Shown: positions 1-64,000 of the stretch, in pieces
Position numbering within the stretch: the first letter of the stretch is position 1
Layout of the letters: every line of letters starts with the position of its first letter
Assembly: GCA_016235805.1 (NCBI GenBank)
Contig: JACRIY010000056.1
Location: 1-64,000, forward strand
Direction: 5' to 3'
Length of the DNA: 64,000 nucleotides
DNA from: Rhodocyclales bacterium
GTDB taxonomy: Bacteria; Pseudomonadota; Gammaproteobacteria; Burkholderiales; Rhodocyclaceae
Made by a program: the position numbers and the translations under genes
Notes under the pieces: model-generated
Seen by the model: only the letters and a program-made list of their open reading frames with translations
Database searches by the model: none
What the model was told of the DNA's origin: nothing

Positions 1-2147
1 ACTGCGTCTCCTGCGGCGCCTGCGTCAAGGCCTGCCCGACGGCGACGCTGGTCGAAAAGACCGTCGTCGAGCAGGGCCAGGCCGAGCGCAGCGTAGCCAC
101 CACCTGCGCCTATTGCGGCGTCGGCTGCGGCTTCCGCGCCGAGGTGAAGGGCAACCAGGTGGTGCGCATGGTGCCGGCCGACGAGGGCCGCGCCAACGAG
201 GGCCACGCCTGCGTCAAGGGCCGCTTCGCCTGGGGCTATGCGACGCACCCGGACCGCATCACCAAACCCATGATCCGGGCGAAGATCAGCGATCCCTGGC
301 GCGAGGTGTCGTGGGAGGAGGCGCTGAGCCACGCCGCGAGCGAGTTCCGCCGCATCCAGGACAAGCACGGCCGCAATTCGATCGGCGCAATCGTCTCCAG
401 CCGCTGCACCAACGAAGAGGATTACCTGTTGCAGAAGCTGTTGCGTACCGCCTTCGGCAACAACAACGTGGACACCTGCGCCCGCGTCTGCCATTCGCCC
501 ACCGGCTACGGGCTCAAGCAGACCCTGGGCGAATCGGCCGGGACGCAGACCTTCAAGTCGGTCGAACAGGCCGATGTCATCGTCGTGATCGGTGCCAATC
601 CGAGCGACGCCCATCCGGTGTTCGCCTCGCGCCTCAAGCGCCGCGTGCGCGAAGGCGCGCAGCTGATCGTGATCGACCCGCGCGCCATCGACCTGGTCAG
701 CTCCCCGCACGTGCGCGCCGCCCATCACTTGCAACTGCGGCCCGGCACCAACGTCGCGGTGCTCTCGGCCATGGCCCATGTCATCGTCAGCGAGGGCCTG
801 GTCGATGAGGCTTTCGTCGCCGAGCGTTGCGAAGCGAAGGCATTTGCCGACTGGCGCGAGTTCGCGGCGCGGCCCGAGAATTCGCCCGAAGCGCTGGAAG
901 CCGCCAGCGGCGTGCCGGCCGCCGCAGTTCGCGCGGCCGCGCGGCTCTATGCCACCGGCGGCAATGCGGCGATCTACTACGGTTTGGGCGTCACCGAACA
1001 TTCGCAGGGCTCGACCGCCGTGATCGCCATCGCCAACCTCGCCATGGCCACCGGCAACGTCGGCCGCGAGGGCGTCGGCGTCAATCCGCTGCGCGGCCAG
1101 AACAACGTGCAGGGCTCCTGCGACATGGGCAGCTTCCCGCATGAACTGCCCGGCTATCGCCATGTCTCGGACACGGCGACGCGCGAGCTGTTCGAACGCG
1201 ATTGGGGCGTGCAAATCCAGTCCGAACCCGGCCTGCGCATCCCCAACATGCTCGACGCCGCGCTCGACGGTTCCTTCCTGGGCCTCTACTGCCAGGGCGA
1301 GGACCCGGCGCAATCGGACCCCGACACCCATCACGTCACGGCGGCGCTGTCGGCCATGGAATGCGTGGTGGTTCAGGACCTGTTCCTCAACGAAACCGCG
1401 AAGTACGCCCACGTCTTCCTGCCCGGCGCCTCCTTCCTCGAAAAGGATGGCCCCTTCACCAATGCCGAGCGCCGCATCTCGCGCGTGCGCCGCGTCATGC
1501 CGCCGCTGGCCGGCAAGGCCGACTGGGAAACCACGCTGGCGCTGGCCAAGGCCCTGGGCTACCAGATGCACTACGAGCATCCGAGCCAGATCATGGACGA
1601 GATCGCGCGCCTGACGCCTACTTTCACCGGCGTCAGCTACGACAGGCTCGATCACTTGGGCTCGATTCAGTGGCCCTGCAACGACGCCGCGCCGGAAGGC
1701 ACGCCGACCATGCACGTCGATGGCTTCGTGCGTGGCAAGGGGCGCTTCCTGATCACCCAGTACGTGCCGACCGACGAGAAGATCACGCGCCGTTTCCCCT
1801 TGCTGCTCACCACCGGTCGCGTGCTCTCGCAGTACAACGTCGGGGCGCAGACGCGCCGTACCGCCAACACCGACTTTTACGCGGCCGACCTGCTGGAGAT
1901 CCATCCGCACGACGCCGAGGAACGCGGCATCCGCGAGGGCGATCGCGTCGCCGTCGAATCGCGCGTCGGCCGCACGCTGCTGCCGGCCACCGTGACCGAG
2001 CGAGTGGCGCCGGGCGTGGTCTACACCACCTTCCACTTTCCCGAATCCGGCGCCAATATCATCACCACCGAGAACTCCGACTGGGCCACCAACTGCCCCG
2101 AGTACAAGGTCACGGCGGTGCAGGTATCGCGGTCCAGCGGCGCATGA
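1..2147 (+). CDS. fdsA: NAD-dependent formate dehydrogenase, molybdopterin (alpha) subunit, 5'-truncated
   Basis: The reading frame is open from base 3, so the start lies outside the window. The first residues are the end of a ferredoxin-type domain (CxxCxxCxxxCP), followed by the [4Fe-4S] binding CAYCGVGCG segment that opens the bis-MGD catalytic subunit. The active-site ligand is cysteine (TGC at 489-491, in ARVCHSPTG), not selenocysteine. The enzyme oxidises formate to CO2 and passes electrons through Fe-S clusters to an NAD-reducing diaphorase. That pair (fdsG, fdsB) would be expected just upstream. The gene ends in an ATGA overlap with fdhD. The order fdsA-fdhD-fdsD is the usual soluble FDS operon, which supports this identity over a membrane-bound FDH. 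Confidence 0.93.
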   Translation, partial: CVSCGACVKACPTATLVEKTVVEQGQAERSVATTCAYCGVGCGFRAEVKGNQVVRMVPADEGRANEGHACVKGRFAWGYATHPDRITKPMIRAKISDPWREVSWEEALSHAASEFRRIQDKHGRNSIGAIVSSRCTNEEDYLLQKLLRTAFGNNNVDTCARVCHSPTGYGLKQTLGESAGTQTFKSVEQADVIVVIGANPSDAHPVFASRLKRRVREGAQLIVIDPRAIDLVSSPHVRAAHHLQLRPGTNVAVLSAMAHVIVSEGLVDEAFVAERCEAKAFADWREFAARPENSPEALEAASGVPAAAVRAAARLYATGGNAAIYYGLGVTEHSQGSTAVIAIANLAMATGNVGREGVGVNPLRGQNNVQGSCDMGSFPHELPGYRHVSDTATRELFERDWGVQIQSEPGLRIPNMLDAALDGSFLGLYCQGEDPAQSDPDTHHVTAALSAMECVVVQDLFLNETAKYAHVFLPGASFLEKDGPFTNAERRISRVRRVMPPLAGKADWETTLALAKALGYQMHYEHPSQIMDEIARLTPTFTGVSYDRLDHLGSIQWPCNDAAPEGTPTMHVDGFVRGKGRFLITQYVPTDEKITRRFPLLLTTGRVLSQYNVGAQTRRTANTDFYAADLLEIHPHDAEERGIREGDRVAVESRVGRTLLPATVTERVAPGVVYTTFHFPESGANIITTENSDWATNCPEYKVTAVQVSRSSGA

Positions 2148-2935
2148 AAGCCGTCGAGCAGCGCGGCGTCTGGCGCGATGGCGTCGCGAGCGGCGACCAA
2201 CTGGCGGTCGAGACGCCGGTCGCCTTCGAGTACAACGGCATCAGCCACGCGGTGATGCTGGCGACCCCCGCTGACCTAGAGGACTTCTCCGTCGGCTTCA
2301 GCCTGTCCGAGGGCATCGTGGCGCGGCGCGGCGACGTCTTCGGCATCGAGATCGAGGAAGCGGCGGCCGGCATCACGCTCAGGATCGAAATCGCGGCAGG
2401 TGATTTCATGCGGCTCAAGGAACGCCGCCGCAGCCTTGCCGGGCGCACCGGCTGCGGCCTGTGCGGCACCGAGAGCCTCGACCAGGTGCTGCGCGAACTG
2501 GCGCCGCTGCCGGAAGGCAATCCCTTCCCGCTCAACGCGCTTTATGCCGGGATACGCGCTTTGCCGGCGCAGCAGCGCCTGCAGCAGGCCACCGGCGCCA
2601 CGCATGCGGCCTGTCGCGTCGGGCGCGATGGCGCGATCAGCCACGTGCGCGAGGATGTCGGCCGCCACAACGCGCTGGACAAGACGCTGGGTGCGCTGGC
2701 GCGTGACGCGGTAGATGCATCCGGCGATGCGCTGATCATCACCAGCCGCGCCAGCGTCGAGATGGTGCAGAAGGCCGTCGCGCTGGGTGTCGGCACGCTG
2801 GCGGCGGTGTCTGCGCCGACCGCGACGGCGGTGAGTCTTGCGGAGAAATTCAATCTCGCCCTGTTCGGCTTTTTGCGTGGCGATACCTGCGTGGCCTACA
2901 CGCGGGCCTGCCATGTAACGGAGCTGACAGCATGA
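2144..2935 (+). CDS. fdhD: Formate dehydrogenase accessory sulfurtransferase FdhD
   Basis: The product is 263 aa. The ATG overlaps the fdsA stop by four bases, implying translational coupling. Family features are visible: the ETPVAFEYNG opening, the paired-cysteine loop TGCGLCG near residue 110 that carries sulfur from the cysteine desulfurase, and the C-terminal VGRHNALDK and SRASVEMVQKA motifs. FdhD transfers sulfur to the molybdenum cofactor before insertion into formate dehydrogenase. It sits inside the FDS operon, where it is often called fdsC. Confidence 0.95.
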   Translation: MKAVEQRGVWRDGVASGDQLAVETPVAFEYNGISHAVMLATPADLEDFSVGFSLSEGIVARRGDVFGIEIEEAAAGITLRIEIAAGDFMRLKERRRSLAGRTGCGLCGTESLDQVLRELAPLPEGNPFPLNALYAGIRALPAQQRLQQATGATHAACRVGRDGAISHVREDVGRHNALDKTLGALARDAVDASGDALIITSRASVEMVQKAVALGVGTLAAVSAPTATAVSLAEKFNLALFGFLRGDTCVAYTRACHVTELTA

Positions 2936-3141
2936 AACTGGAAAAGCTGATCGCCATGGCCAATCAGATCGGCGCCTTCTTCGAGGCCATGCCGGATCGC
3001 GAGCAGGCCGTGGCCGATGTGGCCAACCACCTGCGCCGCAGTTGGGAGCCGCGCATGCGCCAGCAGATCCTGGCCTGCCTCGGCACGGCCGAGGAGGCGC
3101 AGCTCAAGCCGCTGGTGCGGGAGGCGCTGCGCCGGCTCTGA
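2932..3141 (+). CDS. fdsD: NAD-dependent formate dehydrogenase delta subunit
   Basis: A 69-aa protein whose ATG overlaps the fdhD stop (ATGA). The pattern MANQIGAFFEAMPDREQAV followed by a helix with NHLRRSWEPRMR is typical of the small FdsD subunit found last in fds operons. Its exact role is unsettled; it co-purifies with, or helps assemble, the formate dehydrogenase. It has no cofactor motif. Confidence 0.9.
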   Translation: MKLEKLIAMANQIGAFFEAMPDREQAVADVANHLRRSWEPRMRQQILACLGTAEEAQLKPLVREALRRL

Positions 3142-3170
3142 GAAAAGTTATGCGAAGCGGTATCCCGCGG

Positions 3171-3192
3171 GACGGCGCTGGTACTACGGCGA
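3171..3192 (+). repeat. Degenerate copy of dispersed GTCGGCGCTGG repeat
   Basis: GACGGCGCTGGTACTACGGCGA matches the core of the roughly 25-bp repeat described at 13861 with a few differences. It sits between the convergent ends of fdsD and the esterase gene and overlaps the last codons of the latter. Confidence 0.5.
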
Positions 3193-3879
3193 TTTCGCGG
3201 TCGCGATGCCGTTCATGCGCTCCCGCAGCCAGGCGCCGATGTCGATGATCTCTTCGATGCACACCGAATGCGGCATCGGGTACTCGTGCCATTCCACGTT
3301 ATGGCCGAGACGCTGCACCAGATCGCGCGCGCGGGTGCCGAGTGCGGGTGACACCACGTCGTCCTCCGTGCCGTGGGCGGCGAAAATCGGCAGGACGGCG
3401 TTGACGGCGGTGGCTTCGGTCTCGATCAATTGCGGCGTCGGGATGTAGGTCGACAGGGCGATGATGCCGGCTAGGCGCTCGGCGTGCGTCAGGGCCGTGG
3501 CGTAGGCGATCGCGCCGCCCTGCGAGAAGCCGGCGAGGAAGATGCGTTCGCTGGGCACGCCGCGCAGGTTCTCGCGCTCGATCAGGCGCCGGATCGCGGT
3601 CCGGCTGCGCAGGATGCCGGCTTCGTCGACGGTACGCGTCGTGCTGTCCAGCGTGATGATGTCGTACCAGGCCGGCATCACGTAGCCGCCGTTGCAGGTG
3701 ACCGGGATGGCCGGGGCATTGGGAAAGACGAAGCGCACGCCCGGCTCGTCGTCGAGGCCCAGATGCGGCACCACGGGCTCGAAGTCCGAGCCGTCGGCGC
3801 CGAGGCCGTGCATCCAGATCACGGAAAACGCCGGACGGTCGCCGGATTGCGTTTCGAGGGTGGTAAGCAGTTTGTCCAT
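3184..3879 (-). CDS. Alpha/beta hydrolase, carboxylesterase/phospholipase (YpfH/AP-thioesterase type)
   Basis: The product is 231 aa. It begins with the family pattern VIWMHGLGADGSDF (oxyanion region). The nucleophile elbow is GFSQGGA with Ser119. The likely triad partners are Asp173/174 in HGTEDDVVSP and His204 in PMPHSV. There is no signal peptide, so it is cytosolic. The family hydrolyses short-chain esters, lysophospholipids or acyl-thioesters; the substrate cannot be read from the sequence. It converges on fdsD and is divergent from the AcpH gene, with about 40 bp between the two starts. Confidence 0.88.
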   Translation of the reverse strand: MDKLLTTLETQSGDRPAFSVIWMHGLGADGSDFEPVVPHLGLDDEPGVRFVFPNAPAIPVTCNGGYVMPAWYDIITLDSTTRTVDEAGILRSRTAIRRLIERENLRGVPSERIFLAGFSQGGAIAYATALTHAERLAGIIALSTYIPTPQLIETEATAVNAVLPIFAAHGTEDDVVSPALGTRARDLVQRLGHNVEWHEYPMPHSVCIEEIIDIGAWLRERMNGIATAKSP

Positions 3880-3920
3880 GGACGGATAATACCGGGCAAT
3901 GCAAATCTCCCGAGCCCCTC

Positions 3921-4529
3921 GTGAACTTCCTCGCCCACGCCCTGCTGGCCGGTGACGCGCCCGCCATGGTCGTCGGCGGCGTCGTCGGCGACTGGATCAA
4001 GGGACCGCTGCCCGGCCGCCTGCCGCCCGACCTGGCGCGCGGCGTCGCCCTGCATCGCGCCATCGACAGCCATGCCGAGACCCATCCGGCCTTCCGCCGC
4101 AGTCGTGCGAGGGTTTCGCCGGCGCGCCGCCGCTATGCCGGCGTGCTGGTCGACATCTTCTACGACCACCTGCTGGCGCGCGAGTGGGCGCAACTGCACC
4201 CCCAACCCTTCGCCGAGTACCGCCACGGCGTCTATCGGCAGGTCGCCGAGCGCTTCGCGGACCTGCCGCAGGACGCGCACTACGCCCTGAGCCTGATGGC
4301 GTCCGAAGACTGGTTCCACGGCTATGCGCGGATCGACGGCATCGCCGACGTGCTCGCTCGCATGGCGCGCCGCGCGCGGCGTCCCAATCCGCTGGCCGGC
4401 GGCGAAAGCGAGTTTCTGGCCGATGCGGAGGGTTTCCGCGAGGATTTTCTGGACTGGCTGCCGGCTGCAACAGCCTTCGTCGGGCAGTGGCGTTCCGCGC
4501 CGTTCGCCGGATCGGGCCACGGCACGTGA
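3921..4529 (+). CDS. acpH: Acyl carrier protein phosphodiesterase
   Basis: The product is 202 aa. The opening MNFLAHALLAG, the VGDWIKG segment, the HRAIDSH motif and FYDHLLAREW are characteristic of AcpH (ACP hydrolyase). The enzyme removes 4'-phosphopantetheine from acyl carrier protein. The His/Asp residues in these motifs belong to its HD-like metal site. It is a single-gene unit, followed by the sigma-54 regulatory region. Confidence 0.9.
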   Translation: MNFLAHALLAGDAPAMVVGGVVGDWIKGPLPGRLPPDLARGVALHRAIDSHAETHPAFRRSRARVSPARRRYAGVLVDIFYDHLLAREWAQLHPQPFAEYRHGVYRQVAERFADLPQDAHYALSLMASEDWFHGYARIDGIADVLARMARRARRPNPLAGGESEFLADAEGFREDFLDWLPAATAFVGQWRSAPFAGSGHGT

Positions 4530-4625
4530 CCATCCGTCCTGAATCGTGCCGGCCACGCACGGCGACAGCCGTTATTCCGTCCTCGTCGCTTGCAATGCGA
4601 GGTAATCTGGCCCCTCACCAAATTC

Positions 4626-4658
4626 TGGGTCATATCACCCATTTGCGGTGGGGCAAAT
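4626..4658 (+). promoter_or_regulatory. Two adjacent inverted repeats, candidate upstream activator sites
   Basis: TGGGT-N6-ACCCA (4626-4641) abuts ATTTGC-N6-GCAAAT (4641-4658). Both are perfect half-site pairs 80-110 bp upstream of the -24/-12 element at 4737. That is the position expected for the binding site of an enhancer-binding protein such as the activator encoded at 7394. The rest of 4530-4837 has no gene: it holds these repeats, an AT-rich stretch (4691-4715) and the promoter below. Confidence 0.4.
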
Positions 4659-4736
4659 CAGGGGGCGACTCCCGGTTCGCATGATGCGACTTTTTATTTC
4701 ATATATAAATCAGTTTCTTGTGAGCACGTTCCAGGC

Positions 4737-4753
4737 TGGCACCGTTTCTGCAT
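4737..4753 (+). promoter_or_regulatory. Sigma-54 (-24/-12) promoter
   Basis: TGGCACCGTTTCTGCAT matches the RpoN consensus TGGCAC-N5-TTGCW, with GG at 4738-4739 and GC at 4750-4751 separated by exactly 10 bases. Only the first T of TTGC is changed, to C. Transcription would begin near 4763, about 75 nt before the ATG at 4838. A sigma-54-dependent activator lies four genes downstream, which fits autoregulation or direct control of this operon. Confidence 0.75.
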
Positions 4754-4837
4754 ACCAGTGGGGCAACACCGGCTCCGATGGAGTCTGGTGTGACCGGGAT
4801 TCAAGCCCGAAGACCCTGACCCCAATGGAGAACCATC

Positions 4838-5026
4838 ATGAACAACGTCGCCACGCAAATCGTTTCCTACCTGATCGCCGCATCGCTTCTGACCCTGCCG
4901 ATGGTGACCCCGGCCGCTGCGAAGAACAGCAACAGCCTGGGTCACGGCGTCAAATGCACCTGGGTGCTGGTTTCCTCCGTGAACAACACCAATACCTACA
5001 AGCAGGTCTGTCGCAAGGGCGTCTGA
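4838..5026 (+). CDS. Small secreted protein with two cysteines, unknown function
   Basis: The product is 62 aa. A GGAGA ribosome-binding site lies just upstream (about 4826). Residues 1-28 form a signal peptide with a hydrophobic core and an AAA cleavage region. The mature part is only about 34 residues, polar and basic, with Cys40 and Cys58 able to form one disulfide. The gene directly follows a sigma-54 promoter and overlaps the next frame at its stop. I do not recognise the family. Because of its size and disulfide it could be a ligand, a toxin-like peptide or a small periplasmic factor; these are guesses. Confidence 0.7.
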   Translation: MNNVATQIVSYLIAASLLTLPMVTPAAAKNSNSLGHGVKCTWVLVSSVNNTNTYKQVCRKGV

Positions 5027-5997
5027 TCGTCGCTTCGCTGGCCGGTCGCGCAGCCCGAGGCCTGGCGGCGCTTGGCTTTGCCCTGGCCTTGCCGGCACTG
5101 GCCGAAGTCGCCGGTCCGGTAGCCGGGCCGCCGACCACGACGAACTTCGCCGCCGAGTTCGGCATCGGCCACGAGTCGCAGACGTCGCCGCTGGTCCGTA
5201 TCTCGCCCGAAGGCGTGCTGATCCGGCTCGACGGCTTCGATCGCCTGGCCGGAACGCATTACCAGGGAGGCATCAGCGGATTCACCGACTGGGCCATCGG
5301 CGCGGATTCGCGACTGACCCTGGGCGGGGACATTCACTACAAGCGGGCGCCGGGCGTGCAGGCGCTCGATTTCGCCATGGCATCGGTCAATCCGATGCTG
5401 CGCACCCCCTTCGCCGGTGGCTACTTCGGCATCGGTCCCAACCTGCAGCGGATCGAGGTGGCCGGCGAACGCTTCCGCTCGGTACGCGGCTGGCATGCCG
5501 ACTGGGCCGTCGGCGATCTTGCCGGCAATCACTGGCTGCTGTTCCTCGATCGCGGCACCAATCGCCATTGGGATGACTTGGTCGACCTCGATTCGACCGC
5601 CACCCTGTTCATGGTGAAGCGACGCCAGGTCGAGCCCTTGCCGGGCATCGATGCGATCGACCTCGAGATCGCCGTCGGCCGCGAGCGCAACGATCGCGGC
5701 TTCGCCGAACTGGCGAATCGCAACGCGTTCTTCCGGGTGTCGCTGGACCGCAAGCAATGGGGCATCGGCTGGAGCGCGGGCATGTCATGGCAATCCGCCG
5801 TGTTCGACGACACGCCGCTGCCCGGCCTGCCGGCGCGCCGCGACCGCGCGACCACGGTCGAATTCGGCGCCGCCTATGAAGTCGCGCCGGGACAAACCCT
5901 GAAGTTCGAGGCGATCGCCGCCACCAATCGCGCGAACCTGGCACTGTACGAAAACCGCTATCGCCAGGTCTCGCTGGGGTATGCGATAAGCTGGTAA
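5023..5997 (+). CDS. Putative outer-membrane beta-barrel protein, unknown function
   Basis: About 324 aa. The coding frame has no ATG, GTG or TTG near the signal sequence; the best start is CTG at 5023, forming CTGA with the stop of the preceding mini-protein, so translation may be coupled. The start is therefore uncertain. An Arg-containing N-region is followed by LAALGFALALPALA, a signal peptide. The body alternates short amphipathic strands (e.g. FAAEFGIGHESQ, SLGYAISW), and the last residue is Trp. An aromatic C-terminus is typical of proteins inserted by the BAM complex. No enzymatic motif is visible. It lies between the secreted mini-protein and the two-component pair. Confidence 0.65.
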   Translation: MIVASLAGRAARGLAALGFALALPALAEVAGPVAGPPTTTNFAAEFGIGHESQTSPLVRISPEGVLIRLDGFDRLAGTHYQGGISGFTDWAIGADSRLTLGGDIHYKRAPGVQALDFAMASVNPMLRTPFAGGYFGIGPNLQRIEVAGERFRSVRGWHADWAVGDLAGNHWLLFLDRGTNRHWDDLVDLDSTATLFMVKRRQVEPLPGIDAIDLEIAVGRERNDRGFAELANRNAFFRVSLDRKQWGIGWSAGMSWQSAVFDDTPLPGLPARRDRATTVEFGAAYEVAPGQTLKFEAIAATNRANLALYENRYRQVSLGYAISW

Positions 5998-6037
5998 ATC
6001 ACGGCGCGTCCGGGACGGGGAATTCAAGGTAGAGGCA

Positions 6038-7390
6038 ATGGCAAACGGGGAACACGGCAAACCTTTCAACCTGCTGCGCTGGTTCGCCTGGCTCAGCCCG
6101 ATCGTCATTGCCGCGATCGCGCTGGCCAACGCCTGGCTGATCTCCAACTTCCTCAACAGCCACCTGTTTCAGCGCGAGGCCTCGATCAGCCGCGAATTCG
6201 TGCAGAACATCATGGTCGCCGACGGCTCGCTCGAGTTCCTTACGCGGCCGGGTGACCCGGAACTTGCCGCGCGCTTTCGCAACACCGTGGAACACCTGTC
6301 CACCATGCGCGACGTGCTGCGCGCCAACGTCTTCGGCCAGGACCGGTCCGTCCTCTGGTCCAGCGATCCACAGTTGATCGGTCGCCGTTTCGCCGACAAC
6401 GACGAACTCGACGATGCCATGAAGGGCGAACTCGTCGTCCATGCCGGACGCATCACGCCGTCGAGCCAGGAAAAGCGCGAGCACGAGGGGCTCAATCCGT
6501 CGATCGAATTCTTCGTCGAAAGCTACATTCCGGTGAAGCGCCCCGACGGCCAGGTAGTCGGTGTCGTCGAGCTCTACAAGGCGCCGCTGGCGCTCTCGGA
6601 AGCGATCAACGAAGGGCGGGTGCAGGTCGGCCTGACGGCGCTGGGCAGCGCGTTGCTGCTCTACCTAACTTTGTTCTGGATGATCCGCCGCGCCGACAGC
6701 ACCATTCAGTTGCAACATTCGCGCCTGGTTGAGGCCGAGACCCTGGCCGTGGTCGGCGAACTGACCTCGTCCGTGGCGCACAACATCCGCAACCCGCTGT
6801 CGTCGATCCGCTCCGCTGCGGAACTCGCGCTCGAAGCGCCGACCGAGGATTGTTCGGAGCAGGCCCAGGACATCATCCGCGAAGTCGATCGGATCTCGGC
6901 GCGCATCGTCGAGCTGCTGAATTTTTCCGGCAAGGCGATGCAATCCGGCGCCCCGGGCGACCTTGGCGAACTGCTGGTGCGCTGCGTCGCCGACCACCTG
7001 CCGGCCTTCGAGCGGCAGGGCTTGGCGCTGGTCTGCGAATGCGCGGCGGCCAAGCCCATCGTTGCCGCCGACATGGCGCTGCTGCGGCAGGTCTTCGACA
7101 GCCTGCTGAGCAATGCGGCGGAAGCCATGCAGGCCGGCGGCCGTTGCCGGGTCAGGCTGGCCGATCATGACGGCAATCGATTGAGGGTGGACATCGCGGA
7201 CCACGGCGCCGGCATCGCGCCCGACATCCGCGAGCAGGTGTTCCGTCCGTTTTTCACGACCAAGCCCAAGGGCCTCGGCCTCGGGCTGCCGCTGGCACGC
7301 CGGGTGGTCGAGCGCTACGGTGGCACGCTGGCGCTGGGCGCCGGCGAGGCGGGCGGCACGGTCGTCAGCGTAGTTTTGCCCAGGGCCTGA
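6038..7390 (+). CDS. Membrane sensor histidine kinase
   Basis: The product is 450 aa. One transmembrane helix is at about 20-38 and a second at about 198-216, enclosing a periplasmic domain of about 160 residues (single-Cache-like). The cytoplasmic part has an H-box AHNIRNPLSSIR with His248, then N-, G- (DHGAGIAPDI) and F/G2 (GLGLGLPLARR) boxes. The phospho-acceptor motif of the HNIRNPL type is the one usual for kinases paired with NtrC-family activators. Its partner starts four bases after the stop. The ligand is unknown. Confidence 0.9.
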   Translation: MANGEHGKPFNLLRWFAWLSPIVIAAIALANAWLISNFLNSHLFQREASISREFVQNIMVADGSLEFLTRPGDPELAARFRNTVEHLSTMRDVLRANVFGQDRSVLWSSDPQLIGRRFADNDELDDAMKGELVVHAGRITPSSQEKREHEGLNPSIEFFVESYIPVKRPDGQVVGVVELYKAPLALSEAINEGRVQVGLTALGSALLLYLTLFWMIRRADSTIQLQHSRLVEAETLAVVGELTSSVAHNIRNPLSSIRSAAELALEAPTEDCSEQAQDIIREVDRISARIVELLNFSGKAMQSGAPGDLGELLVRCVADHLPAFERQGLALVCECAAAKPIVAADMALLRQVFDSLLSNAAEAMQAGGRCRVRLADHDGNRLRVDIADHGAGIAPDIREQVFRPFFTTKPKGLGLGLPLARRVVERYGGTLALGAGEAGGTVVSVVLPRA

Positions 7391-7393
7391 ACC

Positions 7394-8812
7394 ATGGCGA
7401 CCTTCCTGATCGTCGACGACGAAGAGACATTCTCCAAGAACGCCGCCAAGTTCCTCGAAAAGGGCGGCCACACGGTGCGCACGGCGGCCACCGGCGGCGC
7501 CGGCATCAGCGCTTTCGCCGAATGCTCGCCGGACGCGGTGGTGCTCGATTTCCGCCTGCCGGACATCGACGGCCTGACGGTGATCGCCCGCATCCGTGCG
7601 CTGGACGCCGCAGTGCCCATCCTTATGATCACCGGCCATGGCAGCATCGAACTCGCGGTTGAGGCGATGAAGGCCGGCGCCAACGACCTGCTGACCAAGC
7701 CCGTCGCGCTCGGCGACCTGCGCCAGCGCCTGGTGCAACTGGCGCAGCGCCAGCTGGAAGCCACGCGCCTGCAGTATTACGAAACGCGCGAGCGCGGCGC
7801 TGGCGGCCTAGGCGCCATCGTCGGCGACAGCGCGGTGATGCAGGAGCTCAGGGAACGCATCGCGCGCATCGCCGATGTCGATGTCGAGGGCGCCGTGCCG
7901 CCGGTCCTGATCATCGGCGAGACCGGCACCGGCAAGGAACTGGTCGCTCGCGCCTGCCATTTCGGCAGTGCCCGGCGCGACCGTCCCTTCATCGAAATCA
8001 ACTGCGCCGCGATTCCGGCCAACCTGCTCGAATCCGAACTCTTCGGCCACGAGCGCGGCGCCTTTACCGACGCCAAGGAACGCAAGCACGGCCTGATCGA
8101 AGCCGCCGACGGCGGCACGCTGTTCCTCGACGAAATCGGCGAAATGGATGTCGGCATGCAGGCCAAGCTGCTCAAGGTGATCGAGGACGGCAAGCTGCGC
8201 CGCGTCGGCTCATTGCAGGAGCGCAAGGTGGATGTCTGCGTGCTCGCCGCGACCAACCAGGACCTCGAAGAGCGGATACGCCAGGGCGCGTTCCGCGCCG
8301 ACCTCTACTTCCGACTGGCCGTGCTCAAGATTCGCGTGCCGGCCCTGCGCGACCGCGACGGCGATGCGCTTGTGCTGGCGCGCCACTTCCTCGCCGAATT
8401 CGCGCGCCGCTACCGCAAACCCGGCATCCGCTTCGATTCCACCGCCGAAGCCGCGCTGGCCGCGCACGCCTGGCCCGGCAACGTGCGCGAATTGCGCAAC
8501 GTGGTCGAGCAGGCGGTGTTGCTGGCCGGCGCCGACGTGATCGCCGCCGGGGCGCTGATGCTGCCGCAGTCCGCGCTGCCCGCCGCAGCCCCGACCGCGC
8601 CGCCAGGAGCGGCGACTGCAACGATCGCCAGCGCAGCCGATCCCGCCGATGGCGGCTCGACGCTCGACCGCGTCGAGCGCGAAATGCTGCTGCAGGCGCT
8701 CGCCGTGTCCGGCGGCAACGTCTCGAAGGCCGCGCGCGAACTGGGTGTCAGCCGCGACACCCTGCGCTACCGGATGGACAAGCACGGGCTGGGCAACGGG
8801 CGTTCGGGCTGA
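7394..8812 (+). CDS. NtrC-family sigma-54-dependent response regulator
   Basis: The product is 472 aa. The receiver domain (1-120) has the acidic pocket DDE and phospho-acceptor Asp52 in VVLDFRLPD. The AAA+ domain has Walker A GETGTGKE, the sigma-54-contacting GAFTDA loop (ELFGHERGAFTDA), Walker B GGTLFLDEI, and the R-finger region. A Fis-type helix-turn-helix ends the protein (GGNVSKAARELGVSRDTLRYRM). It is the cognate partner of the kinase at 6038. The most obvious target is the sigma-54 promoter at 4737, upstream of the same gene group. Confidence 0.95.
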   Translation: MATFLIVDDEETFSKNAAKFLEKGGHTVRTAATGGAGISAFAECSPDAVVLDFRLPDIDGLTVIARIRALDAAVPILMITGHGSIELAVEAMKAGANDLLTKPVALGDLRQRLVQLAQRQLEATRLQYYETRERGAGGLGAIVGDSAVMQELRERIARIADVDVEGAVPPVLIIGETGTGKELVARACHFGSARRDRPFIEINCAAIPANLLESELFGHERGAFTDAKERKHGLIEAADGGTLFLDEIGEMDVGMQAKLLKVIEDGKLRRVGSLQERKVDVCVLAATNQDLEERIRQGAFRADLYFRLAVLKIRVPALRDRDGDALVLARHFLAEFARRYRKPGIRFDSTAEAALAAHAWPGNVRELRNVVEQAVLLAGADVIAAGALMLPQSALPAAAPTAPPGAATATIASAADPADGGSTLDRVEREMLLQALAVSGGNVSKAARELGVSRDTLRYRMDKHGLGNGRSG

Positions 8813-8884
8813 CGGCGAACGTCATTCGTCCTGGAAGCGTTCCGCGTCACTGGTCGTGATGCGTGGCTTGTCATGGCATTGAGC

Positions 8885-8961
8885 TGGCTTCAGTCGACCT
8901 GAAGCCACGTTCTGACTGAACCGTGAGTCTGTCGAACCATTGGCCACGGAGCCGGCTCCGT
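8885..8961. other. Intergenic stretch with two palindromes
   Basis: The 299-bp gap 8813-9111 has no convincing gene. It contains TGGCTTCAG-TCGAC-CTGAAGCCA (8885-8907, perfect 9-bp stem) and a 16-bp perfect palindrome ACGGAGCCGGCTCCGT (8946-8961). Neither is followed by a T-run, so a terminator role for the convergent genes is possible but not shown. Confidence 0.45.
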
Positions 8962-9111
8962 ACGCCGGGCTCGGGGCGAATGTCGAACCGTATTGGGGCG
9001 CTACAGCGCTTTGCGCTTCGCTGGCGCGCGTGGTCGGCGCCAGACCAACAACAAACGGCCCAAGCAAGCAGGCGCGCGTTACGGGAGTCCTGCTCCCGCC
9101 ATGGTCTGGGT

Positions 9112-9333
9112 TCAGGCCGTGGTGTTGATGATGGTGCCCGTGACCTGCCCCTGAGTATTGGTCACCGGCTTTTGTTCCTGTGCTTGCGCCTGCGCCTGTT
9201 GCTGCGCCCGCAACTGCCTTTCGCGCTCGGCCTCGCTGATGTCCTTTTTCGCGGCCTCCGGCTGGTTCGATTGGCGCGGCTGTTGTACCTGCGGTGACTG
9301 GGCGGTCACGGAACTGATTTCGCTCGAAGCCAT
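9112..9333 (-). CDS. Small Gln/Ala-rich hypothetical protein
   Basis: The product is 73 aa with no signal peptide or transmembrane helix. A Ser/Gln-rich N-terminus leads into a charged helix (EAAKKDISEAERERQLRAQQ) and an AQAQAQ run. It ends TQGQVTGTIINTTA, a tail I associate with small uncharacterised betaproteobacterial proteins. It lies 27 bp after the 85-aa gene on the same strand, so the two are probably co-transcribed. Function unknown. Confidence 0.55.
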   Translation of the reverse strand: MASSEISSVTAQSPQVQQPRQSNQPEAAKKDISEAERERQLRAQQQAQAQAQEQKPVTNTQGQVTGTIINTTA

Positions 9334-9360
9334 GATTGTCTTTCCTCTCTGCTTTGCGGC

Positions 9361-9618
9361 TTATGCCATCGTATCGATGAAGCCGCCGATACCGCCGATC
9401 GCTGCCAGCCGCTGGCGTGCACGCACGGCAGCCGCTTGGGCCTGGTCCGATTCCGCGGCGATGGCGTCGGCGTTGGCCTGGGCCTGATTCAGCGCGCGCT
9501 CGGCTTCCCTGCTCATGCTTTGCAACGATCGCGCATAGTCATCCGCATTGGCGACGTTCGCCTGCGCCTGTCGAATCGCGTTCAGGTTGGTACTCGAGAT
9601 TGACGAAATTGCTGACAT
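9361..9618 (-). CDS. Small Ala-rich helical hypothetical protein
   Basis: The product is 85 aa. A Ser/Ile-rich start is followed by an almost continuous Ala/Gln helix with heptad-like spacing (IRQAQANVANADDYARSL, LNQAQANADAIAAE) and a GGIGGF tail. The N-terminal NVANADDYA weakly recalls flagellar rod/hook N-termini, but no further similarity is visible. A G-rich ribosome-binding site precedes ATG. First gene of a probable two-gene unit with 9112-9333. Function unknown. Confidence 0.55.
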   Translation of the reverse strand: MSAISSISSTNLNAIRQAQANVANADDYARSLQSMSREAERALNQAQANADAIAAESDQAQAAAVRARQRLAAIGGIGGFIDTMA

Positions 9619-9800
9619 TGCGCCCCCCTGCGACTACTTGAAGCTTAGTCCGCTGGTCTCGCCTTTGCAAGCCGTATCCGTGGCCAATGCGTAGTGGATT
9701 AATGACCGGTCCGATACTGTCACTGGCGATCCGTCCGGCGATCAGGGGGCCCCGAGGCGACGCGACTTGAATCACGCTGGATTCGCAGGCGTGGCCGGAA

Positions 9801-9831
9801 AGCAAAACGCCCCGGAAAGGGGCGTTTTGCT
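9801..9831 (-). terminator. Rho-independent terminator of tRNA-Ser
   Basis: Perfect 13-bp stem AGCAAAACGCCCC / GGGGCGTTTTGCT around a 5-base loop, located 8 bases beyond the tRNA 3' end in its direction of transcription, with T-rich sequence at the 3' arm. Confidence 0.85.
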
Positions 9832-9839
9832 TGGTTCTC

Positions 9840-9932
9840 TGGCGGAGACGCAGGGATTCGAACCCTGGATCCAGGTTTTGCCCAGATGCACCCTTAGCAG
9901 GGGTGTGCCTTCGACCACTCGGCCACGTCTCC
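9840..9932 (-). tRNA. tRNA-Ser (anticodon GCT)
   Basis: The minus strand folds as a class II tRNA. The acceptor stem is GGAGACG/CGTCTCC with discriminator G and an encoded CCA. The anticodon stem is CACCC/GGGTG with loop CTGCTAA (anticodon at 9896-9898). It has a long variable arm as in serine tRNAs, and a T-arm containing GGTTCGAATCC. It reads AGC/AGU codons. No integrase gene or att-like duplication is visible beside it. Confidence 0.97.
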
Positions 9933-10033
9933 GAAAACGGCGATGTCGTAAAACCCACGGCCGTTAGCAGGGGGCGGAGTATACCCGATTCGCCCGCGGC
10001 GGGCTGCCTGTTTGCGCGGCAGTCCGGCCGCGG

Positions 10034-10699
10034 TCAGCCGCGCAGGCTGATGCGTAGCCAGTCGCGCTGGTCGGCGACCTTGGCCAGGGTCGGGTCGGCA
10101 TCGACCGCCACCGGATGGGTGACCTTTTCCAGCAGCGGCAGGTCGTTCAGGGAATCGCTGTAGAACCAGCTCTGCTCGAAGCCGCCGAGCCACATGCCGA
10201 GCGATTCGAGCCAGGCTTCGACGCGCGTGATCTTGCCTTCGCGGAAGGAGGGCAGGCCGCGCGGCTTGCCGGTGAAGCGACCGTTTTCCTGCGCCGGGAT
10301 GGTGGCGATCAGGTGCGGGATGCCGAATTCGCGGGCGATGGGGCCGGTGACGAAGCTGTTGGTGGCGGTGACGATGGCCAGCAGGTCGCCTGCCTCGGCG
10401 TGACTTCGCACCAGCGCGCGCGCAGCCGGGGAGATCAGTGGGCGGATGCGCGCGGCGAGGAAGTCGGCGTGCCAGGCGTCGAGTTCGGCGCGCGGGTGGC
10501 GTGCCAGCGGCGCCAGCTGGAAATCGAGGAAGGCATGGATGTCGAGCGTGCCGGCCTTGTATTGCTCGAAGAATTCGAGGTTGCGCGCTTCATGCACTTC
10601 GCGGTCGAGCACGCCCTTGCCGATCAGGAATTGCGCCCACTCGAAATCCGAATCGCCGTTGAGCAGGGTGTTGTCGAGGTCGAATAAGGCGAGTTTCAT
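10034..10699 (-). CDS. HAD-family phosphatase (SerB-like, subclass IB)
   Basis: The product is 221 aa. Motif I is LFDLDNTLLNGD (nucleophile and acid/base Asp), motif II the IVTATNSF segment, and motif IV YSDSLNDLPLLE. The helical cap between motifs I and II is that of phosphoserine-phosphatase-like HAD-IB hydrolases. The substrate is not determined. The ATG overlaps the hda stop by four bases, giving a coupled hda-HAD pair seen in many betaproteobacteria. Confidence 0.88.
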   Translation of the reverse strand: MKLALFDLDNTLLNGDSDFEWAQFLIGKGVLDREVHEARNLEFFEQYKAGTLDIHAFLDFQLAPLARHPRAELDAWHADFLAARIRPLISPAARALVRSHAEAGDLLAIVTATNSFVTGPIAREFGIPHLIATIPAQENGRFTGKPRGLPSFREGKITRVEAWLESLGMWLGGFEQSWFYSDSLNDLPLLEKVTHPVAVDADPTLAKVADQRDWLRISLRG

Positions 10700-11391
10700 T
10701 CTTTTTCCAGGTCGAAAGAGGTTTGCATCAGTTCGCGCAGCAGCGGCAGCGTGGGCGGGCGCTTCTGTTCCAGCGAGGCGCGGTCCAGGCTGCCGAGCAT
10801 GGCCATCAGCGACGGCAGGTCGCGGCGGCCGTGGCGCAGCAGGTAGTGCACCACGCCGGGGTCCATCAGCATGCCGCGCTCGATGGCATGGCGGCGCAGG
10901 GCGGCGGCCTTTTCCTCGTCGGACAGGGCGTGGATTTCGTAGATCAGGGTCTGTCCGATGCGGGTGCGCAGGTCTTCGCGCAGCGCCAGCCGCAAGGGCG
11001 GCTCGTCGCCGGACAGCAGCATGGCGAGGCCGAGGAAGCGGGCCGCGTTGAAGGCGCGGAAGAGGGCGATCTGCGCCTCGCCGCCGAGTTGGCCAACATC
11101 GTCGATCACCAGCAGGCAGCCCGGCGTCAGCATCAGTTCGGCGCCGGCCCTGGCGCCGTCCAGGCTCACCACCGGCCGCTGCGCGCGGGCGCTTTCGGCG
11201 GTGGCCGCGAGCAGGTGGCTCTTTCCGCAGCCCTGGCTGCCCCACAGGTAGATCGCCTCGAAGCTGCGCGCGTCGGCGAGGCCACGCAGACGCTCGACCA
11301 GCTCGACATTGCTGCCGGTGACGAAGTTGTCCAGGCTCGGCACCTGCTCCGGCTTCAGGTCGAGCAGCATCTGGCGTTGCGGCGTGTTCAT
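10696..11391 (-). CDS. hda: DnaA regulatory inactivator Hda
   Basis: The product is 231 aa, a single AAA+ module resembling DnaA domain III. Walker A is WGSQGCGKSHLL, Walker B CLLVIDDVGQL. The N-terminus MLLDLKP resembles the clamp-binding hexapeptide (QL[SP]LPL type) through which Hda joins DnaN. Hda with the sliding clamp stimulates DnaA-ATP hydrolysis after initiation. It lacks DnaA domains I and IV, which separates it from DnaA. It is followed by the HAD phosphatase. Confidence 0.92.
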   Translation of the reverse strand: MNTPQRQMLLDLKPEQVPSLDNFVTGSNVELVERLRGLADARSFEAIYLWGSQGCGKSHLLAATAESARAQRPVVSLDGARAGAELMLTPGCLLVIDDVGQLGGEAQIALFRAFNAARFLGLAMLLSGDEPPLRLALREDLRTRIGQTLIYEIHALSDEEKAAALRRHAIERGMLMDPGVVHYLLRHGRRDLPSLMAMLGSLDRASLEQKRPPTLPLLRELMQTSFDLEKE

Positions 11392-11429
11392 TTAGCGTGA
11401 AGCAGCATGATCGGAGCGACTGCAAATAG

Positions 11430-11585
11430 TCGAGCGCAGCGAGCTGGTCAATAGCCTCCCCGCGAGGGGGCGAGGCGGGAAGTCGCGACGCATGCGTCGC
11501 GCCGCCGCAGCCGGCTGGCTGTGCAAAGCCAGCCGTGGGCCGCGTAGCGGATGGGAGGGGCGGGCCTTCAATTCGCCTTTCGCGT
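11430..11585 (+). repeat. Intergenic repeat element, copy A
   Basis: The 232-bp gap between hda and the permease holds sequence related, in opposite orientation, to 43655-43727. Shared blocks are GAGCGnAGCGAGC, GCCTCCCCGnGAGGGG and GGGAGGGGCGGGCCTT followed by AATTCGCCTTTC. Copy A has an extra central segment with a GGCTGGCT/AGCCAGCC hairpin. No gene is visible. Confidence 0.6.
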
Positions 11586-11623
11586 GTTTCATCATCAGCG
11601 GATGGTTCTCACTGCCATGAGCG

Positions 11624-12718
11624 TCAGGCGCCCCGGTAGAAGCGGCTGGCGAGGTACAGGCCGCGCACTTCGCGCAGGCCCACCAGCAGGGCGGCGGAGG
11701 CCGGCAGCGCGGCCAGCACGCCGACGAAGCCGAACAACTGCCCGAAGGCCATCAGGGCGAAGATCACCGCCAGCGGATGCAGGCCGATGCGCTCGCCGAC
11801 CAGGAAGGGCGTCAGCACGAAGCTTTCCAGTATCTGGCCGATGCCATACACCACCAGCACGGCGACGATCGGTCCCCATCCGGCGAACTGCAGCGCGGCG
11901 ACCAGCAGGGCCAGGATCAGGCCCGTGGCATAGCCGAGGTAGGGAATGAAGATCAGCAGGCCGGTGGTGACGCCGATCGAAAACGCCGATGGAATGTCCG
12001 CCAGCCACAGCGCGACGCAGTAGTACGCGGCGAGGATGGCCATCACCAGGATCTGGCCGCGCAGGTATTGCGAGAGCACGGCGTCGATGTCGGCGGCGAT
12101 GCGACCGAGCTTGCCGTGCCAGGGGCGCGGCACGATGCCGCCGAAGCGGGCCAGCATGCCGTGCCAGTCGAGCAGCAGGTAGAACATCACCACCGGCGTC
12201 AGCAGCAGGTTAACCACCACGCCGACCAGTGCGACGCCGCCGATCTTGAGCGAGCTGTAAATGCGTTCGAGGATCAGTTGCACGGTGTCCCAGTTGCCGG
12301 CGGCGAGCTTCTGCAGGGAGGCGGCGTCGAACTTGATGCGGATGCCGAAATTCTGCCGCAGCCAGGGCACCAGTTTCTCGTTGGCCAGCGCCATCGCTTC
12401 GGGCGTGCGCGCCGCCAGCACGGTGGCTTCCTCGTAGAGCAGCGGCAGCACGATCAGGATCAGCCCGGCGCTCAGCGCCGCCAGCGCGAGCAGCACCAGC
12501 ACCACGGCCAGCATGCGCGGCAGGCCCATGCCGGCAAGGCGGTCGGTGACCGGATTGCAGATGTAGGCGAGGATGCCCGCCAGCAGGAAGGGCGTCAGGA
12601 TCGGCGACAGCGCATACAGCAGCGCGAGGATCGCCAGCCCGGCCGCGATCCACAGGGCGGCCTGCAGGCGATGGCTGTGCGGGTCAGCGGACGACGGGGG
12701 CAATTCCGGTAAAATCAT
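11624..12718 (-). CDS. AI-2E family transporter (PerM-like permease)
   Basis: About 364 aa with roughly eight transmembrane helices (e.g. [41 protein letters not shown]). The pattern ...[15 protein letters not shown]..., [14 protein letters not shown] and PYLGYATG marks the AI-2E/PerM family. Family members are proposed exporters of autoinducer-2 or ion antiporters; the substrate is unknown here. ATG at 12718 is chosen because MILPELPP follows directly; the frame stays open for 13 further codons upstream. It is divergent from purM and lies upstream of hda, a common betaproteobacterial order. Confidence 0.85.
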
Positions 12719-12814
12719 GCGCTTCGGCTGTCGTTGGAAGCGGCGATTATCGCCCATCCGGCCGGCATCCGCGCCCCTGCCGTGTTTTCGGCCCGAGATT
12801 CCAAGGACTTCATC

Positions 12815-13861
12815 TTGACTGCATCCAGCAATACTTCATCACCGCTCACCTACCGCGATGCCGGTGTCGATATCGATGCCGGCGACGCGCTGGTCGAACG
12901 CATCAAGCCGGCGGCCAAGCGCACCATGCGCCCCGAAGTGCTGGCCGGCATCGGCGGCTTCGGCGCGCTGTTCGAGATTTCGAAGAAGTATCGCGAACCG
13001 GTGCTGGTTTCCGGCACGGACGGCGTCGGCACCAAGCTCAAGCTGGCCTTCCAGTGGCACCGTCACGACACCGTCGGGCAGGACCTGGTGGCGATGAGCG
13101 TCAATGACATCCTGGTGCAGGGCGCCGAACCGCTGTTCTTCCTTGATTACTTCGCCTGCGGCCGGCTCGACGTCAATACCGCCGCCACCGTGGTCGAAGG
13201 CATCGCGCGCGGCTGCGAACTGGCCGGCTGCGCCCTGATCGGCGGCGAAACCGCGGAAATGCCCAGCATGTATCCGGACGGCGAATACGACCTCGCCGGC
13301 TTCGCCGTGGGCGCCGTGGAGAAGTCGCAGATCATCGACGGCCGCTCGATCCAGGCCGGCGACGTGGTGCTTGGACTGGCCTCCTCTGGCGCGCATTCCA
13401 ACGGCTATTCGCTGATCCGCAAGATCATCGAGCGCGCTGCCCCCAATCTGGAACTGGACCTGGGCGGCGTCGCGCTGGCCGATGCGGTGATGGCGCCGAC
13501 GCGCATCTACGTCAAGTCGCTGCTGGCGCTGATCCAGGCGCTGCCGGTGAAGGGCATGGCGCACATCACGGGCGGCGGCCTCACCGAGAACATCCCGCGG
13601 GTGCTGCCCGAGCACCTGACCGCCGTCATCGATCGCGGCAACTGGACGCTGCCGCCGCTGTTCCGCTGGCTGCAGAAGGAAGGCCAGGTCGCCGACGCCG
13701 AGATGCATCGCGTCTTCAACTGCGGCATCGGCATGGTGGTGATCGTCGCCAAGGCCGACGCCGGCGTCGCCATGCAACTGCTGGCGGCGGCGGGCGAGCA
13801 GGTGCACCACATCGGCCTGATCGAAGAACGCCAGGGCCGCGCGCAGACCATCGTCGCCTGA
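12815..13861 (+). CDS. purM: Phosphoribosylformylglycinamidine cyclo-ligase (AIR synthetase)
   Basis: The product is 348 aa, close to the usual 345. A TTG start is chosen, with AAGGA seven bases upstream, giving [19 protein letters not shown] as in relatives; the frame is open further upstream without similarity. Motifs: [31 protein letters not shown], and [13 protein letters not shown]. It makes AIR from FGAM in purine synthesis. The stop runs straight into a long inverted-repeat hairpin. Confidence 0.95.
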
Positions 13862-13912
13862 AAAGTCGGCGCTGGCGGCACGGCGCTCGCCGTGTCACCA
13901 GCGCCGACTCTT
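13861..13912. repeat. Head-to-head pair of the dispersed 25-bp repeat
   Basis: A forward copy (13861-13885, AAAAGTCGGCGCTGGCGGCA...) and a reverse copy (13888-13912, ending GCGCCGACTCTT) face each other around two bases. It begins on the last base of the purM stop. This is the only paired copy in the window; see the finding on the repeat family. Confidence 0.85.
13864..13909. terminator. Bidirectional terminator-like hairpin between purM and miaA
   Basis: The two repeat copies form a 22-bp stem (20 Watson-Crick pairs, two sites that can wobble) with a 2-base loop, flanked by AAAA and TT. It lies exactly between the convergent stops of purM and miaA, so a shared terminator role is likely. Confidence 0.7.
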
Positions 13913-14843
13913 ACGCCAGATGCCTTTCGACGGCGCCAGTAACGCGCGCTTGAGCGTCTGCGGCCAGCGGGTCGAGCACCGTCAAACCCTCCATCGAACG
14001 CAGCCAGGTCAGTTGCCGCTTGGCGAACTGGCGCGTGGCGAAGACGCCGCGATCGCGCAATTCGGCGCGCGGCAGCGTTCCTTCCAGCATGTCCCAGACC
14101 TGGCGATAGCCGACGCAGCGCATCGAGGGAAGGTCGGCATCGAGCCGGTACTTTTCGCGCAGCAGCAGGACTTCCTCGACCAGGCCGGCATTGAGCATGG
14201 CGTCGAAGCGCTGCTCGATGCGCCGGTGCAATAGGCTGCGGTCGTCGGGCACCAGCGCCAGGTTCAGCAGGCGGAAGGGCGGCACGCTGGCCGCCTGTTC
14301 GGCGAAGAAACTGCCCAGGCTGCGGCCGGAAAGGCGCAGCACTTCCAGCGCGCGTTGGATGCGCTGGGCGTCGGTCGGCTTGAGCCGCGCCGCGGTTTCC
14401 GGGTCGAGTGTCGCCAGTTCGGCATGCAGCGCCGGCCAGCCGCGCGCGGCGGCTTCGGCGTCGATCCCGGCGCGCAACGCGGCGTCGGCCTGCGGCAGGT
14501 CGGCGAGCCCCTCGCGCAGTGCCTTCACGTACAGCATGGTGCCGCCGACCAGCAGCGGGATGCGCCCGGCGGCGGTGATGTCTTCCATCTCGCGCAGGGC
14601 ATCGGCGCGAAAGGCGGCCGCCGAGTAGCGTTGCTCGGGCGTGATCAGGTCGATCAGGCGATGCGGGAAGCGCGCCAGCGTCGCCGCGTCGGGTTTCGCG
14701 GTGCCGACGTTCATGTCGCGGAACACCTGCGCCGAATCGACGCTGACGATGTCACAGGGAAAGCGTGTCGCCAGTTCGAAGGCCAGCGAAGTTTTGCCGC
14801 TCGCCGTCGGTCCGACAACCAGAATGGCCGGCGGCAGAGCCAT
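13911..14843 (-). CDS. miaA: tRNA dimethylallyltransferase
   Basis: About 310 aa. P-loop GPTASGKTS is near the N-terminus, then VDSAQVFRDMNVGTAKP, HRLIDLITPEQ and the GGTMLYVKAL motif. MiaA adds the dimethylallyl group to A37 of tRNAs reading UNN codons. ATG at 14843 is chosen because MALPPAILVVGPTASG fits the family and because it forms a TGATG overlap with the mutL stop. This is the same mutL-miaA coupling found in many proteobacteria. Confidence 0.95.
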   Translation of the reverse strand: MALPPAILVVGPTASGKTSLAFELATRFPCDIVSVDSAQVFRDMNVGTAKPDAATLARFPHRLIDLITPEQRYSAAAFRADALREMEDITAAGRIPLLVGGTMLYVKALREGLADLPQADAALRAGIDAEAAARGWPALHAELATLDPETAARLKPTDAQRIQRALEVLRLSGRSLGSFFAEQAASVPPFRLLNLALVPDDRSLLHRRIEQRFDAMLNAGLVEEVLLLREKYRLDADLPSMRCVGYRQVWDMLEGTLPRAELRDRGVFATRQFAKRQLTWLRSMEGLTVLDPLAADAQARVTGAVERHLA

Positions 14844-16624
14844 CAGCGCCCGCGCATGAACAGCTTGTCGAGTTCCGCCATCGAGAGCTGAACCCAGGTC
14901 GGCCGGCCGTGGTTGCACTGGTCGGCGCGCTCGGTGGCTTCCATCTGGCGCAGCAGCGCGTTCATTTCCATCAGGCCCAGCGTGCGGTGGGCGCGCACCG
15001 CGCCGTGGCAGGCCATGGTCGCCAGCAGTTCGTTGCGCCGGGTTTCAATTACGCGGCTGGCCGGATGCTCGGCGAGGTCGCGCAGCAGCGATCGCACGAG
15101 GTCATTGACCTTGCCGCCGGCGAGCAGGGCCGGCAGGCGGCGCACGGCGATTTCGCGCGGGCCGGCGGCGGCCATGTCGAATCCCAGCGCGGCGAGTGTC
15201 TCGCCCTGTTCCTCGACGGTGGCCAGTTCGGCCGGGCTGGCCGCAAGCAGCAGCGGCACCAGCAGTGCCTGCGTCGCCGGCGGCCCGGCCTCGATGTCGG
15301 TTTTCAGCTTCTCGTAGAGGATGCGTTCGTGGGCGGCGTGCATGTCGACCAGCACCAGGCCGGCGGCGTTCTGCGCCAGGATGTAGATGCCATGCAACTG
15401 GGCGATGGCAAAGCCGAGCAGCGGCGCCGTCGCGTCTTCGGTCGAGCCGGGGGTTGGCGCCCAACCGGGGCTTCCTTCGGTCGCCGGCGGCACTGCGTTC
15501 GCGTCGTCGGCGAAGGCGGCGCGGGCGAACTCCAGGTAGGCGCGCGTCGCCGGTTCGCCCACGCCGAGGCTGCCCTGACGCGCCTGCGGGTAGGCGGCGG
15601 GGACGAAGCGGGGCGCCGCCGTTTCCTCGTCGCCGCCCGCCGCCGCCAACGGCGTGGCCAGGGTGCGCTGCAGGGCGTGGAAGATGAACTGGTGGATGCC
15701 GCGCGCATCGCGAAAGCGCACCTCGGTCTTGGCCGGGTGCACGTTCACATCGACGCCGGCCGGGTCCAGTTCGAGGAACAGCACGTAGGCCGGGTGGCGC
15801 GCGCCGTGCAGGATGTCGGCCCAGGCCTGGCGCGCGGCGTGGGTCAGCAGCTTGTCGCGCACGAAGCGACCATTGACGAAAAAGTACTGCTCGTCGCGCC
15901 CGGCGCGCGAATAGGCGGGCAGCGCGGCGAGGCCGGACAGGCGCAGCGGACCGGCGACGGCATCGAGCGGGCGCGCTTGCGGAAAAAATTCGTCGCCGAT
16001 GATTTCGCGGGCGCGATGCGAAAAGTCGGCGCTGGCGAGACGGCGTTTTGCGCTGCCATTGTGGCTCAGCGTGAAGGCGACGTCGGGACGCGCCAGCGCC
16101 AGGCGCCGCAGCACTTCGTCGCAGTGCGCGAATTCGGTGGCTTCGGTCTTGAGGAACTTGCGCCGCGCCGGGGTGTTGAAGTAGAGGTCGGCGACCTCGA
16201 TCACGGTGCCGGCCGCCAGCGCCGCCGGTTCGGCGCTGTCGGCATTGCTGCGCAGGCGGAAGGCGTGCGGCTGCGACGGATGCCGGCTCGAAACGGTGAC
16301 GCGGGCGACGGAAGCGATGGACGCCAGCGCCTCGCCGCGAAATCCATAGCTGCCGACGCGTTCCAGGTCGTCGAGGCTGGCGATCTTGCTGGTGGCGTGG
16401 CGCGCCAGCGCCAGCGGCAGGTCCTCGGGGGCGATACCGCCGCCGTCGTCGGCAACGCGGATCAGGCGTACGCCGCCTTCTTCCAGCTGCACGTCGATGC
16501 GCGTGGCGCCGGCGTCGAGGCTGTTTTCCAGCAGTTCCTTGAGTACCGAGGCCGGGCGTTCCACCACCTCGCCGGCTGCGATCTGGCTGATCAGTAAGTC
16601 CGGCAGCGGCTTGATGATTCCCAT
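14843..16624 (-). CDS. mutL: DNA mismatch repair protein MutL
   Basis: The product is 593 aa. The GHKL ATPase motifs are at the N-terminus (ENSLDAGATRID, DDGGGI, ATSKI, GYRGEALASI-like GFRGEALASI). A variable Pro/Ala linker lies around 330-400. The C-terminal dimerisation domain contains ACHGAVRAH and CNHGRPT. The endonuclease motif DQHAxxERxxYE is represented as DMHAAHERILYEK. It couples MutS mismatch recognition to strand removal. A copy of the dispersed repeat (16021-16045) lies inside the gene and is translated. Confidence 0.96.
   Translation of the reverse strand: MGIIKPLPDLLISQIAAGEVVERPASVLKELLENSLDAGATRIDVQLEEGGVRLIRVADDGGGIAPEDLPLALARHATSKIASLDDLERVGSYGFRGEALASIASVARVTVSSRHPSQPHAFRLRSNADSAEPAALAAGTVIEVADLYFNTPARRKFLKTEATEFAHCDEVLRRLALARPDVAFTLSHNGSAKRRLASADFSHRAREIIGDEFFPQARPLDAVAGPLRLSGLAALPAYSRAGRDEQYFFVNGRFVRDKLLTHAARQAWADILHGARHPAYVLFLELDPAGVDVNVHPAKTEVRFRDARGIHQFIFHALQRTLATPLAAAGGDEETAAPRFVPAAYPQARQGSLGVGEPATRAYLEFARAAFADDANAVPPATEGSPGWAPTPGSTEDATAPLLGFAIAQLHGIYILAQNAAGLVLVDMHAAHERILYEKLKTDIEAGPPATQALLVPLLLAASPAELATVEEQGETLAALGFDMAAAGPREIAVRRLPALLAGGKVNDLVRSLLRDLAEHPASRVIETRRNELLATMACHGAVRAHRTLGLMEMNALLRQMEATERADQCNHGRPTWVQLSMAELDKLFMRGR
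16021..16045 (+). repeat. Dispersed 25-bp repeat inside mutL
   Basis: AAAAGTCGGCGCTGGCGAGA then CGGCG, a near-consensus copy. It reads on the opposite strand to mutL and encodes part of the ASADFSHRA segment without breaking the frame. Confidence 0.75.
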
Positions 16625-16638
16625 GGGGGTCGGATTAT

Positions 16639-16720
16639 CGCTGGGATACCGTCCCCGCTCAATGGGATCGGGGACATATCGCCGGGATACCGTCCCCGAT
16701 CAATGGGATCGGGGACATAT
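16639..16720. repeat. Two tandem 41-bp units with GTCCCCGATC/GATCGGGGAC-type palindromes
   Basis: Units 16639-16679 and 16680-16720 differ at only two positions. Each contains CCGTCCCCG-N-TCAATGGGATCGGGGACA, able to fold as a hairpin. They occupy the divergent promoter gap between mutL and the DedA gene. The form resembles REP sequences linked to REP-associated transposases, but no such transposase gene is in the window. Confidence 0.8.
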
Positions 16721-16763
16721 AGCTTCCGGTAAAATCGCGCCTTTCCGTCCCGACCGCTGCCCC

Positions 16764-17423
16764 GTGGAAATTCTTGCCCAGTTCATCGACATCATCCTGC
16801 ACGTGGACAAGTACTTGGCCGCGCTGCTGGCGCAATACGGTACATGGATCTACGCGATCCTGTTCCTCATCGTATTTTGCGAAACCGGCCTCGTCGTCAC
16901 CCCCTTCCTGCCCGGCGATTCGCTGCTGTTCGTCGCGGGCGCGCTGGCCGCCACCAGTGGCGGCGCGTTCCAGATCGATATCGTGATCGCCGTGCTGCTT
17001 TCTGCGGCGATCCTGGGCGACAACACCAACTACTGGATCGGCCGCTGGTCCGGCAAGCGCATCCTGGCCTGGGGCGAAAGGCATCCGCGCTTCTTCAATC
17101 GCAAGGGCTTCGACATCGCCCACTCCTACTACGAGTCCCATGGCGGCAAGACCATGCTGGTGGCGCGCTTCATGCCCTTCGTGCGCACCTTCGCTCCCTT
17201 CGTCGCCGGGGTCGCCAACATGAGCTACCCACGCTACTTCGCCTTCGACCTGGCCGGCGCTTTCCTCTGGGTGTTTTCGCTGTGCCTGGCCGGCTACTGG
17301 TTCGGCAACATCCCCTGGGTCAAGTCCAACCTCTCGCTGATCGTCTTCGGCACCATCGGCTTGTCCCTGCTGCCGATCTTCCTCGCCTGGCTGCGGCATC
17401 GCCTGGCGCCGCGCGCCTCCTGA
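16764..17423 (+). CDS. DedA family integral membrane protein
   Basis: The product is 219 aa from a GTG start, chosen because MEILAQFIDIILHVDKYL matches DedA N-termini. About five hydrophobic segments. Family motifs: FCETGLVVTPFLPGDSLLFVAG and RFMPFVRTFAPFVAGVANM (the conserved F/G-R-x4-R region). DedA proteins belong to the VTT superfamily and act as lipid scramblases or in undecaprenyl-phosphate recycling and pH homeostasis. The individual role here is unknown. purN follows after 17 bases. Confidence 0.9.
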   Translation: MEILAQFIDIILHVDKYLAALLAQYGTWIYAILFLIVFCETGLVVTPFLPGDSLLFVAGALAATSGGAFQIDIVIAVLLSAAILGDNTNYWIGRWSGKRILAWGERHPRFFNRKGFDIAHSYYESHGGKTMLVARFMPFVRTFAPFVAGVANMSYPRYFAFDLAGAFLWVFSLCLAGYWFGNIPWVKSNLSLIVFGTIGLSLLPIFLAWLRHRLAPRAS

Positions 17424-17440
17424 TCCGGCGCGAGGCGGCG

Positions 17441-18076
17441 ATGAAGCGCTACGTCATCCTGATTTCCGGGCGCGGCAGCAACATGGGCTCCTTGCTTGAC
17501 GCGGGGCTGCCTGGCAGCTGCGCGGCGGTGATCAGCAACCGTCCGGATGCGGCCGGCCTCGCCGGTGCGGCGGCGCGCGGGATTGCGACGGCGGCGATCG
17601 ACCATCGCGGCTTTGCTTCGCGCGAGGAGTTCGATGCCGCGCTGGCCGCCGAGATCGAGCGCCATGCGCCGGACCTGGTGTTGCTGGCCGGCTTCATGCG
17701 CATCCTCGGCGACGCCTTCGTGCGCCGCTTCGAGGGCCGCATGCTGAACATCCATCCTTCGTTGCTGCCGGCCTTTCCCGGGGTGAAGACGCATGCCCAG
17801 GCGCTGGCCGCCGGAGTTCGGCTGCATGGCTGCAGCGTGCATTTCGTGACCCCGGCGCTCGACGGCGGTCCCATCGTCGCCCAGGCGGCGGTGCCGGTCC
17901 AGGCCGACGACGACGACGCCAGCCTGGCCCGGCGCGTGCTGGCCGAGGAACACCTGCTTTACCCGCGCGTCGCGCGCTGGTTCCTCGAAGGCCGTCTACA
18001 ACTGGTCGACGGACGCGCTCGCCTCGCCGGCGAGCTGCCGGTGGCCGGCGCCCTGCACGCGCCGCTCACCGCCTGA
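17441..18076 (+). CDS. purN: Phosphoribosylglycinamide formyltransferase
   Basis: The product is 211 aa. It has the N-terminal VILISGRGSNMGSL phosphate-binding loop, the catalytic stretch LAGFMRILGDAFV...NIHPSLLPAFPG with its Asn-His, and the HGCSVHFVTPALDGGPI motif with the conserved Asp. It uses 10-formyl-THF to convert GAR to FGAR in purine synthesis. It is the second purine gene in the window besides purM and heads the purN-DUF3108-methyltransferase run. Confidence 0.96.
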   Translation: MKRYVILISGRGSNMGSLLDAGLPGSCAAVISNRPDAAGLAGAAARGIATAAIDHRGFASREEFDAALAAEIERHAPDLVLLAGFMRILGDAFVRRFEGRMLNIHPSLLPAFPGVKTHAQALAAGVRLHGCSVHFVTPALDGGPIVAQAAVPVQADDDDASLARRVLAEEHLLYPRVARWFLEGRLQLVDGRARLAGELPVAGALHAPLTA

Positions 18077-18094
18077 GCGCGGCCGCAATCCGCC

Positions 18095-19078
18095 ATGCCG
18101 TTCGCGCTCGCCCTGGTGGCCTCGGCCCTGCTGCATGCCGCCGCGCTGGTCGGGTCCGGCTGGACGTTGCCCGGCACCCATGAGCCGGAACCGCCGCAGA
18201 CCATCGAGGCGGTGCTGGCCAAGCCTCCGCTGCGCAACGAGCCGGCGCCCGAGGCCAAGCCCTTGCCAAAACCGCCTGCCGCCCGGCCGCGTCCGGCCAC
18301 GACGGCGCAACCCGTGCTGGCGGCCGACAAGCCGGCGCCCGCCCTCCCGGTCGAGCCGCCGCCCGTCGTCGAGCCGGCTCCAGTCGCCGTGGCGCCAGCG
18401 CCGACTCCCGAACCTGCCGCGCCGGTGCCGGCGAAAACTGCTTTGCCGGGCAAGGGCAGCCTGCGCTACGTGATCACGCGCGGCGAGGGCGGCTTCGTCA
18501 TCGGCCAGGCGATCCACAGCTGGGAGCATGACGGCTTCCGCTACCGGCTGAAAAGCCTGACCGAGACCACCGGCCTCGCCGCCGTGTTCAAGCCGGCGCA
18601 GGTGTTCCAGAGCAGCCAGGGCGACGTGACCGAGGACGGCCTGCGCCCGCGCGAATTCCGCCACGAACGCTCCGGCGGCATCGACACGGCGAGTTTCGAC
18701 TGGCTGGGCCGCACCGTTACCTATGCCGGCCGCCGCCAGTCCGTCGTCGGCGGTAGCCAGGACATGCTGTCCATGTATTACCAGCTGGTGCTGCTGTCAC
18801 CCATTTCCGGCCCGCTGGAAATGCCGATCGCCACCGGGCGCAAGCTGGAGAACTATCGCTTCGAGGTGCTCGGCGAGGAAGTCCTGGCAATGAAGTCGGG
18901 CGAGCGTCGCGCGCTACGCGTCAAAACGCGTAGCGGCGACGACACGATAGAACTCTGGCTGCGCATCGGCCCGGACGCCGCCGCACGCGGCCTGCCCCTG
19001 AAAATCCGCTTCATCGACCGCAAGGGCGAGATCTTCGACCAGGTTGCGGACGAGCCGGAAGCAGCGCAAACGCAATGA
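18095..19078 (+). CDS. DUF3108 domain-containing protein with TonB-like proline-rich linker
   Basis: The product is 327 aa. An N-terminal hydrophobic segment (ALALVASALLHAAALVGSG) anchors the protein. A Pro/Ala-rich stretch at about 35-120 spans the periplasm as in TonB. The C-terminal 200 residues are a DUF3108 beta-rich domain (GEGGFVIGQAIHSWEHDGFRY...). The function of DUF3108 is unknown; it is periplasmic in family members. A reverse copy of the dispersed repeat (18385-18408) falls in the proline-rich linker. Confidence 0.8.
   Translation: MPFALALVASALLHAAALVGSGWTLPGTHEPEPPQTIEAVLAKPPLRNEPAPEAKPLPKPPAARPRPATTAQPVLAADKPAPALPVEPPPVVEPAPVAVAPAPTPEPAAPVPAKTALPGKGSLRYVITRGEGGFVIGQAIHSWEHDGFRYRLKSLTETTGLAAVFKPAQVFQSSQGDVTEDGLRPREFRHERSGGIDTASFDWLGRTVTYAGRRQSVVGGSQDMLSMYYQLVLLSPISGPLEMPIATGRKLENYRFEVLGEEVLAMKSGERRALRVKTRSGDDTIELWLRIGPDAAARGLPLKIRFIDRKGEIFDQVADEPEAAQTQ
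18385..18408 (-). repeat. Dispersed repeat copy in the DUF3108 gene
   Basis: CGCCGTGGCGCCAGCGCCGA followed by CTCC. It matches the reverse orientation of the family and encodes VAPAPTP within the flexible linker. Confidence 0.65.
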
Positions 19079-19109
19079 AACCGCAATTCCAACTCTTGGT
19101 AAAGCCGGC

Positions 19110-20564
19110 ATGAACGACGACAGGAAACCGGGCCGCTCGCAGCGGCCCACGCGCAGCGCAGGCGGTGGCGCGCGACGGGGTGCAGCGGCATCGCGGCCGG
19201 GCACCGCGGATGGCCGCGAGGTGCCGGCCACGGACGGACTTTCCGCCGACCTGCTGAATGCGGCGGTCGCCGCCACGGCGCAATTGCTGACCTTCACCCA
19301 GCCGGCCGATGCCGCGCTGTCAGCCTTCTTCCGCGCCCGCCGCAGCGGCGCGAAGGACCGCGCCTTCATCGCCGAGACGGCCTATGCCGTGCTGCGGCGC
19401 AAGCGCCTGCTGGAGCGGCTGGCGGCCTGCGGTCCGAACCTGGAACCGGCTTTCCTCGCGCCGGGCGCAACCCCCAAGCGCGCAACCAAGCCGTCCGGCC
19501 CGCGCCGCATTTCGCCGCGTGAACTGGTGCTGCTTTCGCTGTCGCGCGTGCGCGGCATGTCGCAGCGCCAGCTCGAAGGCGCGCTGATGCCGGGCGAGGC
19601 CGAATGGCTGGCCGAGATCCGGCGCCAGCCGGAACCGGAACTGACGCTGGCCGAGCAACTGGATTTCCCCGACTGGCTGGTCGAGCGCCTGGCGCCGCGC
19701 ATGTCGGCCGAGGACCTGATGGCGCTGGCGCGCGCGCTGAACACGCCGGCACCGCTCGACCTGCGCGTGAACACCCTGAAGGCCGAGCCGGCGGCGGTGA
19801 TCGCGCGGCTTGCCGCCGACGGCATCGTCGCCACGCCGACGCCTTTCTCGCCGCTCGGCCTGCGCCTCAAGACCAAGCCCTACCTGGCCAAGCACCCGGC
19901 CTACCTCGACGGCAGCATCGAGGTGCAGGACGAGGGCTCGCAACTGCTGGGTTTCCTGCTGCAGCCCAAACGCAGCGAGATGGTGGTGGACTTCTGCGCC
20001 GGCGCCGGCGGCAAGACGCTGATCCTCGGCGCCATGATGCGTTCCACCGGGCGCCTGTATGCATTCGACGTATCCGACAAGCGCCTGGCCAAGCTCAAGC
20101 CGCGCGCCGCGCGCGCCGGCCTGTCCAACGTGCATCCGGCCTGCCTCTCGGGCGAAAACGACGCGCGCGTCAAGCGCCTGCAGGGCAAGGTCGACCGCGT
20201 GCTGGTCGATGCGCCCTGTTCGGGTCTGGGAACCCTGCGCCGCAATCCCGACCTCAAGTGGCGCCAGTCGCCGCAGAGCGTCGATGAGTTGTGTGCCAAG
20301 CAGGCCGCGATCCTCGCCGCCGCAGCCAAGCTGCTGCGGCCGGGCGGGCGCCTGGTGTATGCGACCTGCAGCATCCTCGCCGAAGAGAACGAGGACGTCG
20401 TGAATGCCTTCCTCGCCGCCCATGCCGACTACCGCCGCCTGTCGGCGCGCGAGGTGCTGGCGGCGCAGGGCATCGCCATCGACTGCGGCGAGGACATGCG
20501 CCTGGCGCCGCAGACGCACGGCACCGACGGCTTCTATGCCGCGGTACTGGAACGGGCCAAGTGA
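19110..20564 (+). CDS. RsmB/NOP family RNA (cytosine-C5) methyltransferase
   Basis: About 484 aa from ATG 19110; the frame is open upstream, but family similarity begins after the basic, disordered N-tail. The N-terminal helical part (19260-19800) resembles the RsmB NusB-like domain. The SAM fold has DFCAGAGGKTLILGAMM, and the two catalytic cysteines appear in DAPCSGLGTLRRNPD and YATCSI. It methylates C5 of cytosine in rRNA or tRNA. Which base is modified cannot be decided; true RsmB (16S m5C967) is one option, a paralogue another. Confidence 0.85.
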   Translation: MNDDRKPGRSQRPTRSAGGGARRGAAASRPGTADGREVPATDGLSADLLNAAVAATAQLLTFTQPADAALSAFFRARRSGAKDRAFIAETAYAVLRRKRLLERLAACGPNLEPAFLAPGATPKRATKPSGPRRISPRELVLLSLSRVRGMSQRQLEGALMPGEAEWLAEIRRQPEPELTLAEQLDFPDWLVERLAPRMSAEDLMALARALNTPAPLDLRVNTLKAEPAAVIARLAADGIVATPTPFSPLGLRLKTKPYLAKHPAYLDGSIEVQDEGSQLLGFLLQPKRSEMVVDFCAGAGGKTLILGAMMRSTGRLYAFDVSDKRLAKLKPRAARAGLSNVHPACLSGENDARVKRLQGKVDRVLVDAPCSGLGTLRRNPDLKWRQSPQSVDELCAKQAAILAAAAKLLRPGGRLVYATCSILAEENEDVVNAFLAAHADYRRLSAREVLAAQGIAIDCGEDMRLAPQTHGTDGFYAAVLERAK

Positions 20565-21187
20565 TCGTCAATGATGGAGCGGCCGCAGGCCGCGAACCAA
20601 GGTCACCCCCTTCCTTGCGAAGGGGGCTGGGGGGATGGTCCGTGCTTGTTTCTGTTGCGCTGTTCTTCAGCGCAACAACAGTCGGCGCTGGTGCTACGGC
20701 GTTGCCGGCGACAGGCACGGTCGAAGTCTTGTTTACACCCTGGGACGATGCCGAAGGCGCCATCGTGCGCACGCTGGGCGAGGCGCGGCAGAGCATCCAT
20801 GTCCAGGCCTACCTGCTGACCAGCCGTTCGATCGCGCGGGCGCTGCAGGAGGCGCGCGCGCGCGGCGTGGCGGTCGAGATCCTGGCCGACCGCGAGATGG
20901 TGCGCAAGGGCGAGAATTCGCTGATCCCGAAACTGGCGGCGGAGGGCATCCCGGTCTGGCTGGAAACCCGCTATGGCAACGCGCACAACAAGGTGCTGCT
21001 GATCGACGGCGGCGGCGATCAGGGCATCGTCATCACCGGCAGCTACAATTTAACCTGGTCGGCGCAGGCGCGCATCGCGGAAAACCTGCTGATCCTGCGC
21101 GGCAACCCGGCGCTGGCGCGGCGCTACCTCGACAACTGGCGGCGCCATCGCGACGACGCCGAAAGGCTGAGTGGAGAGGTCCGATGA
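20561..21187 (+). CDS. Phospholipase D-like secreted protein (Nuc/endonuclease type, single HKD)
   Basis: About 208 aa from the GTG that overlaps the previous stop (GTGA); GTG at 20642 is an alternative. A hydrophobic segment (SVLVSVALFFSATTVGAGATA) looks like a signal peptide. The PLDc domain follows with VEVLFTPWDDAEGAIV and one HxK motif, AHNKVLLIDGG, plus ITGSYNLTWSA, as in Nuc/MitoPLD-type nucleases that dimerise to make one active site. The N-terminal codons 20605-20640 overlap a hairpin-forming repeat, so the true start is uncertain. It couples to the MscS gene by ATGA. Confidence 0.75.
   Translation: MIVNDGAAAGREPRSPPSLRRGLGGWSVLVSVALFFSATTVGAGATALPATGTVEVLFTPWDDAEGAIVRTLGEARQSIHVQAYLLTSRSIARALQEARARGVAVEILADREMVRKGENSLIPKLAAEGIPVWLETRYGNAHNKVLLIDGGGDQGIVITGSYNLTWSAQARIAENLLILRGNPALARRYLDNWRRHRDDAERLSGEVR
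20605..20640. repeat. CCCCCTTCC...GAAGGGGG palindromic element
   Basis: CACCCCCTTCCTTGCGAAGG followed by GGGCTGGGGGGATGG. This is the form of a common intergenic palindrome in proteobacteria. Here it lies at the 5' end of the PLD gene. Confidence 0.5.
20680..20701 (+). repeat. Dispersed repeat copy in the PLD gene
   Basis: AGTCGGCGCTGGTGCTACGG plus CG. It encodes part of the signal-peptide/cleavage region (TVGAGATA). Confidence 0.7.
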
Positions 21188-22458
21188 CGCAAAACGAACT
21201 CGCCAGCATCTGGCGCCACGTACTTGCCGACTTGCGCGAGCCGGACCTGATCTGGCAACTGGCGACGCTGGCGGCCTGCCTGCTGCTGGCCAAGCTCGGC
21301 GAGCGCCTGCTGCTGGGCCGCTCGGTCGGCGCCGGACGGGCCTGGGAACTGGGTCGCGGCGGCCTCAAGCGCATCGCCTTTCCGCTGCTGGCGCTGCTGC
21401 TGCTGCTGGCCGTGCGCCCGCTGGCACAGCAATGGATGCACGTCGGACTGTTCTCGCTGGCGCTGCCTTTGCTCGGCTCGCTGGCCATCATCCGCATGGT
21501 GTTCTACGTGCTGCGCCTGAGCCTGGTAGGCGCCGGCTGGCTGCACCAGTTCGAACGGATCTTCGCCGGCCTGGTGTGGGCCGTCGTCGCGCTGCACATC
21601 ACCGGGCTGCTGCCCGACCTGATCGACATGCTGGAATCGATCAGCTTCAGCACCGGCAAGCAGAAGCTCACCCTGTGGCACCTGCTGCAGGGCATCGCCG
21701 CGGTGCTGGTCACGGTATTGCTGGCGCTTTGGGCCGCGGGTGCGGTCGAGGCGCGGCTCAATGCGGCGACCGGGCTCGACAGCAACCTGCGCGTGGTTTT
21801 CGCGCGCCTGTCCAAGGCGCTGCTGATCCTGCTCGCGGTGCTGATCGGCCTGCCCATGGTCGGCATCGACCTCACCACGCTTTCGGTGTTCGGCGGCGCG
21901 CTCGGCGTCGGCCTCGGCCTCGGATTGCAGCGGATCGCCAGCAACTATGTCTCGGGTTTCATCATCCTGCTCGATAATTCCATACGCATCGGCAACGTGA
22001 TCTCGGTCGGCAACGACCGCGGCGAAGTGACGCGCATCACCACGCGCTACACGGTAGTCAGGAGCAACACCGGAGTGGAGGCCATCGTTCCCAACGAATT
22101 GCTGGTCGGTACGGTGGTGCAGAACGAGTCCTACAGCGATCCCCGGGTGCGCATCGCACTGCCGGTGCAGGTCGCCTACGACAGCGACCTGGAACGCGCG
22201 ATGGCGATCATGGCGGCAGCGGCCAGGGCGCAGCCGCGCGTGCTCGCCGATCCGGCACCGGCAGTCCTGCTGGCAGCATTCGCCGATTCCGGCATCAACC
22301 TCGAACTCGGCTTCTGGGTCGCGGATCCGCAAAACGGCACGGGCCAGCTGCGTTCCGACATCAACCTGGCGATCTGGCGCGAGTTCAAGCAGGCCGGTAT
22401 CTTCATCCCCTTCCCGCAGCGGGAAGTCCGTGTGGTCAAAGGAGAAGGCATTGAGTGA
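21184..22458 (+). CDS. MscS-type mechanosensitive ion channel protein
   Basis: The product is 424 aa. About six N-terminal transmembrane helices lead to the MscS pore helix ([35 protein letters not shown]) with its Gly/Ala pattern. A beta domain ([23 protein letters not shown]) and an alpha/beta C-terminal domain follow. It is expected to open under hypo-osmotic membrane tension. The ATG overlaps the PLD stop, and rlmB starts inside its last codons. Confidence 0.9.
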
Positions 22459-23188
22459 AACGCGACTGATACACGGCTTCCACGCCGTGACCGCCAAGCT
22501 GCGCCATGCGGCCGACGACGTGAAGGAAATCACTGTCGCCGAGGGCCGCCAGGACGGCCGCATGCGCGACCTGCTGAAGCTGGCCGAAGCCCACGGCGTG
22601 CGGGTGATCCTGTCGGATGCCAAGCGCCTCGACGGCCTAGCCGGCGGCAGCCAGCACCAGGGCGTGGTGGCGAAGGTCGCCGCCCAGGCGAAGCACGTGA
22701 CGCTGGACGACGTGCTCGATGGCCTCGCCGAGCCGCCGCTGCTGCTGGTGCTGGACGGCGTCACCGATCCGCACAACCTCGGCGCCTGCCTGCGCGTCGC
22801 CGATGCGGCCGGCGCGCACGCCGTGGTGGCGCCCAAGGACAAGGCCTGCGGCCTCAACGCCACCGTCATCAAGGTCGCCAGCGGCGCCGCCGACACCGTG
22901 CCCTACATCGTCGTCACCAACCTCGCGCGTAGCTTGCGCGAGATGCAGGAACGCGGCATCTGGGTCGTCGGCGCCGCCGGCGAGGCGGAAAAGGAACTCT
23001 ATGCCATCGACCAGAAAGGCCCCTGCGCCTGGGTGCTCGGCGCCGAGGGCGACGGCATGCGCCGCCTGACGCGCGAGACCTGCGACGAACTGGCGAAAAT
23101 CCCGATGCACGGCAGCGTGGAGAGCCTCAACGTCTCCGTCTCTGCCGGCATCTGCCTGTTCGAGGCGCGGCGCCAGCGCGGACGCTGA
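22451..23188 (+). CDS. rlmB: 23S rRNA (guanosine-2251-2'-O)-methyltransferase
   Basis: 245 aa from TTG at 22451, chosen for the AGGAG sequence seven bases upstream and because [13 protein letters not shown] is the family N-terminus; a GTG 21 bases upstream is less likely. The SpoU motifs are clear: [23 protein letters not shown], and the knot-forming [23 protein letters not shown]. It modifies G2251 of 23S rRNA. Confidence 0.93.
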
Positions 23189-23201
23189 CGCCGCGGCTGC
23201 C

Positions 23202-24500
23202 TCACGGCAGTTTTACGGCTTCGATGTCGGCTTTGGCGCCCAGACCCAGGGTGCGCACCCAGCCGACCTGGTGGCCGCGCGAGGTGATGTTGTCGTCATG
23301 GACGGCGAAGCCGACGTTGTACACGCCGCCGGTCTTCAGCGCCTTGTCATCAGGGTTGGCGAGGCCCAGCGGGCGCACCACCACCACGGTCCACATGCCG
23401 TCCTTCCAGACCCCGTTGCCCTTGTTGTCGGCGGCCGAGCCGGCCGCGTCGGCGGCTGACAGCACGTATTGCGGCAGGATGTCGCCTTCCTTCCAGCCTG
23501 CGCTCGGGTCGAAGGGCACCGCATTGCCGCCCTTGATCAGGAAATTGTCCTTCTTGCCGAAATCGTCGGCCGTCATCGCCTTGGCGCCGTACTTGGCGGC
23601 GTCGAACATGAACTTCGGCTGCTTCTTTTCGCCGTCCATGTTGGAAGCGAAGTGGTTCTTGCCGGCGTCGAAGTTGCGCCATTCCAGCACATAGCCGTCA
23701 TCGACGCCGCCGACCGGGTTGGTGCGGTGCGAACGCCACTGGATCAGGTCGAGGAAGCCGCCCTCGGCCTTGATCTTGTTGATCTCCTCGACGCTCTTCC
23801 CGCTCTTCCAGTCGCCCGGATCGTTGCGGCTGGCGGGCAGGTACTTGCGCACGTCGGGTTTCTTGATCGCCTTGAGCAGGGGATTGGCGGCGACTTCGTC
23901 CTTGGTTGCGACATTCGGCATGTCGCGCTCGCCTTCATGGCAGGTCAGCCAGCAGCCCTGCTTGGCGAAGTTCGGCACCTTGCCGTCGTCGAGCATGATC
24001 GAGACGCGATCTTCGTAGACCGCCGGTTCCTTGCCGGCGCGTACGTCGGGGTGGAGGCGCGGGCCGCCGTAGGACTTCCACTCCTTGCCGTCGAAGCGGT
24101 AGGCCGGGTAGTCGTTGGCCGGCTTGCCGTTGGTTTTCCACTGGAAGCGCAGGTAGGCGTTCCGGTCGTCGAAGGCGGCCTGGACCTTGAGGTCGATGTG
24201 GCCATTCTTGCCTTTGGGCGGGGTCGGTTCGAGGCGCTTGCCGGCGACGATGTTGTTGCCGATGTCCTTCTCGCCGTCGGGTTCGTCGTGGCAGAAGGTG
24301 CAGGCATCGCCGCGCCGGGTTTCCTTGGCGGCGCCCTTGTGGGCGTCGCTCAGCAGCCATTCGTAGGAGGACTGGCCAGGATAGAACAGCGGCACCGTCA
24401 CCACCGGGATCTTGCCCCAGTCTATGGTCGCCGGATCGGCGGCGAGTGCGGAGCCGGTGCCGATGAAGGCGAGGCCGAGAAACAGTGCGGTATTTTTCAT
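23202..24500 (-). CDS. Periplasmic c-type cytochrome, ethylbenzene-dehydrogenase-related
   Basis: 432 aa from ATG 24498-24500, preceded by AGGAG. A signal peptide (1-21, ending ALA) is followed by a CTFCH haem site (67-71). A second, wider site is CWLTCH (183-188, CxxxCH spacing). The C-terminal half (FLDLIQWRSHRTNPVGGVDDGYVLEWRN, ...WTVVVVRPLGL) is the haem-binding domain shared with the gamma subunit of ethylbenzene/dimethylsulfide dehydrogenases. No Mo-containing partner is present, so a standalone electron carrier is likely. It is downstream of the multihaem lipoprotein but beyond a terminator. Confidence 0.8.
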   Translation of the reverse strand: MKNTALFLGLAFIGTGSALAADPATIDWGKIPVVTVPLFYPGQSSYEWLLSDAHKGAAKETRRGDACTFCHDEPDGEKDIGNNIVAGKRLEPTPPKGKNGHIDLKVQAAFDDRNAYLRFQWKTNGKPANDYPAYRFDGKEWKSYGGPRLHPDVRAGKEPAVYEDRVSIMLDDGKVPNFAKQGCWLTCHEGERDMPNVATKDEVAANPLLKAIKKPDVRKYLPASRNDPGDWKSGKSVEEINKIKAEGGFLDLIQWRSHRTNPVGGVDDGYVLEWRNFDAGKNHFASNMDGEKKQPKFMFDAAKYGAKAMTADDFGKKDNFLIKGGNAVPFDPSAGWKEGDILPQYVLSAADAAGSAADNKGNGVWKDGMWTVVVVRPLGLANPDDKALKTGGVYNVGFAVHDDNITSRGHQVGWVRTLGLGAKADIEAVKLP

Positions 24501-24620
24501 GATGAAGCTCCTGTGCGGGGTCGATGTACCAATGGATGTTTGCACCGGCAAGCATTATGCACAAACCGATCGATGGACTTCCCGCAAAACCCGGAACGAG
24601 GCGTGTCGTTTCCTTGGAGA

Positions 24621-24653
24621 CGGATAAAAAAACCGCCGGTCTGGCCGGCGGTT
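24621..24653 (-). terminator. Rho-independent terminator after the multihaem lipoprotein gene
   Basis: Stem AACCGCCGG / CCGGCGGTT with a 5-base loop. On the minus strand the hairpin is followed by a run of T residues. It lies about 25 bp past the stop at 24679. Confidence 0.88.
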
Positions 24654-24678
24654 CATGGCTGCGGAACCCTGGTTCTGG

Positions 24679-26598
24679 CTAAAGGTTCTTCGTGTCGTGA
24701 CAGGCCGCGCCACATTGATTGGTATAGGGAATCGGCATGGCCTTGCCTGGTTCGACACCCTTGACGCCCTTGTTGTCCTTGCGCGGGACATCATAGACGT
24801 GTGAGCTGATGTCATTGACCCAGTAGTTCTTGCCGTCCTTGTTGAGCAGGCCTTTGCCGAAGCCGGCCCCGGTTTGCGACGTCTTGGCGTTGTGGCAGTC
24901 GATGCAGGTGATCTTTGCCGGATCGACCGTGCACTTCGCCTTGTCAGCCAAGTGCTCCTTCATGTCATCGCGATTCTTGTGACATGCGGTGCACACCTCG
25001 GACGTCTTCGGATCGTGCTTCAACTGGTGCAGCGACTTGCCGTTGCCATGCGGATCATGGCAGTCCGAGCAGGCGACCAATTGGGTACCGTTGCGGTACT
25101 TCTTGGCCTTGATGAGGTCCGAATAGGGCTGGTGGTGGCTCTTTGAATGCAGCCCATCCGCCCAGAAATCGGCATCCTTGCCATCCGCCCGGGTGGTGTA
25201 TTCGGTGAGGAAGCGGTTACGCGAAGTGCCGGGCAACATCATCTTGTTGTCCTTGTTGACCGGCTGGTCGTTGTTGAGGAAGCCCTGGGGCCGGCTGTGG
25301 CACTGTCCGCACAGCACGTCGGCGCGTTCCGCCGAGAGCTTGTTGGGGCTCACGATGGTGGCCGGCATGTCGATCTCCCTGGCCTTGTCATGCACAGAAC
25401 CGGGACCGTGGCAGGTTTCGCAACCCAGGTTGAGTTCGTTGGGCTTGCCGTCGCCGTCGATGTCCAGTTCGCCATTGCGATCATTGGCGGCGCCGGCGAT
25501 GTAGTCGCCCTTGGCGTTTTTGGTCAGCGTATAGCCGGCGTAATGGCAGGACGCGCATTCCTTGTCGAAGGACTTGCCCGGTGGCGGATCGATCAGTTTT
25601 TTGGCTTCCTCGTTGTAGAACCAGTCGGCGTGGTAGTCGCGCCAGGGCTTGCGGGTACGGTCGGCAAAGCTGTCATCGCCGTTCTGGTTGAACTGCACGA
25701 AGGGGAACAGGTTGGCGCCGACGCGCACCAGATAGCGCTGCTTGTAGAGGCCGCCGCCGTAGGTCATATCGACCGTATAGGTGCGGGGCTTGTCCGCGCT
25801 GTCCCGCAGATTCTCGGTACGCAGCTTGAGCTTGCCGTCGGTGTCCTTGTAGAAGGTCGCGGTAAAGCTTGCCGACGCCGCATCTGCCGGCGCCTTGGTG
25901 GTGATCTGGTACTTGTCGAAGCCGCGCCCTTTGTCGAAACCGTAGAACCAGAATTTTGTGCCGGCCATGAGCTTGTCCAGGCCCTTGTTGAATTCCGGGA
26001 AGCGCGAATGATCCTGCAGCTTGCTCGGCTTGCCGATCACCGTCATGCCCAGCCGGTGCAGGGTTTTGGTGATGTGCTTCTGGTCTTCGTGGCACTCGAT
26101 GCAGGCGGTACTGCCGATGTATTTGGCATCGGGCGGCACGTTGCCGGAGATCTTGATCAGCATCGGCGCGGTACCCAGTTCATCGGTACCCAGTGCCTTG
26201 CGCGACTTGTCGCCGCCCGGCAGGTACTTGCTGGTGGCTGGTTCGACATAAACGAAGTACTTGCCGCCGGGAACATTGGCGAAATTGAACTCGCCTTTGT
26301 CATCGGTCCTGGCGTTCAGATAGCGCCCGCGATTGGCGGCGAGGCTGTCTTCCAGTGGTTCGTCGTTCGGCGAATCCTTCTTGACCTCGATCGGCGTCTT
26401 GCCCATCGCGGCGATGTCGGTGGCGGGGATCAACCAGACCGTGGCATTGGCGACCTTGAGGAAGGTCTCCTTGCTGCCGTCCTCGACCACGCCCTTGAAT
26501 GAAGTGTTCGGGTAAGTTTTCGCGCCACCCGTACAGCCGTATATCAGGAATACGGAAAGGAGTGCCAGCAGGCTCCCGAATATGGTCTTCCTCATCAT
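24679..26598 (-). CDS. Octahaem c-type cytochrome lipoprotein
   Basis: 639 aa. MMRKTIFGSLLALLSVFLIYGC is a lipoprotein-type signal with Cys at the expected place; Tyr two residues before it is unusual. A carboxypeptidase-like beta domain comes first (GEFNFANVPGGKYFVYVEP). Seven CxxCH haem sites follow (CIECH, CASCH, CETCH, CGQCH, CSDCH, CTACH, CIDCH), plus a final CGAACH with three-residue spacing. It probably carries electrons at the outer membrane or in the periplasm. The start is preceded by an FNR-type box, suggesting anaerobic expression. The exact redox partner is unknown. Confidence 0.82.
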   Translation of the reverse strand: MMRKTIFGSLLALLSVFLIYGCTGGAKTYPNTSFKGVVEDGSKETFLKVANATVWLIPATDIAAMGKTPIEVKKDSPNDEPLEDSLAANRGRYLNARTDDKGEFNFANVPGGKYFVYVEPATSKYLPGGDKSRKALGTDELGTAPMLIKISGNVPPDAKYIGSTACIECHEDQKHITKTLHRLGMTVIGKPSKLQDHSRFPEFNKGLDKLMAGTKFWFYGFDKGRGFDKYQITTKAPADAASASFTATFYKDTDGKLKLRTENLRDSADKPRTYTVDMTYGGGLYKQRYLVRVGANLFPFVQFNQNGDDSFADRTRKPWRDYHADWFYNEEAKKLIDPPPGKSFDKECASCHYAGYTLTKNAKGDYIAGAANDRNGELDIDGDGKPNELNLGCETCHGPGSVHDKAREIDMPATIVSPNKLSAERADVLCGQCHSRPQGFLNNDQPVNKDNKMMLPGTSRNRFLTEYTTRADGKDADFWADGLHSKSHHQPYSDLIKAKKYRNGTQLVACSDCHDPHGNGKSLHQLKHDPKTSEVCTACHKNRDDMKEHLADKAKCTVDPAKITCIDCHNAKTSQTGAGFGKGLLNKDGKNYWVNDISSHVYDVPRKDNKGVKGVEPGKAMPIPYTNQCGAACHDTKNL

Positions 26599-26681
26599 GA
26601 TCCCCTTGTCGTTATCGTTTGTGGAATGCAAAAGCTTGCAAAGCATCTTGAGGAATCATAGGCGTGGGTGATTCGAGTCTG

Positions 26682-26695
26682 TTGATCGATATCAA
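26682..26695 (-). promoter_or_regulatory. Perfect FNR/ANR/DNR-type box
   Basis: TTGATCGATATCAA equals the consensus TTGAT-N4-ATCAA. It is centred about 90 bp upstream of the multihaem lipoprotein ATG, so a -41.5 activator position would place transcription start near 26647. Assignment to the leftward gene is an inference from distance. Confidence 0.75.
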
Positions 26696-26734
26696 TGGAA
26701 GCGGCTTTTGGTTGGCAGGCTAGTATCTGATAAG

Positions 26735-26750
26735 CTGTATAAAAGAACAG
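26735..26750 (+). promoter_or_regulatory. LexA (SOS) box upstream of dnaE2
   Basis: CTGTATAAAAGAACAG fits CTGT-N8-ACAG exactly with an AT-rich centre. It lies 14 bp before the dnaE2 ATG at 26765, a position that would block transcription or promoter clearance. Confidence 0.8.
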
Positions 26751-26764
26751 CTATCCGTGCGATC

Positions 26765-29700
26765 ATGCCATCCCTGCCGGCCTACGCCGAACTCCATTGC
26801 GTCTCCAACTTCAGCTTCCTGCGCGGGGCCTCCCACGCCGGGGAACTGGTGGCGCGCGCGGTGGAACTCGGCTACACGGCGCTGGCGGTCACCGACGAGT
26901 GCAGCTTTGCCGGCAGCGTGCGGGCCCACCTTGCGGCACGCGATACACCGCTCAGGCTGATCCACGGCACCGAGCTTAAGCTCGCCTGCGGCATGAAGCT
27001 GGTGCTGCTGGCCTGCAATCGCGCCGGCTACGGCAACCTCGCGGCACTGGTGACGCTAGGCCGGCGCCGCGCCGAAAAAGGCAGCTATCGCCTGACGCGC
27101 GCCGACCTTGCCGGTTGGGATGGCGATGGCGTGCCGGATTGCCTGGCGCTGTGGGTACCCACGGTGAGTTCAAGAGTCGGCGCTGGCGACACGGCGAATT
27201 GGGATGCCGACGCGCGCTGGCTCGCCGAACACTTCGCCGGCCGCGCCTGGATCGCCTGCGAGCGGCATTTGCGCCCCGACGATGGCGAGCGCCTGGCCGC
27301 CCTGCGCGCGCTGGCGGCGACCGTGCATCTGCCGCTGGTGGCGGCGGGCGACGTGCACATGCACCTGCGTTCGCGTCGGCCCTTGCAGGACGCGCTGACC
27401 GCGCTGCGCTTCAACACCACGGTGGCGCTGGCGGGCGGTGCGCTGTTTCCCAACGGCGAACGCCATCTGCGCTCGCGCCTGGCGCTGGCCCGCCTGTATC
27501 CGCCCGAACTGCTGGTCGAGACGTTGAAGGTGGCGGCGCTTTGCGACTTCTCGCTCGACGAATTGCGCTACGAATATCCCGAGGAGGTGGTGCCGGCCGG
27601 CCAGACGCCGGATTCCTGGCTGCGACGATTGAGCGAGGAGGGGCTGGCGCGGCGCTATCCGGCGGGCGTGCCGGGCAAGGTGGCGGCCCAGGTCGAGCAT
27701 GAACTGGCGCTGATCGCCGAGATGAACTACGCGCCGTATTTCCTCACCGTGCATGACATCGTGGCCTGGGCGCGAGCGCAGGGGATACTGTGCCAGGGAC
27801 GCGGCTCGGCGGCCAACTCGGCGGTTTGCTACGCACTGTTCGTCACCGAGGTCGATCCGGCGCGGGCCAGCATGCTGTTCGAACGCTTCGTCTCGAAGGA
27901 GCGCAACGAGCCGCCCGACATCGACGTCGATTTCGAGCACCAGCGGCGCGAGGAAGTGATCCAGTACATCTACGCCAAATACGGCCGCGAACGCGCCGCG
28001 CTAGCCGCCGCCGTGATCACCTATCGGACGCGCGGCGCCTTGCGCGATGCCGGTCGCGCGCTGGGTTTTCCGCTGGCCGCGATCGAGCGCCTGGCCGGCA
28101 ACCTGGCCTGGTGGGAAAAGCGCGAGGAACTGGCGCAGCGCTGTGCCGAGGTCGGCCTCGATCCGGAGGATCCCGCGGTGCAGCGCTGGCTGGGCATCGC
28201 GCAAATGCTGATCGGCTTTCCGCGCCACCTGACGCAGCATGTCGGCGGCTTCGTGATTGCGCGCGGCCGGCTCGACCGCCTGGTGCCGGTGGAAAACGCC
28301 GCCATGCCGGACCGCACCGTGATCCAGTGGGACAAGGACGACATCGACGCGCTGGGCCTGATGAAGGTCGACGTGCTGGCGCTCGGCATGCTCTCGGCGA
28401 TCCGCCGCATGCTGGCGGCCGTGGCGCGGCGGCATGGCACGCCGTTCGGCCTGGCCGACGTGCCGGCCGAGGACGCCGCCACCTACGCGATGGTGTCGCG
28501 CGCCGACACCGTCGGCGTGTTCCAGGTCGAGTCGCGGGCGCAGATGGCCATGCTGCCGCGCTTGCGGCCGGCCTGCTTCTACGACCTCGTCATCGAAGTG
28601 GCGCTGGTGCGCCCCGGCCCGATCCAGGGCAACATGGTCCATCCCTACCTGCGGCGCCGGCAGGGGCTGGAGCCGGTGGCGTATCCCAGCGAGGCGGTGC
28701 GCGAGGTGCTCTCGCGCACCCTGGGCGTGCCGATCTTCCAGGAGCAGGCGATGCAACTGGCTATCGTCGCCGCCGGCTTCACGCCGGGCGAAGCCGACCA
28801 GTTGCGCCGCGCCATGGCGGCCTGGAAACGCAAGGGCGGGCTGGAGCCGTTCCGCGAGCGCCTGCTTTCCGGGATGCGTGATCGCGGCTATGCGGATGAA
28901 TTTGCCGAGGCGCTCTATCGCCAGATCCAGGGCTTCGGCGAGTACGGTTTTCCCGAGTCGCATGCCGCCAGCTTCGCCCTGCTGGTCTATGTCTCGGCCT
29001 GGCTCAAGCACCATGAGCCGGCGGCCTTTCTGCTCGGCCTGCTCAATTCGCAACCCATGGGTTTCTACTCGCCTTCGCAACTGGTGCAGGACGCGCGCCG
29101 CCACGGTGTCGAGGTGCGGCCGGTGGATGTCACGGCGAGCGACCGGGAATGCACGCTGGAAGGCGCAAGCCTGGCCGCGGTGCGCCTCGGCCTGTGGCAG
29201 TTGCGCGGCTTCTCCACTCCGGCCGGCGAGCGCATCGTCGCCGCGCGTCACGAGGCGCCCTTCGCCGACCTCGCCGACCTGGCGCGCCGTGCCGATCTCG
29301 GCCAGGGCGACCTTGACCTGCTCGCGGCCGGCGGGGCGCTTCGGCATTTGGCTGGCCACCGGCGCCAGGCCGCCTGGGCTGCGGCCGCCGTTCCGCTGCA
29401 GCGCGACCTGTTCGCCGGCATCGCGCCGGAAGAGGCGCGCGTCGAATTCACCGCGCCGCGCGAAGGTGAGGAGATCGTCGCCGACTACCGCAGCCTCGGG
29501 CTCACGCTGGGCCGCCATCCGCTGGCGCTGCTGCGCACGCGGCTGGCGGCGCGGCGCTATATTCCGGCGATGGAACTGCGCGATCGCGGCGACCGCGCCG
29601 TGGTGCGCTGCGCCGGCATCGTCACCTGCCGCCAGCGGCCGGGCACGGCCAGCGGCGTCATCTTCGTCACCCTCGAAGACGAAACCGGCAGCGCCAACAT

Positions 29701-29890
29701 CGTGGTGTTCAACGATCTGGCGTGTCGCCAGCGCCGACTTTTGCTCGGCAGCCGGTTATTGGGTGTCGCCGGCCAGTTGCAGGTGCAGGGCAGGGGCGAG
29801 CATGCCGTGGTGCACCTGGTGGCCAGCCGCTTGTTCGATCACAGCGAGTGGCTGGGGTCTGTCCTTACCGGGAGCAGGGATTTTCATTGA
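26765..29890 (+). CDS. dnaE2: Error-prone DNA polymerase III alpha subunit, DnaE2/ImuC
   Basis: 1041 aa. The PHP domain begins [22 protein letters not shown], a DnaE2-type opening. The polymerase centre contains [14 protein letters not shown] and the catalytic aspartates in [31 protein letters not shown] is a DnaE2 signature. A C-terminal OB fold follows. DnaE2 performs translesion synthesis and normally works with ImuA and ImuB, whose genes are not adjacent here. ATG 26765 follows a LexA box. Two copies of the dispersed repeat (27174, 29719) lie in frame inside the gene. Confidence 0.93.
27174..27197 (+). repeat. Dispersed repeat copy in dnaE2 (5' part)
   Basis: AGAGTCGGCGCTGGCGACAC followed by GGCG. 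It encodes SRVGAGDTA in a region where DnaE2 proteins vary. Confidence 0.75.
29719..29742 (-). repeat. Dispersed repeat copy in dnaE2 (3' part)
   Basis: GGCGTGTCGCCAGCGCCGAC followed by TTTT, encoding LACRQRRLL near the OB fold. Confidence 0.75.
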
Positions 29891-29979
29891 GGGCTCAAGG
29901 TATGACGGATGGTGCATCGGTGCGCAAACTGATTTATGCTGTATGCGCCGCACCCACTCAAACAACAGGAGGAAATTCC

Positions 29980-30474
29980 ATGAAAATCTACAAGATCCTT
30001 GCATGCCTGCTGACCAGCCTGGCGCTGTTCGGCGCCACCCATGTCCGCGCCCAGACGCCCCCGCCATATGGCGCGCCGATATCCAATGATCAGGCGAAGA
30101 AGGCCATGGCCGCGGCCGAGGCGGAAGCGAAGAAGAACAGCTGGAACGTGGTCATCGCCATCGTCGACTCGGGCGGCAACATGATGATGTTGCAGCGCCT
30201 CGACGGCACCCAGTTCGGCTCGGTAACTGTTGCCAGCGAAAAGGCCCACGCGGCGGCGGCCTTCCGGCGGCCGACCAAGGTCTTCCAGGACCTGATTGCC
30301 CAGGGCGGGGTGCATCTGCGCATGCTCAACCTGACCGGCGGCACGGCGGGCGTGCTCGAGGGCGGCGTTCCGATTGTGGTCGATGGCAAAATCATCGGCG
30401 CCATCGGCGTGTCCGGCGTCACCTCGCAGCAGGATGCGCAGATTGCCCAGGCGGGGGCGGATTCGCTGAAGTAA
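29980..30474 (+). CDS. Periplasmic GlcG/HbpS family haem-binding-like protein
   Basis: 164 aa with a perfect AGGAGG ribosome-binding site. Signal peptide about 1-25 (ending VRA-Q). The mature protein shows the DUF336/GlcG fold: SNDQAKKAMAAAEAEAKK, VVIAIVDSGGNMMMLQRLDG, ASEKAHAAAAFRRPTK, and GGVPIVVDGKIIGAIGVSG. Some relatives bind haem (HbpS), others belong to glycolate operons with unknown role. It is an isolated gene closed by a strong terminator. Confidence 0.85.
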   Translation: MKIYKILACLLTSLALFGATHVRAQTPPPYGAPISNDQAKKAMAAAEAEAKKNSWNVVIAIVDSGGNMMMLQRLDGTQFGSVTVASEKAHAAAAFRRPTKVFQDLIAQGGVHLRMLNLTGGTAGVLEGGVPIVVDGKIIGAIGVSGVTSQQDAQIAQAGADSLK

Positions 30475-30491
30475 CGGGCGCGTCGCAAACG

Positions 30492-30523
30492 AAAAAGCGG
30501 AGCTCGCGAGCTCCGCTTTTTTT
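30492..30523. terminator. Bidirectional rho-independent terminator
   Basis: AAAA plus the 22-bp palindrome AGCGGAGCTC/GAGCTCCGCT-type stem plus TTTTTTT, between the convergent GlcG-like gene and the GGDEF/EAL gene. It works on either strand because A- and T-runs flank both arms. Confidence 0.93.
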
Positions 30524-30566
30524 GTGGACGACCATCGCATTGCAAGGACGCCAGGCGCGTGCGAAT

Positions 30567-33554
30567 TCAGTGCAGGTTCTTGCCGGTGCCGTAGGTGTCG
30601 CCGTCGTCGATCACCACCCGGTTGGCCTGGATGTCCGCCAACGCCTTTCTCATCGCCGCATCGTTGATCCAGTGCGCAGCATGCGGCGCCAGGAGGATTT
30701 CGGCGGGCGGCATGGGTCGCGCGATGCCGAAGCCCTGGATGTAGTCGATGCCGACTTCGGCCATGGCGCGCAAGGTGGCGGCGTCCTCGACCCATTCCGC
30801 GATCGAGCGCATGCCCAGGTTGCGCGACAGGTCGCTGATGGCTTGCACGATGGACAGGCGCGACGGGTGTCGCGCCGCCGATTCGACGATGGCGCCGTCG
30901 ATCTTGATCACGTCGGCCTGCAGGTCGGAGAGGTACATGAAGGACGTATAGCCGGCGCCGAAGTCGTCGAGTGCCAGCTTGACGTCGAATTCGCGCAGGC
31001 GGTCGATCACGCGTCGCGTTTGGCTGAAATCACGCAGCGCGACGCCTTCGGTGATCTCCGCGCAGAGGCGGCTGGCGGCGCGAGGATGGGCGCGCAGCAT
31101 GGCGTAGGCGTCGGTCATGAACTGCTCGTCGTTGATCGAGGCGCCGGAAAAATTGACTGTGACGAAGCGGGTGCTGGCCAACTGGGCGAGATTGGCATCG
31201 AGCCATTCCAGCACGGTCGACAGCACCCAGCGGTCGATCACGCCGACGCGACCGTGGGCTTCGGCGACGGAAATCACGCGCCCGGCCGGCATGACGCTGC
31301 CGTCGGGCGCGCGGGCGCGCAGCAGGACTTCGAAATCGAGGCTGCCGAAGGGGTCGTGCACCGCCATGATGGGTTGCATGGCGATGGTGAGGAACTCGGG
31401 TGCCCGTTCCGGCGTCAGCCGCGCCACCAATTCACGTTCTTCTTCGTGCTCGTGGAACGCCGGCGCGTCGGGTCCGAAGGCCACCACGTGGCCCGAGGCG
31501 GACACCCGTTTGGCTTCGCGGCAGGCGCGATCGGCGGCGGAGATCAGGTCGACCACCTCGATGCCCTGGGTGACCTCGACCACGCCGAAGGAGACGCCGA
31601 TGCGGAAGGCCAGGTCCTGGACCCGGAAGATGTCGCCGTCGATCAGGCTGACCAGTTCATGGCACCTTTCGGTTGCGTCCGTGAGGGACATGCCGCGCAG
31701 CAGGATGAGGAATTCGTCGCCGCCGATGCGTCCCAGCAGGTGTTCGTTGCCCAGCGCTTTGACCATCTTGGCGCACAGTTGGCGCAACACTTCGTCGCCG
31801 GCGGTATGGCCGAACAGGTCATTGACGGTCTTGAACCGGTCGAGGTCCACATAGGCCAGCGCGCAGGGCGTCACCGCGCCGGCGGAGTTGATCGCGCCGC
31901 GCAGCGCCTGCTCGATCGCGCGCCGCGAGAGTGCCCCGGTGAGCTGGTCGTGGTCGGCGAGGTACATCAGTTTCCGGTTGGCGGTGACCGCCTCGGTAAT
32001 GTCCTCGATCGAGCCCTCGATCAGGCCGTCGCCGATCGAGGCGCGCGCCTCGTACCAGGCACCGTGGTCGGCGGATTGGAAACGAAGTTGCGCACGTGAG
32101 TTGCCGAGCAGCGCGCCGCGCAGCGATTCCCAGGCGCCCGGCTCGAAGAAGTCCTGCCAGCGCGACTTTCCTTCCAGCGCCTGGCGTCCCAGCAGGCGCC
32201 CCAGCGCCGGGTTGCCGCGCAGGATGCGGCCGCTGGCGTCGGCCGTGAAAAAGGCCACCGGCACCTGGTCGTAGGTTTTCTGCAGGGCGATCTCCGCACC
32301 TTGGCGACCGGAGCGTTCGATGCGCATCTGTTCCGCCAGCGCCATCGCCACCAGCAGGCCGGAACTGAGTGCCGCGGTGACGCTGTTGACGTAGGGAATC
32401 GGCCCCGGCAGGCCCAGCATCGCCTTGATCACTTCGGCGAAGCCGGCCAGCGCTGTGACCACCAGCGAGGCCGCGAACCAGAGGGCGATCCGCGAACGCG
32501 AAGTCAGCAGTATGCGCGCCAGATAGTAGACGATGATGCCGTAACCGACGAACGAGCCGATCCATAGCGTCGGGATGAAGTTCCGGTAGGGCAGCAGCAA
32601 TGCCGCGCCGAACATCGGCAGGTAGATCAGTTCGAGGATGCTCACCAGCGGGCGCTGTCCGACGCGAGCGAGATCGGTCTTGAACAGTCGCAGGAACAGG
32701 AAGGCGGTGAGCGGGAAGTTCGCGGCGAGGACCAGCTTGCGCATTCCGTCGAGCCAGCCGGCAGGTACCTGGTGCCCCAGCCAGAGGGTGTCCCAGCCGG
32801 CGGAGATGGCGCCGACCCGCGTGCTGACGATGAGCCAGGCGGCGAAGACGATATAGACCGGTTCGCGGTTGACAAGGGCGACCAGCAGCATGAATACCGC
32901 GAGCACCGTCAGGCCGCCCTCGAGCAGGCCCATGTCGTTGGCAAAGGCGCGGATCGACTGGTTGAAGTCGGCCGCCGTCCAGGCCGTGACGGTGAGGTGT
33001 GCCGGCCCGACGAAGGTGGCGCGACAAAGCACCGGTACGCCCGAGAGGTCGATGCCCTTGGTGGCGAAACCGGCGTTGGTGATGGTCAACGCACCCGTGG
33101 TGCCGGCCCGGTTCGCGGTGCCCAGCGCCGTCAGTGACGGGCCGCGCCAACAGGACAGCGTTCGCGCGTGGCGCGACGGAAAATAGACCAGCGGCGGACC
33201 GGCGGAATCCGGAGCCAGCTTGGGCGGCGTGAACGAGAACCAGACCGGCGCTTCCGACAGGCGGGTGTCGAAATAGCTGACTTGGCCCGCGCCGCGCAAG
33301 GCGTCGCGAGCGGCGGCGGGTTCCATCTGACCGTCGTCGGGAACGAAGGCGAGGGCCGTGAAGGGAAGGTCGGGCGGCGTCTTGACCTGGGTGTCCGACT
33401 CCCAGGCGAACAGCGCGAGCAACATCGCGCAGGCGAGGATGGCGGGAATTACTGCAAAGGACAGCCGCGCAAGCCAGCGGCTATTGCGACGCAAAAAGCC
33501 GCGGCCGAGTTCGCGGGAGGCAAGCAGCAGCAGTCGGCGCGTACGCGGACGCAT
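30567..33554 (-). CDS. Membrane GGDEF-EAL protein with 7TM sensor region
   Basis: 995 aa. After an N-terminal helix comes a periplasmic domain of about 150 residues. A block of about seven transmembrane helices (7TMR-DISM-like) follows, then a PAS domain, an intact GGDEF site (RIGGDEFLILL) and an EAL domain. The signature is EVLLR instead of EALLR, but the metal and catalytic residues in TVNFSG, CAEITEG, LALDDFGAGY and IKID are present. It could both make and break c-di-GMP, or have one domain regulatory. It stands alone, convergent with the GlcG-like gene. Confidence 0.88.
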   Translation of the reverse strand: MRPRTRRLLLLASRELGRGFLRRNSRWLARLSFAVIPAILACAMLLALFAWESDTQVKTPPDLPFTALAFVPDDGQMEPAAARDALRGAGQVSYFDTRLSEAPVWFSFTPPKLAPDSAGPPLVYFPSRHARTLSCWRGPSLTALGTANRAGTTGALTITNAGFATKGIDLSGVPVLCRATFVGPAHLTVTAWTAADFNQSIRAFANDMGLLEGGLTVLAVFMLLVALVNREPVYIVFAAWLIVSTRVGAISAGWDTLWLGHQVPAGWLDGMRKLVLAANFPLTAFLFLRLFKTDLARVGQRPLVSILELIYLPMFGAALLLPYRNFIPTLWIGSFVGYGIIVYYLARILLTSRSRIALWFAASLVVTALAGFAEVIKAMLGLPGPIPYVNSVTAALSSGLLVAMALAEQMRIERSGRQGAEIALQKTYDQVPVAFFTADASGRILRGNPALGRLLGRQALEGKSRWQDFFEPGAWESLRGALLGNSRAQLRFQSADHGAWYEARASIGDGLIEGSIEDITEAVTANRKLMYLADHDQLTGALSRRAIEQALRGAINSAGAVTPCALAYVDLDRFKTVNDLFGHTAGDEVLRQLCAKMVKALGNEHLLGRIGGDEFLILLRGMSLTDATERCHELVSLIDGDIFRVQDLAFRIGVSFGVVEVTQGIEVVDLISAADRACREAKRVSASGHVVAFGPDAPAFHEHEEERELVARLTPERAPEFLTIAMQPIMAVHDPFGSLDFEVLLRARAPDGSVMPAGRVISVAEAHGRVGVIDRWVLSTVLEWLDANLAQLASTRFVTVNFSGASINDEQFMTDAYAMLRAHPRAASRLCAEITEGVALRDFSQTRRVIDRLREFDVKLALDDFGAGYTSFMYLSDLQADVIKIDGAIVESAARHPSRLSIVQAISDLSRNLGMRSIAEWVEDAATLRAMAEVGIDYIQGFGIARPMPPAEILLAPHAAHWINDAAMRKALADIQANRVVIDDGDTYGTGKNLH

Positions 33555-33622
33555 CTAGCCGCAGTCCGCCGGTATTCTGTTACGGCGCGTAGCGGCCATG
33601 CGGGTCTTCCGGATTTGCCGCG

Positions 33623-34345
33623 TCAGCGTTCGGCCATGGACAGACGCGATTCCTCGTCGCGATTCTGGCCAATGCCGGTGCCAAGGGTGGCAGCGGGAGC
33701 CAGTTCGATGTCCGGGTGATGGACCTCGAAAAACAGCGAATACCAGGGATGTCCGACCTCGCGCCAGCGACGCTTGGTAGCAACCACGTCACAGGACATG
33801 GTCCGATGGGGAATCATTCCAGCGTGCGCCATCGGCACGAATTCACCACCGGGGAAAACATCCTCGAACAGCAACCAGCTGTAAAAGCGGTCCATCGGAT
33901 TGCGCGCGGCAGCGACGATGCAATCGACCCCGCTGGCCTCGCACTGAAGGAACATGGTTTTCATCAGCATGGCTTTCACCATGCGACCCACGGCGGCCTG
34001 GCTGACGGCAAGGCGGGTGGCCTCGGTCAGGACCCGGTGGCGCAGGCTTTGCGGAAGCTCTACGGATTGTTCGAGGTCGAGCGGGCGCGACTGGTTGGTG
34101 CGGAAACGCATGCTGCCCAGAGGAGCCCCGTCCAGCTTGGCCATCGCCACCATGACACGGCTGCTGCCATCGAGGTCGCTGGGCTCCGGTCGGGAAAAGC
34201 GCGCCGCGAGTTCGGGCAGGTGTCGCCCGTAGGCGCTTTGCCGGATCGCCACCGCTTTTTCCAGTTCCACCTCGTCGCGTACGCAACGTATTACGAAAGG
34301 CAGATGCTCGATAGTGGAGTGCTGGTCTTGGGTTTCGGCGCGCAT
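33623..34345 (-). CDS. FeeM-like N-acyl amino acid synthase / exosortase-associated acyltransferase
   Basis: 240 aa GNAT-fold protein. The N-terminal region IRCVRDEVELEKAVAIRQSAYGRH and the block LTEATRLAVSQA...VKAMLMKTMFLQCEASGVDCIVAAARNPMDRFY match the FeeM/autoinducer-synthase-like acyltransferases found with PEP-CTERM/exosortase systems. It probably uses acyl-ACP to acylate an amino acid or similar acceptor. No exosortase or PEP-CTERM gene is in the window, so the pathway link comes from family knowledge only. It is preceded by an 84-bp gap with nothing notable. Confidence 0.7.
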   Translation of the reverse strand: MRAETQDQHSTIEHLPFVIRCVRDEVELEKAVAIRQSAYGRHLPELAARFSRPEPSDLDGSSRVMVAMAKLDGAPLGSMRFRTNQSRPLDLEQSVELPQSLRHRVLTEATRLAVSQAAVGRMVKAMLMKTMFLQCEASGVDCIVAAARNPMDRFYSWLLFEDVFPGGEFVPMAHAGMIPHRTMSCDVVATKRRWREVGHPWYSLFFEVHHPDIELAPAATLGTGIGQNRDEESRLSMAER

Positions 34346-34429
34346 GGTTGGGGAATATGCACGTTAATGGGCCTCCTGACAAGAGGGAAAGCGTTTCGAG
34401 CTAACGACTTGAGGGAAATTAACGACACT

Positions 34430-35116
34430 TCAACAATGTCGGATGTCGGACTGATTGCCCTGCAGCAATTGCCAACGCGACAGGTCTTCCGGGCGATCGA
34501 TATCCCACAGCGTGGCGACTTCCAGCCAGATCAGCCCGAGGGCGGACAAGCGTTGCCGCGTCTGCACCATTACCTGCTCGGTGCTCCAGTCGATGTCGCT
34601 GAAAAGCTCGGGTACCGGTTTGCGCAGGCCGATCAGGAAATAGCCGCCGTCTTCGGTGGTGACAAAGACGGCGTCGTTGCCTTCGCGCAATGCGCGGGCG
34701 GCAGCGTGCAGGTGTGCCGATTCGAGTAGAGGGCAATCGGTACCGACCAGCAACAGCGGAGCGGCGCCGCACGAATCGAAGATTTGCGCCATGCGTTCGC
34801 CAAGGCCCTTGCCGGTCTGGGCGCGCAGCGCGAGCGCGAATTTCTTTTGCGCAGCACAAAAGAAGCGGTGTCGTGCGTCGGGGGCGCACCACAGCGTGAC
34901 CGGCCCGAGGCCTGCGGCGCTTGCCGTGGCCAGGGTGCGCAGCGTCAGTTGGCGATGCAGTCGCGCCGAGCCGGCGGGGCCGAGCATCGGTATCAGACGC
35001 GTTTTGGCATATCCGGCAATCGGAGCCTTGGCCATGACGGCGACCTCGATCTGTTCCGGTCTGGCCAAAACTCCACCCGGTGCTCCGGCCTCAACCGGCA
35101 CGTGGTCTGTACCCAT
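34430..35116 (-). CDS. TIGR04282-type arsenosugar biosynthesis glycosyltransferase (DUF2064)
   Basis: About 228 aa. The nucleotide-sugar transferase start VAVMAKAPIAGYAKTRL and the LLVGTDCPLLESAHLHAA and TTEDGGYFLIGLRKP motifs define the DUF2064 family. It is often paired with a TIGR04283 transferase and ArsS. The start overlaps the preceding gene by 26 bases; a later internal start is possible. Its sugar and acceptor are unproven. Confidence 0.8.
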   Translation of the reverse strand: MGTDHVPVEAGAPGGVLARPEQIEVAVMAKAPIAGYAKTRLIPMLGPAGSARLHRQLTLRTLATASAAGLGPVTLWCAPDARHRFFCAAQKKFALALRAQTGKGLGERMAQIFDSCGAAPLLLVGTDCPLLESAHLHAAARALREGNDAVFVTTEDGGYFLIGLRKPVPELFSDIDWSTEQVMVQTRQRLSALGLIWLEVATLWDIDRPEDLSRWQLLQGNQSDIRHC

Positions 35117-35792
35117 AGTGCTGCGCCAGTCGCCGCGGGTCGGCGCCGAAAAAAAAGGCAGCGCGCAGCCACCACATGAGCAGGATGGTGCGCAGCACGC
35201 CGTGTCGTTCCCAGCGCCGGCCCGACGTCACCACGGTTTTGCGCAGGCAGGCCGGCCTGGACTGGCGCAGCAGTGCCGCCGACATGGCAATGTCTTCCAT
35301 CAGGGGCAAGTCGGGATAGCCGCCGATGCGCTCGAACGCTTCGCGACGCACGAAGATCGCCTGGTCACCCGTCGCGATGCCGGTAAGGCGCGAACGCCAG
35401 TTCATCATGAAGGCGACTACGTGCAGCAGCGCTGGCCTGCCGTCGATGCGAACATCGAAGCGTCCCCAGTCGCTGCCGCCTCCGATCGCGGCAAGGATCT
35501 CGGCCAGCGCCGAATCCGGCAGGCAGGTGTCGGCATGGAGGAACAGCAGGACCCTGCCTCGGCTGGCCGCCGCTCCGGCATTCATTTGTGACGCCCGACC
35601 GCGCGGCGCCGCGATCACGCGATCCGCCAGCGTCCCGATCGCCGCAACGGTAGCGTCGACGCTGCCGCCGTCGGCAACGACGAGTTCGACCCCCATCGCC
35701 CGCATTCCTTGCAGGGCTGCCAGGCGGGCGGCGACCTGCGGCGCTTCGTCGAGTACCGGCATGATGATGGACAGTGGCGGTTGCGTTGTCAT
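35091..35792 (-). CDS. TIGR04283-type arsenosugar biosynthesis glycosyltransferase (GT2)
   Basis: 233 aa. GT-A fold with LSIIMPVLDEAPQV at the start, VADGGSVDAT, RGRASQMNAGAAAS and the LFLHADTCLP metal-binding region. A hydrophobic C-terminal stretch ends the protein (TILLMWWLRAAFFFG). It overlaps the DUF2064 partner, so the two are translated together. ArsS, the expected radical-SAM partner, is about 6 kb away at 41692. Confidence 0.82.
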   Translation of the reverse strand: MTTQPPLSIIMPVLDEAPQVAARLAALQGMRAMGVELVVADGGSVDATVAAIGTLADRVIAAPRGRASQMNAGAAASRGRVLLFLHADTCLPDSALAEILAAIGGGSDWGRFDVRIDGRPALLHVVAFMMNWRSRLTGIATGDQAIFVRREAFERIGGYPDLPLMEDIAMSAALLRQSRPACLRKTVVTSGRRWERHGVLRTILLMWWLRAAFFFGADPRRLAQHYGYRPRAG

Positions 35793-35851
35793 GACCGGAT
35801 TCTATGTGCCGGACTGCGAGTTATCTCGTCGGTCCGCGATACGGGGCTTGT

Positions 35852-36463
35852 TTACGAGTTTCCCCATATCTCCTTGACCCGCGCATCGCGTCCGCAGCCG
35901 GTACGGTAGTAGTTGTAGCGGATCGGGTTCTTCTTGTAGTAGTCCTGATGGTATTCCTCGGCCAGCCAGAAGGCCGATGCCGGGGCGAGTTCGGTATGGA
36001 TCACCTTGAATTTGCCACCTTTCAGCAGCGCGTCACGACTGGCTTCGGCGACCTTGCGCTCGGCGTCGTTCTGCCAGTAAATGCCGCTGCGGTACTGGCT
36101 GCCGACGTCGCAGAACTGCCGGTCCTTGACCGTCGGGTCGATGTGCCGCCAGAAGTACTCGACGAGTTGCGGATAGGTGACCTTTTGCGGGTCGTAGATC
36201 ACCCGCACCGCCTCGGTATGTCCCGTACCGCCGGCGCTGACCTGCTCGTAGCTTGGCCGCGATGTCTTGCCGGCGGTATAGCCGGACTCGACCTCAATCA
36301 CGCCGGGCACTTTTTCGAAGTCCTTTTCGATGCACCAGAAGCAGCCGCCGGCAAAGATCGCGGTGGCCTGCTGGGTGCCGGGAGCGGGGCGTGCCTGGCC
36401 GTGGGCCGCGCTTGCCAGCAAAGTGCCGGCCGCCACCAACGCGCCGAACCGCAGCGGGCTCAT
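35852..36463 (-). CDS. msrA: Peptide methionine-(S)-sulfoxide reductase MsrA, exported
   Basis: 203 aa. A cleavable N-terminal signal (LRFGALVAAGTLLASAAHG) precedes the catalytic domain. Its GGCFWCIE motif has the active Cys41. GYTAGKTSRPSYEQVSAGGTGHTEAV and RSGIYW are conserved. It reduces the S-epimer of methionine sulfoxide, probably in the periplasm. The ATG overlaps the msrB stop (ATGA). Confidence 0.93.
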   Translation of the reverse strand: MSPLRFGALVAAGTLLASAAHGQARPAPGTQQATAIFAGGCFWCIEKDFEKVPGVIEVESGYTAGKTSRPSYEQVSAGGTGHTEAVRVIYDPQKVTYPQLVEYFWRHIDPTVKDRQFCDVGSQYRSGIYWQNDAERKVAEASRDALLKGGKFKVIHTELAPASAFWLAEEYHQDYYKKNPIRYNYYRTGCGRDARVKEIWGNS

Positions 36464-36960
36464 GTCCGCAGCGCCGGCAACGGCGCACCCTTGACCACGA
36501 AGGCGAGGGCTACGCCGTTGTTGCAGTAACGCTTGCCCGTCGGCTGCGGACCGTCGTTGAACACATGGCCCTGATGCCCGCCGCAACGGGAACAGTGATA
36601 TTCGGTGCGCGGATAGATCAGCTTGTAATCGGTCGTGGTGCCCAGGGCGCCGCTCAGCGGTTGCCAGAAGCTGGGCCAGCCGGTGCCGCTTTCGTACTTG
36701 TGCGCGGCATCGAACAGGGGCTGGTTGCAGGCGGCGCAGACAAAGGTCCCGGGGCGCTTCTCGGCGTTCAGCGCGCTGCTGCCCGCCGGCTCGGTGCCTT
36801 CCTCGAACAGGACCCGGTAGGCGTCGGCCGCGAGCAGCCTTTTCCATTCCTGTTTCGATTTGGACAGCGGAAAGCTACTGGCGGCAGCCGCGCCGCCAGG
36901 CAGCGCGGTGGCGACCAGCAGGCCGTAAATACGGAAAATCCAGTGGCGTCGATTCATCAT
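36460..36960 (-). CDS. msrB: Peptide methionine-(R)-sulfoxide reductase MsrB, exported
   Basis: 166 aa with an N-terminal signal of twin-arginine character (NRRHWIFRIYGLLVATALPGGAAA). Zinc cysteines are C75, C78, C123 and C126. The catalytic Cys146 is in RYCNN. It repairs R-methionine sulfoxide. Paired with msrA and divergent from an ECF sigma gene, it may belong to an oxidant-induced periplasmic repair regulon. Confidence 0.92.
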   Translation of the reverse strand: MMNRRHWIFRIYGLLVATALPGGAAAASSFPLSKSKQEWKRLLAADAYRVLFEEGTEPAGSSALNAEKRPGTFVCAACNQPLFDAAHKYESGTGWPSFWQPLSGALGTTTDYKLIYPRTEYHCSRCGGHQGHVFNDGPQPTGKRYCNNGVALAFVVKGAPLPALRT

Positions 36961-36979
36961 GTTCTCCTGTTACTGCGTT

Positions 36980-37040
36980 GGCACGACCCGGAATGCCATC
37001 TCCGGCTTGCTTGCGTATTGCACTGGGCGTAGGTCGTGCC
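36980..37040. promoter_or_regulatory. 9-bp inverted repeat in the msrB / ECF-sigma divergent promoter region
   Basis: GGCACGACC (36980-36988) and GGTCGTGCC (37032-37040) are perfect complements separated by 43 bp in the 170-bp gap between the two divergent genes. The spacing is large for one dimer, so DNA looping or chance are both possible. Confidence 0.4.
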
Positions 37041-37130
37041 CGGGGGCAAAGTCCTTACAGTTGCTTCGCAATTGCGCATATTAGTCATCATCGGCGAGAA
37101 TGCGTTCCGTCCGAATCAACCGCCGTGCCC

Positions 37131-37709
37131 ATGGAACTGGATCGCCAAAGCGAGCTGAATGCCCTGCGCCCCGACCTGCTGCGCTTCGCACGCCTGCAGT
37201 TGCGCGATGCCGGGGCCGCGGAGGACGCCGTGCAGGAAACCATGCTCGCGGCGCTGACCGGCAGCCACCGCTTCGAAAGCCGTTCCTCCTACAAGACCTG
37301 GCTCATCTCGATCCTGCGCAACAAGATAGTGGACATCATTCGCGGCCAGAGCCGCGAATCCGCCGCCACGTCGCTGGCCGACGACGAGGAAGGCGACGCC
37401 CTGCTCGACGAATCGCTGTTCGATCCGCGCGGACACTGGCTGCCCGGCGCGCGGCCGGTGAGCTGGGCCGATCCCGAGGCATCCTTCGAGCAGCAGCAGT
37501 TCTGGAAGGTGTTCGAAGCCTGCCTCGACCACTTGCCGCCGAAAACTGCGCGGGTCTTCATGATGCGCGAGTTTCTCGGCTTCGAGACCGGAGAAATCTG
37601 CAAGGAAACCGGCATCAGTTCGTCTAACTGTTGGGTGGTGCTGCACCGGGCCAGGATGGGGCTGCGCGCCTGCCTCGAAACTCGCTGGTTCGCCGGCGCG
37701 GGAGACTGA
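37131..37709 (+). CDS. ECF RNA polymerase sigma factor
   Basis: 192 aa from ATG 37131. Region 2: LLRFARLQLRDAGAAEDAVQETMLAAL, and the -10 binding KTWLISILRNKIVDIIR. Region 4: LPPKTARVFMMREFLGFETGEICKETGISSSNCWVVLHRARMGLR. It starts a four-gene operon with a zinc-finger protein two bases downstream that is the likely anti-sigma. The SSNCWV helix with Cys is typical of a subgroup of ECF factors with ZAS anti-sigmas. Confidence 0.92.
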   Translation: MELDRQSELNALRPDLLRFARLQLRDAGAAEDAVQETMLAALTGSHRFESRSSYKTWLISILRNKIVDIIRGQSRESAATSLADDEEGDALLDESLFDPRGHWLPGARPVSWADPEASFEQQQFWKVFEACLDHLPPKTARVFMMREFLGFETGEICKETGISSSNCWVVLHRARMGLRACLETRWFAGAGD

Positions 37710-37710
37710 G

Positions 37711-37893
37711 ATGCTCAGTTGCAAGGAAGCCACTCTGCTCATGTCGCAGGAACAGGACCGCCGCCTGGGCATGGGTGAGCGGATCGCGTTGCGCCTGCAT
37801 GTCCTGATCTGCGCCGGTTGCAACAATTACCGCCGCCAGATGCATGTCCTGCGCGAAGCCTGCCGTCGCCTCGGTGGCGGCGGTACGCCGTGA
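37711..37893 (+). CDS. Zinc-finger (zf-HC2/ZAS) anti-sigma factor, soluble
   Basis: 60 aa. CKEA near the start and HVLICAGC (HxxxCxxC) form the zinc-binding anti-sigma motif. No transmembrane helix is present, so it resembles cytoplasmic redox-sensing anti-sigmas rather than membrane-anchored ones. It follows the sigma gene at two bases and overlaps the CWC gene. Confidence 0.85.
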   Translation: MLSCKEATLLMSQEQDRRLGMGERIALRLHVLICAGCNNYRRQMHVLREACRRLGGGGTP

Positions 37894-38120
37894 GCGCGAC
37901 TATCAGGACACCGGTGGCGACCAGCACCTGCCCGCAGTGCGGGGCGGAGTTCCGCTGTGGCATGGAAGGCGGCGATGCGCGCTGCTGGTGCGCCGATTTG
38001 CCACCCTTGCCACATCTGCCGGCGCAGTCCGGCGAATTCGCCGCGAGTTGCCTCTGCCCTGCCTGCCTGCGGGACAGGCTCGGCTTGTCGTCCGCGGGTA
38101 AGGCCGGAGTCCCGTCGTGA
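37890..38120 (+). CDS. Cysteine-rich CWC family protein
   Basis: 76 aa from the GTG in GTGA overlapping the previous stop. Eight cysteines occur in a CPQCGAEFRCGMEGGDARCWC pattern plus CLCPAC, typical of the small Cys_rich_CWC family. Function unknown; metal binding is likely. It couples by ATGA to the diguanylate cyclase. Confidence 0.75.
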   Translation: MSATIRTPVATSTCPQCGAEFRCGMEGGDARCWCADLPPLPHLPAQSGEFAASCLCPACLRDRLGLSSAGKAGVPS

Positions 38121-39979
38121 AGCTGATAGACAAGCTCCTGATGGTGTCCGCCGTCGTCCTGGCGGTGCTGGTGGCGGTGCTAACGGCCTTGTCCGCCCTC
38201 AGCTTTCGCAATTTTTCCATCTACACCGCCGAGCGCCATGCGCGTTCGGTGGCCGAGACGATCAAGGTCGGCCTCACCGAAAGCATGATCAACGGCACAA
38301 TCAACAAGCGCCAACAGTTCCTCGCCCGGCTCGCCGGCGTGCCCGGTGTGCATCGGGTGCAGGTCACCCGCGGTCCCGCGGTGATCGCCCAGTTCGGCCC
38401 CGGTCTGGCCAGCGAGGGCAGCGCCCATGACGACGTAAAGACCGTGCTGGCCACCGGCAAGGAGGTCTTCGAGCTGGCCGATACCGAGGGCGGCCTGATG
38501 TTTCACGCGGTGATCCCCTACGTCGCCAGCGACCAAGGGCTGCCCAATTGCCTGCAGTGCCACACGGTAAGCGCCGGGACCGTGCTCGGTGCCGTTACCG
38601 TCGACATCTCGTTTGCCGAGGTGCGGCGTCAGGGCGTCATCGCGGTCGTGCTGGTCAGCCTGGCGGTGATCATCGCGGCGCTGGTAGCGCTATTGCTGCT
38701 GCGGCGCATGATGCGCCCGTTGTCGGAAACCGCACGCTCGGTGCAGGAGGTGACCTCGCAGGCGGTCGGCGGAAACTTCACGGGCCGCATCCTGCAGCGT
38801 ACTTCTGACGAGGTCGGCGAGATCGCGCTTAACATCAACCACCTGATGGCGTTCCTCGAGCGCGAGGTGAACACCATACGCAGCCGGGTCGGCGAGCTGA
38901 TGGGGCACCGCGCGCGCGAAGGCGGGAATCAGCTGGAGCACACCACGGAGCTGGTCGAAAGCCTGGTCGAAGCCTCGCACTTCAAGCAGGCCATCGAAGA
39001 GGACCAGACCAAGCTCGACATTTATCGGCGCCTTGCCGACATGCTGCGCACCAGGTTCGACGTGCAGCGGTATTCGATTTACGAGGTCGCCTCGAGCAAG
39101 AACCGCATGACGGCGATATCGATCGATGGCGAGGACAATGCGACCTGCCGCTATTGCGACCCCCAGGTGATGGTCGATGCCAGCTTCTGCCGCGCCCGAC
39201 GCACCGGGCACGAAGTCAATGCGGTTACCTTTCCCGGCCTTTGCACCATGTTCCGGCCGGCGGTCGAAGGCGATACCCATATCTGCCTGCCGATCAACCA
39301 GTCCGGAACGGCCGGCGCCGTGGTGCAGATCGTCGCCCGTGCCGAGAATGCGACGGCCGCGAGCCAGCGGGTGCCCTTCATCGGCGTCTACCTGCGCGAG
39401 GCGGGGCCTGTTTTGGAGGCCAAGCGCCTCATGGAACACCTGCGCGAGAACGCCCTGCGCGATCCGATGACAGGTCTATACAACCGGCGCTTCCTCGAGG
39501 ATTACGTCGGCACACTGGTCAGCAGCAGCCAGCGGCGCAAGAGTCCGTTCACCGTGCTGATGCTCGATCTCGACTATTTCAAGCAGGTTAACGACACCCA
39601 CGGCCACGAGGCGGGCGACAAGGTGATCAAGACCCTGGCCGACATACTGGCGCGCAGCGTGCGCGGTTCCGACATGGCGGTGCGCTATGGCGGCGAGGAG
39701 TTCCTGCTGGTGTTGACCGATACCGGAGTCGATTCGGCCATGAGGGTGGCCGAGAAGATCCGCGCGGAAGTCGAGGCGACGCGGATTCCGCTGCCCTCCG
39801 GCATCCTGCAGAAAACCATTTCGATCGGTGTTTCGGAGTTCGCTACCGATGCCGATACCTTCTGGCAGGTGGTGAAATTCGCCGACGTGGCGCTATACCG
39901 GGCCAAGGCGGCCGGCCGCAATCGCGTAATGCGGTTCGCGCCCGAAATGTGGGATACGGCGACCGACGGCCGCTACTGA
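38117..39979 (+). CDS. Diguanylate cyclase with periplasmic c-type haem sensor domain
   Basis: 620 aa. TM1 at about 7-27 and TM2 at about 173-195 enclose a DUF3365/Tll0287-like domain with a CLQCH haem site (145-149). A HAMP domain (about 197-250) follows, then a GAF-like domain with five cysteines (344, 347, 358, 376, 390). The C-terminal GGDEF domain has an intact GGEEF (525-529) and an RxxD inhibitory site (516-519). It is predicted to synthesise c-di-GMP in response to a haem ligand or redox state in the periplasm. It is the last gene of the ECF-sigma operon. Confidence 0.9.
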   Translation: MKLIDKLLMVSAVVLAVLVAVLTALSALSFRNFSIYTAERHARSVAETIKVGLTESMINGTINKRQQFLARLAGVPGVHRVQVTRGPAVIAQFGPGLASEGSAHDDVKTVLATGKEVFELADTEGGLMFHAVIPYVASDQGLPNCLQCHTVSAGTVLGAVTVDISFAEVRRQGVIAVVLVSLAVIIAALVALLLLRRMMRPLSETARSVQEVTSQAVGGNFTGRILQRTSDEVGEIALNINHLMAFLEREVNTIRSRVGELMGHRAREGGNQLEHTTELVESLVEASHFKQAIEEDQTKLDIYRRLADMLRTRFDVQRYSIYEVASSKNRMTAISIDGEDNATCRYCDPQVMVDASFCRARRTGHEVNAVTFPGLCTMFRPAVEGDTHICLPINQSGTAGAVVQIVARAENATAASQRVPFIGVYLREAGPVLEAKRLMEHLRENALRDPMTGLYNRRFLEDYVGTLVSSSQRRKSPFTVLMLDLDYFKQVNDTHGHEAGDKVIKTLADILARSVRGSDMAVRYGGEEFLLVLTDTGVDSAMRVAEKIRAEVEATRIPLPSGILQKTISIGVSEFATDADTFWQVVKFADVALYRAKAAGRNRVMRFAPEMWDTATDGRY

Positions 39980-39998
39980 GGAGCGGCCTGCCGCGGCG

Positions 39999-40682
39999 CT
40001 AGCGCGCGATCCGGTCCGGCAGGGCCGACAGATCTGCGATCTCTCCGTCCGGCGTTGCCGGTATCCGTTCCGGCGCCTGGCCGAAGCGGTTGCACCAGAG
40101 CACCCGGAAGCCGAAGGCCTTGGCCGAATAGGCATCCCATCCGTTCGATGAAAGGAAGCAGATGCGCGCCGGCGGCAGCGCCAGGCGCGTTGCCGCAAGG
40201 CCATAGACGGCCGGGTGCGGCTTGAACACGCCGACTTCCTCGACCGAGAGCACGGCATCGAATACGCCGTCCAGCCCGGAATGGGCGACCACCGCCGCCA
40301 GCATGGATGGCGAACCGTTGGACAGGATGGCGAGCTTCATGCCGCGCGCCTTCAATGCCTGCAGCATGGCCGGGACTTCGGGATAGGTGCCCAGTTCCAG
40401 GTAAAGGTCCATCAGCCGCTGGCGCAGTCCGGGACGCTCGATCTTCAGTGTCGCCAGCGCGAAATCGAGGGCGTCGCCGGTGACCTGCCAGAACTCGGCA
40501 TGGTGCCCGGCCAGTCCGCGCAGCCAGGTGTATTGCAGTTGCTTGAGCCGCCACAGGTCGGAGAGTTTCTGCCAGTCGGGACCCAGTTCATCCTGTGCGG
40601 CGCGCGCCGCGCTGTTGAAGTCGAACAGTGTGCCGTAGGCGTCGAAGACGCAGGCATCGATGTCGTGCAGGCGGGTGGGCAT
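39999..40682 (-). CDS. Haloacid dehalogenase type II (HAD hydrolase)
   Basis: 227 aa. Nucleophile motif CVFDAYGTLFDF, then LAILSNGSPSML, the KPHPAVY lysine and CFLSSNGWDA, all matching L-2-haloacid dehalogenases. It would hydrolyse 2-haloalkanoates to hydroxyacids; many such enzymes have unrelated housekeeping substrates. It is convergent with the diguanylate cyclase and upstream-linked to the phosphoesterase at 40716. Confidence 0.88.
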   Translation of the reverse strand: MPTRLHDIDACVFDAYGTLFDFNSAARAAQDELGPDWQKLSDLWRLKQLQYTWLRGLAGHHAEFWQVTGDALDFALATLKIERPGLRQRLMDLYLELGTYPEVPAMLQALKARGMKLAILSNGSPSMLAAVVAHSGLDGVFDAVLSVEEVGVFKPHPAVYGLAATRLALPPARICFLSSNGWDAYSAKAFGFRVLWCNRFGQAPERIPATPDGEIADLSALPDRIAR

Positions 40683-40715
40683 GGTCGCTCCTTGCGATGA
40701 ACGATGGAGAGTGGG

Positions 40716-41666
40716 TCAGTCGGGCGGGAACGCGTCGCGCCGGGTGTAGTCGGGGCCGTCGGCGATGCGCCGGAAGTAGGACTGCCAGGCCGGTGAGCCC
40801 GGCGGCCAGTTGGCGAGGAAGCCTGCCAGCCAGGCCGCGTGATCGTAACGGATGGGCAGCGCGTCGATGTGGACGCCGCGCAGTCGTTGGCCATGGAGCG
40901 ATTCATGGGGCGAGGCGTGCACGCCGATGCGAGTCAGCAGGCCGTGGCGTTCGCCGTGGAAGTTGGGCATGCCGGCGGCGCCGTTGTTGGCCACCAGCCG
41001 CGGCCCGCGATGCTCGAAACGGCGCATCGCAGGCAGGCAGGTATGGCTGCTGGCGAACATGTCTACGTCGGCTGCAGCGAACGCCGTGGCCTGCCACTCG
41101 CGTTCGGCCGGATCGTCGAGGCGCTGCGCGTCGAAACGCCAGCCGGCGAGCGAATCGGCATCGCCATGGACCACGCCGACGCGCAGGTCGCCGACACGCC
41201 ACCGTGCCGCCAGCGCCGACTTTTCGAGCTGCGCCAGGAGGTCCGGATGCCGCGCCGCGATGGTCCGCAGTGTGTCGTGAATCAAGTTGGAGCGTTCCAC
41301 CACGGAGTCGTCGACCGTGTCCGGATAGGCGCAGCCGCAGCCCGCGCCATCTTCGTTCGCGCCGAGTTCGGCCTCCACGTTGCCGGCGATGAAGTCGTGG
41401 CGGAAGACACGCTGGTTGATGGCGCGAAAGCCCTCGTCATCCACGTTGAACCAGTTGAAGTCACCGTTGAAGCACAAGGTGACCGGCCCGGGCTCGGCGT
41501 ACGCCATGGCCTCGATGGCATCCAGTGCCGGCAGGTTGCCGTAGAGGCCGCCGACCACGTAGAGCGTCTGTGCCGAGTGTTCCGCCAGGCTTGCGATGGC
41601 GGCGGCGCCGTAGCGATAACGGAGCGGGCAAATTCTGCCGGGAAGCGCTGCGGAGTCGACCGGCAT
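40716..41666 (-). CDS. Calcineurin-like metallophosphoesterase
   Basis: 316 aa. The two-metal motifs appear as VVGGLYGN, FNGDFNWF, AGNVEAE and VVHGDAD, with SSHTC and ANNGAAGM later. This variant of the fold is one I associate with arsenosugar gene neighbourhoods. It lies 25 bp downstream of arsS, which supports co-transcription. Substrate unknown. A copy of the dispersed repeat (41197-41224) lies inside the gene. Confidence 0.75.
   Translation of the reverse strand: MPVDSAALPGRICPLRYRYGAAAIASLAEHSAQTLYVVGGLYGNLPALDAIEAMAYAEPGPVTLCFNGDFNWFNVDDEGFRAINQRVFRHDFIAGNVEAELGANEDGAGCGCAYPDTVDDSVVERSNLIHDTLRTIAARHPDLLAQLEKSALAARWRVGDLRVGVVHGDADSLAGWRFDAQRLDDPAEREWQATAFAAADVDMFASSHTCLPAMRRFEHRGPRLVANNGAAGMPNFHGERHGLLTRIGVHASPHESLHGQRLRGVHIDALPIRYDHAAWLAGFLANWPPGSPAWQSYFRRIADGPDYTRRDAFPPD
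41197..41224 (-). repeat. Dispersed repeat copy in the phosphoesterase gene
   Basis: CGCCACCGTGCCGCCAGCGC followed by CGACTTTT, in frame with the gene (encoding KSALAARWR). Confidence 0.75.
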
Positions 41667-41691
41667 CGTGGCGATTGGGCGAGCGCGGGCT

Positions 41692-42690
41692 TCAGGCCGC
41701 GCAGGTCGGCGCCGGGGCGGCTTCGTGGCCGAGCGCGCCGCCGCAACTCGAACCCTGGCCGGCGGTGCAGCCGTAGCAATGGTCGGCGATCCGGATCGAT
41801 GCGTCCTCCAGTGCGGCGAGGCTCGCCTGGCTGATATGCAGGCGCCCGCCGGTGGGACCGGGAATCGCCAGTCCGAGCTGCTGGTTGAAGTCGCAGTCGT
41901 AGAGGTAGCCCTGCCAGTCGACGCTGACCAGGCTGCGGCACATCACCTGTGGCAGGTTCTCGTCGCGGTGCGCCGCGCGCAGCGTGTTCATGTAGGCATT
42001 GAACTGGCCCTTGGAGATCAGCATGCTGCCGAAACGCTGGATCGGCATGTTGGCCAGGGTGAACAACTCGTTGAAGGCCACGCCGTATTTTTCACCGAGG
42101 TGCTGCTTGTAGGCGGCCTGCAGCGCGGCCTGCGGCGGCGGCAGGCTCGGCCCCTGAGGGTTGTAGACCAGGTTGAGCAGCAGTCCGCTGGCCGCACGAC
42201 CATAGCCGAGCGCGTTGAGTTGCCGCAGGCCGCGCAGGCTGGCCTCGAACACCCCCTTGCCGCGCTGCTGGTCGACGTTCTCCTCCAGGTAGCAGGGCAG
42301 CGAGGCAACGATCTCCACCCGATGGGTGGCGAGGAAGGCGGCCATGTCCTCGAAACCGGGTTCCTCGAGGATGGTCAGGTTGCAGCGGTCGATCACGCGC
42401 AGGCCGCGCGCACGCGCCGCAATCACCAGGCGGCGGAACTGCGGATTGAGCTCGGGCGCGCCGCCCGTCAGGTCGAGCGTAGCGATGCCCGGGCTGGCGG
42501 AGATGAAATCGATCGCGGCATCGATCGTCTCGGCGGTCATTTCCTCGGTGCGCTTGGGCCCGGCATTGACGTGGCAATGCAGGCAACTCTGGTTGCAGCG
42601 GTACCCGAGGTTGAGTTGCAGGGTTTCCACGCCACGGCGCGTCAGGGCGGGAAAATCCGTATGGGTCAGTAGATGAAGCGTGGCATGCAT
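41692..42690 (-). CDS. arsS: Arsenosugar biosynthesis radical SAM protein ArsS
   Basis: 332 aa from ATG 42690; the frame is open farther upstream without similarity. The radical-SAM cluster is CNQSCLHCHVNAGPKR. TGGAPELNPQF and CNLTILEEPG follow. The C-terminal cysteine domain (MCRSLVSVDWQGYLYDCDFNQQL, CYGCTAGQGSSCGG) is diagnostic for ArsS (DUF3641). It builds the ribosyl part of arsenosugars from SAM and dimethylated arsenic. No arsenic methyltransferase is in the window. Confidence 0.92.
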   Translation of the reverse strand: MHATLHLLTHTDFPALTRRGVETLQLNLGYRCNQSCLHCHVNAGPKRTEEMTAETIDAAIDFISASPGIATLDLTGGAPELNPQFRRLVIAARARGLRVIDRCNLTILEEPGFEDMAAFLATHRVEIVASLPCYLEENVDQQRGKGVFEASLRGLRQLNALGYGRAASGLLLNLVYNPQGPSLPPPQAALQAAYKQHLGEKYGVAFNELFTLANMPIQRFGSMLISKGQFNAYMNTLRAAHRDENLPQVMCRSLVSVDWQGYLYDCDFNQQLGLAIPGPTGGRLHISQASLAALEDASIRIADHCYGCTAGQGSSCGGALGHEAAPAPTCAA

Positions 42691-42923
42691 GGGGTTTCTC
42701 CGGTGGCTTTCATGTTTGGTCTGGAAAGCCGTACTATCCTTACAGTGTGCCCCAGATTCACCGAAGTTTAGCGCCGTTGCGGGCGTGTCCTGGTGCCCGG
42801 ATGCGCGCTGCTGTGTACGATTTTCGCAAAACCGGAACTGGGCGCGAAGCGATGCGATCTGGCCAACTCGCGTCCAGGCGCTATAGTGACAGCGTGTAGG
42901 CAATCCTCACCCGCGGAGCATCC

Positions 42924-43556
42924 ATGATCGACTTGGCAAATCTGCCGCTTGACCTTGCCGCCTTGCTGGCCCTGGCGGCTGGGCTGGGTTGGGCTTCCGG
43001 GCTGCGCCTCTACACCACGCTGTTCGTCGTCGGCCTGGCCGGCAAACTGGGCTGGATCGTCCTGCCCCAAGGCTTGCGCCTGCTTGAACATCCCTGGGTG
43101 CTGGGTGCGGCCGGCCTGATGCTGGCGGTCGAATTCCTTGCCGACAAGGTGCCGCTGCTCGATTCGGTGTGGGACACGGTGCACACCTTCATCCGCATTC
43201 CCGCCGGCGCGGCGCTGGCCGCCATGGTGTTCGGCGGCCAGGGCGTCGAATGGCAGGTCGCCATGGCCCTGCTGGGCGGCAGCCTGGCGGCCGGTACTCA
43301 TTTCACCAAGGCTGGCACGCGCGCCATCATCAACGCTTCGCCGGAGCCCTTCACCAACGTCGCCGCGTCGGTCGGCGAGGATGTCGTGGTGCTCACCGGC
43401 CTCTGGCTGATGTTCACCCATCCCTGGCTGATGCTGGCCTTGCTTGCATTGCTGGTCGCGATGATCGCCTGGCTGCTGCCCAAGCTCTGGCGCGGCGTGG
43501 TCGGGCTGGTGCGCGGCTTTTCGCTGCCGCGCTGGAGCGCGGGAAGCAATCCCTGA
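42924..43556 (+). CDS. DUF4126 integral membrane protein
   Basis: 210 aa with about five transmembrane segments. ALAAGLGWASGLRLYTTLFVVGL is the DUF4126 opening, and GGSLAAGTHFTKAGTRAIINASPEP its conserved central motif. Function unknown. It is divergent from arsS across 233 bp in which no binding site stands out. Confidence 0.85.
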   Translation: MIDLANLPLDLAALLALAAGLGWASGLRLYTTLFVVGLAGKLGWIVLPQGLRLLEHPWVLGAAGLMLAVEFLADKVPLLDSVWDTVHTFIRIPAGAALAAMVFGGQGVEWQVAMALLGGSLAAGTHFTKAGTRAIINASPEPFTNVAASVGEDVVVLTGLWLMFTHPWLMLALLALLVAMIAWLLPKLWRGVVGLVRGFSLPRWSAGSNP

Positions 43557-43566
43557 GTTCCGTTTT

Positions 43567-43590
43567 ACCGTAGCGCCAGCGCCGACTTTT
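43567..43590 (-). repeat. Dispersed repeat copy after the DUF4126 gene
   Basis: ACCGTAGCGCCAGCGCCGAC followed by TTTT, 11 bp past the stop codon. Confidence 0.8.
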
Positions 43591-43654
43591 CAAGCCGGCC
43601 AAGCTGGGATCAAACAGGGAAGGCTTCGATGAAGTATCTTGATGCTTGGCCGGA

Positions 43655-43727
43655 AAGGCGAATTCAAGGCCCGCCCCTCCCTTCCTCCCCTCACGGGGAG
43701 GCGACTGATTGGCTCGCTCCGCTCGAA
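43655..43727 (-). repeat. Intergenic repeat element, copy B
   Basis: GGCGAATTCAAGGCCCGCCC, CTCCCC-TCAC-GGGGAG and GCTCGCTCCGCTC blocks, inverted relative to 11430-11585. The rest of 43557-43810 has no gene; the two neighbouring genes converge here. Confidence 0.65.
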
Positions 43728-43810
43728 ATTCTTCGATCGATTCGTCATGACTTGGCTGCTTAGTGATTTAAAACTTGACGCTGCAACCGGCGATCGTCGG
43801 GGCAGGTGAT

Positions 43811-46591
43811 TCAGGCGGCGATCGCGTGGTCGCGCATGAGGTAGTCGGCGAATTCGATCGCCGGCATCGGGCGCGAGAAATAGAAGCCCTGCGCTTCCCC
43901 GCAGTGTTGGTGGCGCAGGAAGTCGACCAGTTCCTCGTCCTCGACGCCCTCGGCGATGGTCTTGAGGTTGAGGCTGGCGGCCATCTGGATGATGGCGCGG
44001 ACCATCAGCGCGTTGTTCGGCTGGTTCTCCATGTCGCAGACGAAAGAGCGGTCGATCTTCAGCTTGTCCACCTTGAAGCGGGTCAGGTAGGACAGGCTGG
44101 AGTAGCCCGTGCCGAAGTCGTCGATCGATAGCATCACACCCAGCGACTTCAGGCGCTGCACCGTGAGCAGGACCTGTTCCGTATTCTGGATCAGGATCGA
44201 CTCCGTCAGTTCGAGTTCCAGGCTCGCGGGCGGCAGTCCGGATTCCTCCAGCGCCGTCCGCACGCTGGCTTCGAGGTCGCCGCGGGTGAATTGTATGGCC
44301 GAGACGTTGACGGCGACGACCAGATGCGGCAGTCCCGACATGCGCCATGCCGCCGCCTGGCGGCAGGCTTCGCGCAACACCCAGTCGCCGATCGGCACGA
44401 TCAGTCCGCTGTCTTCTGCGACGGTGATGAACTGGTCCGGCGCCAGTTCGCCGCGTTGCGGGTGGTTCCAGCGGATCAGCGCCTCGGCGCCGACCACGGC
44501 GCCGGTGACGAGATCGATCTGGGGCTGATAGTTGAGGCGGAACTCGCCGCGGTGCAGCGCGTGCAGCAGGCCGACACGGATGCGATGGTGCTCGACGGCG
44601 TCGATGTTCATCTGCTCGGTAAAGAAGCTGTAGGCGTTGCGTCCGGTTTCCTTGGCGTGGTACATCGCGGTATCGGCCCGCTTCAGCAGCGTTTCGATGT
44701 CGCGCCCGTCATCGGGATACACGGCGATGCCGATCGAGGTCGAGGTGGATAGCTCGTTGCCCTCGATTTCGAAGGTGGCCGAGAGCGTCTCGAGGATTTT
44801 TTCCGTGACAGCGGTGATGGCATCGGTATTCTGGACGTTGCCCAGGACCAGCAGGAACTCGTCACCCCCCTGGCGGCAGATCGTGTCGCAGTCCCGCGTG
44901 CATTCACTCAGTCGGCTGGCGACGGCCTGCAGTAGCAGGTCGCCGACGGCATGGCCGAAGGAGTCGTTGATGGTCTTGAAATTGTCGAGGTCGAGAAAGA
45001 TTAGCGCGGTCTTGCTGCCGGCCCGGTCGGCGTAGGCAATGGCCTGGTTCAACCGGTCGATCCCCAGCCGGCGGTTGGGCAGGCCGGTGAGCGGGTCGTG
45101 GTAGGCCATGAACTCGATGCGCGCCTCGGCCTGCTTGCGATCGCTGATGTCGAGAAAGCCCATGATGTAGTTGCATGGCCGGTTTTCGGCGTCGCGGATC
45201 ACGCTGACATGGAGCCAGGCCGGATAGGTTTCGCCGTTGCGCCGCTGGTGCAGGACTTCGCCCTGCCAGTTGTCGGCATCCTTCAGCTCGTGGAGCATCC
45301 GGCGCAACAGTTCGGGATCGCTGAGCGAGGCGTTGAGCAGGTGCATCGTCTTGCCGCCGACTTCCTCCGCGTCATATCCGGTCATGCGCGTGAAGGCGCC
45401 GTTGGTCGACAGGATATGCATCTCGGCATCCGCGATCACGATGCCTTCGCAGCTGCTTTCGAATACCTTGGCGGAGAGGCGGAGCTTTTCCGCGCTGTCG
45501 CGCAGCGAGGCCTTTTGCAGCCCGATGTGGGTTTGCAGCAGATTGAAGCTGTGGAGGAGTCGGCGTATCTCCTTGCTGCCCTCCGACAGCAGCGGCTGCA
45601 ATTCCTTGCGCCCCTGCGTCATTTCGTCGAGCGTGCTGGCGGCACGGCTGAGGGGCTTCAACTGGCCGTTGAGGTAGAGCCAGAGCAGGAAGGGAATCAG
45701 CAGCGACGACAGGGTTGCGCCGAAGCGGATCTTCTCCTGGATCGAATTGATGGACTCGAAGGCGACGCTGGCGGGCAGGGTCGACAGCACCAGCCAGCCG
45801 GTGGCCGGTATCCGCATGGCCGAACTGAACTGATCCACGCCGCTCGCGTTAGCTACCACGCCGAAGCCGACGAAGCCGCTGCGATAGCGGTCGAACATCC
45901 GATCCGATCCCTGTTGCGGCAGGGGTTTCAGCACCAGGTCGGGATCGCTGGACGCGATGAACACGTTGTCATCGAGGGATACCACATGGAGCTTTTCGTC
46001 GGCGCGGAGTTGCCCGGTCACCGCCTTGCCAAACAGGTCGTCGCCGTGAATGCTGATGGTGCCGACCAGCACGGCTATGACGCGTCCGGCGCCGTCCTTG
46101 ATCGGAGCACCCATCTGCAGCACCGGTTGCGCGCCGGACGGATCGCGGGCGGGCCTGCCCACCACCGGCGCGCCGCGGCCGACGATTTCACGGATCAGAA
46201 GGGGCGATGCGGCATCGGGTCCGCTTGCTTCCCCCGGGCGAGGGCGGGGCGCGAGACGCGACCCCGTGGCCGAGACGACCGCAAGGCCGCCGCCGAACAT
46301 CCCGGATCGCGGGCGGTGCTCGGCGAGGAAACGATCAAGGCGGGCCGAGTCGCCCAGCCAGCCCGGGTTCAGTCCTGCGGCGGCTTCGGTAACGAAAGTC
46401 AGCCGTTCCCGCGAGGCGTCTTCGATGCTTTCGGCGATCCGGTGCAATCGGGAAAACTGCGTGGTTTCCAGTACCGACTGGAACTCGGCACGCACCTCCC
46501 GTTCAAGTTTGTAAGCCAGCACGATCACCGTGCTGACGAACAGCAAGGCGGTGAACAGTGTCAGCTTCGACTTGAGACTGAGGAAGTTCAT
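43811..46591 (-). CDS. Cache-PAS-GGDEF-EAL membrane protein
   Basis: 926 aa. TM1 is near 12-28; a double-Cache-like periplasmic domain of about 240 residues follows, then TM2 around 290-310, a linker, a PAS domain (VFESSCEGIVIADAEMHILS), GGDEF (RQGGDEFLLVLG) and EAL (GAEALIRWNHP, LSIDDFGTGYSSL, LKIDRSFV). Both active sites look complete, so it may be bifunctional in c-di-GMP turnover. It is a single-gene unit. Confidence 0.92.
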   Translation of the reverse strand: MNFLSLKSKLTLFTALLFVSTVIVLAYKLEREVRAEFQSVLETTQFSRLHRIAESIEDASRERLTFVTEAAAGLNPGWLGDSARLDRFLAEHRPRSGMFGGGLAVVSATGSRLAPRPRPGEASGPDAASPLLIREIVGRGAPVVGRPARDPSGAQPVLQMGAPIKDGAGRVIAVLVGTISIHGDDLFGKAVTGQLRADEKLHVVSLDDNVFIASSDPDLVLKPLPQQGSDRMFDRYRSGFVGFGVVANASGVDQFSSAMRIPATGWLVLSTLPASVAFESINSIQEKIRFGATLSSLLIPFLLWLYLNGQLKPLSRAASTLDEMTQGRKELQPLLSEGSKEIRRLLHSFNLLQTHIGLQKASLRDSAEKLRLSAKVFESSCEGIVIADAEMHILSTNGAFTRMTGYDAEEVGGKTMHLLNASLSDPELLRRMLHELKDADNWQGEVLHQRRNGETYPAWLHVSVIRDAENRPCNYIMGFLDISDRKQAEARIEFMAYHDPLTGLPNRRLGIDRLNQAIAYADRAGSKTALIFLDLDNFKTINDSFGHAVGDLLLQAVASRLSECTRDCDTICRQGGDEFLLVLGNVQNTDAITAVTEKILETLSATFEIEGNELSTSTSIGIAVYPDDGRDIETLLKRADTAMYHAKETGRNAYSFFTEQMNIDAVEHHRIRVGLLHALHRGEFRLNYQPQIDLVTGAVVGAEALIRWNHPQRGELAPDQFITVAEDSGLIVPIGDWVLREACRQAAAWRMSGLPHLVVAVNVSAIQFTRGDLEASVRTALEESGLPPASLELELTESILIQNTEQVLLTVQRLKSLGVMLSIDDFGTGYSSLSYLTRFKVDKLKIDRSFVCDMENQPNNALMVRAIIQMAASLNLKTIAEGVEDEELVDFLRHQHCGEAQGFYFSRPMPAIEFADYLMRDHAIAA

Positions 46592-47012
46592 GGCGGCGAA
46601 ATTTCGCTCCGCCCTCCGCCAGGCGCGGTCGACACCCCTGCGGCGCGCAACCCGGACTCAGCCGGCATGAAACCATGGCGGCGGTCGGTGGCGAAGCGGA
46701 CGGTGCTGGACGGGTGGAGCGACTGACGTTCCATTGGGTGGGCGGGCGGGTTCTAGTGCGATCAATTTCGTGGCGTGCAAGAAACATCGACGCGGCAAGT
46801 CGGCCATGACGTCATCCTGCGCTGGTTGAGTTCACGAGCCGGAGCCGGAGTCCTTGGAGAAAATGCTACGCGCCACGACAGCCCCGGGACAGGAGAAATG
46901 TCACAGATTTCAACTAAATGGTTGTATGGCGGCGTTGTCCTGACCCGTTGTCCGGGCCTTCGCAAAGCCGCACCGTGCGCGGCGCCGCAGCACGAAAGTG
47001 AGCGGCTTGCTG
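46592..47012. other. Non-coding gap
   Basis: 421 bp between the GGDEF/EAL gene and the trihaem cytochrome gene. Short open frames exist on both strands, but none has a credible ribosome-binding site or a recognisable product. No clear terminator hairpin was seen. Confidence 0.5.
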
Positions 47013-47633
47013 CTAGCGCGCCAGGGGCGATCCGGACCCGGCTGCCGTGCTCGTTTGCAGTCGCAGGCGACGGGTTTCGCCCAGCGCGCCCTTGATGCGC
47101 AACAGGCTGCCGTCGAGCGCCGCCTGTCCCAACCACCACTGGTAGTCGGGCGACTGGTGGGCGAGCCCGAGGCGCAGGTCGCGCAGGTTCTCGTCGCGCA
47201 GCGTGGCGAACAGTTTCTCGATGCGCGCCAGTTCCTCGCCGGAGGTTTCCTCGCGTGCAGCCGCCACCAGCGCCTCGGCTTCGCGCCGCTTCATTTCGCC
47301 CAGTGCCTGGCTACGCTGCGCGGCGGCGTTCTGTTCCGTGGTGTAGCGCGGCGAATGGCAGGCACGGCAGCTCTCGGTCGCCGCCTCGCGCGCCTGTGCA
47401 CGGGTGCGTTTGCCAGCGTAATGCGTCGCCGTCGGCGCCTGCGCCTCGACGATATGGCAGCCGGCGCAGTCCGGTGAGCGCCGGCGCTCGCGGCCCGCCT
47501 CGATCCGGGCAATGACGCCATGCTTGGACAGCGCCCAGCTGCGTTCGGCGGAGCCCGCGTGGCATTCCACGCAGGTTTTGCCGAGCGCCGGAAGTGCGAG
47601 CAGCCACAACAGGAACAGGCCCAGTGCGCGCAT
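47013..47633 (-). CDS. Trihaem c-type cytochrome, partner of the octahaem protein
   Basis: 206 aa. Signal peptide 1-18 (ending ALG), then three CxxCH sites at residues 21, 56 and 89. A long helical C-terminal region follows (EMKRREAEALVAAAREETSGEELARIEKLF, QSPDYQWWLGQAALDG) that resembles the C-terminal helices of hydroxylamine-oxidoreductase-type cytochromes. The ATG overlaps the octahaem stop (TGATG). It is probably a redox partner or subunit of that enzyme. Last gene of the operon. Confidence 0.8.
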   Translation of the reverse strand: MRALGLFLLWLLALPALGKTCVECHAGSAERSWALSKHGVIARIEAGRERRRSPDCAGCHIVEAQAPTATHYAGKRTRAQAREAATESCRACHSPRYTTEQNAAAQRSQALGEMKRREAEALVAAAREETSGEELARIEKLFATLRDENLRDLRLGLAHQSPDYQWWLGQAALDGSLLRIKGALGETRRLRLQTSTAAGSGSPLAR

Positions 47634-48970
47634 CAGTTGTGCTTGCGGTTGTGAACCGTGTACTCGCCGTCCATCCACAAGGGGCGTGGGTCGGGTCGCG
47701 GGCCACGCGCCTTGCCGCGCAGGATTTCGGCTTGTGCAGTGATGGATTTCTCGGCATGCACCATGGCTTCGTGGCCTTTCTTTACCAGTTGCGGCGCGCC
47801 GTGGGCCGCGGCCTTGTAGCTGCCGAGGTTGGCGAAGTACCACATCTCGAAGTAGTCGCGTTCGATAGTCGAGACGTTGTAGAAGCTCGACGCCTGTCCC
47901 TCGAAGAAGCCGATGCGTTCCTTCGGAAACCAGGCGTCCATCCAGTCGGTCGGGTAGGGCGGGCGCTCGCCGGCGGCGGGGTAGAAGGCCTTTTCGCTGC
48001 GCAGCTCGCGCAGCAGGCGTTCCGTGCGGTTCAGTCCCTGCCAGGCTGTGGCGCGCTCGTGGTCCATCGCCGTCAGTTGCCGGCGCGAGAAGTCTGCGTC
48101 GTGGCAGTCGGTGCAGACCTCTACCCAGCGTTCGCGCTTGACCTTGTTCTCGGCGGTGTTGGGATTCACCTGGCGCAGGCCGAATTGCCAGATCGACTTG
48201 TCGGCCACGATGTGTTGGCCGTTTCGCATGTGGCAGTAGGCGCAGGTCGGCACGGTGTAGTTGCCCTTCACCAGCGGCTTGCTCCAGTCGGTCTTCGGCG
48301 CGTCGGCGAGGTAGCGCTTGCCGTGGGCCGAACCGTAGTAACTCTCGTCGTCAGGGTGCGGCGGGCCGCTGTGGCAGGTGGTGCAGGCCTCGGCACGGCG
48401 CGCCTCGGCGGCGTCGAAGCGGTGCCTTGTGTGGCAGGAGTCGCACTTGGTCGCCACGGAGTGGCATTGCACGCAGGCCGTGGTTTCCGCCTTGGGCTTG
48501 TCGGCGAAATGCTTGCTGTCGGTAGCGCGCTCCATGGCCAGCACGTGGCTGGGGAAGCCGTACTGCTTCTCCGACTGGAATGCGTCGTGCTGCACGGCAT
48601 GGCATTCCGCGCAGACCTTGGGCGTCGGCATGCGCAGCTTGCGGTGGTCGGCGCCGTGGCAATCCGGGCAGGCCACCGGCGCGCGATTGGCCGGCTTGCT
48701 GTGGCGGCTGTCGCGCCAGTCGGCGACGATGCCCGGCGTCAGCGCCTCGTGGCAGGCGATGCATTCGGCGGCGGGAAATACGCCTTCGACGCTGGCGACC
48801 GGCTGGTAGAAGCGGTCCGGATCCCAGTAGCCCTGCACCGGGTCGGGCTGCCATTCGCGCGAATACAGGCCGCTGCCGGCGCCGCCCTTGCTCCAGTCGA
48901 CCCAGGCCATGCCCGCCGCGATGCCGGCAAGCGAGAGCAGTACCGGGATCAGCAGCCAACGGCGGGACAT
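47633..48970 (-). CDS. Octahaem HAO-like multihaem cytochrome c
   Basis: 445 aa. An N-terminal signal-anchor (WLLIPVLLSLAGIAAGMAW) is followed by eight CxxCH motifs at residues 70, 101, 120, 166, 176, 196, 243 and 286. The CDSCHTRHRFDAAEARRAEACTTCH arrangement is that of the hydroxylamine oxidoreductase family. A haem-free helical C-terminus contains RDYFEMWYFANLGSYKAAAHG, the region where oxidative HAOs carry a haem-crosslinking Tyr; whether that Tyr is present cannot be judged by eye. Candidate reactions are nitrogen- or sulfur-compound redox chemistry in the periplasm. Confidence 0.85.
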   Translation of the reverse strand: MSRRWLLIPVLLSLAGIAAGMAWVDWSKGGAGSGLYSREWQPDPVQGYWDPDRFYQPVASVEGVFPAAECIACHEALTPGIVADWRDSRHSKPANRAPVACPDCHGADHRKLRMPTPKVCAECHAVQHDAFQSEKQYGFPSHVLAMERATDSKHFADKPKAETTACVQCHSVATKCDSCHTRHRFDAAEARRAEACTTCHSGPPHPDDESYYGSAHGKRYLADAPKTDWSKPLVKGNYTVPTCAYCHMRNGQHIVADKSIWQFGLRQVNPNTAENKVKRERWVEVCTDCHDADFSRRQLTAMDHERATAWQGLNRTERLLRELRSEKAFYPAAGERPPYPTDWMDAWFPKERIGFFEGQASSFYNVSTIERDYFEMWYFANLGSYKAAAHGAPQLVKKGHEAMVHAEKSITAQAEILRGKARGPRPDPRPLWMDGEYTVHNRKHN

Positions 48971-49155
48971 CAGCGATCCCGGCGGTGGCGTGCGACGGCG
49001 CGTGCGACGCCGATGCCGGCGAGCAGCAGGAAGGGTAGCAGCGTGAGTCCGGGTATCGAGTCGTCGGTGGTGCAGACGAAATCGAAATTCACGGCATGGA
49101 CGTGGGCCCAGGCCGGGTTGGCGATGGCGGCGAACAGCAGGGCCAGGCGCTTCAT
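48970..49155 (-). CDS. Small secreted/membrane-anchored protein of the HAO-like operon
   Basis: 61 aa. Signal peptide (1-17, AWA) then a short segment HVHAVNFDFVCTTDDSIPG with one Cys. A C-terminal transmembrane helix ends in arginines (LLPFLLLAGIGVARAVARHRR), giving a sorting-signal-like outline. It overlaps both neighbours (ATGA upstream, TGATG downstream). Function unknown; its position suggests assembly or anchoring of the cytochrome. Confidence 0.65.
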   Translation of the reverse strand: MKRLALLFAAIANPAWAHVHAVNFDFVCTTDDSIPGLTLLPFLLLAGIGVARAVARHRRDR

Positions 49156-51536
49156 GTCGCCAGCCTCGGCGCCCGGGGTGCAATAAGGGCTTGCGGCGCC
49201 GCGCGCCAGGCGCGCCAGGTCTTCCAGTCGGCCAGGCGTTGCTCGGCCAGCACCGTGCGCGCGGCGCGGCGGCCGGCGGCGGCGGCGGTGACGATCAGGT
49301 CGGCGCCATGCACGGCATCGCCGCCGGCGAAGATGCGCGGGTGGGAGGTACGGCCATGGGCATCGATCTTGATCGCGCCGTATTCGGTGGCGACGCCGCC
49401 GGCCTCCAGCCAGTAAGGGGCCGCCGGCTGCTGGCCGAAGGCGAGTATCACCGCGTCGCAGGCGACGCTCTGCAAAATCGCCGTATCGCCGGCGCCGACT
49501 TTTACATTTACCGCGCGCACCGAGGCCTCGCCTTCGATGGCGACCGGCGTGTGCTCGAAGAGGAAGCGCACGCCTTCCTCGATGGCGGCGATGCGCTCGT
49601 GCGGATTGGCGCGCAGTTTTTCCGCCGTGCCGCGATAGGCGATGGCCACGCTCGTCGCGCCGTCGCGCAGCGCCACTCGTGCGCAGTCCATCGCCGTGTC
49701 GCCGCCACCCAGCACCAGCACGCGTTTTCCCGCGAGGGTGCCGGCGCTGGCGCCGCTCTTGTTCTGGTTGATGCGACCCAGATAGGACAGCGCGTCATCG
49801 ACGCCGAACAGTTCGCGTCCGGGTAGCGCAACCTCGCGCGCCTGGCGCGCGCCGAGGCCGAGGAAGACCGCCTCGTTGTCGTCGCGCAATTGCAGGAAGC
49901 GTTCGGCATCGACCTCGACACCCAGTTCGAAGCGGATGCCGGCCTGTTCCATGAGTATCCGGCGCCGGTCGAGGGCGCGCTTGTCGAAGCGGAAGGGCGG
50001 CAGGCCGCTGGACAGCATGCCGCCGACCTGCGCGTCGCGGTCATACACCGTCACGTTCCAGCCGGCGCGGTTCATCGCCTCGGCGAAGGCCAGTCCCGCC
50101 GGGCCGGCGCCGATCACCGCGGCATCCTTGTCCAGGCGCCTGGTCGGTGCGAGTGTCGGGCGCCAGCCGCGGGCCAGCGCTTCCTCGGTCACTGCATGTT
50201 CGATGGCGCCGATCGCCACTGCCGCCTCGCCCTGGCGCACGCGGGCGCAGGAGCCTTCGCAGAGGCGGTCCTGCGGGCACAGCGCGCCGCAGAGTTCGGG
50301 CATCGGCGAGGTAGAGGCCATGATTTCGGCGGCGGCTTCGATTTTTCCCTTGGCGGCCTGCATCAGCCATTCCGGAATCCGGTTGTGCAGCGGGCAGGCC
50401 GTGCGGCAGGTGGGCTCGCCGCAGTCGAGGCAGCGTGCGGCCTGGGTCTGGATCTCGGCCAAGGGCAGGCGTTCGGCGCAGGCATCGATGCGCGGCAGTT
50501 CGGGGGCGGCGACGCGGCGCAGCAGGTGGGTCGCGTCCTGGCGCAGGGCCGGACGCAGGAAGTTGCGCACATCGCGGATTTCCAGCGCGTCGGTGGGGCA
50601 GGACACCACGCAGCGGGCGCAGCCCATGCAGTCTTCGAGGCCGGTGACGCGGCCGTTGGCCTTGCCCTGCTTCCACACCGGGATGCCCATGTCGCAGGCC
50701 TGCTCACAGCGGCCGCAGTCGATGCAGCGCTTCTCGTCCATCTTCACGTCGTAGAAGCCGGCGTGGTTGAGCAGGCCGAAGGTGGCGCCGAAGGGGCAGA
50801 GGAAGCGGCAGTAGGCGCGGTTGCCGACCAGCGGCGCGATGAAGAAGGTGCCGAAGTAGGTGGCGGCGACCAGTCCGTAGAAGCCGCTGACGAAGGAAAT
50901 CGTCCAGGAGTTGGGCGGGTACTGCGTCACCACCAGCACGCCGACGTAATAGACGAAGAACACCCACTTGATGTGGCGCAGTTTCCACGCCAACTCGGAG
51001 CGCGGCGAATTCTCGCGGAAGGCGAAACCCACCGTCTCGCGGATGCCGACGCAGGGGCAGCCGAAGCCGCAGATCACGCGCCGGCCGAAGAGGAAGACCA
51101 GCGCCAGCACCAGGAAGAAAGTCAGCGTACCCGGCGTGTGCAGCGAGGGAAACACCGGCTGCGACCAGAGGTAGCCGATGTAGGGCTCGAAGAAGGGATT
51201 GAGCCAGGGCACCAGCCACCACAGGCCGGTGACCACGCCGACCAGGATGATCAGGCGGCGCCGCGTGTAGGCGTTCTTTTCGGCGACGATGCGCCAGGTG
51301 CCGAAGGCCAGGATGATGGCGTACTCGGTGTAACGGTTGAGCCAGATCGGGCTCTCGAACATGAACAGCCAGGTCTCGTTGAGCCAGCCGACGAAGGCCA
51401 GCGTGAAGGCAAGAAGCGAGAGCAGCTTGACCGGCCAGCCGTAGCGCGAGGGCAGGGTGTCCTGTTCGCCCGCCGTGACGCAATGCGGCGCGCGCGGGAA
51501 GCCGCCGATGGGCTGGTCAAGCGTTATTGAGGCCAA
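49152..51536 (-). CDS. Membrane polyferredoxin fused to glutamate-synthase-type FAD/NAD(P) oxidoreductase
   Basis: About 794 aa from a TTG with AAGGA upstream; no ATG fits. Residues 35-250 hold about five transmembrane helices and NapH/CcoG-like motifs CGFGCPCVG (156-) and CRFLCPFG (243-). Two [4Fe-4S] ferredoxin motifs lie at 271-281 and 303-313. A GltD-type module follows: CLDCGEPTCRTACP (369-381), FAD loop AAVIGAGPAGLAF and NAD(P) loop VLVLGGGDTAMD. It probably moves electrons between NAD(P)H and a periplasmic or quinone partner. A dispersed repeat copy (49479-49503) is inside. Confidence 0.82.
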   Translation of the reverse strand: MASITLDQPIGGFPRAPHCVTAGEQDTLPSRYGWPVKLLSLLAFTLAFVGWLNETWLFMFESPIWLNRYTEYAIILAFGTWRIVAEKNAYTRRRLIILVGVVTGLWWLVPWLNPFFEPYIGYLWSQPVFPSLHTPGTLTFFLVLALVFLFGRRVICGFGCPCVGIRETVGFAFRENSPRSELAWKLRHIKWVFFVYYVGVLVVTQYPPNSWTISFVSGFYGLVAATYFGTFFIAPLVGNRAYCRFLCPFGATFGLLNHAGFYDVKMDEKRCIDCGRCEQACDMGIPVWKQGKANGRVTGLEDCMGCARCVVSCPTDALEIRDVRNFLRPALRQDATHLLRRVAAPELPRIDACAERLPLAEIQTQAARCLDCGEPTCRTACPLHNRIPEWLMQAAKGKIEAAAEIMASTSPMPELCGALCPQDRLCEGSCARVRQGEAAVAIGAIEHAVTEEALARGWRPTLAPTRRLDKDAAVIGAGPAGLAFAEAMNRAGWNVTVYDRDAQVGGMLSSGLPPFRFDKRALDRRRILMEQAGIRFELGVEVDAERFLQLRDDNEAVFLGLGARQAREVALPGRELFGVDDALSYLGRINQNKSGASAGTLAGKRVLVLGGGDTAMDCARVALRDGATSVAIAYRGTAEKLRANPHERIAAIEEGVRFLFEHTPVAIEGEASVRAVNVKVGAGDTAILQSVACDAVILAFGQQPAAPYWLEAGGVATEYGAIKIDAHGRTSHPRIFAGGDAVHGADLIVTAAAAGRRAARTVLAEQRLADWKTWRAWRAAPQALIAPRAPRLAT
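49479..49503 (-). repeat. Dispersed repeat copy in the polyferredoxin fusion gene
   Basis: CGCCGTATCGCCGGCGCCGA followed by CTTTT-type end, in frame (VKVGAGDTA). The encoded VGAGDTA equals the peptide encoded by the copy in dnaE2. Confidence 0.75.
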
Positions 51537-52521
51537 GGGTGTTTTCCTTGATGGCGTTGCCTTCGGTGGGATAACCCAGTTCGCGCCAGGCGAGTATCCC
51601 GCCGCGCACCACGCGCAGGCCACTGAACCCGTGCTTCGCCAGCAGGCGCGCGGCCTGTCCCGAGCGCACCTGGGTGCGGCAGATCAGCACGATGCCGTCC
51701 TTGCGCCAGGAGGCGAGCTCATCGACGCGTGCCGGCAATTCATTCAGGGGCAGGTTGATGGCGCCGGGCACATGGCCGGTCTCGCCCTCGAAATCCTTGG
51801 CCTCGCGCACGTCGATCACGGCGATGCCGCCTTCCGTCTGCAGGGCGCGCAGCATCTCCGGCGTGATCATCAGGCCGGCCTTGAACTGGCGCACCAGGCG
51901 CGGCAGGAACATCAGCGCCGCGGCCACGGCCAGCGCCAGCATGCCGTTGCGGATGGCGTTGGCGTCGCCAGTCAGCGCCGCGCGGCCGGCATGGCCGAGC
52001 CAGGCATAGGCCAGGGCGCCTGGCAGCATGCACACGGCCGAGGCCAGCGCGTAGGCGCCGAGCGGAATGCGCGTCAGGCCCAGTGCGTAATTCACCACGT
52101 TGAACGGAAACAGCGGCACCAGGCGGACGAAGGCGACGAAGCGCCAGCCTTCGGCTTCGACGCCCTCGATCAGCTGCTTGAGCCGGCCGCCGGTCTTCTG
52201 CGCCACCCATGCGCCGGCGAGGTGGCGGGCGACGAGGAAGGCCAGCACCGCGCCCAGCGTGGCGCCGGCCAGGCTGTAGAGCGCACCGGGCAGGATGCCG
52301 AACAGGGCGCCTGCGGCCAGGGTCAGCACCGAGCCGGGCAGGAACAGCACGGTGCCGGCGGCATAGATGGCGATGAAGAAGACCGGCGCCCACCAGCCAG
52401 CGGAGGCCAGCCATTGCTGCAGGGCTTCCTGCGAGAACTGTCCGCGGTTGGCGAAGGCCAGCGCCAGGCCGGCGACCAGTGTGACCAGCAGCGCGGCGCG
52501 AAACAGGCTAGCGGGCTTCAT
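51517..52521 (-). CDS. TVP38/TMEM64 membrane protein fused to a rhodanese domain
   Basis: 334 aa. The N-terminal 220 residues have about five helices and the VTT-family motif FLPGSVLTLAAGALFG and VRLVPLFPFNVVNYALGLTRI. The C-terminal 110 residues are a rhodanese: AVIDVREAKDFEGETGHVPGAINLP with active-site Cys in ICRTQVRSG. It could handle sulfane sulfur at the membrane. It overlaps the sterol desaturase gene by 14 bases and the fusion gene by 20, so it sits inside one operon. Confidence 0.88.
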   Translation of the reverse strand: MKPASLFRAALLVTLVAGLALAFANRGQFSQEALQQWLASAGWWAPVFFIAIYAAGTVLFLPGSVLTLAAGALFGILPGALYSLAGATLGAVLAFLVARHLAGAWVAQKTGGRLKQLIEGVEAEGWRFVAFVRLVPLFPFNVVNYALGLTRIPLGAYALASAVCMLPGALAYAWLGHAGRAALTGDANAIRNGMLALAVAAALMFLPRLVRQFKAGLMITPEMLRALQTEGGIAVIDVREAKDFEGETGHVPGAINLPLNELPARVDELASWRKDGIVLICRTQVRSGQAARLLAKHGFSGLRVVRGGILAWRELGYPTEGNAIKENTLGLNNA

Positions 52522-53371
52522 GGCTCGCCTCGGGACCGTGGCCGATCGCATAGCCCTCGCCGGCATTGACGAAGGGGATCACCAGCATGCCGGTGAGGCT
52601 GACGCAGCGCGGATCGCCGGTCAGGCCGGTGACGCCGATGTCCATGCTCTCCTGCGGCAGGCGGGCGGCGGGGCGGTAGGTGCCGAACAGGCGGTCCCAG
52701 ACCGAGAGATTGAAGCCGAAATTGCTGTTGGCCTCGGCGTTGTCCGTCGAGTGGTGCACCCGGTGCATGTCCGGGGTCACCAGCAGCGCGCGCAAGCCGG
52801 CATCGATAGCGCCGGGAAGTTTGACGTTGCCATGATTGAACATCGCCGTGGCGTTGAGCAGAACTTCGAACACCAGCACGGCAGCGGCGGGTGCGCCGAT
52901 CACGGCGATCACCGAGACCTTGATAAGCATCGACAGGATGATCTCGATCGGATGGAAGCGAGCACCCGTGGTGAGGTCGTAATCCGGATCGGCGTGGTGC
53001 ACCTGGTGCAGGCGCCACAAGGCCGGCACCGCGTGGAACATCACGTGCTGCAGGTAAATGGCGAAGTCCATGGCGACCACGGCAAGCACCAGCGCCAGAG
53101 GCTCGGGCAAGGCCATGTTGTTGAGCAGGCCCCAGCCGTGCTCGGCGGCATAGGCGGCGAAGCCGACGGCGGCCAGCGGGAAAGCCAGTCGCAGCAGCAC
53201 GGTGTTGAACACGACCAGGCCGAGGTTGGCGCTCCAGCGCTGCAGGCGCGTGTGAAGGCGGACGCGTCGCGGCGCGGCGATTTCCCAGAGCGCCATCAGG
53301 GCGAACACGCCGAAGAAGGCGCCCAGGCGGATGACCGGTTCGTTTGCCAGCGCAAACTCGTTGAACGCCAT
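52508..53371 (-). CDS. Sterol desaturase / fatty acid hydroxylase family protein
   Basis: 287 aa with about four membrane segments. Di-iron histidine clusters: QHVMFH, LHQVHH, FNHGN and MHRVHHS, as in the FA_hydroxylase family. Substrate unknown (lipid or sterol/hopanoid). It is the first gene of the leftward operon and starts beside the palindromic promoter region. Confidence 0.88.
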   Translation of the reverse strand: MAFNEFALANEPVIRLGAFFGVFALMALWEIAAPRRVRLHTRLQRWSANLGLVVFNTVLLRLAFPLAAVGFAAYAAEHGWGLLNNMALPEPLALVLAVVAMDFAIYLQHVMFHAVPALWRLHQVHHADPDYDLTTGARFHPIEIILSMLIKVSVIAVIGAPAAAVLVFEVLLNATAMFNHGNVKLPGAIDAGLRALLVTPDMHRVHHSTDNAEANSNFGFNLSVWDRLFGTYRPAARLPQESMDIGVTGLTGDPRCVSLTGMLVIPFVNAGEGYAIGHGPEASHEAR

Positions 53372-53419
53372 GCCAGACCTCCTCGGATGCCGCTTGCGCC
53401 CGAAAGGGGAAGTGGCTAC

Positions 53420-53449
53420 TATTCAAATAATCAACCAAGCAGTTGAATA
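53420..53449. promoter_or_regulatory. Inverted repeat TATTCAA-N16-TTGAATA, candidate ArsR-family operator
   Basis: AT-rich dyad in an otherwise GC-rich 161-bp divergent promoter region, between the sterol-desaturase-led operon and the dsrE-like gene. ArsR-family regulators commonly bind such dyads, and one is encoded at 54275. Confidence 0.6.
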
Positions 53450-53532
53450 ATACGAAGGCCGCCGCGGGATGTCAAGCGGCGATTTCCAGCCGGGCCGATC
53501 GCCCGGTTCTGCAAAGACCGGAGGCAAAGAAA

Positions 53533-53886
53533 ATGGCAAAGCATCTGTTCATACTCAACGATCCGCCCTACGGCACCGAACGTAGCTACAACGCCCTGCG
53601 CCTCGCGATTTCGCTGGCCAAGGTGGAGGGCGAGCAGGTCCGGGTGTTCCTCATGGGCGACGCGGCCGCGTGTGCCAAGGCCGGGCAGAAAGTGCCCCAG
53701 GGCTACTACAACGCCGGCGACATGCTGGGCATGGTCGCGCGGCGCAATGCCGAGGTCGGCGTCTGCGGCACCTGCATGGATGCGCGTGGCATTGCCGACG
53801 GCGAACTGGTGGCGGGCGCACTGCGCGGTACGCTGGCCCAACTGACCGAATGGACGGTCTGGGCCGACAAGATCCTGGTGTTCTGA
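53533..53886 (+). CDS. DsrE family sulfur-relay-like protein
   Basis: 117 aa from ATG 53533 with GGAGG upstream. HLFILNDPPYGTERSYNALRLAISL is the DsrE-like nucleotide-free Rossmann start. EVGVCGTCMDARGI has two cysteines placed as in persulfide-carrying DsrE/TusD-like proteins. It may carry or receive persulfide sulfur. First gene of a rightward unit with 53900 and the ArsR-rhodanese gene. Confidence 0.85.
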   Translation: MAKHLFILNDPPYGTERSYNALRLAISLAKVEGEQVRVFLMGDAAACAKAGQKVPQGYYNAGDMLGMVARRNAEVGVCGTCMDARGIADGELVAGALRGTLAQLTEWTVWADKILVF

Positions 53887-53899
53887 TGGGGCGCCGGTC

Positions 53900-54220
53900 A
53901 TGAGCCCGGTCAAGGTCATATCGCAGCAGCCTCCCGGCGGCCGTTGCGGCCTCTATACCCGCTATGCGCAAGCCATCGAAGCACTCACCGGCTGGCCGCA
54001 CAGCGTGCTGCACACCGAGACCCGCGATGCGCACGGCGAGGGATTCCCCAGCCTGGTCATCCGTGGTGTGTCCTTGCAGCCGGAAGACGCCTTCATCCTG
54101 ACTCCGGAGGAAATTTGCAGCCATCTTGCGGGGCTGGACATTGCGCCCGCGACGCTCGACGCCCTGATGGCACGCCTGCGCACGATCCACGACGACTTCA
54201 TGAAGCCGCTGGCGGGCTAG
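53900..54220 (+). CDS. Conserved-looking hypothetical protein
   Basis: 106 aa, soluble, no signal. One Cys near the N-terminus (PPGGRCGLYTR) and one later (EEICSHL). I do not recognise the family. It sits 13 bases after the DsrE gene and 54 bases before the ArsR-rhodanese gene, so it probably belongs to the same sulfur-related unit. Confidence 0.6.
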   Translation: MSPVKVISQQPPGGRCGLYTRYAQAIEALTGWPHSVLHTETRDAHGEGFPSLVIRGVSLQPEDAFILTPEEICSHLAGLDIAPATLDALMARLRTIHDDFMKPLAG

Positions 54221-54274
54221 ACCGGTACAATCCAAGGACGCGTGGGCAGGCTAACGACGAGGAGTGGATTGCGG

Positions 54275-54934
54275 ATGTCAGGCGGAAATTTCAAGCAGGA
54301 CGTGTATGCCCAACTGGCAAGAGTGGCCAAGGCCGTCGGTCACGCCAACCGGCTGGAGCTGCTCGAGTTCGTGGCCCAGGGGCCGCGCGGCGTCGACGAA
54401 CTGGCGCACATGACCCATCTGTCGGTCGCCAACGCCTCGAAGCACCTTCAAGAGCTGCGCCAGGCCGGCCTGGTCCGGGCGCGCAAGGAAGGCGTGCGGG
54501 TGTTTTACGAAGTGGCGGGACCCGATGTGGTCGATCTGCTCGGCGCCTTGCGCACCGTGGCCGAAACGCGCGTCGCCGAAGTTTCACAACTCCTGCGCAC
54601 CTACATCACGGCGCGCGACGACCTCGAACCGATACCGGCGGAAGAACTCATGGAGCGCGCCCGGCTCGGCCTGGTCACCGTGCTCGACGTGCGTCCGCCC
54701 GAGGAATTCGCCTCGGGCCACTTGCCGGGCGCCGTGAATATCACCCTGGAAGCCCTCGGCGGCCACCTCAAGCGCCTGCCCAAGGGGCGCGAGGTCATCG
54801 CCTACTGCCGCGGGCCCTACTGCCTGCTGTCGGTGGATGCGGTGGCCCTGTTGCGAACCAAGGGTTACAAGGCGCGTCGCCTGGAGGATGGCTTTCCCGA
54901 GTGGAAGGCCGCCGGCATGCCGGTCGAAGCCTGA
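54275..54934 (+). CDS. ArsR-family regulator fused to a rhodanese domain
   Basis: 219 aa from ATG 54275 (TTG 54269 is also possible), with GGAG upstream. The winged helix spans residues 10-85 (ANRLELLEFVAQGPRGVDELAHMTHLSVANASKHLQELRQAGLV). The rhodanese domain follows (VTVLDVRPPEEFASGHLPGAVN) with active-site CRGPYC. Such fusions are likely sensors of sulfane sulfur that release DNA when persulfidated. It probably controls the divergent operons at 53371 and 53533. Confidence 0.9.
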   Translation: MSGGNFKQDVYAQLARVAKAVGHANRLELLEFVAQGPRGVDELAHMTHLSVANASKHLQELRQAGLVRARKEGVRVFYEVAGPDVVDLLGALRTVAETRVAEVSQLLRTYITARDDLEPIPAEELMERARLGLVTVLDVRPPEEFASGHLPGAVNITLEALGGHLKRLPKGREVIAYCRGPYCLLSVDAVALLRTKGYKARRLEDGFPEWKAAGMPVEA

Positions 54935-54956
54935 GGGCTGCAGCTACTCCGTTCTG

Positions 54957-55436
54957 CTAAAGGATTTCCACCACCCACTTGGTCACCGTGCCCGTGGCGT
55001 GTGCGCACTGGCCGCCGCGCGCGGTGTCGAAGGCCTGGTATTCGGCGGCATTCCACATGTCATAGGTGCGGCCGGTGAACTGCTGTTGCAGTTCGCGGCA
55101 GGTGACGCCGCCGAACTCGGCGCGGAAGCGCTCGGTGAGTTCCCTCGCCTTCATGAAGTTGTTGATGTAGCGCCCCTTGTCGAGCTTGTCGCGGTCGCGG
55201 CCGAACTTCGCGCTCAGCGCCAGCAGTCCTCCGGTGAGCGCGCCGCAGACGCCTTCGCCGAGCAGGCCGCCGCCGCCGGACAGGCCATGGCTGGCTTTCA
55301 CCGTCTGGTCGTCGATGATGCCGACGGTTTCCTGCACCGTGGCGAGGACGCACTGCGGGCAGCAGCCGTAGTCGAGTTCGTATTGAGTGGCCTTGCGGTA
55401 GGCCTCATCGGCCAGCGCCTTGCGGTCGGTATCCAT
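54957..55436 (-). CDS. C_GCAxxG_C_C family redox protein
   Basis: 159 aa from ATG 55436. YGCCPQCVLATVQE, GVCGALTGG, VTCRELQQQ and GGQCAHATG give the spaced-cysteine pattern that names this family. The function is unknown, possibly redox or metal related. The promoter side has a TATTAG-N6-CTAATA dyad just upstream. It is convergent with the ArsR-rhodanese gene. Confidence 0.8.
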   Translation of the reverse strand: MDTDRKALADEAYRKATQYELDYGCCPQCVLATVQETVGIIDDQTVKASHGLSGGGGLLGEGVCGALTGGLLALSAKFGRDRDKLDKGRYINNFMKARELTERFRAEFGGVTCRELQQQFTGRTYDMWNAAEYQAFDTARGGQCAHATGTVTKWVVEIL

Positions 55437-55450
55437 GGCTTGTCCTTTTG

Positions 55451-55468
55451 TATTAGATAACGCTAATA
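55451..55468 (-). promoter_or_regulatory. TATTAG-N6-CTAATA inverted repeat
   Basis: Perfect 6-bp half sites about 15 bp upstream of the C_GCAxxG_C_C start codon. The position suits a repressor site. The half-sites differ from the dyad at 53420. Confidence 0.45.
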
Positions 55469-55612
55469 TACGACCATCTTCGGATCCTCGCAAATGTCCT
55501 TGATGGGCGGCAATACTTCGCACCTGAAAGGTTGACACTCGCGTAGTGTTTCCGTGTCATAGTCATGCGTGAGGGGGTCGTAGCCTCCGCATTCAGCAAA
55601 TTCGACAAGGCC

Positions 55613-56911
55613 ATGCCGGACAGCGAAGCAAAATTCATCGACGTCAATGACCTGCGGGTCGGCATGTACGTCTTCCTCGACCTGGACTGGATGAAGCATC
55701 CGTTCGCGCTCAACAGCTTCCGGATTGCCTCGCTCGACCAGATCGAGACCATTCGTGGCTTCGGCATCGGGCAGATCCGCTGGTCGCCCGAGCAGAGCGA
55801 TCCCGAACTCTTCCGCGAAAAGGAAAGGCCCCCCGCAGCGCCCAATGGCAACCTCGTCGCGCGCCAGGCCGTGGTCGATGCGGTGGTAGCCGAAGCCGAG
55901 GTTCTGCGCCAGCGTCGCCAGTTGCTGGCCGCCCAGCAGGAGGGACTGGCAGCCTGCGAGCGGCAGTTCACCGTGGCGGCACATGCCTTCCGCCAGGTAA
56001 TGGAAAGCGCCGACACCCAGCCGGAAGCGGCGCGCAACAAAGCGGAGCAGATCGTCGGTGGCATGGTTGACAAGATGCTGGAACAGGAAGAGTCGGACAT
56101 CCGCCTGCTGTCCGAGAACGCCGGCGAAAAGTCCTCCCTGCATGCCGTCAACGTCACCGTCATCGCCCTGCTGCTGGGCAAGACCCTGGGCCTCGGCGCG
56201 GAGGAGTTGACGGATCTCGGCACCGGTGCACTGTTGCACGACATCGGCAAGATGCGCCTGGCCGAACGCCTGCGTTGGCCAGATCCGGATTTCAACGCCG
56301 CCGAACTCGAACTGCACCGCGAGCACGTCGCGCACGGCCTTGCCATAGGCCAGGCGATGCAACTCGCGCCGCGCGCTCTCGCCGTGATCGCGGAACACCA
56401 CGAACTGGCCGACGGCAGCGGCTATCCGCGCCGCCTGGCGGGCGAGGCCATTGCGCTGCCGGCGCGCATCTGCGCGCTGGTCAACCAGTACGACAATCTG
56501 TGCAACCCGCAGAATCCGACGCTCGCCCTGACACCGCACAACGCCCTGTCGCAGATCTACGCGCAGATGCGGCGGCACTACGATCCCGAGGTGCTGACTC
56601 CTTTCATCCGCATGATGGGCGTCTATCCGCCCGGCTCGGCGGTGGAACTGACCGACGGACGCTATGCGCTGGTGGTCTCGGTGAACTCGCTGCGGCCGCT
56701 GAAGCCGCGCATCGTCATCTTCGAGCCGCGCGTACCGCGTGCCGAAGCCATGGTCGAGGACCTCGAACAGTTGCCGACGATCGGCATTCGCCGCAGCCTC
56801 AAGCCGCTGCAATTGCCGCGCGCGGTGTATGACTACCTGTCGCCGCGCAAGCGCCTCTGCTACTACTTCGAGCGGGCGCGCCCGAATGGCGAAAGCGAGG
56901 TGCCGACATGA
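55613..56911 (+). CDS. HD-GYP domain cyclic-di-GMP phosphodiesterase (DUF3391 N-terminus)
   Basis: About 432 aa from ATG 55613, where similarity to DUF3391 begins (FIDVNDLRVGMYVFLDLDWMKHPF); ATG 55565 is in frame and cannot be excluded. The HD motif is LLHDIGKMRLAERL, followed by HREHVAHGL and HHELADGSGYPRRLAGE, with GYP intact. It hydrolyses c-di-GMP to GMP. Its last codons overlap the hybrid kinase gene (ATGA). Confidence 0.92.
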   Translation: MPDSEAKFIDVNDLRVGMYVFLDLDWMKHPFALNSFRIASLDQIETIRGFGIGQIRWSPEQSDPELFREKERPPAAPNGNLVARQAVVDAVVAEAEVLRQRRQLLAAQQEGLAACERQFTVAAHAFRQVMESADTQPEAARNKAEQIVGGMVDKMLEQEESDIRLLSENAGEKSSLHAVNVTVIALLLGKTLGLGAEELTDLGTGALLHDIGKMRLAERLRWPDPDFNAAELELHREHVAHGLAIGQAMQLAPRALAVIAEHHELADGSGYPRRLAGEAIALPARICALVNQYDNLCNPQNPTLALTPHNALSQIYAQMRRHYDPEVLTPFIRMMGVYPPGSAVELTDGRYALVVSVNSLRPLKPRIVIFEPRVPRAEAMVEDLEQLPTIGIRRSLKPLQLPRAVYDYLSPRKRLCYYFERARPNGESEVPT

Positions 56912-58881
56912 CCCTGCCCGCCTGGCTGCCGCTGATCGAGGGCCTCGCCAACGCCGTGTGGATCGTCGATCCGGCGTCGCTGCGGGTGGTCGCCGTGAAC
57001 CAGGCCGCTACCGACCTGCTCGGAGTGCCCGCCGCGACGCTGGTCGGCAAGGCTGCGCTGGATCTGGCGGCGACTCCCGAAGATGTCTTCTTCTGGGAAG
57101 AGGTGGCGCGTGGCCAGAGCGACCGCATCCGCTCGGAAACCCTGCTGGTGCGCGCCGACGGCAGTACCGTGCATGTCGAGCGCACGGTCAGCCGGATCAC
57201 CCTGGCCGACGGCGAAAGCATCTTCGTCGTCGACCTGCGCGACCAGTCCGCCGAGCGGCGCACCGAGGCCGACCTGGAACGCTTGCTGGCCGAACTGCGC
57301 GCCACGCTGGAATCGACCGCCGATGGCATCCTCGTCACCGACATGCATGGCGCGATCCGCAACTACAACCGGCGCTTCGCCGAACTGTGGAACCTGCCGC
57401 ACGACCTGGTGATCCGGCGCGACGATGCCGCGATCCAGAAGTGGATGGCGCAGGGCGTGCTCGACCCCGCCACCTATGCCGATCGCCTTGCGGCGATCGC
57501 GGCCGAGCCGCTGATGGAAACCAGTGACGTGTTGTCCTTGCGTTCGGGCAGCACGCTGGAACGCGTCACGCTGCCGCAGTACGCGCGCGGCCGGCCGATC
57601 GGCCGCGTATTCTCGTTTCGCGACATCACCAACCTCAAGCAGGCCGAACGCTCCCTGCGCGAAGCCAACGAAAACCTGGAAGCGCGGGTCGTGGAGCGCA
57701 CCGCCGAACTGGTGATCGCCAAGAACCAGGCCGAGGCCGCCAGCATCGCCAAGAGCGCCTTCCTCGCCAACATGAGCCACGAAATCCGTACGCCGATGAA
57801 CGCCATCATCGGCATGACCAGCCTGCTGCGCCGATCGGGCGTCACGCCCAAGCAGGAGGAGCGGCTGGACAAGATCGGTGCGGCGAGCGAACACCTGCTG
57901 GATATCATCAACGCCATCCTCGACATTTCCAAGATCGAGGCCGGCAAGTTCGAGCTCGAGCAGACTGCGGTCGATGTCGGCGCCATAACCTCCAACGTGG
58001 CGTCGATGCTGTTCGAGCGCGCGCAGGCCAAGAAGCTGAAGCTGATCGTCGAGACCCAGCAGTTGTCCGACCACCTGCTGGGCGATCCGACCCGGCTGCA
58101 GCAGGCCCTGCTCAACTACGCCACCAACGCGATCAAGTTCACCGAGCGCGGCACCGTCGTGCTGCGTACCCGGGTGCAGGATGAATTCGCCGACGGGGTT
58201 CTGGTGCGCTTCGAGGTCCAGGACACCGGCATCGGCATCGACGCGCAGGCGGTGGCCAGGCTGTTCGCCACCTTCGAGCAGGCGGACAACTCGACCACTC
58301 GCAAGTACGGTGGTACCGGCCTCGGCCTCGCCATCACGCGGCGCCTGGCCGAACTGATGGGCGGCAGCGCGGGCGTCGATAGCGAACCGGGCGCAGGCAG
58401 CACGTTCTGGTTTACCGCCCACCTTGCGAAGGGCCGCCCCGAAGCCGCCGCTGCCCCCGTCGCGCGCGACGAGGGCTCGGGCGGCGTCCCGCTCGCAGAA
58501 GCCGACCGGCGGCGCATCCTGCTGGTCGAGGACGACCCGATGAATCGCGAGATCGCGGTCGTGGTGCTCGAAGACGCCGGCCTCATCGTCGATGCGGCAG
58601 CGGACGGAGACATTGCCGTGGAGATGGCGGCTGGACATCCCTACGCGCTGATCCTGATGGACATACAGATGCCGGTAATGGGCGGCATCGAAGCCACCAA
58701 ACGCATCCGCGCTTCGGCCAATGGCGCCACGGTGCCGATCGTCGCCGTCACCGCCAACGCGTTCTCCGAGGACAAGGCGCGCTGCTTCGCGGCCGGGATG
58801 AACGACTTCATCTCGAAGCCGTTCAATCCGGACAAGCTGTTTGCGATAATTCGCAAGTGGTTGCCCGACGGCGACGCCTGA
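56908..58881 (+). CDS. Hybrid histidine kinase with PAS domains and receiver
   Basis: 657 aa, no transmembrane helix. Two PAS domains (about 1-115 and 130-255), a coiled coil, HisKA (FLANMSHEIRTPMNAIIGM), HATPase_c (DTGIGIDAQ, GGTGLGLAITRRLAELMGG) and a C-terminal receiver (LLVEDDPMNREI, LMDIQMPVMGG). It is translated together with the HD-GYP enzyme and may control it. There is no separate output domain. Confidence 0.94.
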   Translation: MTLPAWLPLIEGLANAVWIVDPASLRVVAVNQAATDLLGVPAATLVGKAALDLAATPEDVFFWEEVARGQSDRIRSETLLVRADGSTVHVERTVSRITLADGESIFVVDLRDQSAERRTEADLERLLAELRATLESTADGILVTDMHGAIRNYNRRFAELWNLPHDLVIRRDDAAIQKWMAQGVLDPATYADRLAAIAAEPLMETSDVLSLRSGSTLERVTLPQYARGRPIGRVFSFRDITNLKQAERSLREANENLEARVVERTAELVIAKNQAEAASIAKSAFLANMSHEIRTPMNAIIGMTSLLRRSGVTPKQEERLDKIGAASEHLLDIINAILDISKIEAGKFELEQTAVDVGAITSNVASMLFERAQAKKLKLIVETQQLSDHLLGDPTRLQQALLNYATNAIKFTERGTVVLRTRVQDEFADGVLVRFEVQDTGIGIDAQAVARLFATFEQADNSTTRKYGGTGLGLAITRRLAELMGGSAGVDSEPGAGSTFWFTAHLAKGRPEAAAAPVARDEGSGGVPLAEADRRRILLVEDDPMNREIAVVVLEDAGLIVDAAADGDIAVEMAAGHPYALILMDIQMPVMGGIEATKRIRASANGATVPIVAVTANAFSEDKARCFAAGMNDFISKPFNPDKLFAIIRKWLPDGDA

Positions 58882-58948
58882 CGCGTTGGCCGGCGTCACC
58901 GGCGCTGCAACGCTGCAGCGCGCCATCAGGAAAAGAGGACTCCAGGCC

Positions 58949-60145
58949 ATGACCGAATCCAGCGGAACCCGCAAGGGCTTCAATACACGCGCCATCCACC
59001 ACGCCTATGACCCCTACGCGGGCCACGGCTCGCTGAATCCGCCGCTGTATCTGAGCTCGACCTACACCTTCCCGACCGTCGAGGACGGCGCCGCGCGCTT
59101 CGCCGGCGAGCAGGCCGGCTACGTCTATTCGCGCGTCGGCAACCCGACCACGCATCTGCTGGAACAGCGCATCGCCGACCTCGAAGGCGGCGAGGCCGCC
59201 GTGGTCACCGGCTCGGGGCAGGGCGCCACCACCTCGCTGCTGTGGACGCTGCTTGCGCCCGGCGACGAGGTCATCGCCGACAAGACGCTCTACGGCTGCA
59301 CCTTCGGCTTCCTCAACCATGGGCTGGCCAAGTTCGGCGTCAAGATCACCCACCTCGACCTCACCGACCCGCGCAATCTCGAAGCCGCGATCGGCCCGCA
59401 GACGAAGATCGTGTTCTTCGAGTCGCCGGCCAACCCCAACATGCGCCTGGTCGACATCCCGGCAATCTGTGCCATCGCGCATCGCCACGGCGCTTTGGTG
59501 GTGGTGGACAACACCTATTGCACGCCCTACCTGCAGCGCCCGATCGAACTGGGCGCCGACTACGTGCTGCATTCCGCGACCAAGTACCTCGGCGGCCACG
59601 GCGACCTGATCGCCGGTGCCATCGTCGGGCCGCAGGAACCGCTGCTGCAGGTGCGCTTCCACGGCCTCAAGGACATGACCGGCGCGGTGCTGTCGTCGCA
59701 GGATGCCTTCCTCATCCTGCGCGGCATCAAGACGCTGTCGCTGCGCATGCACCGCCACAGCGAGAATGCGCAGGGCATCGCCGAATTCCTCGCGCGCCAT
59801 CCCAAGGTGGCGGTCTGCCATTACCCCGGGCTGGAATCCTTTCCGCAGCGCGAACTGGCAAAGCGCCAGATGAAGCTGCCCGGCGGCATGCTGGCCTTCG
59901 AACTCAAGGGCGGCATCGAGGCCGGGCGCCGCTTCATGAACGCGCTGCAACTCATCACGCGCGCCGTCAGCCTCGGCGATGCCGAGAGCCTGGCCCAGCA
60001 TCCGGCCAGCATGACGCATTCCTTCTACACGCCGGAACAGCGCATGGAACACCTTATCGCCGAAGGCCTGGTGCGCATTTCGGCCGGGCTGGAAGACCTC
60101 GACGACCTGCTGGCCGACGTGAAGCAGGCGCTGGATGCCGCGTGA
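58949..60145 (+). CDS. Methionine gamma-lyase (PLP-dependent)
   Basis: 398 aa from ATG 58949. Cys/Met metabolism PLP family: YSRVGNPTTHLLEQRI, SATKYLGGHGDLIAG with the PLP lysine. TLYGCTFGFLNHG carries the cysteine typical of methionine gamma-lyases, which distinguishes it from cystathionine lyases. It degrades methionine to methanethiol, ammonia and 2-oxobutyrate. A dispersed repeat copy follows the stop. Confidence 0.88.
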   Translation: MTESSGTRKGFNTRAIHHAYDPYAGHGSLNPPLYLSSTYTFPTVEDGAARFAGEQAGYVYSRVGNPTTHLLEQRIADLEGGEAAVVTGSGQGATTSLLWTLLAPGDEVIADKTLYGCTFGFLNHGLAKFGVKITHLDLTDPRNLEAAIGPQTKIVFFESPANPNMRLVDIPAICAIAHRHGALVVVDNTYCTPYLQRPIELGADYVLHSATKYLGGHGDLIAGAIVGPQEPLLQVRFHGLKDMTGAVLSSQDAFLILRGIKTLSLRMHRHSENAQGIAEFLARHPKVAVCHYPGLESFPQRELAKRQMKLPGGMLAFELKGGIEAGRRFMNALQLITRAVSLGDAESLAQHPASMTHSFYTPEQRMEHLIAEGLVRISAGLEDLDDLLADVKQALDAA

Positions 60146-60154
60146 CACGTTAAT

Positions 60155-60179
60155 CGCCGTGCCGCCACCGCCGACTTTT
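60155..60179 (-). repeat. Dispersed repeat copy after methionine gamma-lyase
   Basis: CGCCGTGCCGCCACCGCCGA followed by CTTTT, ten bases past the stop codon. Confidence 0.75.
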
Positions 60180-60204
60180 GCGGCACGCCTACCGAATGAT
60201 CCAT

Positions 60205-60231
60205 TCCGCGACCACCTTTGTTGGTCGCGGA
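60205..60231. other. 10-bp stem hairpin ahead of the GlcF-like gene
   Basis: TCCGCGACCA-CCTTTGT-TGGTCGCGGA, perfect stem, 22 bases upstream of the ATG at 60254. No T-run follows, so it could be a leader structure or simply mark the end of the previous gene. Confidence 0.5.
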
Positions 60232-60253
60232 CGCATTGAACCGGAGTCCTGAA

Positions 60254-61516
60254 ATGCCCATCGAGCTTGCCGAAAAATATCGCGGCACCGCCCACGGCGA
60301 AGAAGCCGCCGCCATCCTCGGCGCCTGCGTCCAGTGCGGCCAATGCACGGTCAATTGCCCCACCTTCCGCATCCTCAACGACGACTGGGACAGCCCGCGC
60401 GGGCGCATCAGCCTGATCCGCCAGTTGTTCGAGGGCCAGCCCAGCGGCTCGGACCTGCAACTGCACCTCGACCGCTGCCTGACCTGCCGCTCCTGCGAGG
60501 CGATGTGCCCGGAGGGCGTGCGTTTCGGCCGCCTGCTCGACATCACGCGCGAGCAGATCGAACCGGTGGCGAAGCGCGGCACCAGGGAGCGCCTGCTGCG
60601 CCGCGCGCTGCGCGCCGTGGTGCCCTACCGCGCCCGCTTCACCGCGCTGCTGCGGGTCGGCCAGGCGCTACGCGGCGTCCTGCCCGCCGCCCTGCGCGCC
60701 AGGGTGCCGCAAAAGCGCGCGGCGGGGCCCTGGCCCGCCGCCGCCCACGCGCGCACCATGCTGGTCTGGCAGGGCTGCGTGCAGCCGGCCATCGCGCCCG
60801 ACATCAACGCCGCCACGGCGCGCGTGCTCGACCGCTGCGGCATCCGCCTGGTGGCGGCCAAGGCCGGCTGTTGCGGCGCGCTGAGCTATCACATGGCCGA
60901 AACCGGCGAGGCGCGCGACTTCATGCGGCGCAACATCGACGCCTGCTGGCCGCAGATCGAGGCCGGCGCCGAAGCCATCGTCATGACCGCCAGCGGCTGC
61001 GGCGCCCATGTGCGCGACTACGGCGCGCTGCTGGCCGACGATCCGCAATACGCAGACAAGGCGCGGCGCTTTTCGGAACTGAGCAAGGACATCGCCGAGA
61101 TCATCAGCGACGAACTCGCCGCCGGGCGCCTGCCGGCCATCCCGCCGCAGCCGCGCTCACCCGACCGGCGCGTTGCCTACCAGTCGCCGTGCAGCCTGCA
61201 GCACGCACAGAAGCTCAAGGGCGTGGTGGAACGCCTGCTCAAGCACGCCGGCTACACGCCGACCCCGGTCGCCTATCCCTTCATGTGCTGCGGCTCGGCC
61301 GGCAGCTACGCCATCCTGCAGCCGGAAATCTCCGGCGCGCTGCGCGCGGCCAAGCTCGACACGCTGCTGTCGACGCGGCCCAAGATGATCGTCACCGCCA
61401 ACATCGGCTGCCTGACCCACCTCGCCGAAGCCTCGCCGCTGCCGGTGCGGCACTGGATCGAACTGCTCGACGAAACGCTGGCGGCGACTGCACAGGCGAA
61501 GTCCGGCGCGGCATAA
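60254..61516 (+). CDS. glcF: Glycolate oxidase iron-sulfur subunit-like protein (GlcF)
   Basis: 420 aa. Two ferredoxin motifs, CVQCGQCTVNCP and CLTCRSCEAMCP. Two CCG domains follow (GCCGALSYHMAETGEA, and PFMCCGSAGSYAI). This is the GlcF electron-transfer subunit; glcD and glcE are not beside it. A lactate or other hydroxyacid oxidase subunit is an alternative. The start ATG is 60254. Confidence 0.88.
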   Translation: MPIELAEKYRGTAHGEEAAAILGACVQCGQCTVNCPTFRILNDDWDSPRGRISLIRQLFEGQPSGSDLQLHLDRCLTCRSCEAMCPEGVRFGRLLDITREQIEPVAKRGTRERLLRRALRAVVPYRARFTALLRVGQALRGVLPAALRARVPQKRAAGPWPAAAHARTMLVWQGCVQPAIAPDINAATARVLDRCGIRLVAAKAGCCGALSYHMAETGEARDFMRRNIDACWPQIEAGAEAIVMTASGCGAHVRDYGALLADDPQYADKARRFSELSKDIAEIISDELAAGRLPAIPPQPRSPDRRVAYQSPCSLQHAQKLKGVVERLLKHAGYTPTPVAYPFMCCGSAGSYAILQPEISGALRAAKLDTLLSTRPKMIVTANIGCLTHLAEASPLPVRHWIELLDETLAATAQAKSGAA

Positions 61517-61520
61517 GCCG

Positions 61521-61745
61521 TCACGCCGGCGGCTTGCCTTTGGCGCGGGCCAGCTTGAGCGCAAGCAGCAGCGCCGGCAGCAGGTGCCAGAACACGTCGA
61601 AGATGTCCAGCGGTCGCGTCAGGCGTCCTTCGCCGAGCATGCGAAATTTTTCCACCAGGTGCGGCTCGGGCACGAAGGGCGCGCCGAGCATGAACACCGT
61701 CGCGACGACCAGCACGGCCAGCGGAATCTGGTCCAGAATTTTCAT
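61521..61745 (-). CDS. Small membrane protein, unknown function
   Basis: 74 aa with two transmembrane helices (IPLAVLVVATVFMLGAPFV and WHLLPALLLALKLA). It resembles small uncharacterised betaproteobacterial inner-membrane proteins. It is convergent with glcF, five bases from its stop. Confidence 0.7.
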   Translation of the reverse strand: MKILDQIPLAVLVVATVFMLGAPFVPEPHLVEKFRMLGEGRLTRPLDIFDVFWHLLPALLLALKLARAKGKPPA

Positions 61746-61781
61746 GGGAATGCTCCGGTTGATGGCTGGGGAGCGCTGCGT

Positions 61782-61806
61782 TGCCGTATCGCCGTCGCCG
61801 ACTTTT
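61782..61806 (-). repeat. Dispersed repeat copy between 61745 and 61815
   Basis: TGCCGTATCGCCGTCGCCGA followed by CTTTT, just past the stop of the leftward hydrolase gene. Confidence 0.7.
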
Positions 61807-61814
61807 GAATCGCC

Positions 61815-62618
61815 TTAGCCACCGAGCGCCTCGACGATCGCCGGCGCCGCGGTCGAATCCTGCACGAAGAACAGGTGGCCGCCCTCGAATTCGCGATGGC
61901 TCGCGCCGGCGATGCGCTGCGCCAGGCGTCGCTGCACGTCGGGCGCGGCGATTGCGTCGTGGCGGCCGGCGAACACGCTGACGGGCAGCGCTAGCGCGGG
62001 CAGCCTGTCCCAGGTGTCGTGGTGCCGCCGCGCTTCCATCTGGCGCCGGGCGCCGTCGCGCGCGGCGGGGTCTTCGTCGGCCAGGCGCAGCGCGGCCAGA
62101 CCGTCATCGACCATGCCCTGCCACAGCGTCGCGTGCGCGGCCTGCCATTGCGGCGTACGGCGGGCGTCGGCCAGTTCGAGGAAGCGGCGCACGCGCGTCG
62201 CATCGTCCAGCGCCGCCAGTTCGTGCATCGGGAACGAGATCCCGCCCGCACCGCCGGCGCTGGTCGACATCAGCACCAGGCGCGTCACGCGGGATGCATG
62301 GCGCAGCGCCAGTTCCTGCGCCACCATGCCGCCGAAGGAATAACCCAGCACCGCCGCGCTGTCCCAGCCCAGCGCCGCCATCAGGCCGGCGGCATCGTCG
62401 GCGTAGTCGGCCATGCTGTAGTCGTGCGCGGGCTTGCCGCTGCGGCCCATGCCGCGCTGGTCGAAGGCCAATACGGTGAAGCGTTCGGCCAGCCGCCGGT
62501 CGAACTCGGTCCGCTGCCGCCGCAGGTCGCCGCCGGTGCCCCAGATCTTCAGCAGGCGCGGGCCGCTGCCGGCCAACTCGTAACAGAGCTTGATGTCGCC
62601 GACGCGAACGAAGGGCAT
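61815..62618 (-). CDS. Alpha/beta hydrolase
   Basis: 267 aa. VLGYSFGGMVAQE has nucleophile Ser94; AFDQRGMGRSGKP precedes it. Asp in VFAGRHDAIAAP and His in FEGGHLFFV complete the triad. It is cytosolic. The substrate is not evident; esterases and carbon-carbon hydrolases share this outline. Five bases downstream of the HIT gene. Confidence 0.85.
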   Translation of the reverse strand: MPFVRVGDIKLCYELAGSGPRLLKIWGTGGDLRRQRTEFDRRLAERFTVLAFDQRGMGRSGKPAHDYSMADYADDAAGLMAALGWDSAAVLGYSFGGMVAQELALRHASRVTRLVLMSTSAGGAGGISFPMHELAALDDATRVRRFLELADARRTPQWQAAHATLWQGMVDDGLAALRLADEDPAARDGARRQMEARRHHDTWDRLPALALPVSVFAGRHDAIAAPDVQRRLAQRIAGASHREFEGGHLFFVQDSTAAPAIVEALGG

Positions 62619-62623
62619 GCCGC

Positions 62624-63067
62624 TCAGCCCGCCAGCGCCGCGCGCAGGCGTGCCGCGTAGGCCTCCAGCGTTGCGCGCGGCGGGTCCTTGCGCGGCCAGG
62701 AAAACGTGATGCCGTCGCCGGCGTGGCGCGGCACGACATGCAGGTGGAAGTGGAATACGGTCTGTTCGCCTTCCTTGCCGTTGGCCTGCAACAGCGTTAT
62801 GCCGGGCGGGTCGAAGGCATCCTTCGCCGCCTGCGCGACCTTCTGCGCGGTACGCATCGCGGCAGCGGCTTCGTCGGGCGTAAGGTCGAGCAGGGTGGCG
62901 GCATGGCGCTTGACCGCCACCAGCACGTGGCCGGGATTGACCTGGCCGAGGTCCATGAAGGCCAGCGTCAGCTCGTCTTCATAAACGCGGGTGGCGGGAA
63001 TCTCGCCGGCGACGAGGCGGCAGAACAGGCACTGGCCGGGCGGCGTGGGATCGATGAAATTTGGCAT
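62624..63067 (-). CDS. HIT family protein
   Basis: 147 aa. N-terminal CLFCRLVAGEIPATRVYEDE (zinc-like CxxC), and the histidine triad HFHLHVVPRH near the C-terminus. Members hydrolyse nucleotide phosphoramidates or dinucleotides. Upstream of the alpha/beta hydrolase, downstream of the thiamine-binding gene. Confidence 0.9.
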   Translation of the reverse strand: MPNFIDPTPPGQCLFCRLVAGEIPATRVYEDELTLAFMDLGQVNPGHVLVAVKRHAATLLDLTPDEAAAAMRTAQKVAQAAKDAFDPPGITLLQANGKEGEQTVFHFHLHVVPRHAGDGITFSWPRKDPPRATLEAYAARLRAALAG

Positions 63068-63082
63068 GGGGTGCGGCCTGCT

Positions 63083-63391
63083 TCAGGTACTCAGCTTGCG
63101 TCCGAGGCGGTCCTCGACGGCCGCCACCTTGGCCTTGATGCGCCCGCCGGGGCCGGCGCGGTAGTCGATCTTGATCTGCGTGCTGATGCGCTCGCAATCG
63201 GCGCTCATCGCTTCGAAGCAGGCCGTCACCACTGCCATCACCTCGGCCCAATCGCCCTCGATGATGGTGCCCATCGGCGTCAGTTGGTAGGGCAGGCCGC
63301 TCTTGTCGATGATGTCCAGCGAGCGCGCGACATAGGGGCTCAGGCTTTCGCCCCTGGCGAAGGGCGACATGGAAAATTCGAGCAGGACCAT
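63083..63391 (-). CDS. MTH1187 family thiamine-binding protein
   Basis: 102 aa. MVLLEFSMSPFARGESLSPYVARSLDII and LTPMGTIIEGDW match the YkoF/MTH1187 family, which binds thiamine or related pyrimidines. No TPP riboswitch was recognised nearby. Between the HIT and dehydrogenase genes, short spacings suggest co-transcription. Confidence 0.85.
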   Translation of the reverse strand: MVLLEFSMSPFARGESLSPYVARSLDIIDKSGLPYQLTPMGTIIEGDWAEVMAVVTACFEAMSADCERISTQIKIDYRAGPGGRIKAKVAAVEDRLGRKLST

Positions 63392-63404
63392 GGCCGATCC
63401 TGCC

Positions 63405-64000
63405 TCAGCGCTGCACGGCGTCGATCGCCAGGATGCTGACGTCGTCGGCGCCGTGGCCGGCCGTCAGCAACTGGTCCATCCGCGCCGCGATGCCATGCAG
63501 CAGCGCCAGCGGTCGCGCGCCTGCCGTCTCCAGCATCAGGCCGACGTCCTTGCGCGCCATGGCCAGTTCGAAGCTCGGCGGAAAGTCGCCGCGCGCCATG
63601 TTCGCGCCGCGCGTCGCCACCATCATGTTGAGGTCGAGCAGTTCCATCATCTTGATCGCGTCCTGCCCCGGCACGTCGCAGGCCTTCGCCAGCGTCAGGA
63701 CGTCGGCCATCGCCGCCGACAGGCTGAGGATCAGCGCGTTGCCGAAAAGCTTCTTTGCCGCGGCGAGGTCGCTGCGCTCGCCCTGGTACTCGAGGCGCCC
63801 GGTCATCGCCGCGAGGTCCGCCCGCAGCGGGTCGAACACCGTCGCTGGTCCCGCCGCGAGCATCGAACCCTTGGCGGTGCGGGCCATGAGCGGCGTCATG
63901 AACACGGGGCAGTGCAGGTACTTTACGCCGGCCGCCGCCAGCGTCCTGGCGCGTGCGGCGGTCAGTGTCGGCAGCGTCGTGCTGTGGTCGACGATCACCG
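63405..64000 (-). CDS. NAD(P)-dependent 3-hydroxyisobutyrate dehydrogenase-like protein, N-terminus missing
   Basis: Only the last 198 or so residues are in the window. DHSTTLP near the edge, GVKYLHCPVFMTPLMARTAKGSMLAAG, AAKKLFGNALILSLSAAMADVLTLAKACDV and PPSFELAMARKDVGLMLE match the beta-hydroxyacid dehydrogenase family. The conserved Lys is replaced by the Asn in the usual GxxxxN helix position (FGNALI). The substrate could be a hydroxyacid or glyoxylate-type aldehyde; it cannot be decided. Confidence 0.8.
   Translation of the reverse strand, partial: VIVDHSTTLPTLTAARARTLAAAGVKYLHCPVFMTPLMARTAKGSMLAAGPATVFDPLRADLAAMTGRLEYQGERSDLAAAKKLFGNALILSLSAAMADVLTLAKACDVPGQDAIKMMELLDLNMMVATRGANMARGDFPPSFELAMARKDVGLMLETAGARPLALLHGIAARMDQLLTAGHGADDVSILAIDAVQR

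Follow-up and report, generated by a model that had tools for sequence, protein, structure and literature searches.

A conserved, apparently sulfur-switched gene block of sulfur oxidisers that seems to send electrons to an octahaem cytochrome beyond the inner membrane

Introduction

Most work on enzymes of the HAO family concerns nitrifiers and anammox bacteria. What does an octahaem cytochrome of this family do when it is encoded among genes for rhodanese and DsrE proteins? The question is raised by a locus in a 64,000-nucleotide stretch of DNA from a Rhodocyclales bacterium, the window analysed here. Sulfur oxidisers share this locus as a conserved block, which seems to be switched by sulfur and to send electrons from the cell interior to the octahaem cytochrome beyond the inner membrane. 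No description of the block turned up in searches of an open-access library.

Gene layout

The initial annotation described six overlapping minus-strand genes (47013-53371) facing genes for DsrE, an unknown protein and an ArsR-rhodanese. All nine are indeed open frames, and the features are as follows, with anchors and signal-like N-termini assigned by inspection.

47013-47633, minus strand: trihaem c-type cytochrome, 206 aa, a shortened HAO relative (the companion); 3 CXXCH and a conserved C-terminal HQSPDYQWWxGQxALDGxLLRIK
47633-48970, minus strand: octahaem HAO-family cytochrome, 445 aa; 8 CXXCH, N-terminal hydrophobic stretch (anchor), CHSGPPHPD
48970-49155, minus strand: 61-aa protein; signal-like N-terminus, mature start His-Val-His, C-terminal hydrophobic segment
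49152-51536, minus strand: NapH-like membrane polyferredoxin and GltD-type FAD/NAD(P) domain fused in one chain; start codon taken to be TTG
51517-52566, minus strand: VTT (TVP38) membrane protein fused to a rhodanese domain; rhodanese loop CRTQVRS
52508-53371, minus strand: FA_hydroxylase (di-iron membrane hydroxylase) family protein; PF04116, E 1.8e-30
53421-53448, no strand: operator-like palindrome at the -10 end of the promoter; minus-strand sequence TTCAACTGCTTGGTTGATT at 53429-53447, plus a further half site
53447-53475, minus strand: sigma70-type promoter TTGACA-17-TATTAT, proposed to drive the operon; 11 of 12 consensus matches
53533-53886, plus strand: DsrE-family protein; PF02635, E 5.9e-22
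53900-54220, plus strand: 106-aa protein without a Pfam family; open frame
54275-54934, plus strand: ArsR-type helix-turn-helix fused to rhodanese, the proposed repressor; loop CRGPYC

The domain names first given to six of the proteins (octahaem, polyferredoxin-GltD, VTT-rhodanese, FA_hydroxylase, DsrE and ArsR-rhodanese) pass Pfam cut-offs, whereas no Pfam family matches the 61-aa or the 106-aa protein. The likeliest starts of DsrE (53533) and ArsR-rhodanese (54275) are in neither case the first possible start. At many other loci a cytochrome is encoded where the window has the 61-aa protein; it carries one or two CXXCH motifs, with a hydrophobic segment at the C-terminus.

Conservation of the gene neighbourhood

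Most of 80 loci encoding relatives of the octahaem cytochrome retain the gene set. Where the contig leaves room, the polyferredoxin adjoins the octahaem gene in 62 of 62 loci, and the companion cytochrome (69 of 73), ArsR-rhodanese (40 of 46), VTT-rhodanese (35 of 52) and FA_hydroxylase (32 of 48, not found in the other 16) lie near it; these counts and the p-values below are indicative only, the loci and genomes being related. DsrE is near in 19 of 46 loci, with many matches only 25-31% identical, and the 106-aa protein in 5 of 46; both are optional neighbours. Clade members include MAGs labelled as animal symbionts (Lamellibrachia, Escarpia and Thiodiazotropha hosts), Thiobacillus-type bacteria and Magnetococcales. 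A plasmid search returned three distant cytochromes (28-30% identity). An arsenic role was considered because downstream genes in some loci encode an arsenosugar radical SAM protein (TIGR04167) and a glycosyltransferase (TIGR04283); the similarity clusters with these genes cover 14 and 12 of the 80 loci.

The fusion protein gives the closest association. Of 274 genomes of the window's class, 13 encode the fusion, and these are also the 13 that encode the octahaem; all 13 carry both on one contig. These figures rest on no more than 6 first-look candidates per genome in one search and 3 in the other, a depth at which a miss is possible. Among these 274 genomes the NapH-GltD fusion occurs solely as a partner of the octahaem cytochrome. 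Chance grouping is rejected because of the co-location across loci and the occurrence in the same genomes and on the same contigs.

Octahaem cytochrome and its active site

The octahaem cytochrome matches PF13447 (E 6.5e-36, 124.4 bits against a cut-off of 21.9), all 81 members of its clade have eight CXXCH haem sites, and the clade profile matches Kuenenia HAO (PDB 4n4j) with an E value of 1.8e-86. Seven His outside the CXXCH motifs, which we take to be haem ligands, align with Kuenenia HAO, as does the active-site His, and the pocket His is invariant across 24 rows. The AlphaFold model (mean pLDDT 63) has 11 PDB matches with E up to 0.001, each of them an HAO-family or multihaem protein, at E 2.6e-13 to 1.6e-4 and TM 0.35-0.43; it adds fold support only.

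In a tree with HAO, HDH/HOX, HAOr and ONR/OTR-like rows, and without epsilon-HAO and BOGUAY_0691, the octahaem sequences form their own clade, apart from these enzymes, in line with the initial annotation; support at the deep joins is low (90/54, 91/86), and the branches of HAOr, HDH, two loci (L102, L103) and the companions are flagged as long. HAOr, on its long branch, groups with the nitrifier-type HAO rows (88/89), a join flagged as possibly false. With the hydrazine dehydrogenase model NF052343 the window's protein scores 206.5 bits and that of locus L012 237.4 bits, below the cut-off of 900.

The Asp-His pair is an active-site feature of HAO, and the catalytic Asp is tied to oxidation. 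The Asp position is Pro, giving Pro-His, in 81 of 81 octahaem members, versus Asp in 19 of 19 comparator sequences, and CHSGPPHPD replaces the Gly-x-Asp-His motif of HAO. The column of the cross-link Tyr is a gap in all 23 clade rows; the Tyr is present in HOX, 6t5e, HDH and 7 HAO-type loci. A YKxxAH motif occurs in 77 of the 81 members, with a Tyr in the next 20 residues in 3 of these 77, outside the cross-link motif. The replacement of Asp by Pro and the lack of the cross-link Tyr count against hydroxylamine oxidation. In the available text of PMC12758564, oxidative HAOs are associated with the Tyr and reductive ones with its lack, so its absence here points to a reductive enzyme. A canonical HAO or HDH is ruled out by the separate clade, the sub-cut-off HDH score and the altered active site.

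The companion cytochrome was first called simply a trihaem cytochrome. The window's protein does carry three CXXCH, but it is HAO-derived and its relatives often have four or five haems. Its own Pfam matches stay under the cut-off, and the family profile matches Kuenenia HAO 4n4j (E 1.3e-39), by which an unrelated cytochrome is rejected. Whole ORFs at 73 loci encode five haems in 53, four in 4 and three in 16, and frames set by a start-site rule, some of them shortened, give 5, 4, 3 and 2 haems in 34, 6, 31 and 2 rows. Fifteen of the 16 three-haem companions are assigned to Betaproteobacteria by title or kinship; the remaining one (L015) lies near its contig end.

Electron supply

NapH-type proteins normally pass electrons to the periplasm, and GltD-type proteins, DsrL for example, are able to work in both directions. 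In the fusion protein, Cys motifs for several 4Fe-4S clusters are invariant in 12 rows. Residues 170-349 score 69 bits with TIGR02163 (NapH/MauN ferredoxin-type, cut-off 213), and the protein scores 395.5 bits with TIGR01318 (cut-off 482.95), both below cut-off. The GltD half is absent from the fused protein in the alphaproteobacterial and Magnetococcales versions, implying that the core can do without NAD(P)H.

Regulator, promoter and operator

A palindromic operator at the controlled promoter is typical of sulfane-sulfur ArsR repressors, of which SqrR is one further example beside those compared below. In 33 of 46 regions a palindrome with the consensus TTCAA-N8-TTGAAT is found beside the operon promoter, against a mean of 0.1 and a maximum of 1 in shuffled sequences. 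A promoter-like site is present in 23 of 46 (mean 0.19, maximum 2 in shuffles), and an operator-like element follows all 23 (0 in shuffles). These counts come from related loci, from patterns chosen after the sequences were seen and from shuffling of single bases. In many loci the arsR start codon shares bases with the TTGACA hexamer, which is nevertheless kept in the window, where arsR starts elsewhere. At the level of sequence, this candidate operator beside the ArsR-rhodanese gene is conserved.

The rhodanese loop of ArsR-rhodanese reads CRGxxC in 50 of 52 proteins. Outside the last 110 aa, 38 of the 52 have no Cys, nine have one and five have two, and the BigR model gives 37.1 bits against a cut-off of 155. 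Sensing by a Cys pair of the BigR/SqrR type is rejected, since 38 of 52 proteins lack any Cys outside the rhodanese part. We infer that ArsR-rhodanese is a rhodanese-based, sulfur-sensing repressor of the operon.

Metabolism of carrier genomes

The carriers combine genes of sulfur oxidation with genes of nitrate or nitrite respiration. dsrA is over cut-off in 10 of 13 carriers and 76 of 261 other genomes (p 7e-4), and SoxB, with 8 of 13 and 104 of 261 (p 0.15), is not enriched; one or the other is over cut-off in 12 of 13, and the thirteenth (G219) has dsrA pieces. NapA or the cytochrome d1 family occurs in 12 of 13 carriers versus 38 of 76 dsrA-positive non-carriers (p 0.005), and in 9 of 10 dsrA-positive carriers (p 0.02). 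Cytochrome d1 alone, among dsrA-positive genomes, occurs in 7 of 10 carriers versus 31 of 76 (p 0.10), which is not significant. One carrier (G083, 97% complete) has no NapA over cut-off and no cytochrome d1 match in a scan for these two families, and sub-cut-off NapA pieces occur in carriers G000 and G067 and also in non-carriers G153, G109 and G098. A purely sulfur or purely nitrogen assignment is rejected, since dsrA is combined with NapA or cytochrome d1 genes. The original label of sulfur-handling thus suits the regulation of the block better than its substrate, given the enrichment of nitrate and nitrite respiration genes.

Proposed function and alternatives

The block is best explained as a dedicated trans-membrane module of electron supply and enzyme. 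In the mechanism we propose, NAD(P)H would hand its electrons to FAD, from where they would travel by way of the iron-sulfur clusters and the membrane part to the haems in the periplasm. The octahaem cytochrome would reduce its substrate at the single haem without a second protein ligand. The likeliest substrate would be nitrite, NO or hydroxylamine, in sulfur oxidisers respiring nitrate or nitrite. ArsR-rhodanese would occupy the operator at the promoter until sulfane sulfur is loaded onto the two Cys in the loop of its rhodanese domain and the protein releases the DNA, so that the module would be on when reduced sulfur is present. A nitrogen oxide is favoured over a sulfur compound because the carriers have sulfur-oxidation genes together with the enrichment in NapA or cytochrome d1. 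As a whole, an operon repressed by a rhodanese-based ArsR and feeding NAD(P)H electrons to a periplasmic octahaem reductase, probably acting on a nitrogen oxide or intermediate, is a tentative reading to which we give somewhat less than an even chance. Nitrogen-oxide reduction leaves FA_hydroxylase, VTT-rhodanese and DsrE unexplained.

The same electron path could instead end in a periplasmic sulfur compound such as polysulfide, tetrathionate, sulfite or thiosulfate, with VTT-rhodanese and DsrE moving the sulfur product or substrate. This is somewhat unlikely, but it agrees with rhodanese domains in two genes, DsrE in 19 of 46 loci, dsrA in 10 of 13 carriers and an active site specific to the clade, and the available text of PMC6449678 reports in vitro reduction of both tetrathionate and nitrite by BOGUAY_2386, a related octahaem of Beggiatoaceae. 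Nitrate and nitrite respiration genes, however, are enriched even against other dsrA-positive genomes, and loss of sulfur-responsive ArsR repressors in Hyphomicrobium also alters transcripts of nitrate respiration (PMC12423496, available text), so that regulation does not fix the substrate.

Electrons might also flow the other way, the octahaem oxidising a periplasmic sulfur or nitrogen compound and polyferredoxin-GltD reducing NAD(P)+ as reductant for autotrophic sulfur oxidisers. The two-way operation of GltD-type proteins and the dsrA or SoxB genes over cut-off in 12 of 13 carriers (dsrA pieces in the other, G219) would suit this, yet we hold it unlikely: the Tyr tied to oxidative HAOs in the published text and the catalytic Asp are both missing, NapH-type proteins normally deliver to the periplasm, and most candidate donors have midpoint potentials too high to reduce NAD(P)+ unless extra energy is put in. 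A purely conductive, non-catalytic role of the octahaem and companion, such as shielding the periplasm from reactive oxygen or sulfur species or supplying FA_hydroxylase with electrons, is very doubtful. Two multihaem proteins and an anchored cytochrome fit conduction, and FA_hydroxylase, whose family requires electrons, is near in 32 of 48 loci, but it is not found in 16 of 48, and the invariant pocket His (24 rows) and the eight haem sites in 81 of 81 members resemble a catalytic HAO fold. A bolder reading, which we consider quite improbable, is a sulfane-sulfur-derepressed HAO-family enzyme whose active site would be new, having Pro-His and lacking P460, and which would serve NAD(P)H-driven disposal of reactive nitrogen formed from sulfide and nitrite or NO, possibly nitrosopersulfide-like mixed S-N species, in sulfur-oxidising denitrifiers.

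A conserved clade that has a partner of its own on the NAD(P)H side and a repressor of the sulfur type would reveal how nitrogen oxides or a sulfur intermediate are dealt with in the periplasm of sulfur oxidisers. The block offers a testable pathway, a private two-gene marker (fusion and octahaem) and a defined operator-like element. If true, the bolder reading would tie the sulfur and nitrogen cycles directly together through an enzyme under the control of a rhodanese-based DNA-binding sensor.

Comparison with known systems

The octahaem cytochrome shares the HAO fold family, eight CXXCH and the active-site His with HAO of nitrifiers and with anammox HOX/HDH, but it belongs to a separate clade, lacks the cross-link Tyr and has Pro in place of Asp. 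Unlike in HAO systems, no neighbour among the ten genes scanned at the locus passes the cut-off for the c554 family. The characterised reductive HAOr of Kuenenia (Kustc0458) likewise lacks the cross-link Tyr. It retains Asp-His where the octahaem has Pro-His, so the activity of HAOr is not simply transferable. A further difference is that the companion of the octahaem is HAO-derived, with 3-5 haems. We know of no NAD(P)H-side protein for HAOr. According to the available text of PMC12485887, Kustc0458 is encoded with a redox partner, Kustc0457, as the octahaem is with its companion. The orange octahaem BOGUAY_0691 of Guaymas Beggiatoaceae is also an HAO-like protein of a sulfur oxidiser and is active with nitrite, hydroxylamine and hydrazine; in the available text of PMC6449678 it has 511 aa and lies near napAB and NADH dehydrogenase genes, in another gene set, and it is outside our tree rows.

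The fusion protein shares its membrane polyferredoxin half with the quinol dehydrogenase NapGH and its FAD/NAD(P) half with flavoproteins of the GltD/AegA type. Unlike either, it joins both halves in one chain, and in the 274 genomes it occurs only with the octahaem cytochrome. The repressors SoxR, sHdrR, BigR, YgaV and HlyU resemble ArsR-rhodanese in their ArsR domain, an operator or candidate operator at the controlled promoter and sulfur gene neighbours; as described in the available text of PMC12423496, they sense through two conserved Cys in the ArsR protein, in place of which most ArsR-rhodaneses have the CRGxxC loop of their rhodanese domain.

Gene Organization in the Window

Six overlapping genes on the minus strand form the operon, and the genes for DsrE, a 106-aa protein and an ArsR-rhodanese face them.

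Genes of the block, identified by Pfam/NCBIfam domain unless stated otherwise
52508-53371, minus strand: FA_hydroxylase, an oxygen-dependent type of enzyme
51517-52566, minus strand: VTT-rhodanese
49152-51536, minus strand: polyferredoxin-GltD fusion (TTG start assumed)
48970-49155, minus strand: 61-aa protein, open frame
47633-48970, minus strand: octahaem cytochrome
47013-47633, minus strand: trihaem (companion) cytochrome; three CXXCH, all Pfam families below cut-off
53533-53886, opposite strand to the operon: DsrE
53900-54220, opposite strand: 106-aa protein, open frame
54275-54934, opposite strand: ArsR-rhodanese

A Pfam search returned no family for either the 61-aa or the 106-aa protein. 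The next gene past the ArsR-rhodanese (54957-55433, minus strand) encodes a C_GCAxxG_C_C redox-type protein. At the window start (G000:C34:21-2129), a 714-aa frame resembles molybdopterin oxidoreductases, with weak NapA-model matches.

Against the companion profile, Kuenenia HAO (4n4j) gives E 1.3e-39. Whole companion ORFs at 73 loci hold five haems in 53, four in 4 and three in 16; because other loci mostly hold five, the window's three-haem companion is a shortened form. Two kinds of protein are encoded between the fusion and octahaem genes at other loci: one is a cytochrome that has one or two CXXCH plus a hydrophobic C-terminal segment, the other a haem-less protein of ~60-90 aa that, by inspection, has His as the first residue of its mature form. 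One two-haem form has a weak PF09626 match above the cut-off, and a family search with one one-haem form gave no match. Judging by short motifs shared with the gap cytochrome, the 61-aa protein may be what remains of it after loss of haem binding. At seven loci (L012, L021, L025, L034, L036, L054 and L058), small membrane proteins in this gap have, by inspection, a mature N-terminus of His-His-Thr-x-Asp-His, which might bind metal.

Conservation of the Neighbourhood

The octahaem, used as a query against genome contigs, gave 99 relatives, the best 80 of which were taken as loci. By title, these best 80 of 99 come from Sulfuritalea, Rhodocyclales, Thiobacillus, Chromatiales, other gammaproteobacteria, Thiodiazotropha, Lamellibrachia and Escarpia symbionts, two alphaproteobacteria and Magnetococcales. 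The gene grouping that the initial annotation had proposed from the window alone recurs in other genomes: within 9 kb of the octahaem, counting only loci among the best 80 of 99 with enough sequence, the polyferredoxin is found at 62/62, the companion at 69/73, the ArsR-rhodanese at 40/46, the VTT-rhodanese at 35/52, FA_hydroxylase at 32/48, DsrE at 19/46 (many matches weak, 25-31% identity) and the 106-aa protein at 5/46. At any distance, the upstream ArsR-rhodanese is divergent in 49 of the best 80 of 99 loci and on the same strand in 4. Downstream of the operon at locus L008 lie genes for the arsenosugar biosynthesis radical SAM protein ArsS (L008:12481-13761; similarity cluster in 14/80 loci) and a TIGR04283 glycosyltransferase (L008:18588-20033; 12/80).

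The Polyferredoxin-GltD Fusion as a Private Partner

A clade profile search of 274 genomes from the window's own class (probably Gammaproteobacteria in GTDB) found HAO-family matches in 42 and clade octahaems in 13 (G000, G034, G067, G083, G099, G102, G122, G147, G211, G215, G219, G233 and G265). Nine carriers have a single full-length match of 750-842 bits; G211 (408 bits), G233 (325 bits), G265 (175 bits) and G034 are carriers by judgement, since their matches are partial or, in G034, in pieces. This list was settled ahead of the fusion search. The fusion profile (E up to 1e-100) matched 132/274 genomes. Only in these 13 carriers does the match run from the first positions across the polyferredoxin half; elsewhere it is limited to the GltD half and begins no earlier than position 306, apart from G212 (259), G198 (283) and G192 (297). 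Fusion and octahaem lie near each other on one contig in 13/13 carriers. Loci L062 and L065-L081 match over the polyferredoxin part alone, along 277-340 residues (157 in L073, where the contig ends); fused GltD is thus missing from the versions in alphaproteobacteria and Magnetococcales. In the one-contig genome G034, the octahaem gene (G034:C1:2093512-2095023) is in several pieces with one internal stop, and the adjoining fusion gene is an uninterrupted frame.

The Octahaem Clade and Its Active Site

Eight CXXCH are present in 81/81 family members. In a tree with HAO relatives and PDB pieces, built without epsilon-HAO, BOGUAY_0691 and Desulfobacterota sequences, the 23 clade rows group together (support 100/99, stem 0.82), apart from HDH/HOX, HAOr, nitrifier-type HAO and ONR/OTR-like rows, with weak deeper joins and several long branches. 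The initial annotation had left the octahaem's place among HAO, eHao, ONR and OTR to phylogeny; it is separate from HAO and the ONR/OTR-like rows, with epsilon-HAO outside the tree and the deep joins weak. A published tree (PMC12758564) places Magnetaquicoccus inordinatus near HOX/HDH; locus L079 comes from this organism and may encode that protein.

The Asp-His motif of HAO is Pro-His in 81/81 family members, and Asp is kept at the Pro position in 19/19 comparators. The cross-link Tyr is absent in 23/23 clade rows, and an invariant His (His400) lies close to its site. This agrees with the reductive form described in PMC12758564, in which His replaces Tyr at the key site, and we read His400 as that same His.

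Promoter, Palindrome and ArsR-Rhodanese

Regulation was analyzed in 46 regions, comprising the window and 45/80 loci in which the ArsR-rhodanese gene diverges from the operon at a distance of 20-600 bases. TTCAA-N(6-12)-TTGA[AT][TA], usually with a spacing of 8, occurs in 33/46 (200 shuffles: mean 0.1, maximum 1). A sigma70-like promoter pattern occurs in 23/46 (shuffles: mean 0.19, maximum 2), and in 23/23 of these a more permissive pattern finds an operator-like element after it (shuffles: 0). The window's promoter-like site (53475-53447, minus strand; 11/12 matches) is the best of three in 9 kb, and the operator-like palindrome at 53429-53447 abuts its -10 hexamer. With up to one mismatch, the palindrome pattern has 18 strand matches in the window's own genome (9 forward, 9 reverse), compared with 2 and 0 in the control. 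One of the matched sites is the operon palindrome. Another, at 46909-46927, falls in the interval that separates the end of the operon from a GGDEF-EAL gene, upstream of that gene, which occupies 43811-46591 on the minus strand and was identified from its own sequence and kinship to L003:2391-5453. The similarity cluster of this L003 relative is near the octahaem in 10/80 loci.

The rhodanese loop is CRGxxC in 50/52 ArsR-rhodaneses, and in 38/52 any Cys is confined to the last 110 residues, whereas two conserved Cys are common to SoxR, sHdrR, BigR and their kin (PMC12423496).

Genome Context of the Carriers

All p-values compare carrier with non-carrier genomes, uncorrected for kinship; the 13 carriers represent 12 genera. 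Over cut-off, dsrA is present in 10/13 carriers and 76/261 others (p 7e-4, kinship uncorrected); the other carriers are G000 (dsrB-like match at a contig start), G219 (sub-cut-off dsrA pieces) and G067 (weak match). SoxB over cut-off does not differ significantly (8/13 vs 104/261, p 0.15). NarG is over cut-off in 2/13 carriers and NapA in 9/13, with large NapA fragments besides in G000 and G067; 27/76 dsrA-positive non-carriers have NapA over cut-off, and three more have sub-cut-off pieces (p 0.03; p 0.013 with the 8/10 dsrA-positive carriers; kinship uncorrected). The cytochrome d1 family (PF02239, which takes in NirS and relatives; E up to 1e-50) is found in 10/13 carriers, all 10 within 1e-50, and 31/76 dsrA-positive non-carriers (p 0.03, kinship uncorrected); among dsrA-positive carriers only, 7/10 vs 31/76 gives p 0.10. 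NapA or cytochrome d1 is present in 12/13 carriers vs 38/76 dsrA-positive non-carriers (p 0.005), and in 9/10 dsrA-positive carriers vs the same 38/76 (p 0.02), both kinship uncorrected.

Proposed Function and Comparison with HAO

Anatomy, conservation, private partner and palindrome were computed directly. In falling order of certainty, NAD(P)H would feed electrons to the module, the module probably works in the reductive direction, sulfane sulfur may release the ArsR-rhodanese, and a nitrogen oxide might be the substrate of the octahaem. HAO combines Asp-His with a cross-link Tyr, whereas the octahaem clade has Pro-His and lacks this Tyr; the system is classed as a variant within the HAO superfamily and not itself an HAO.
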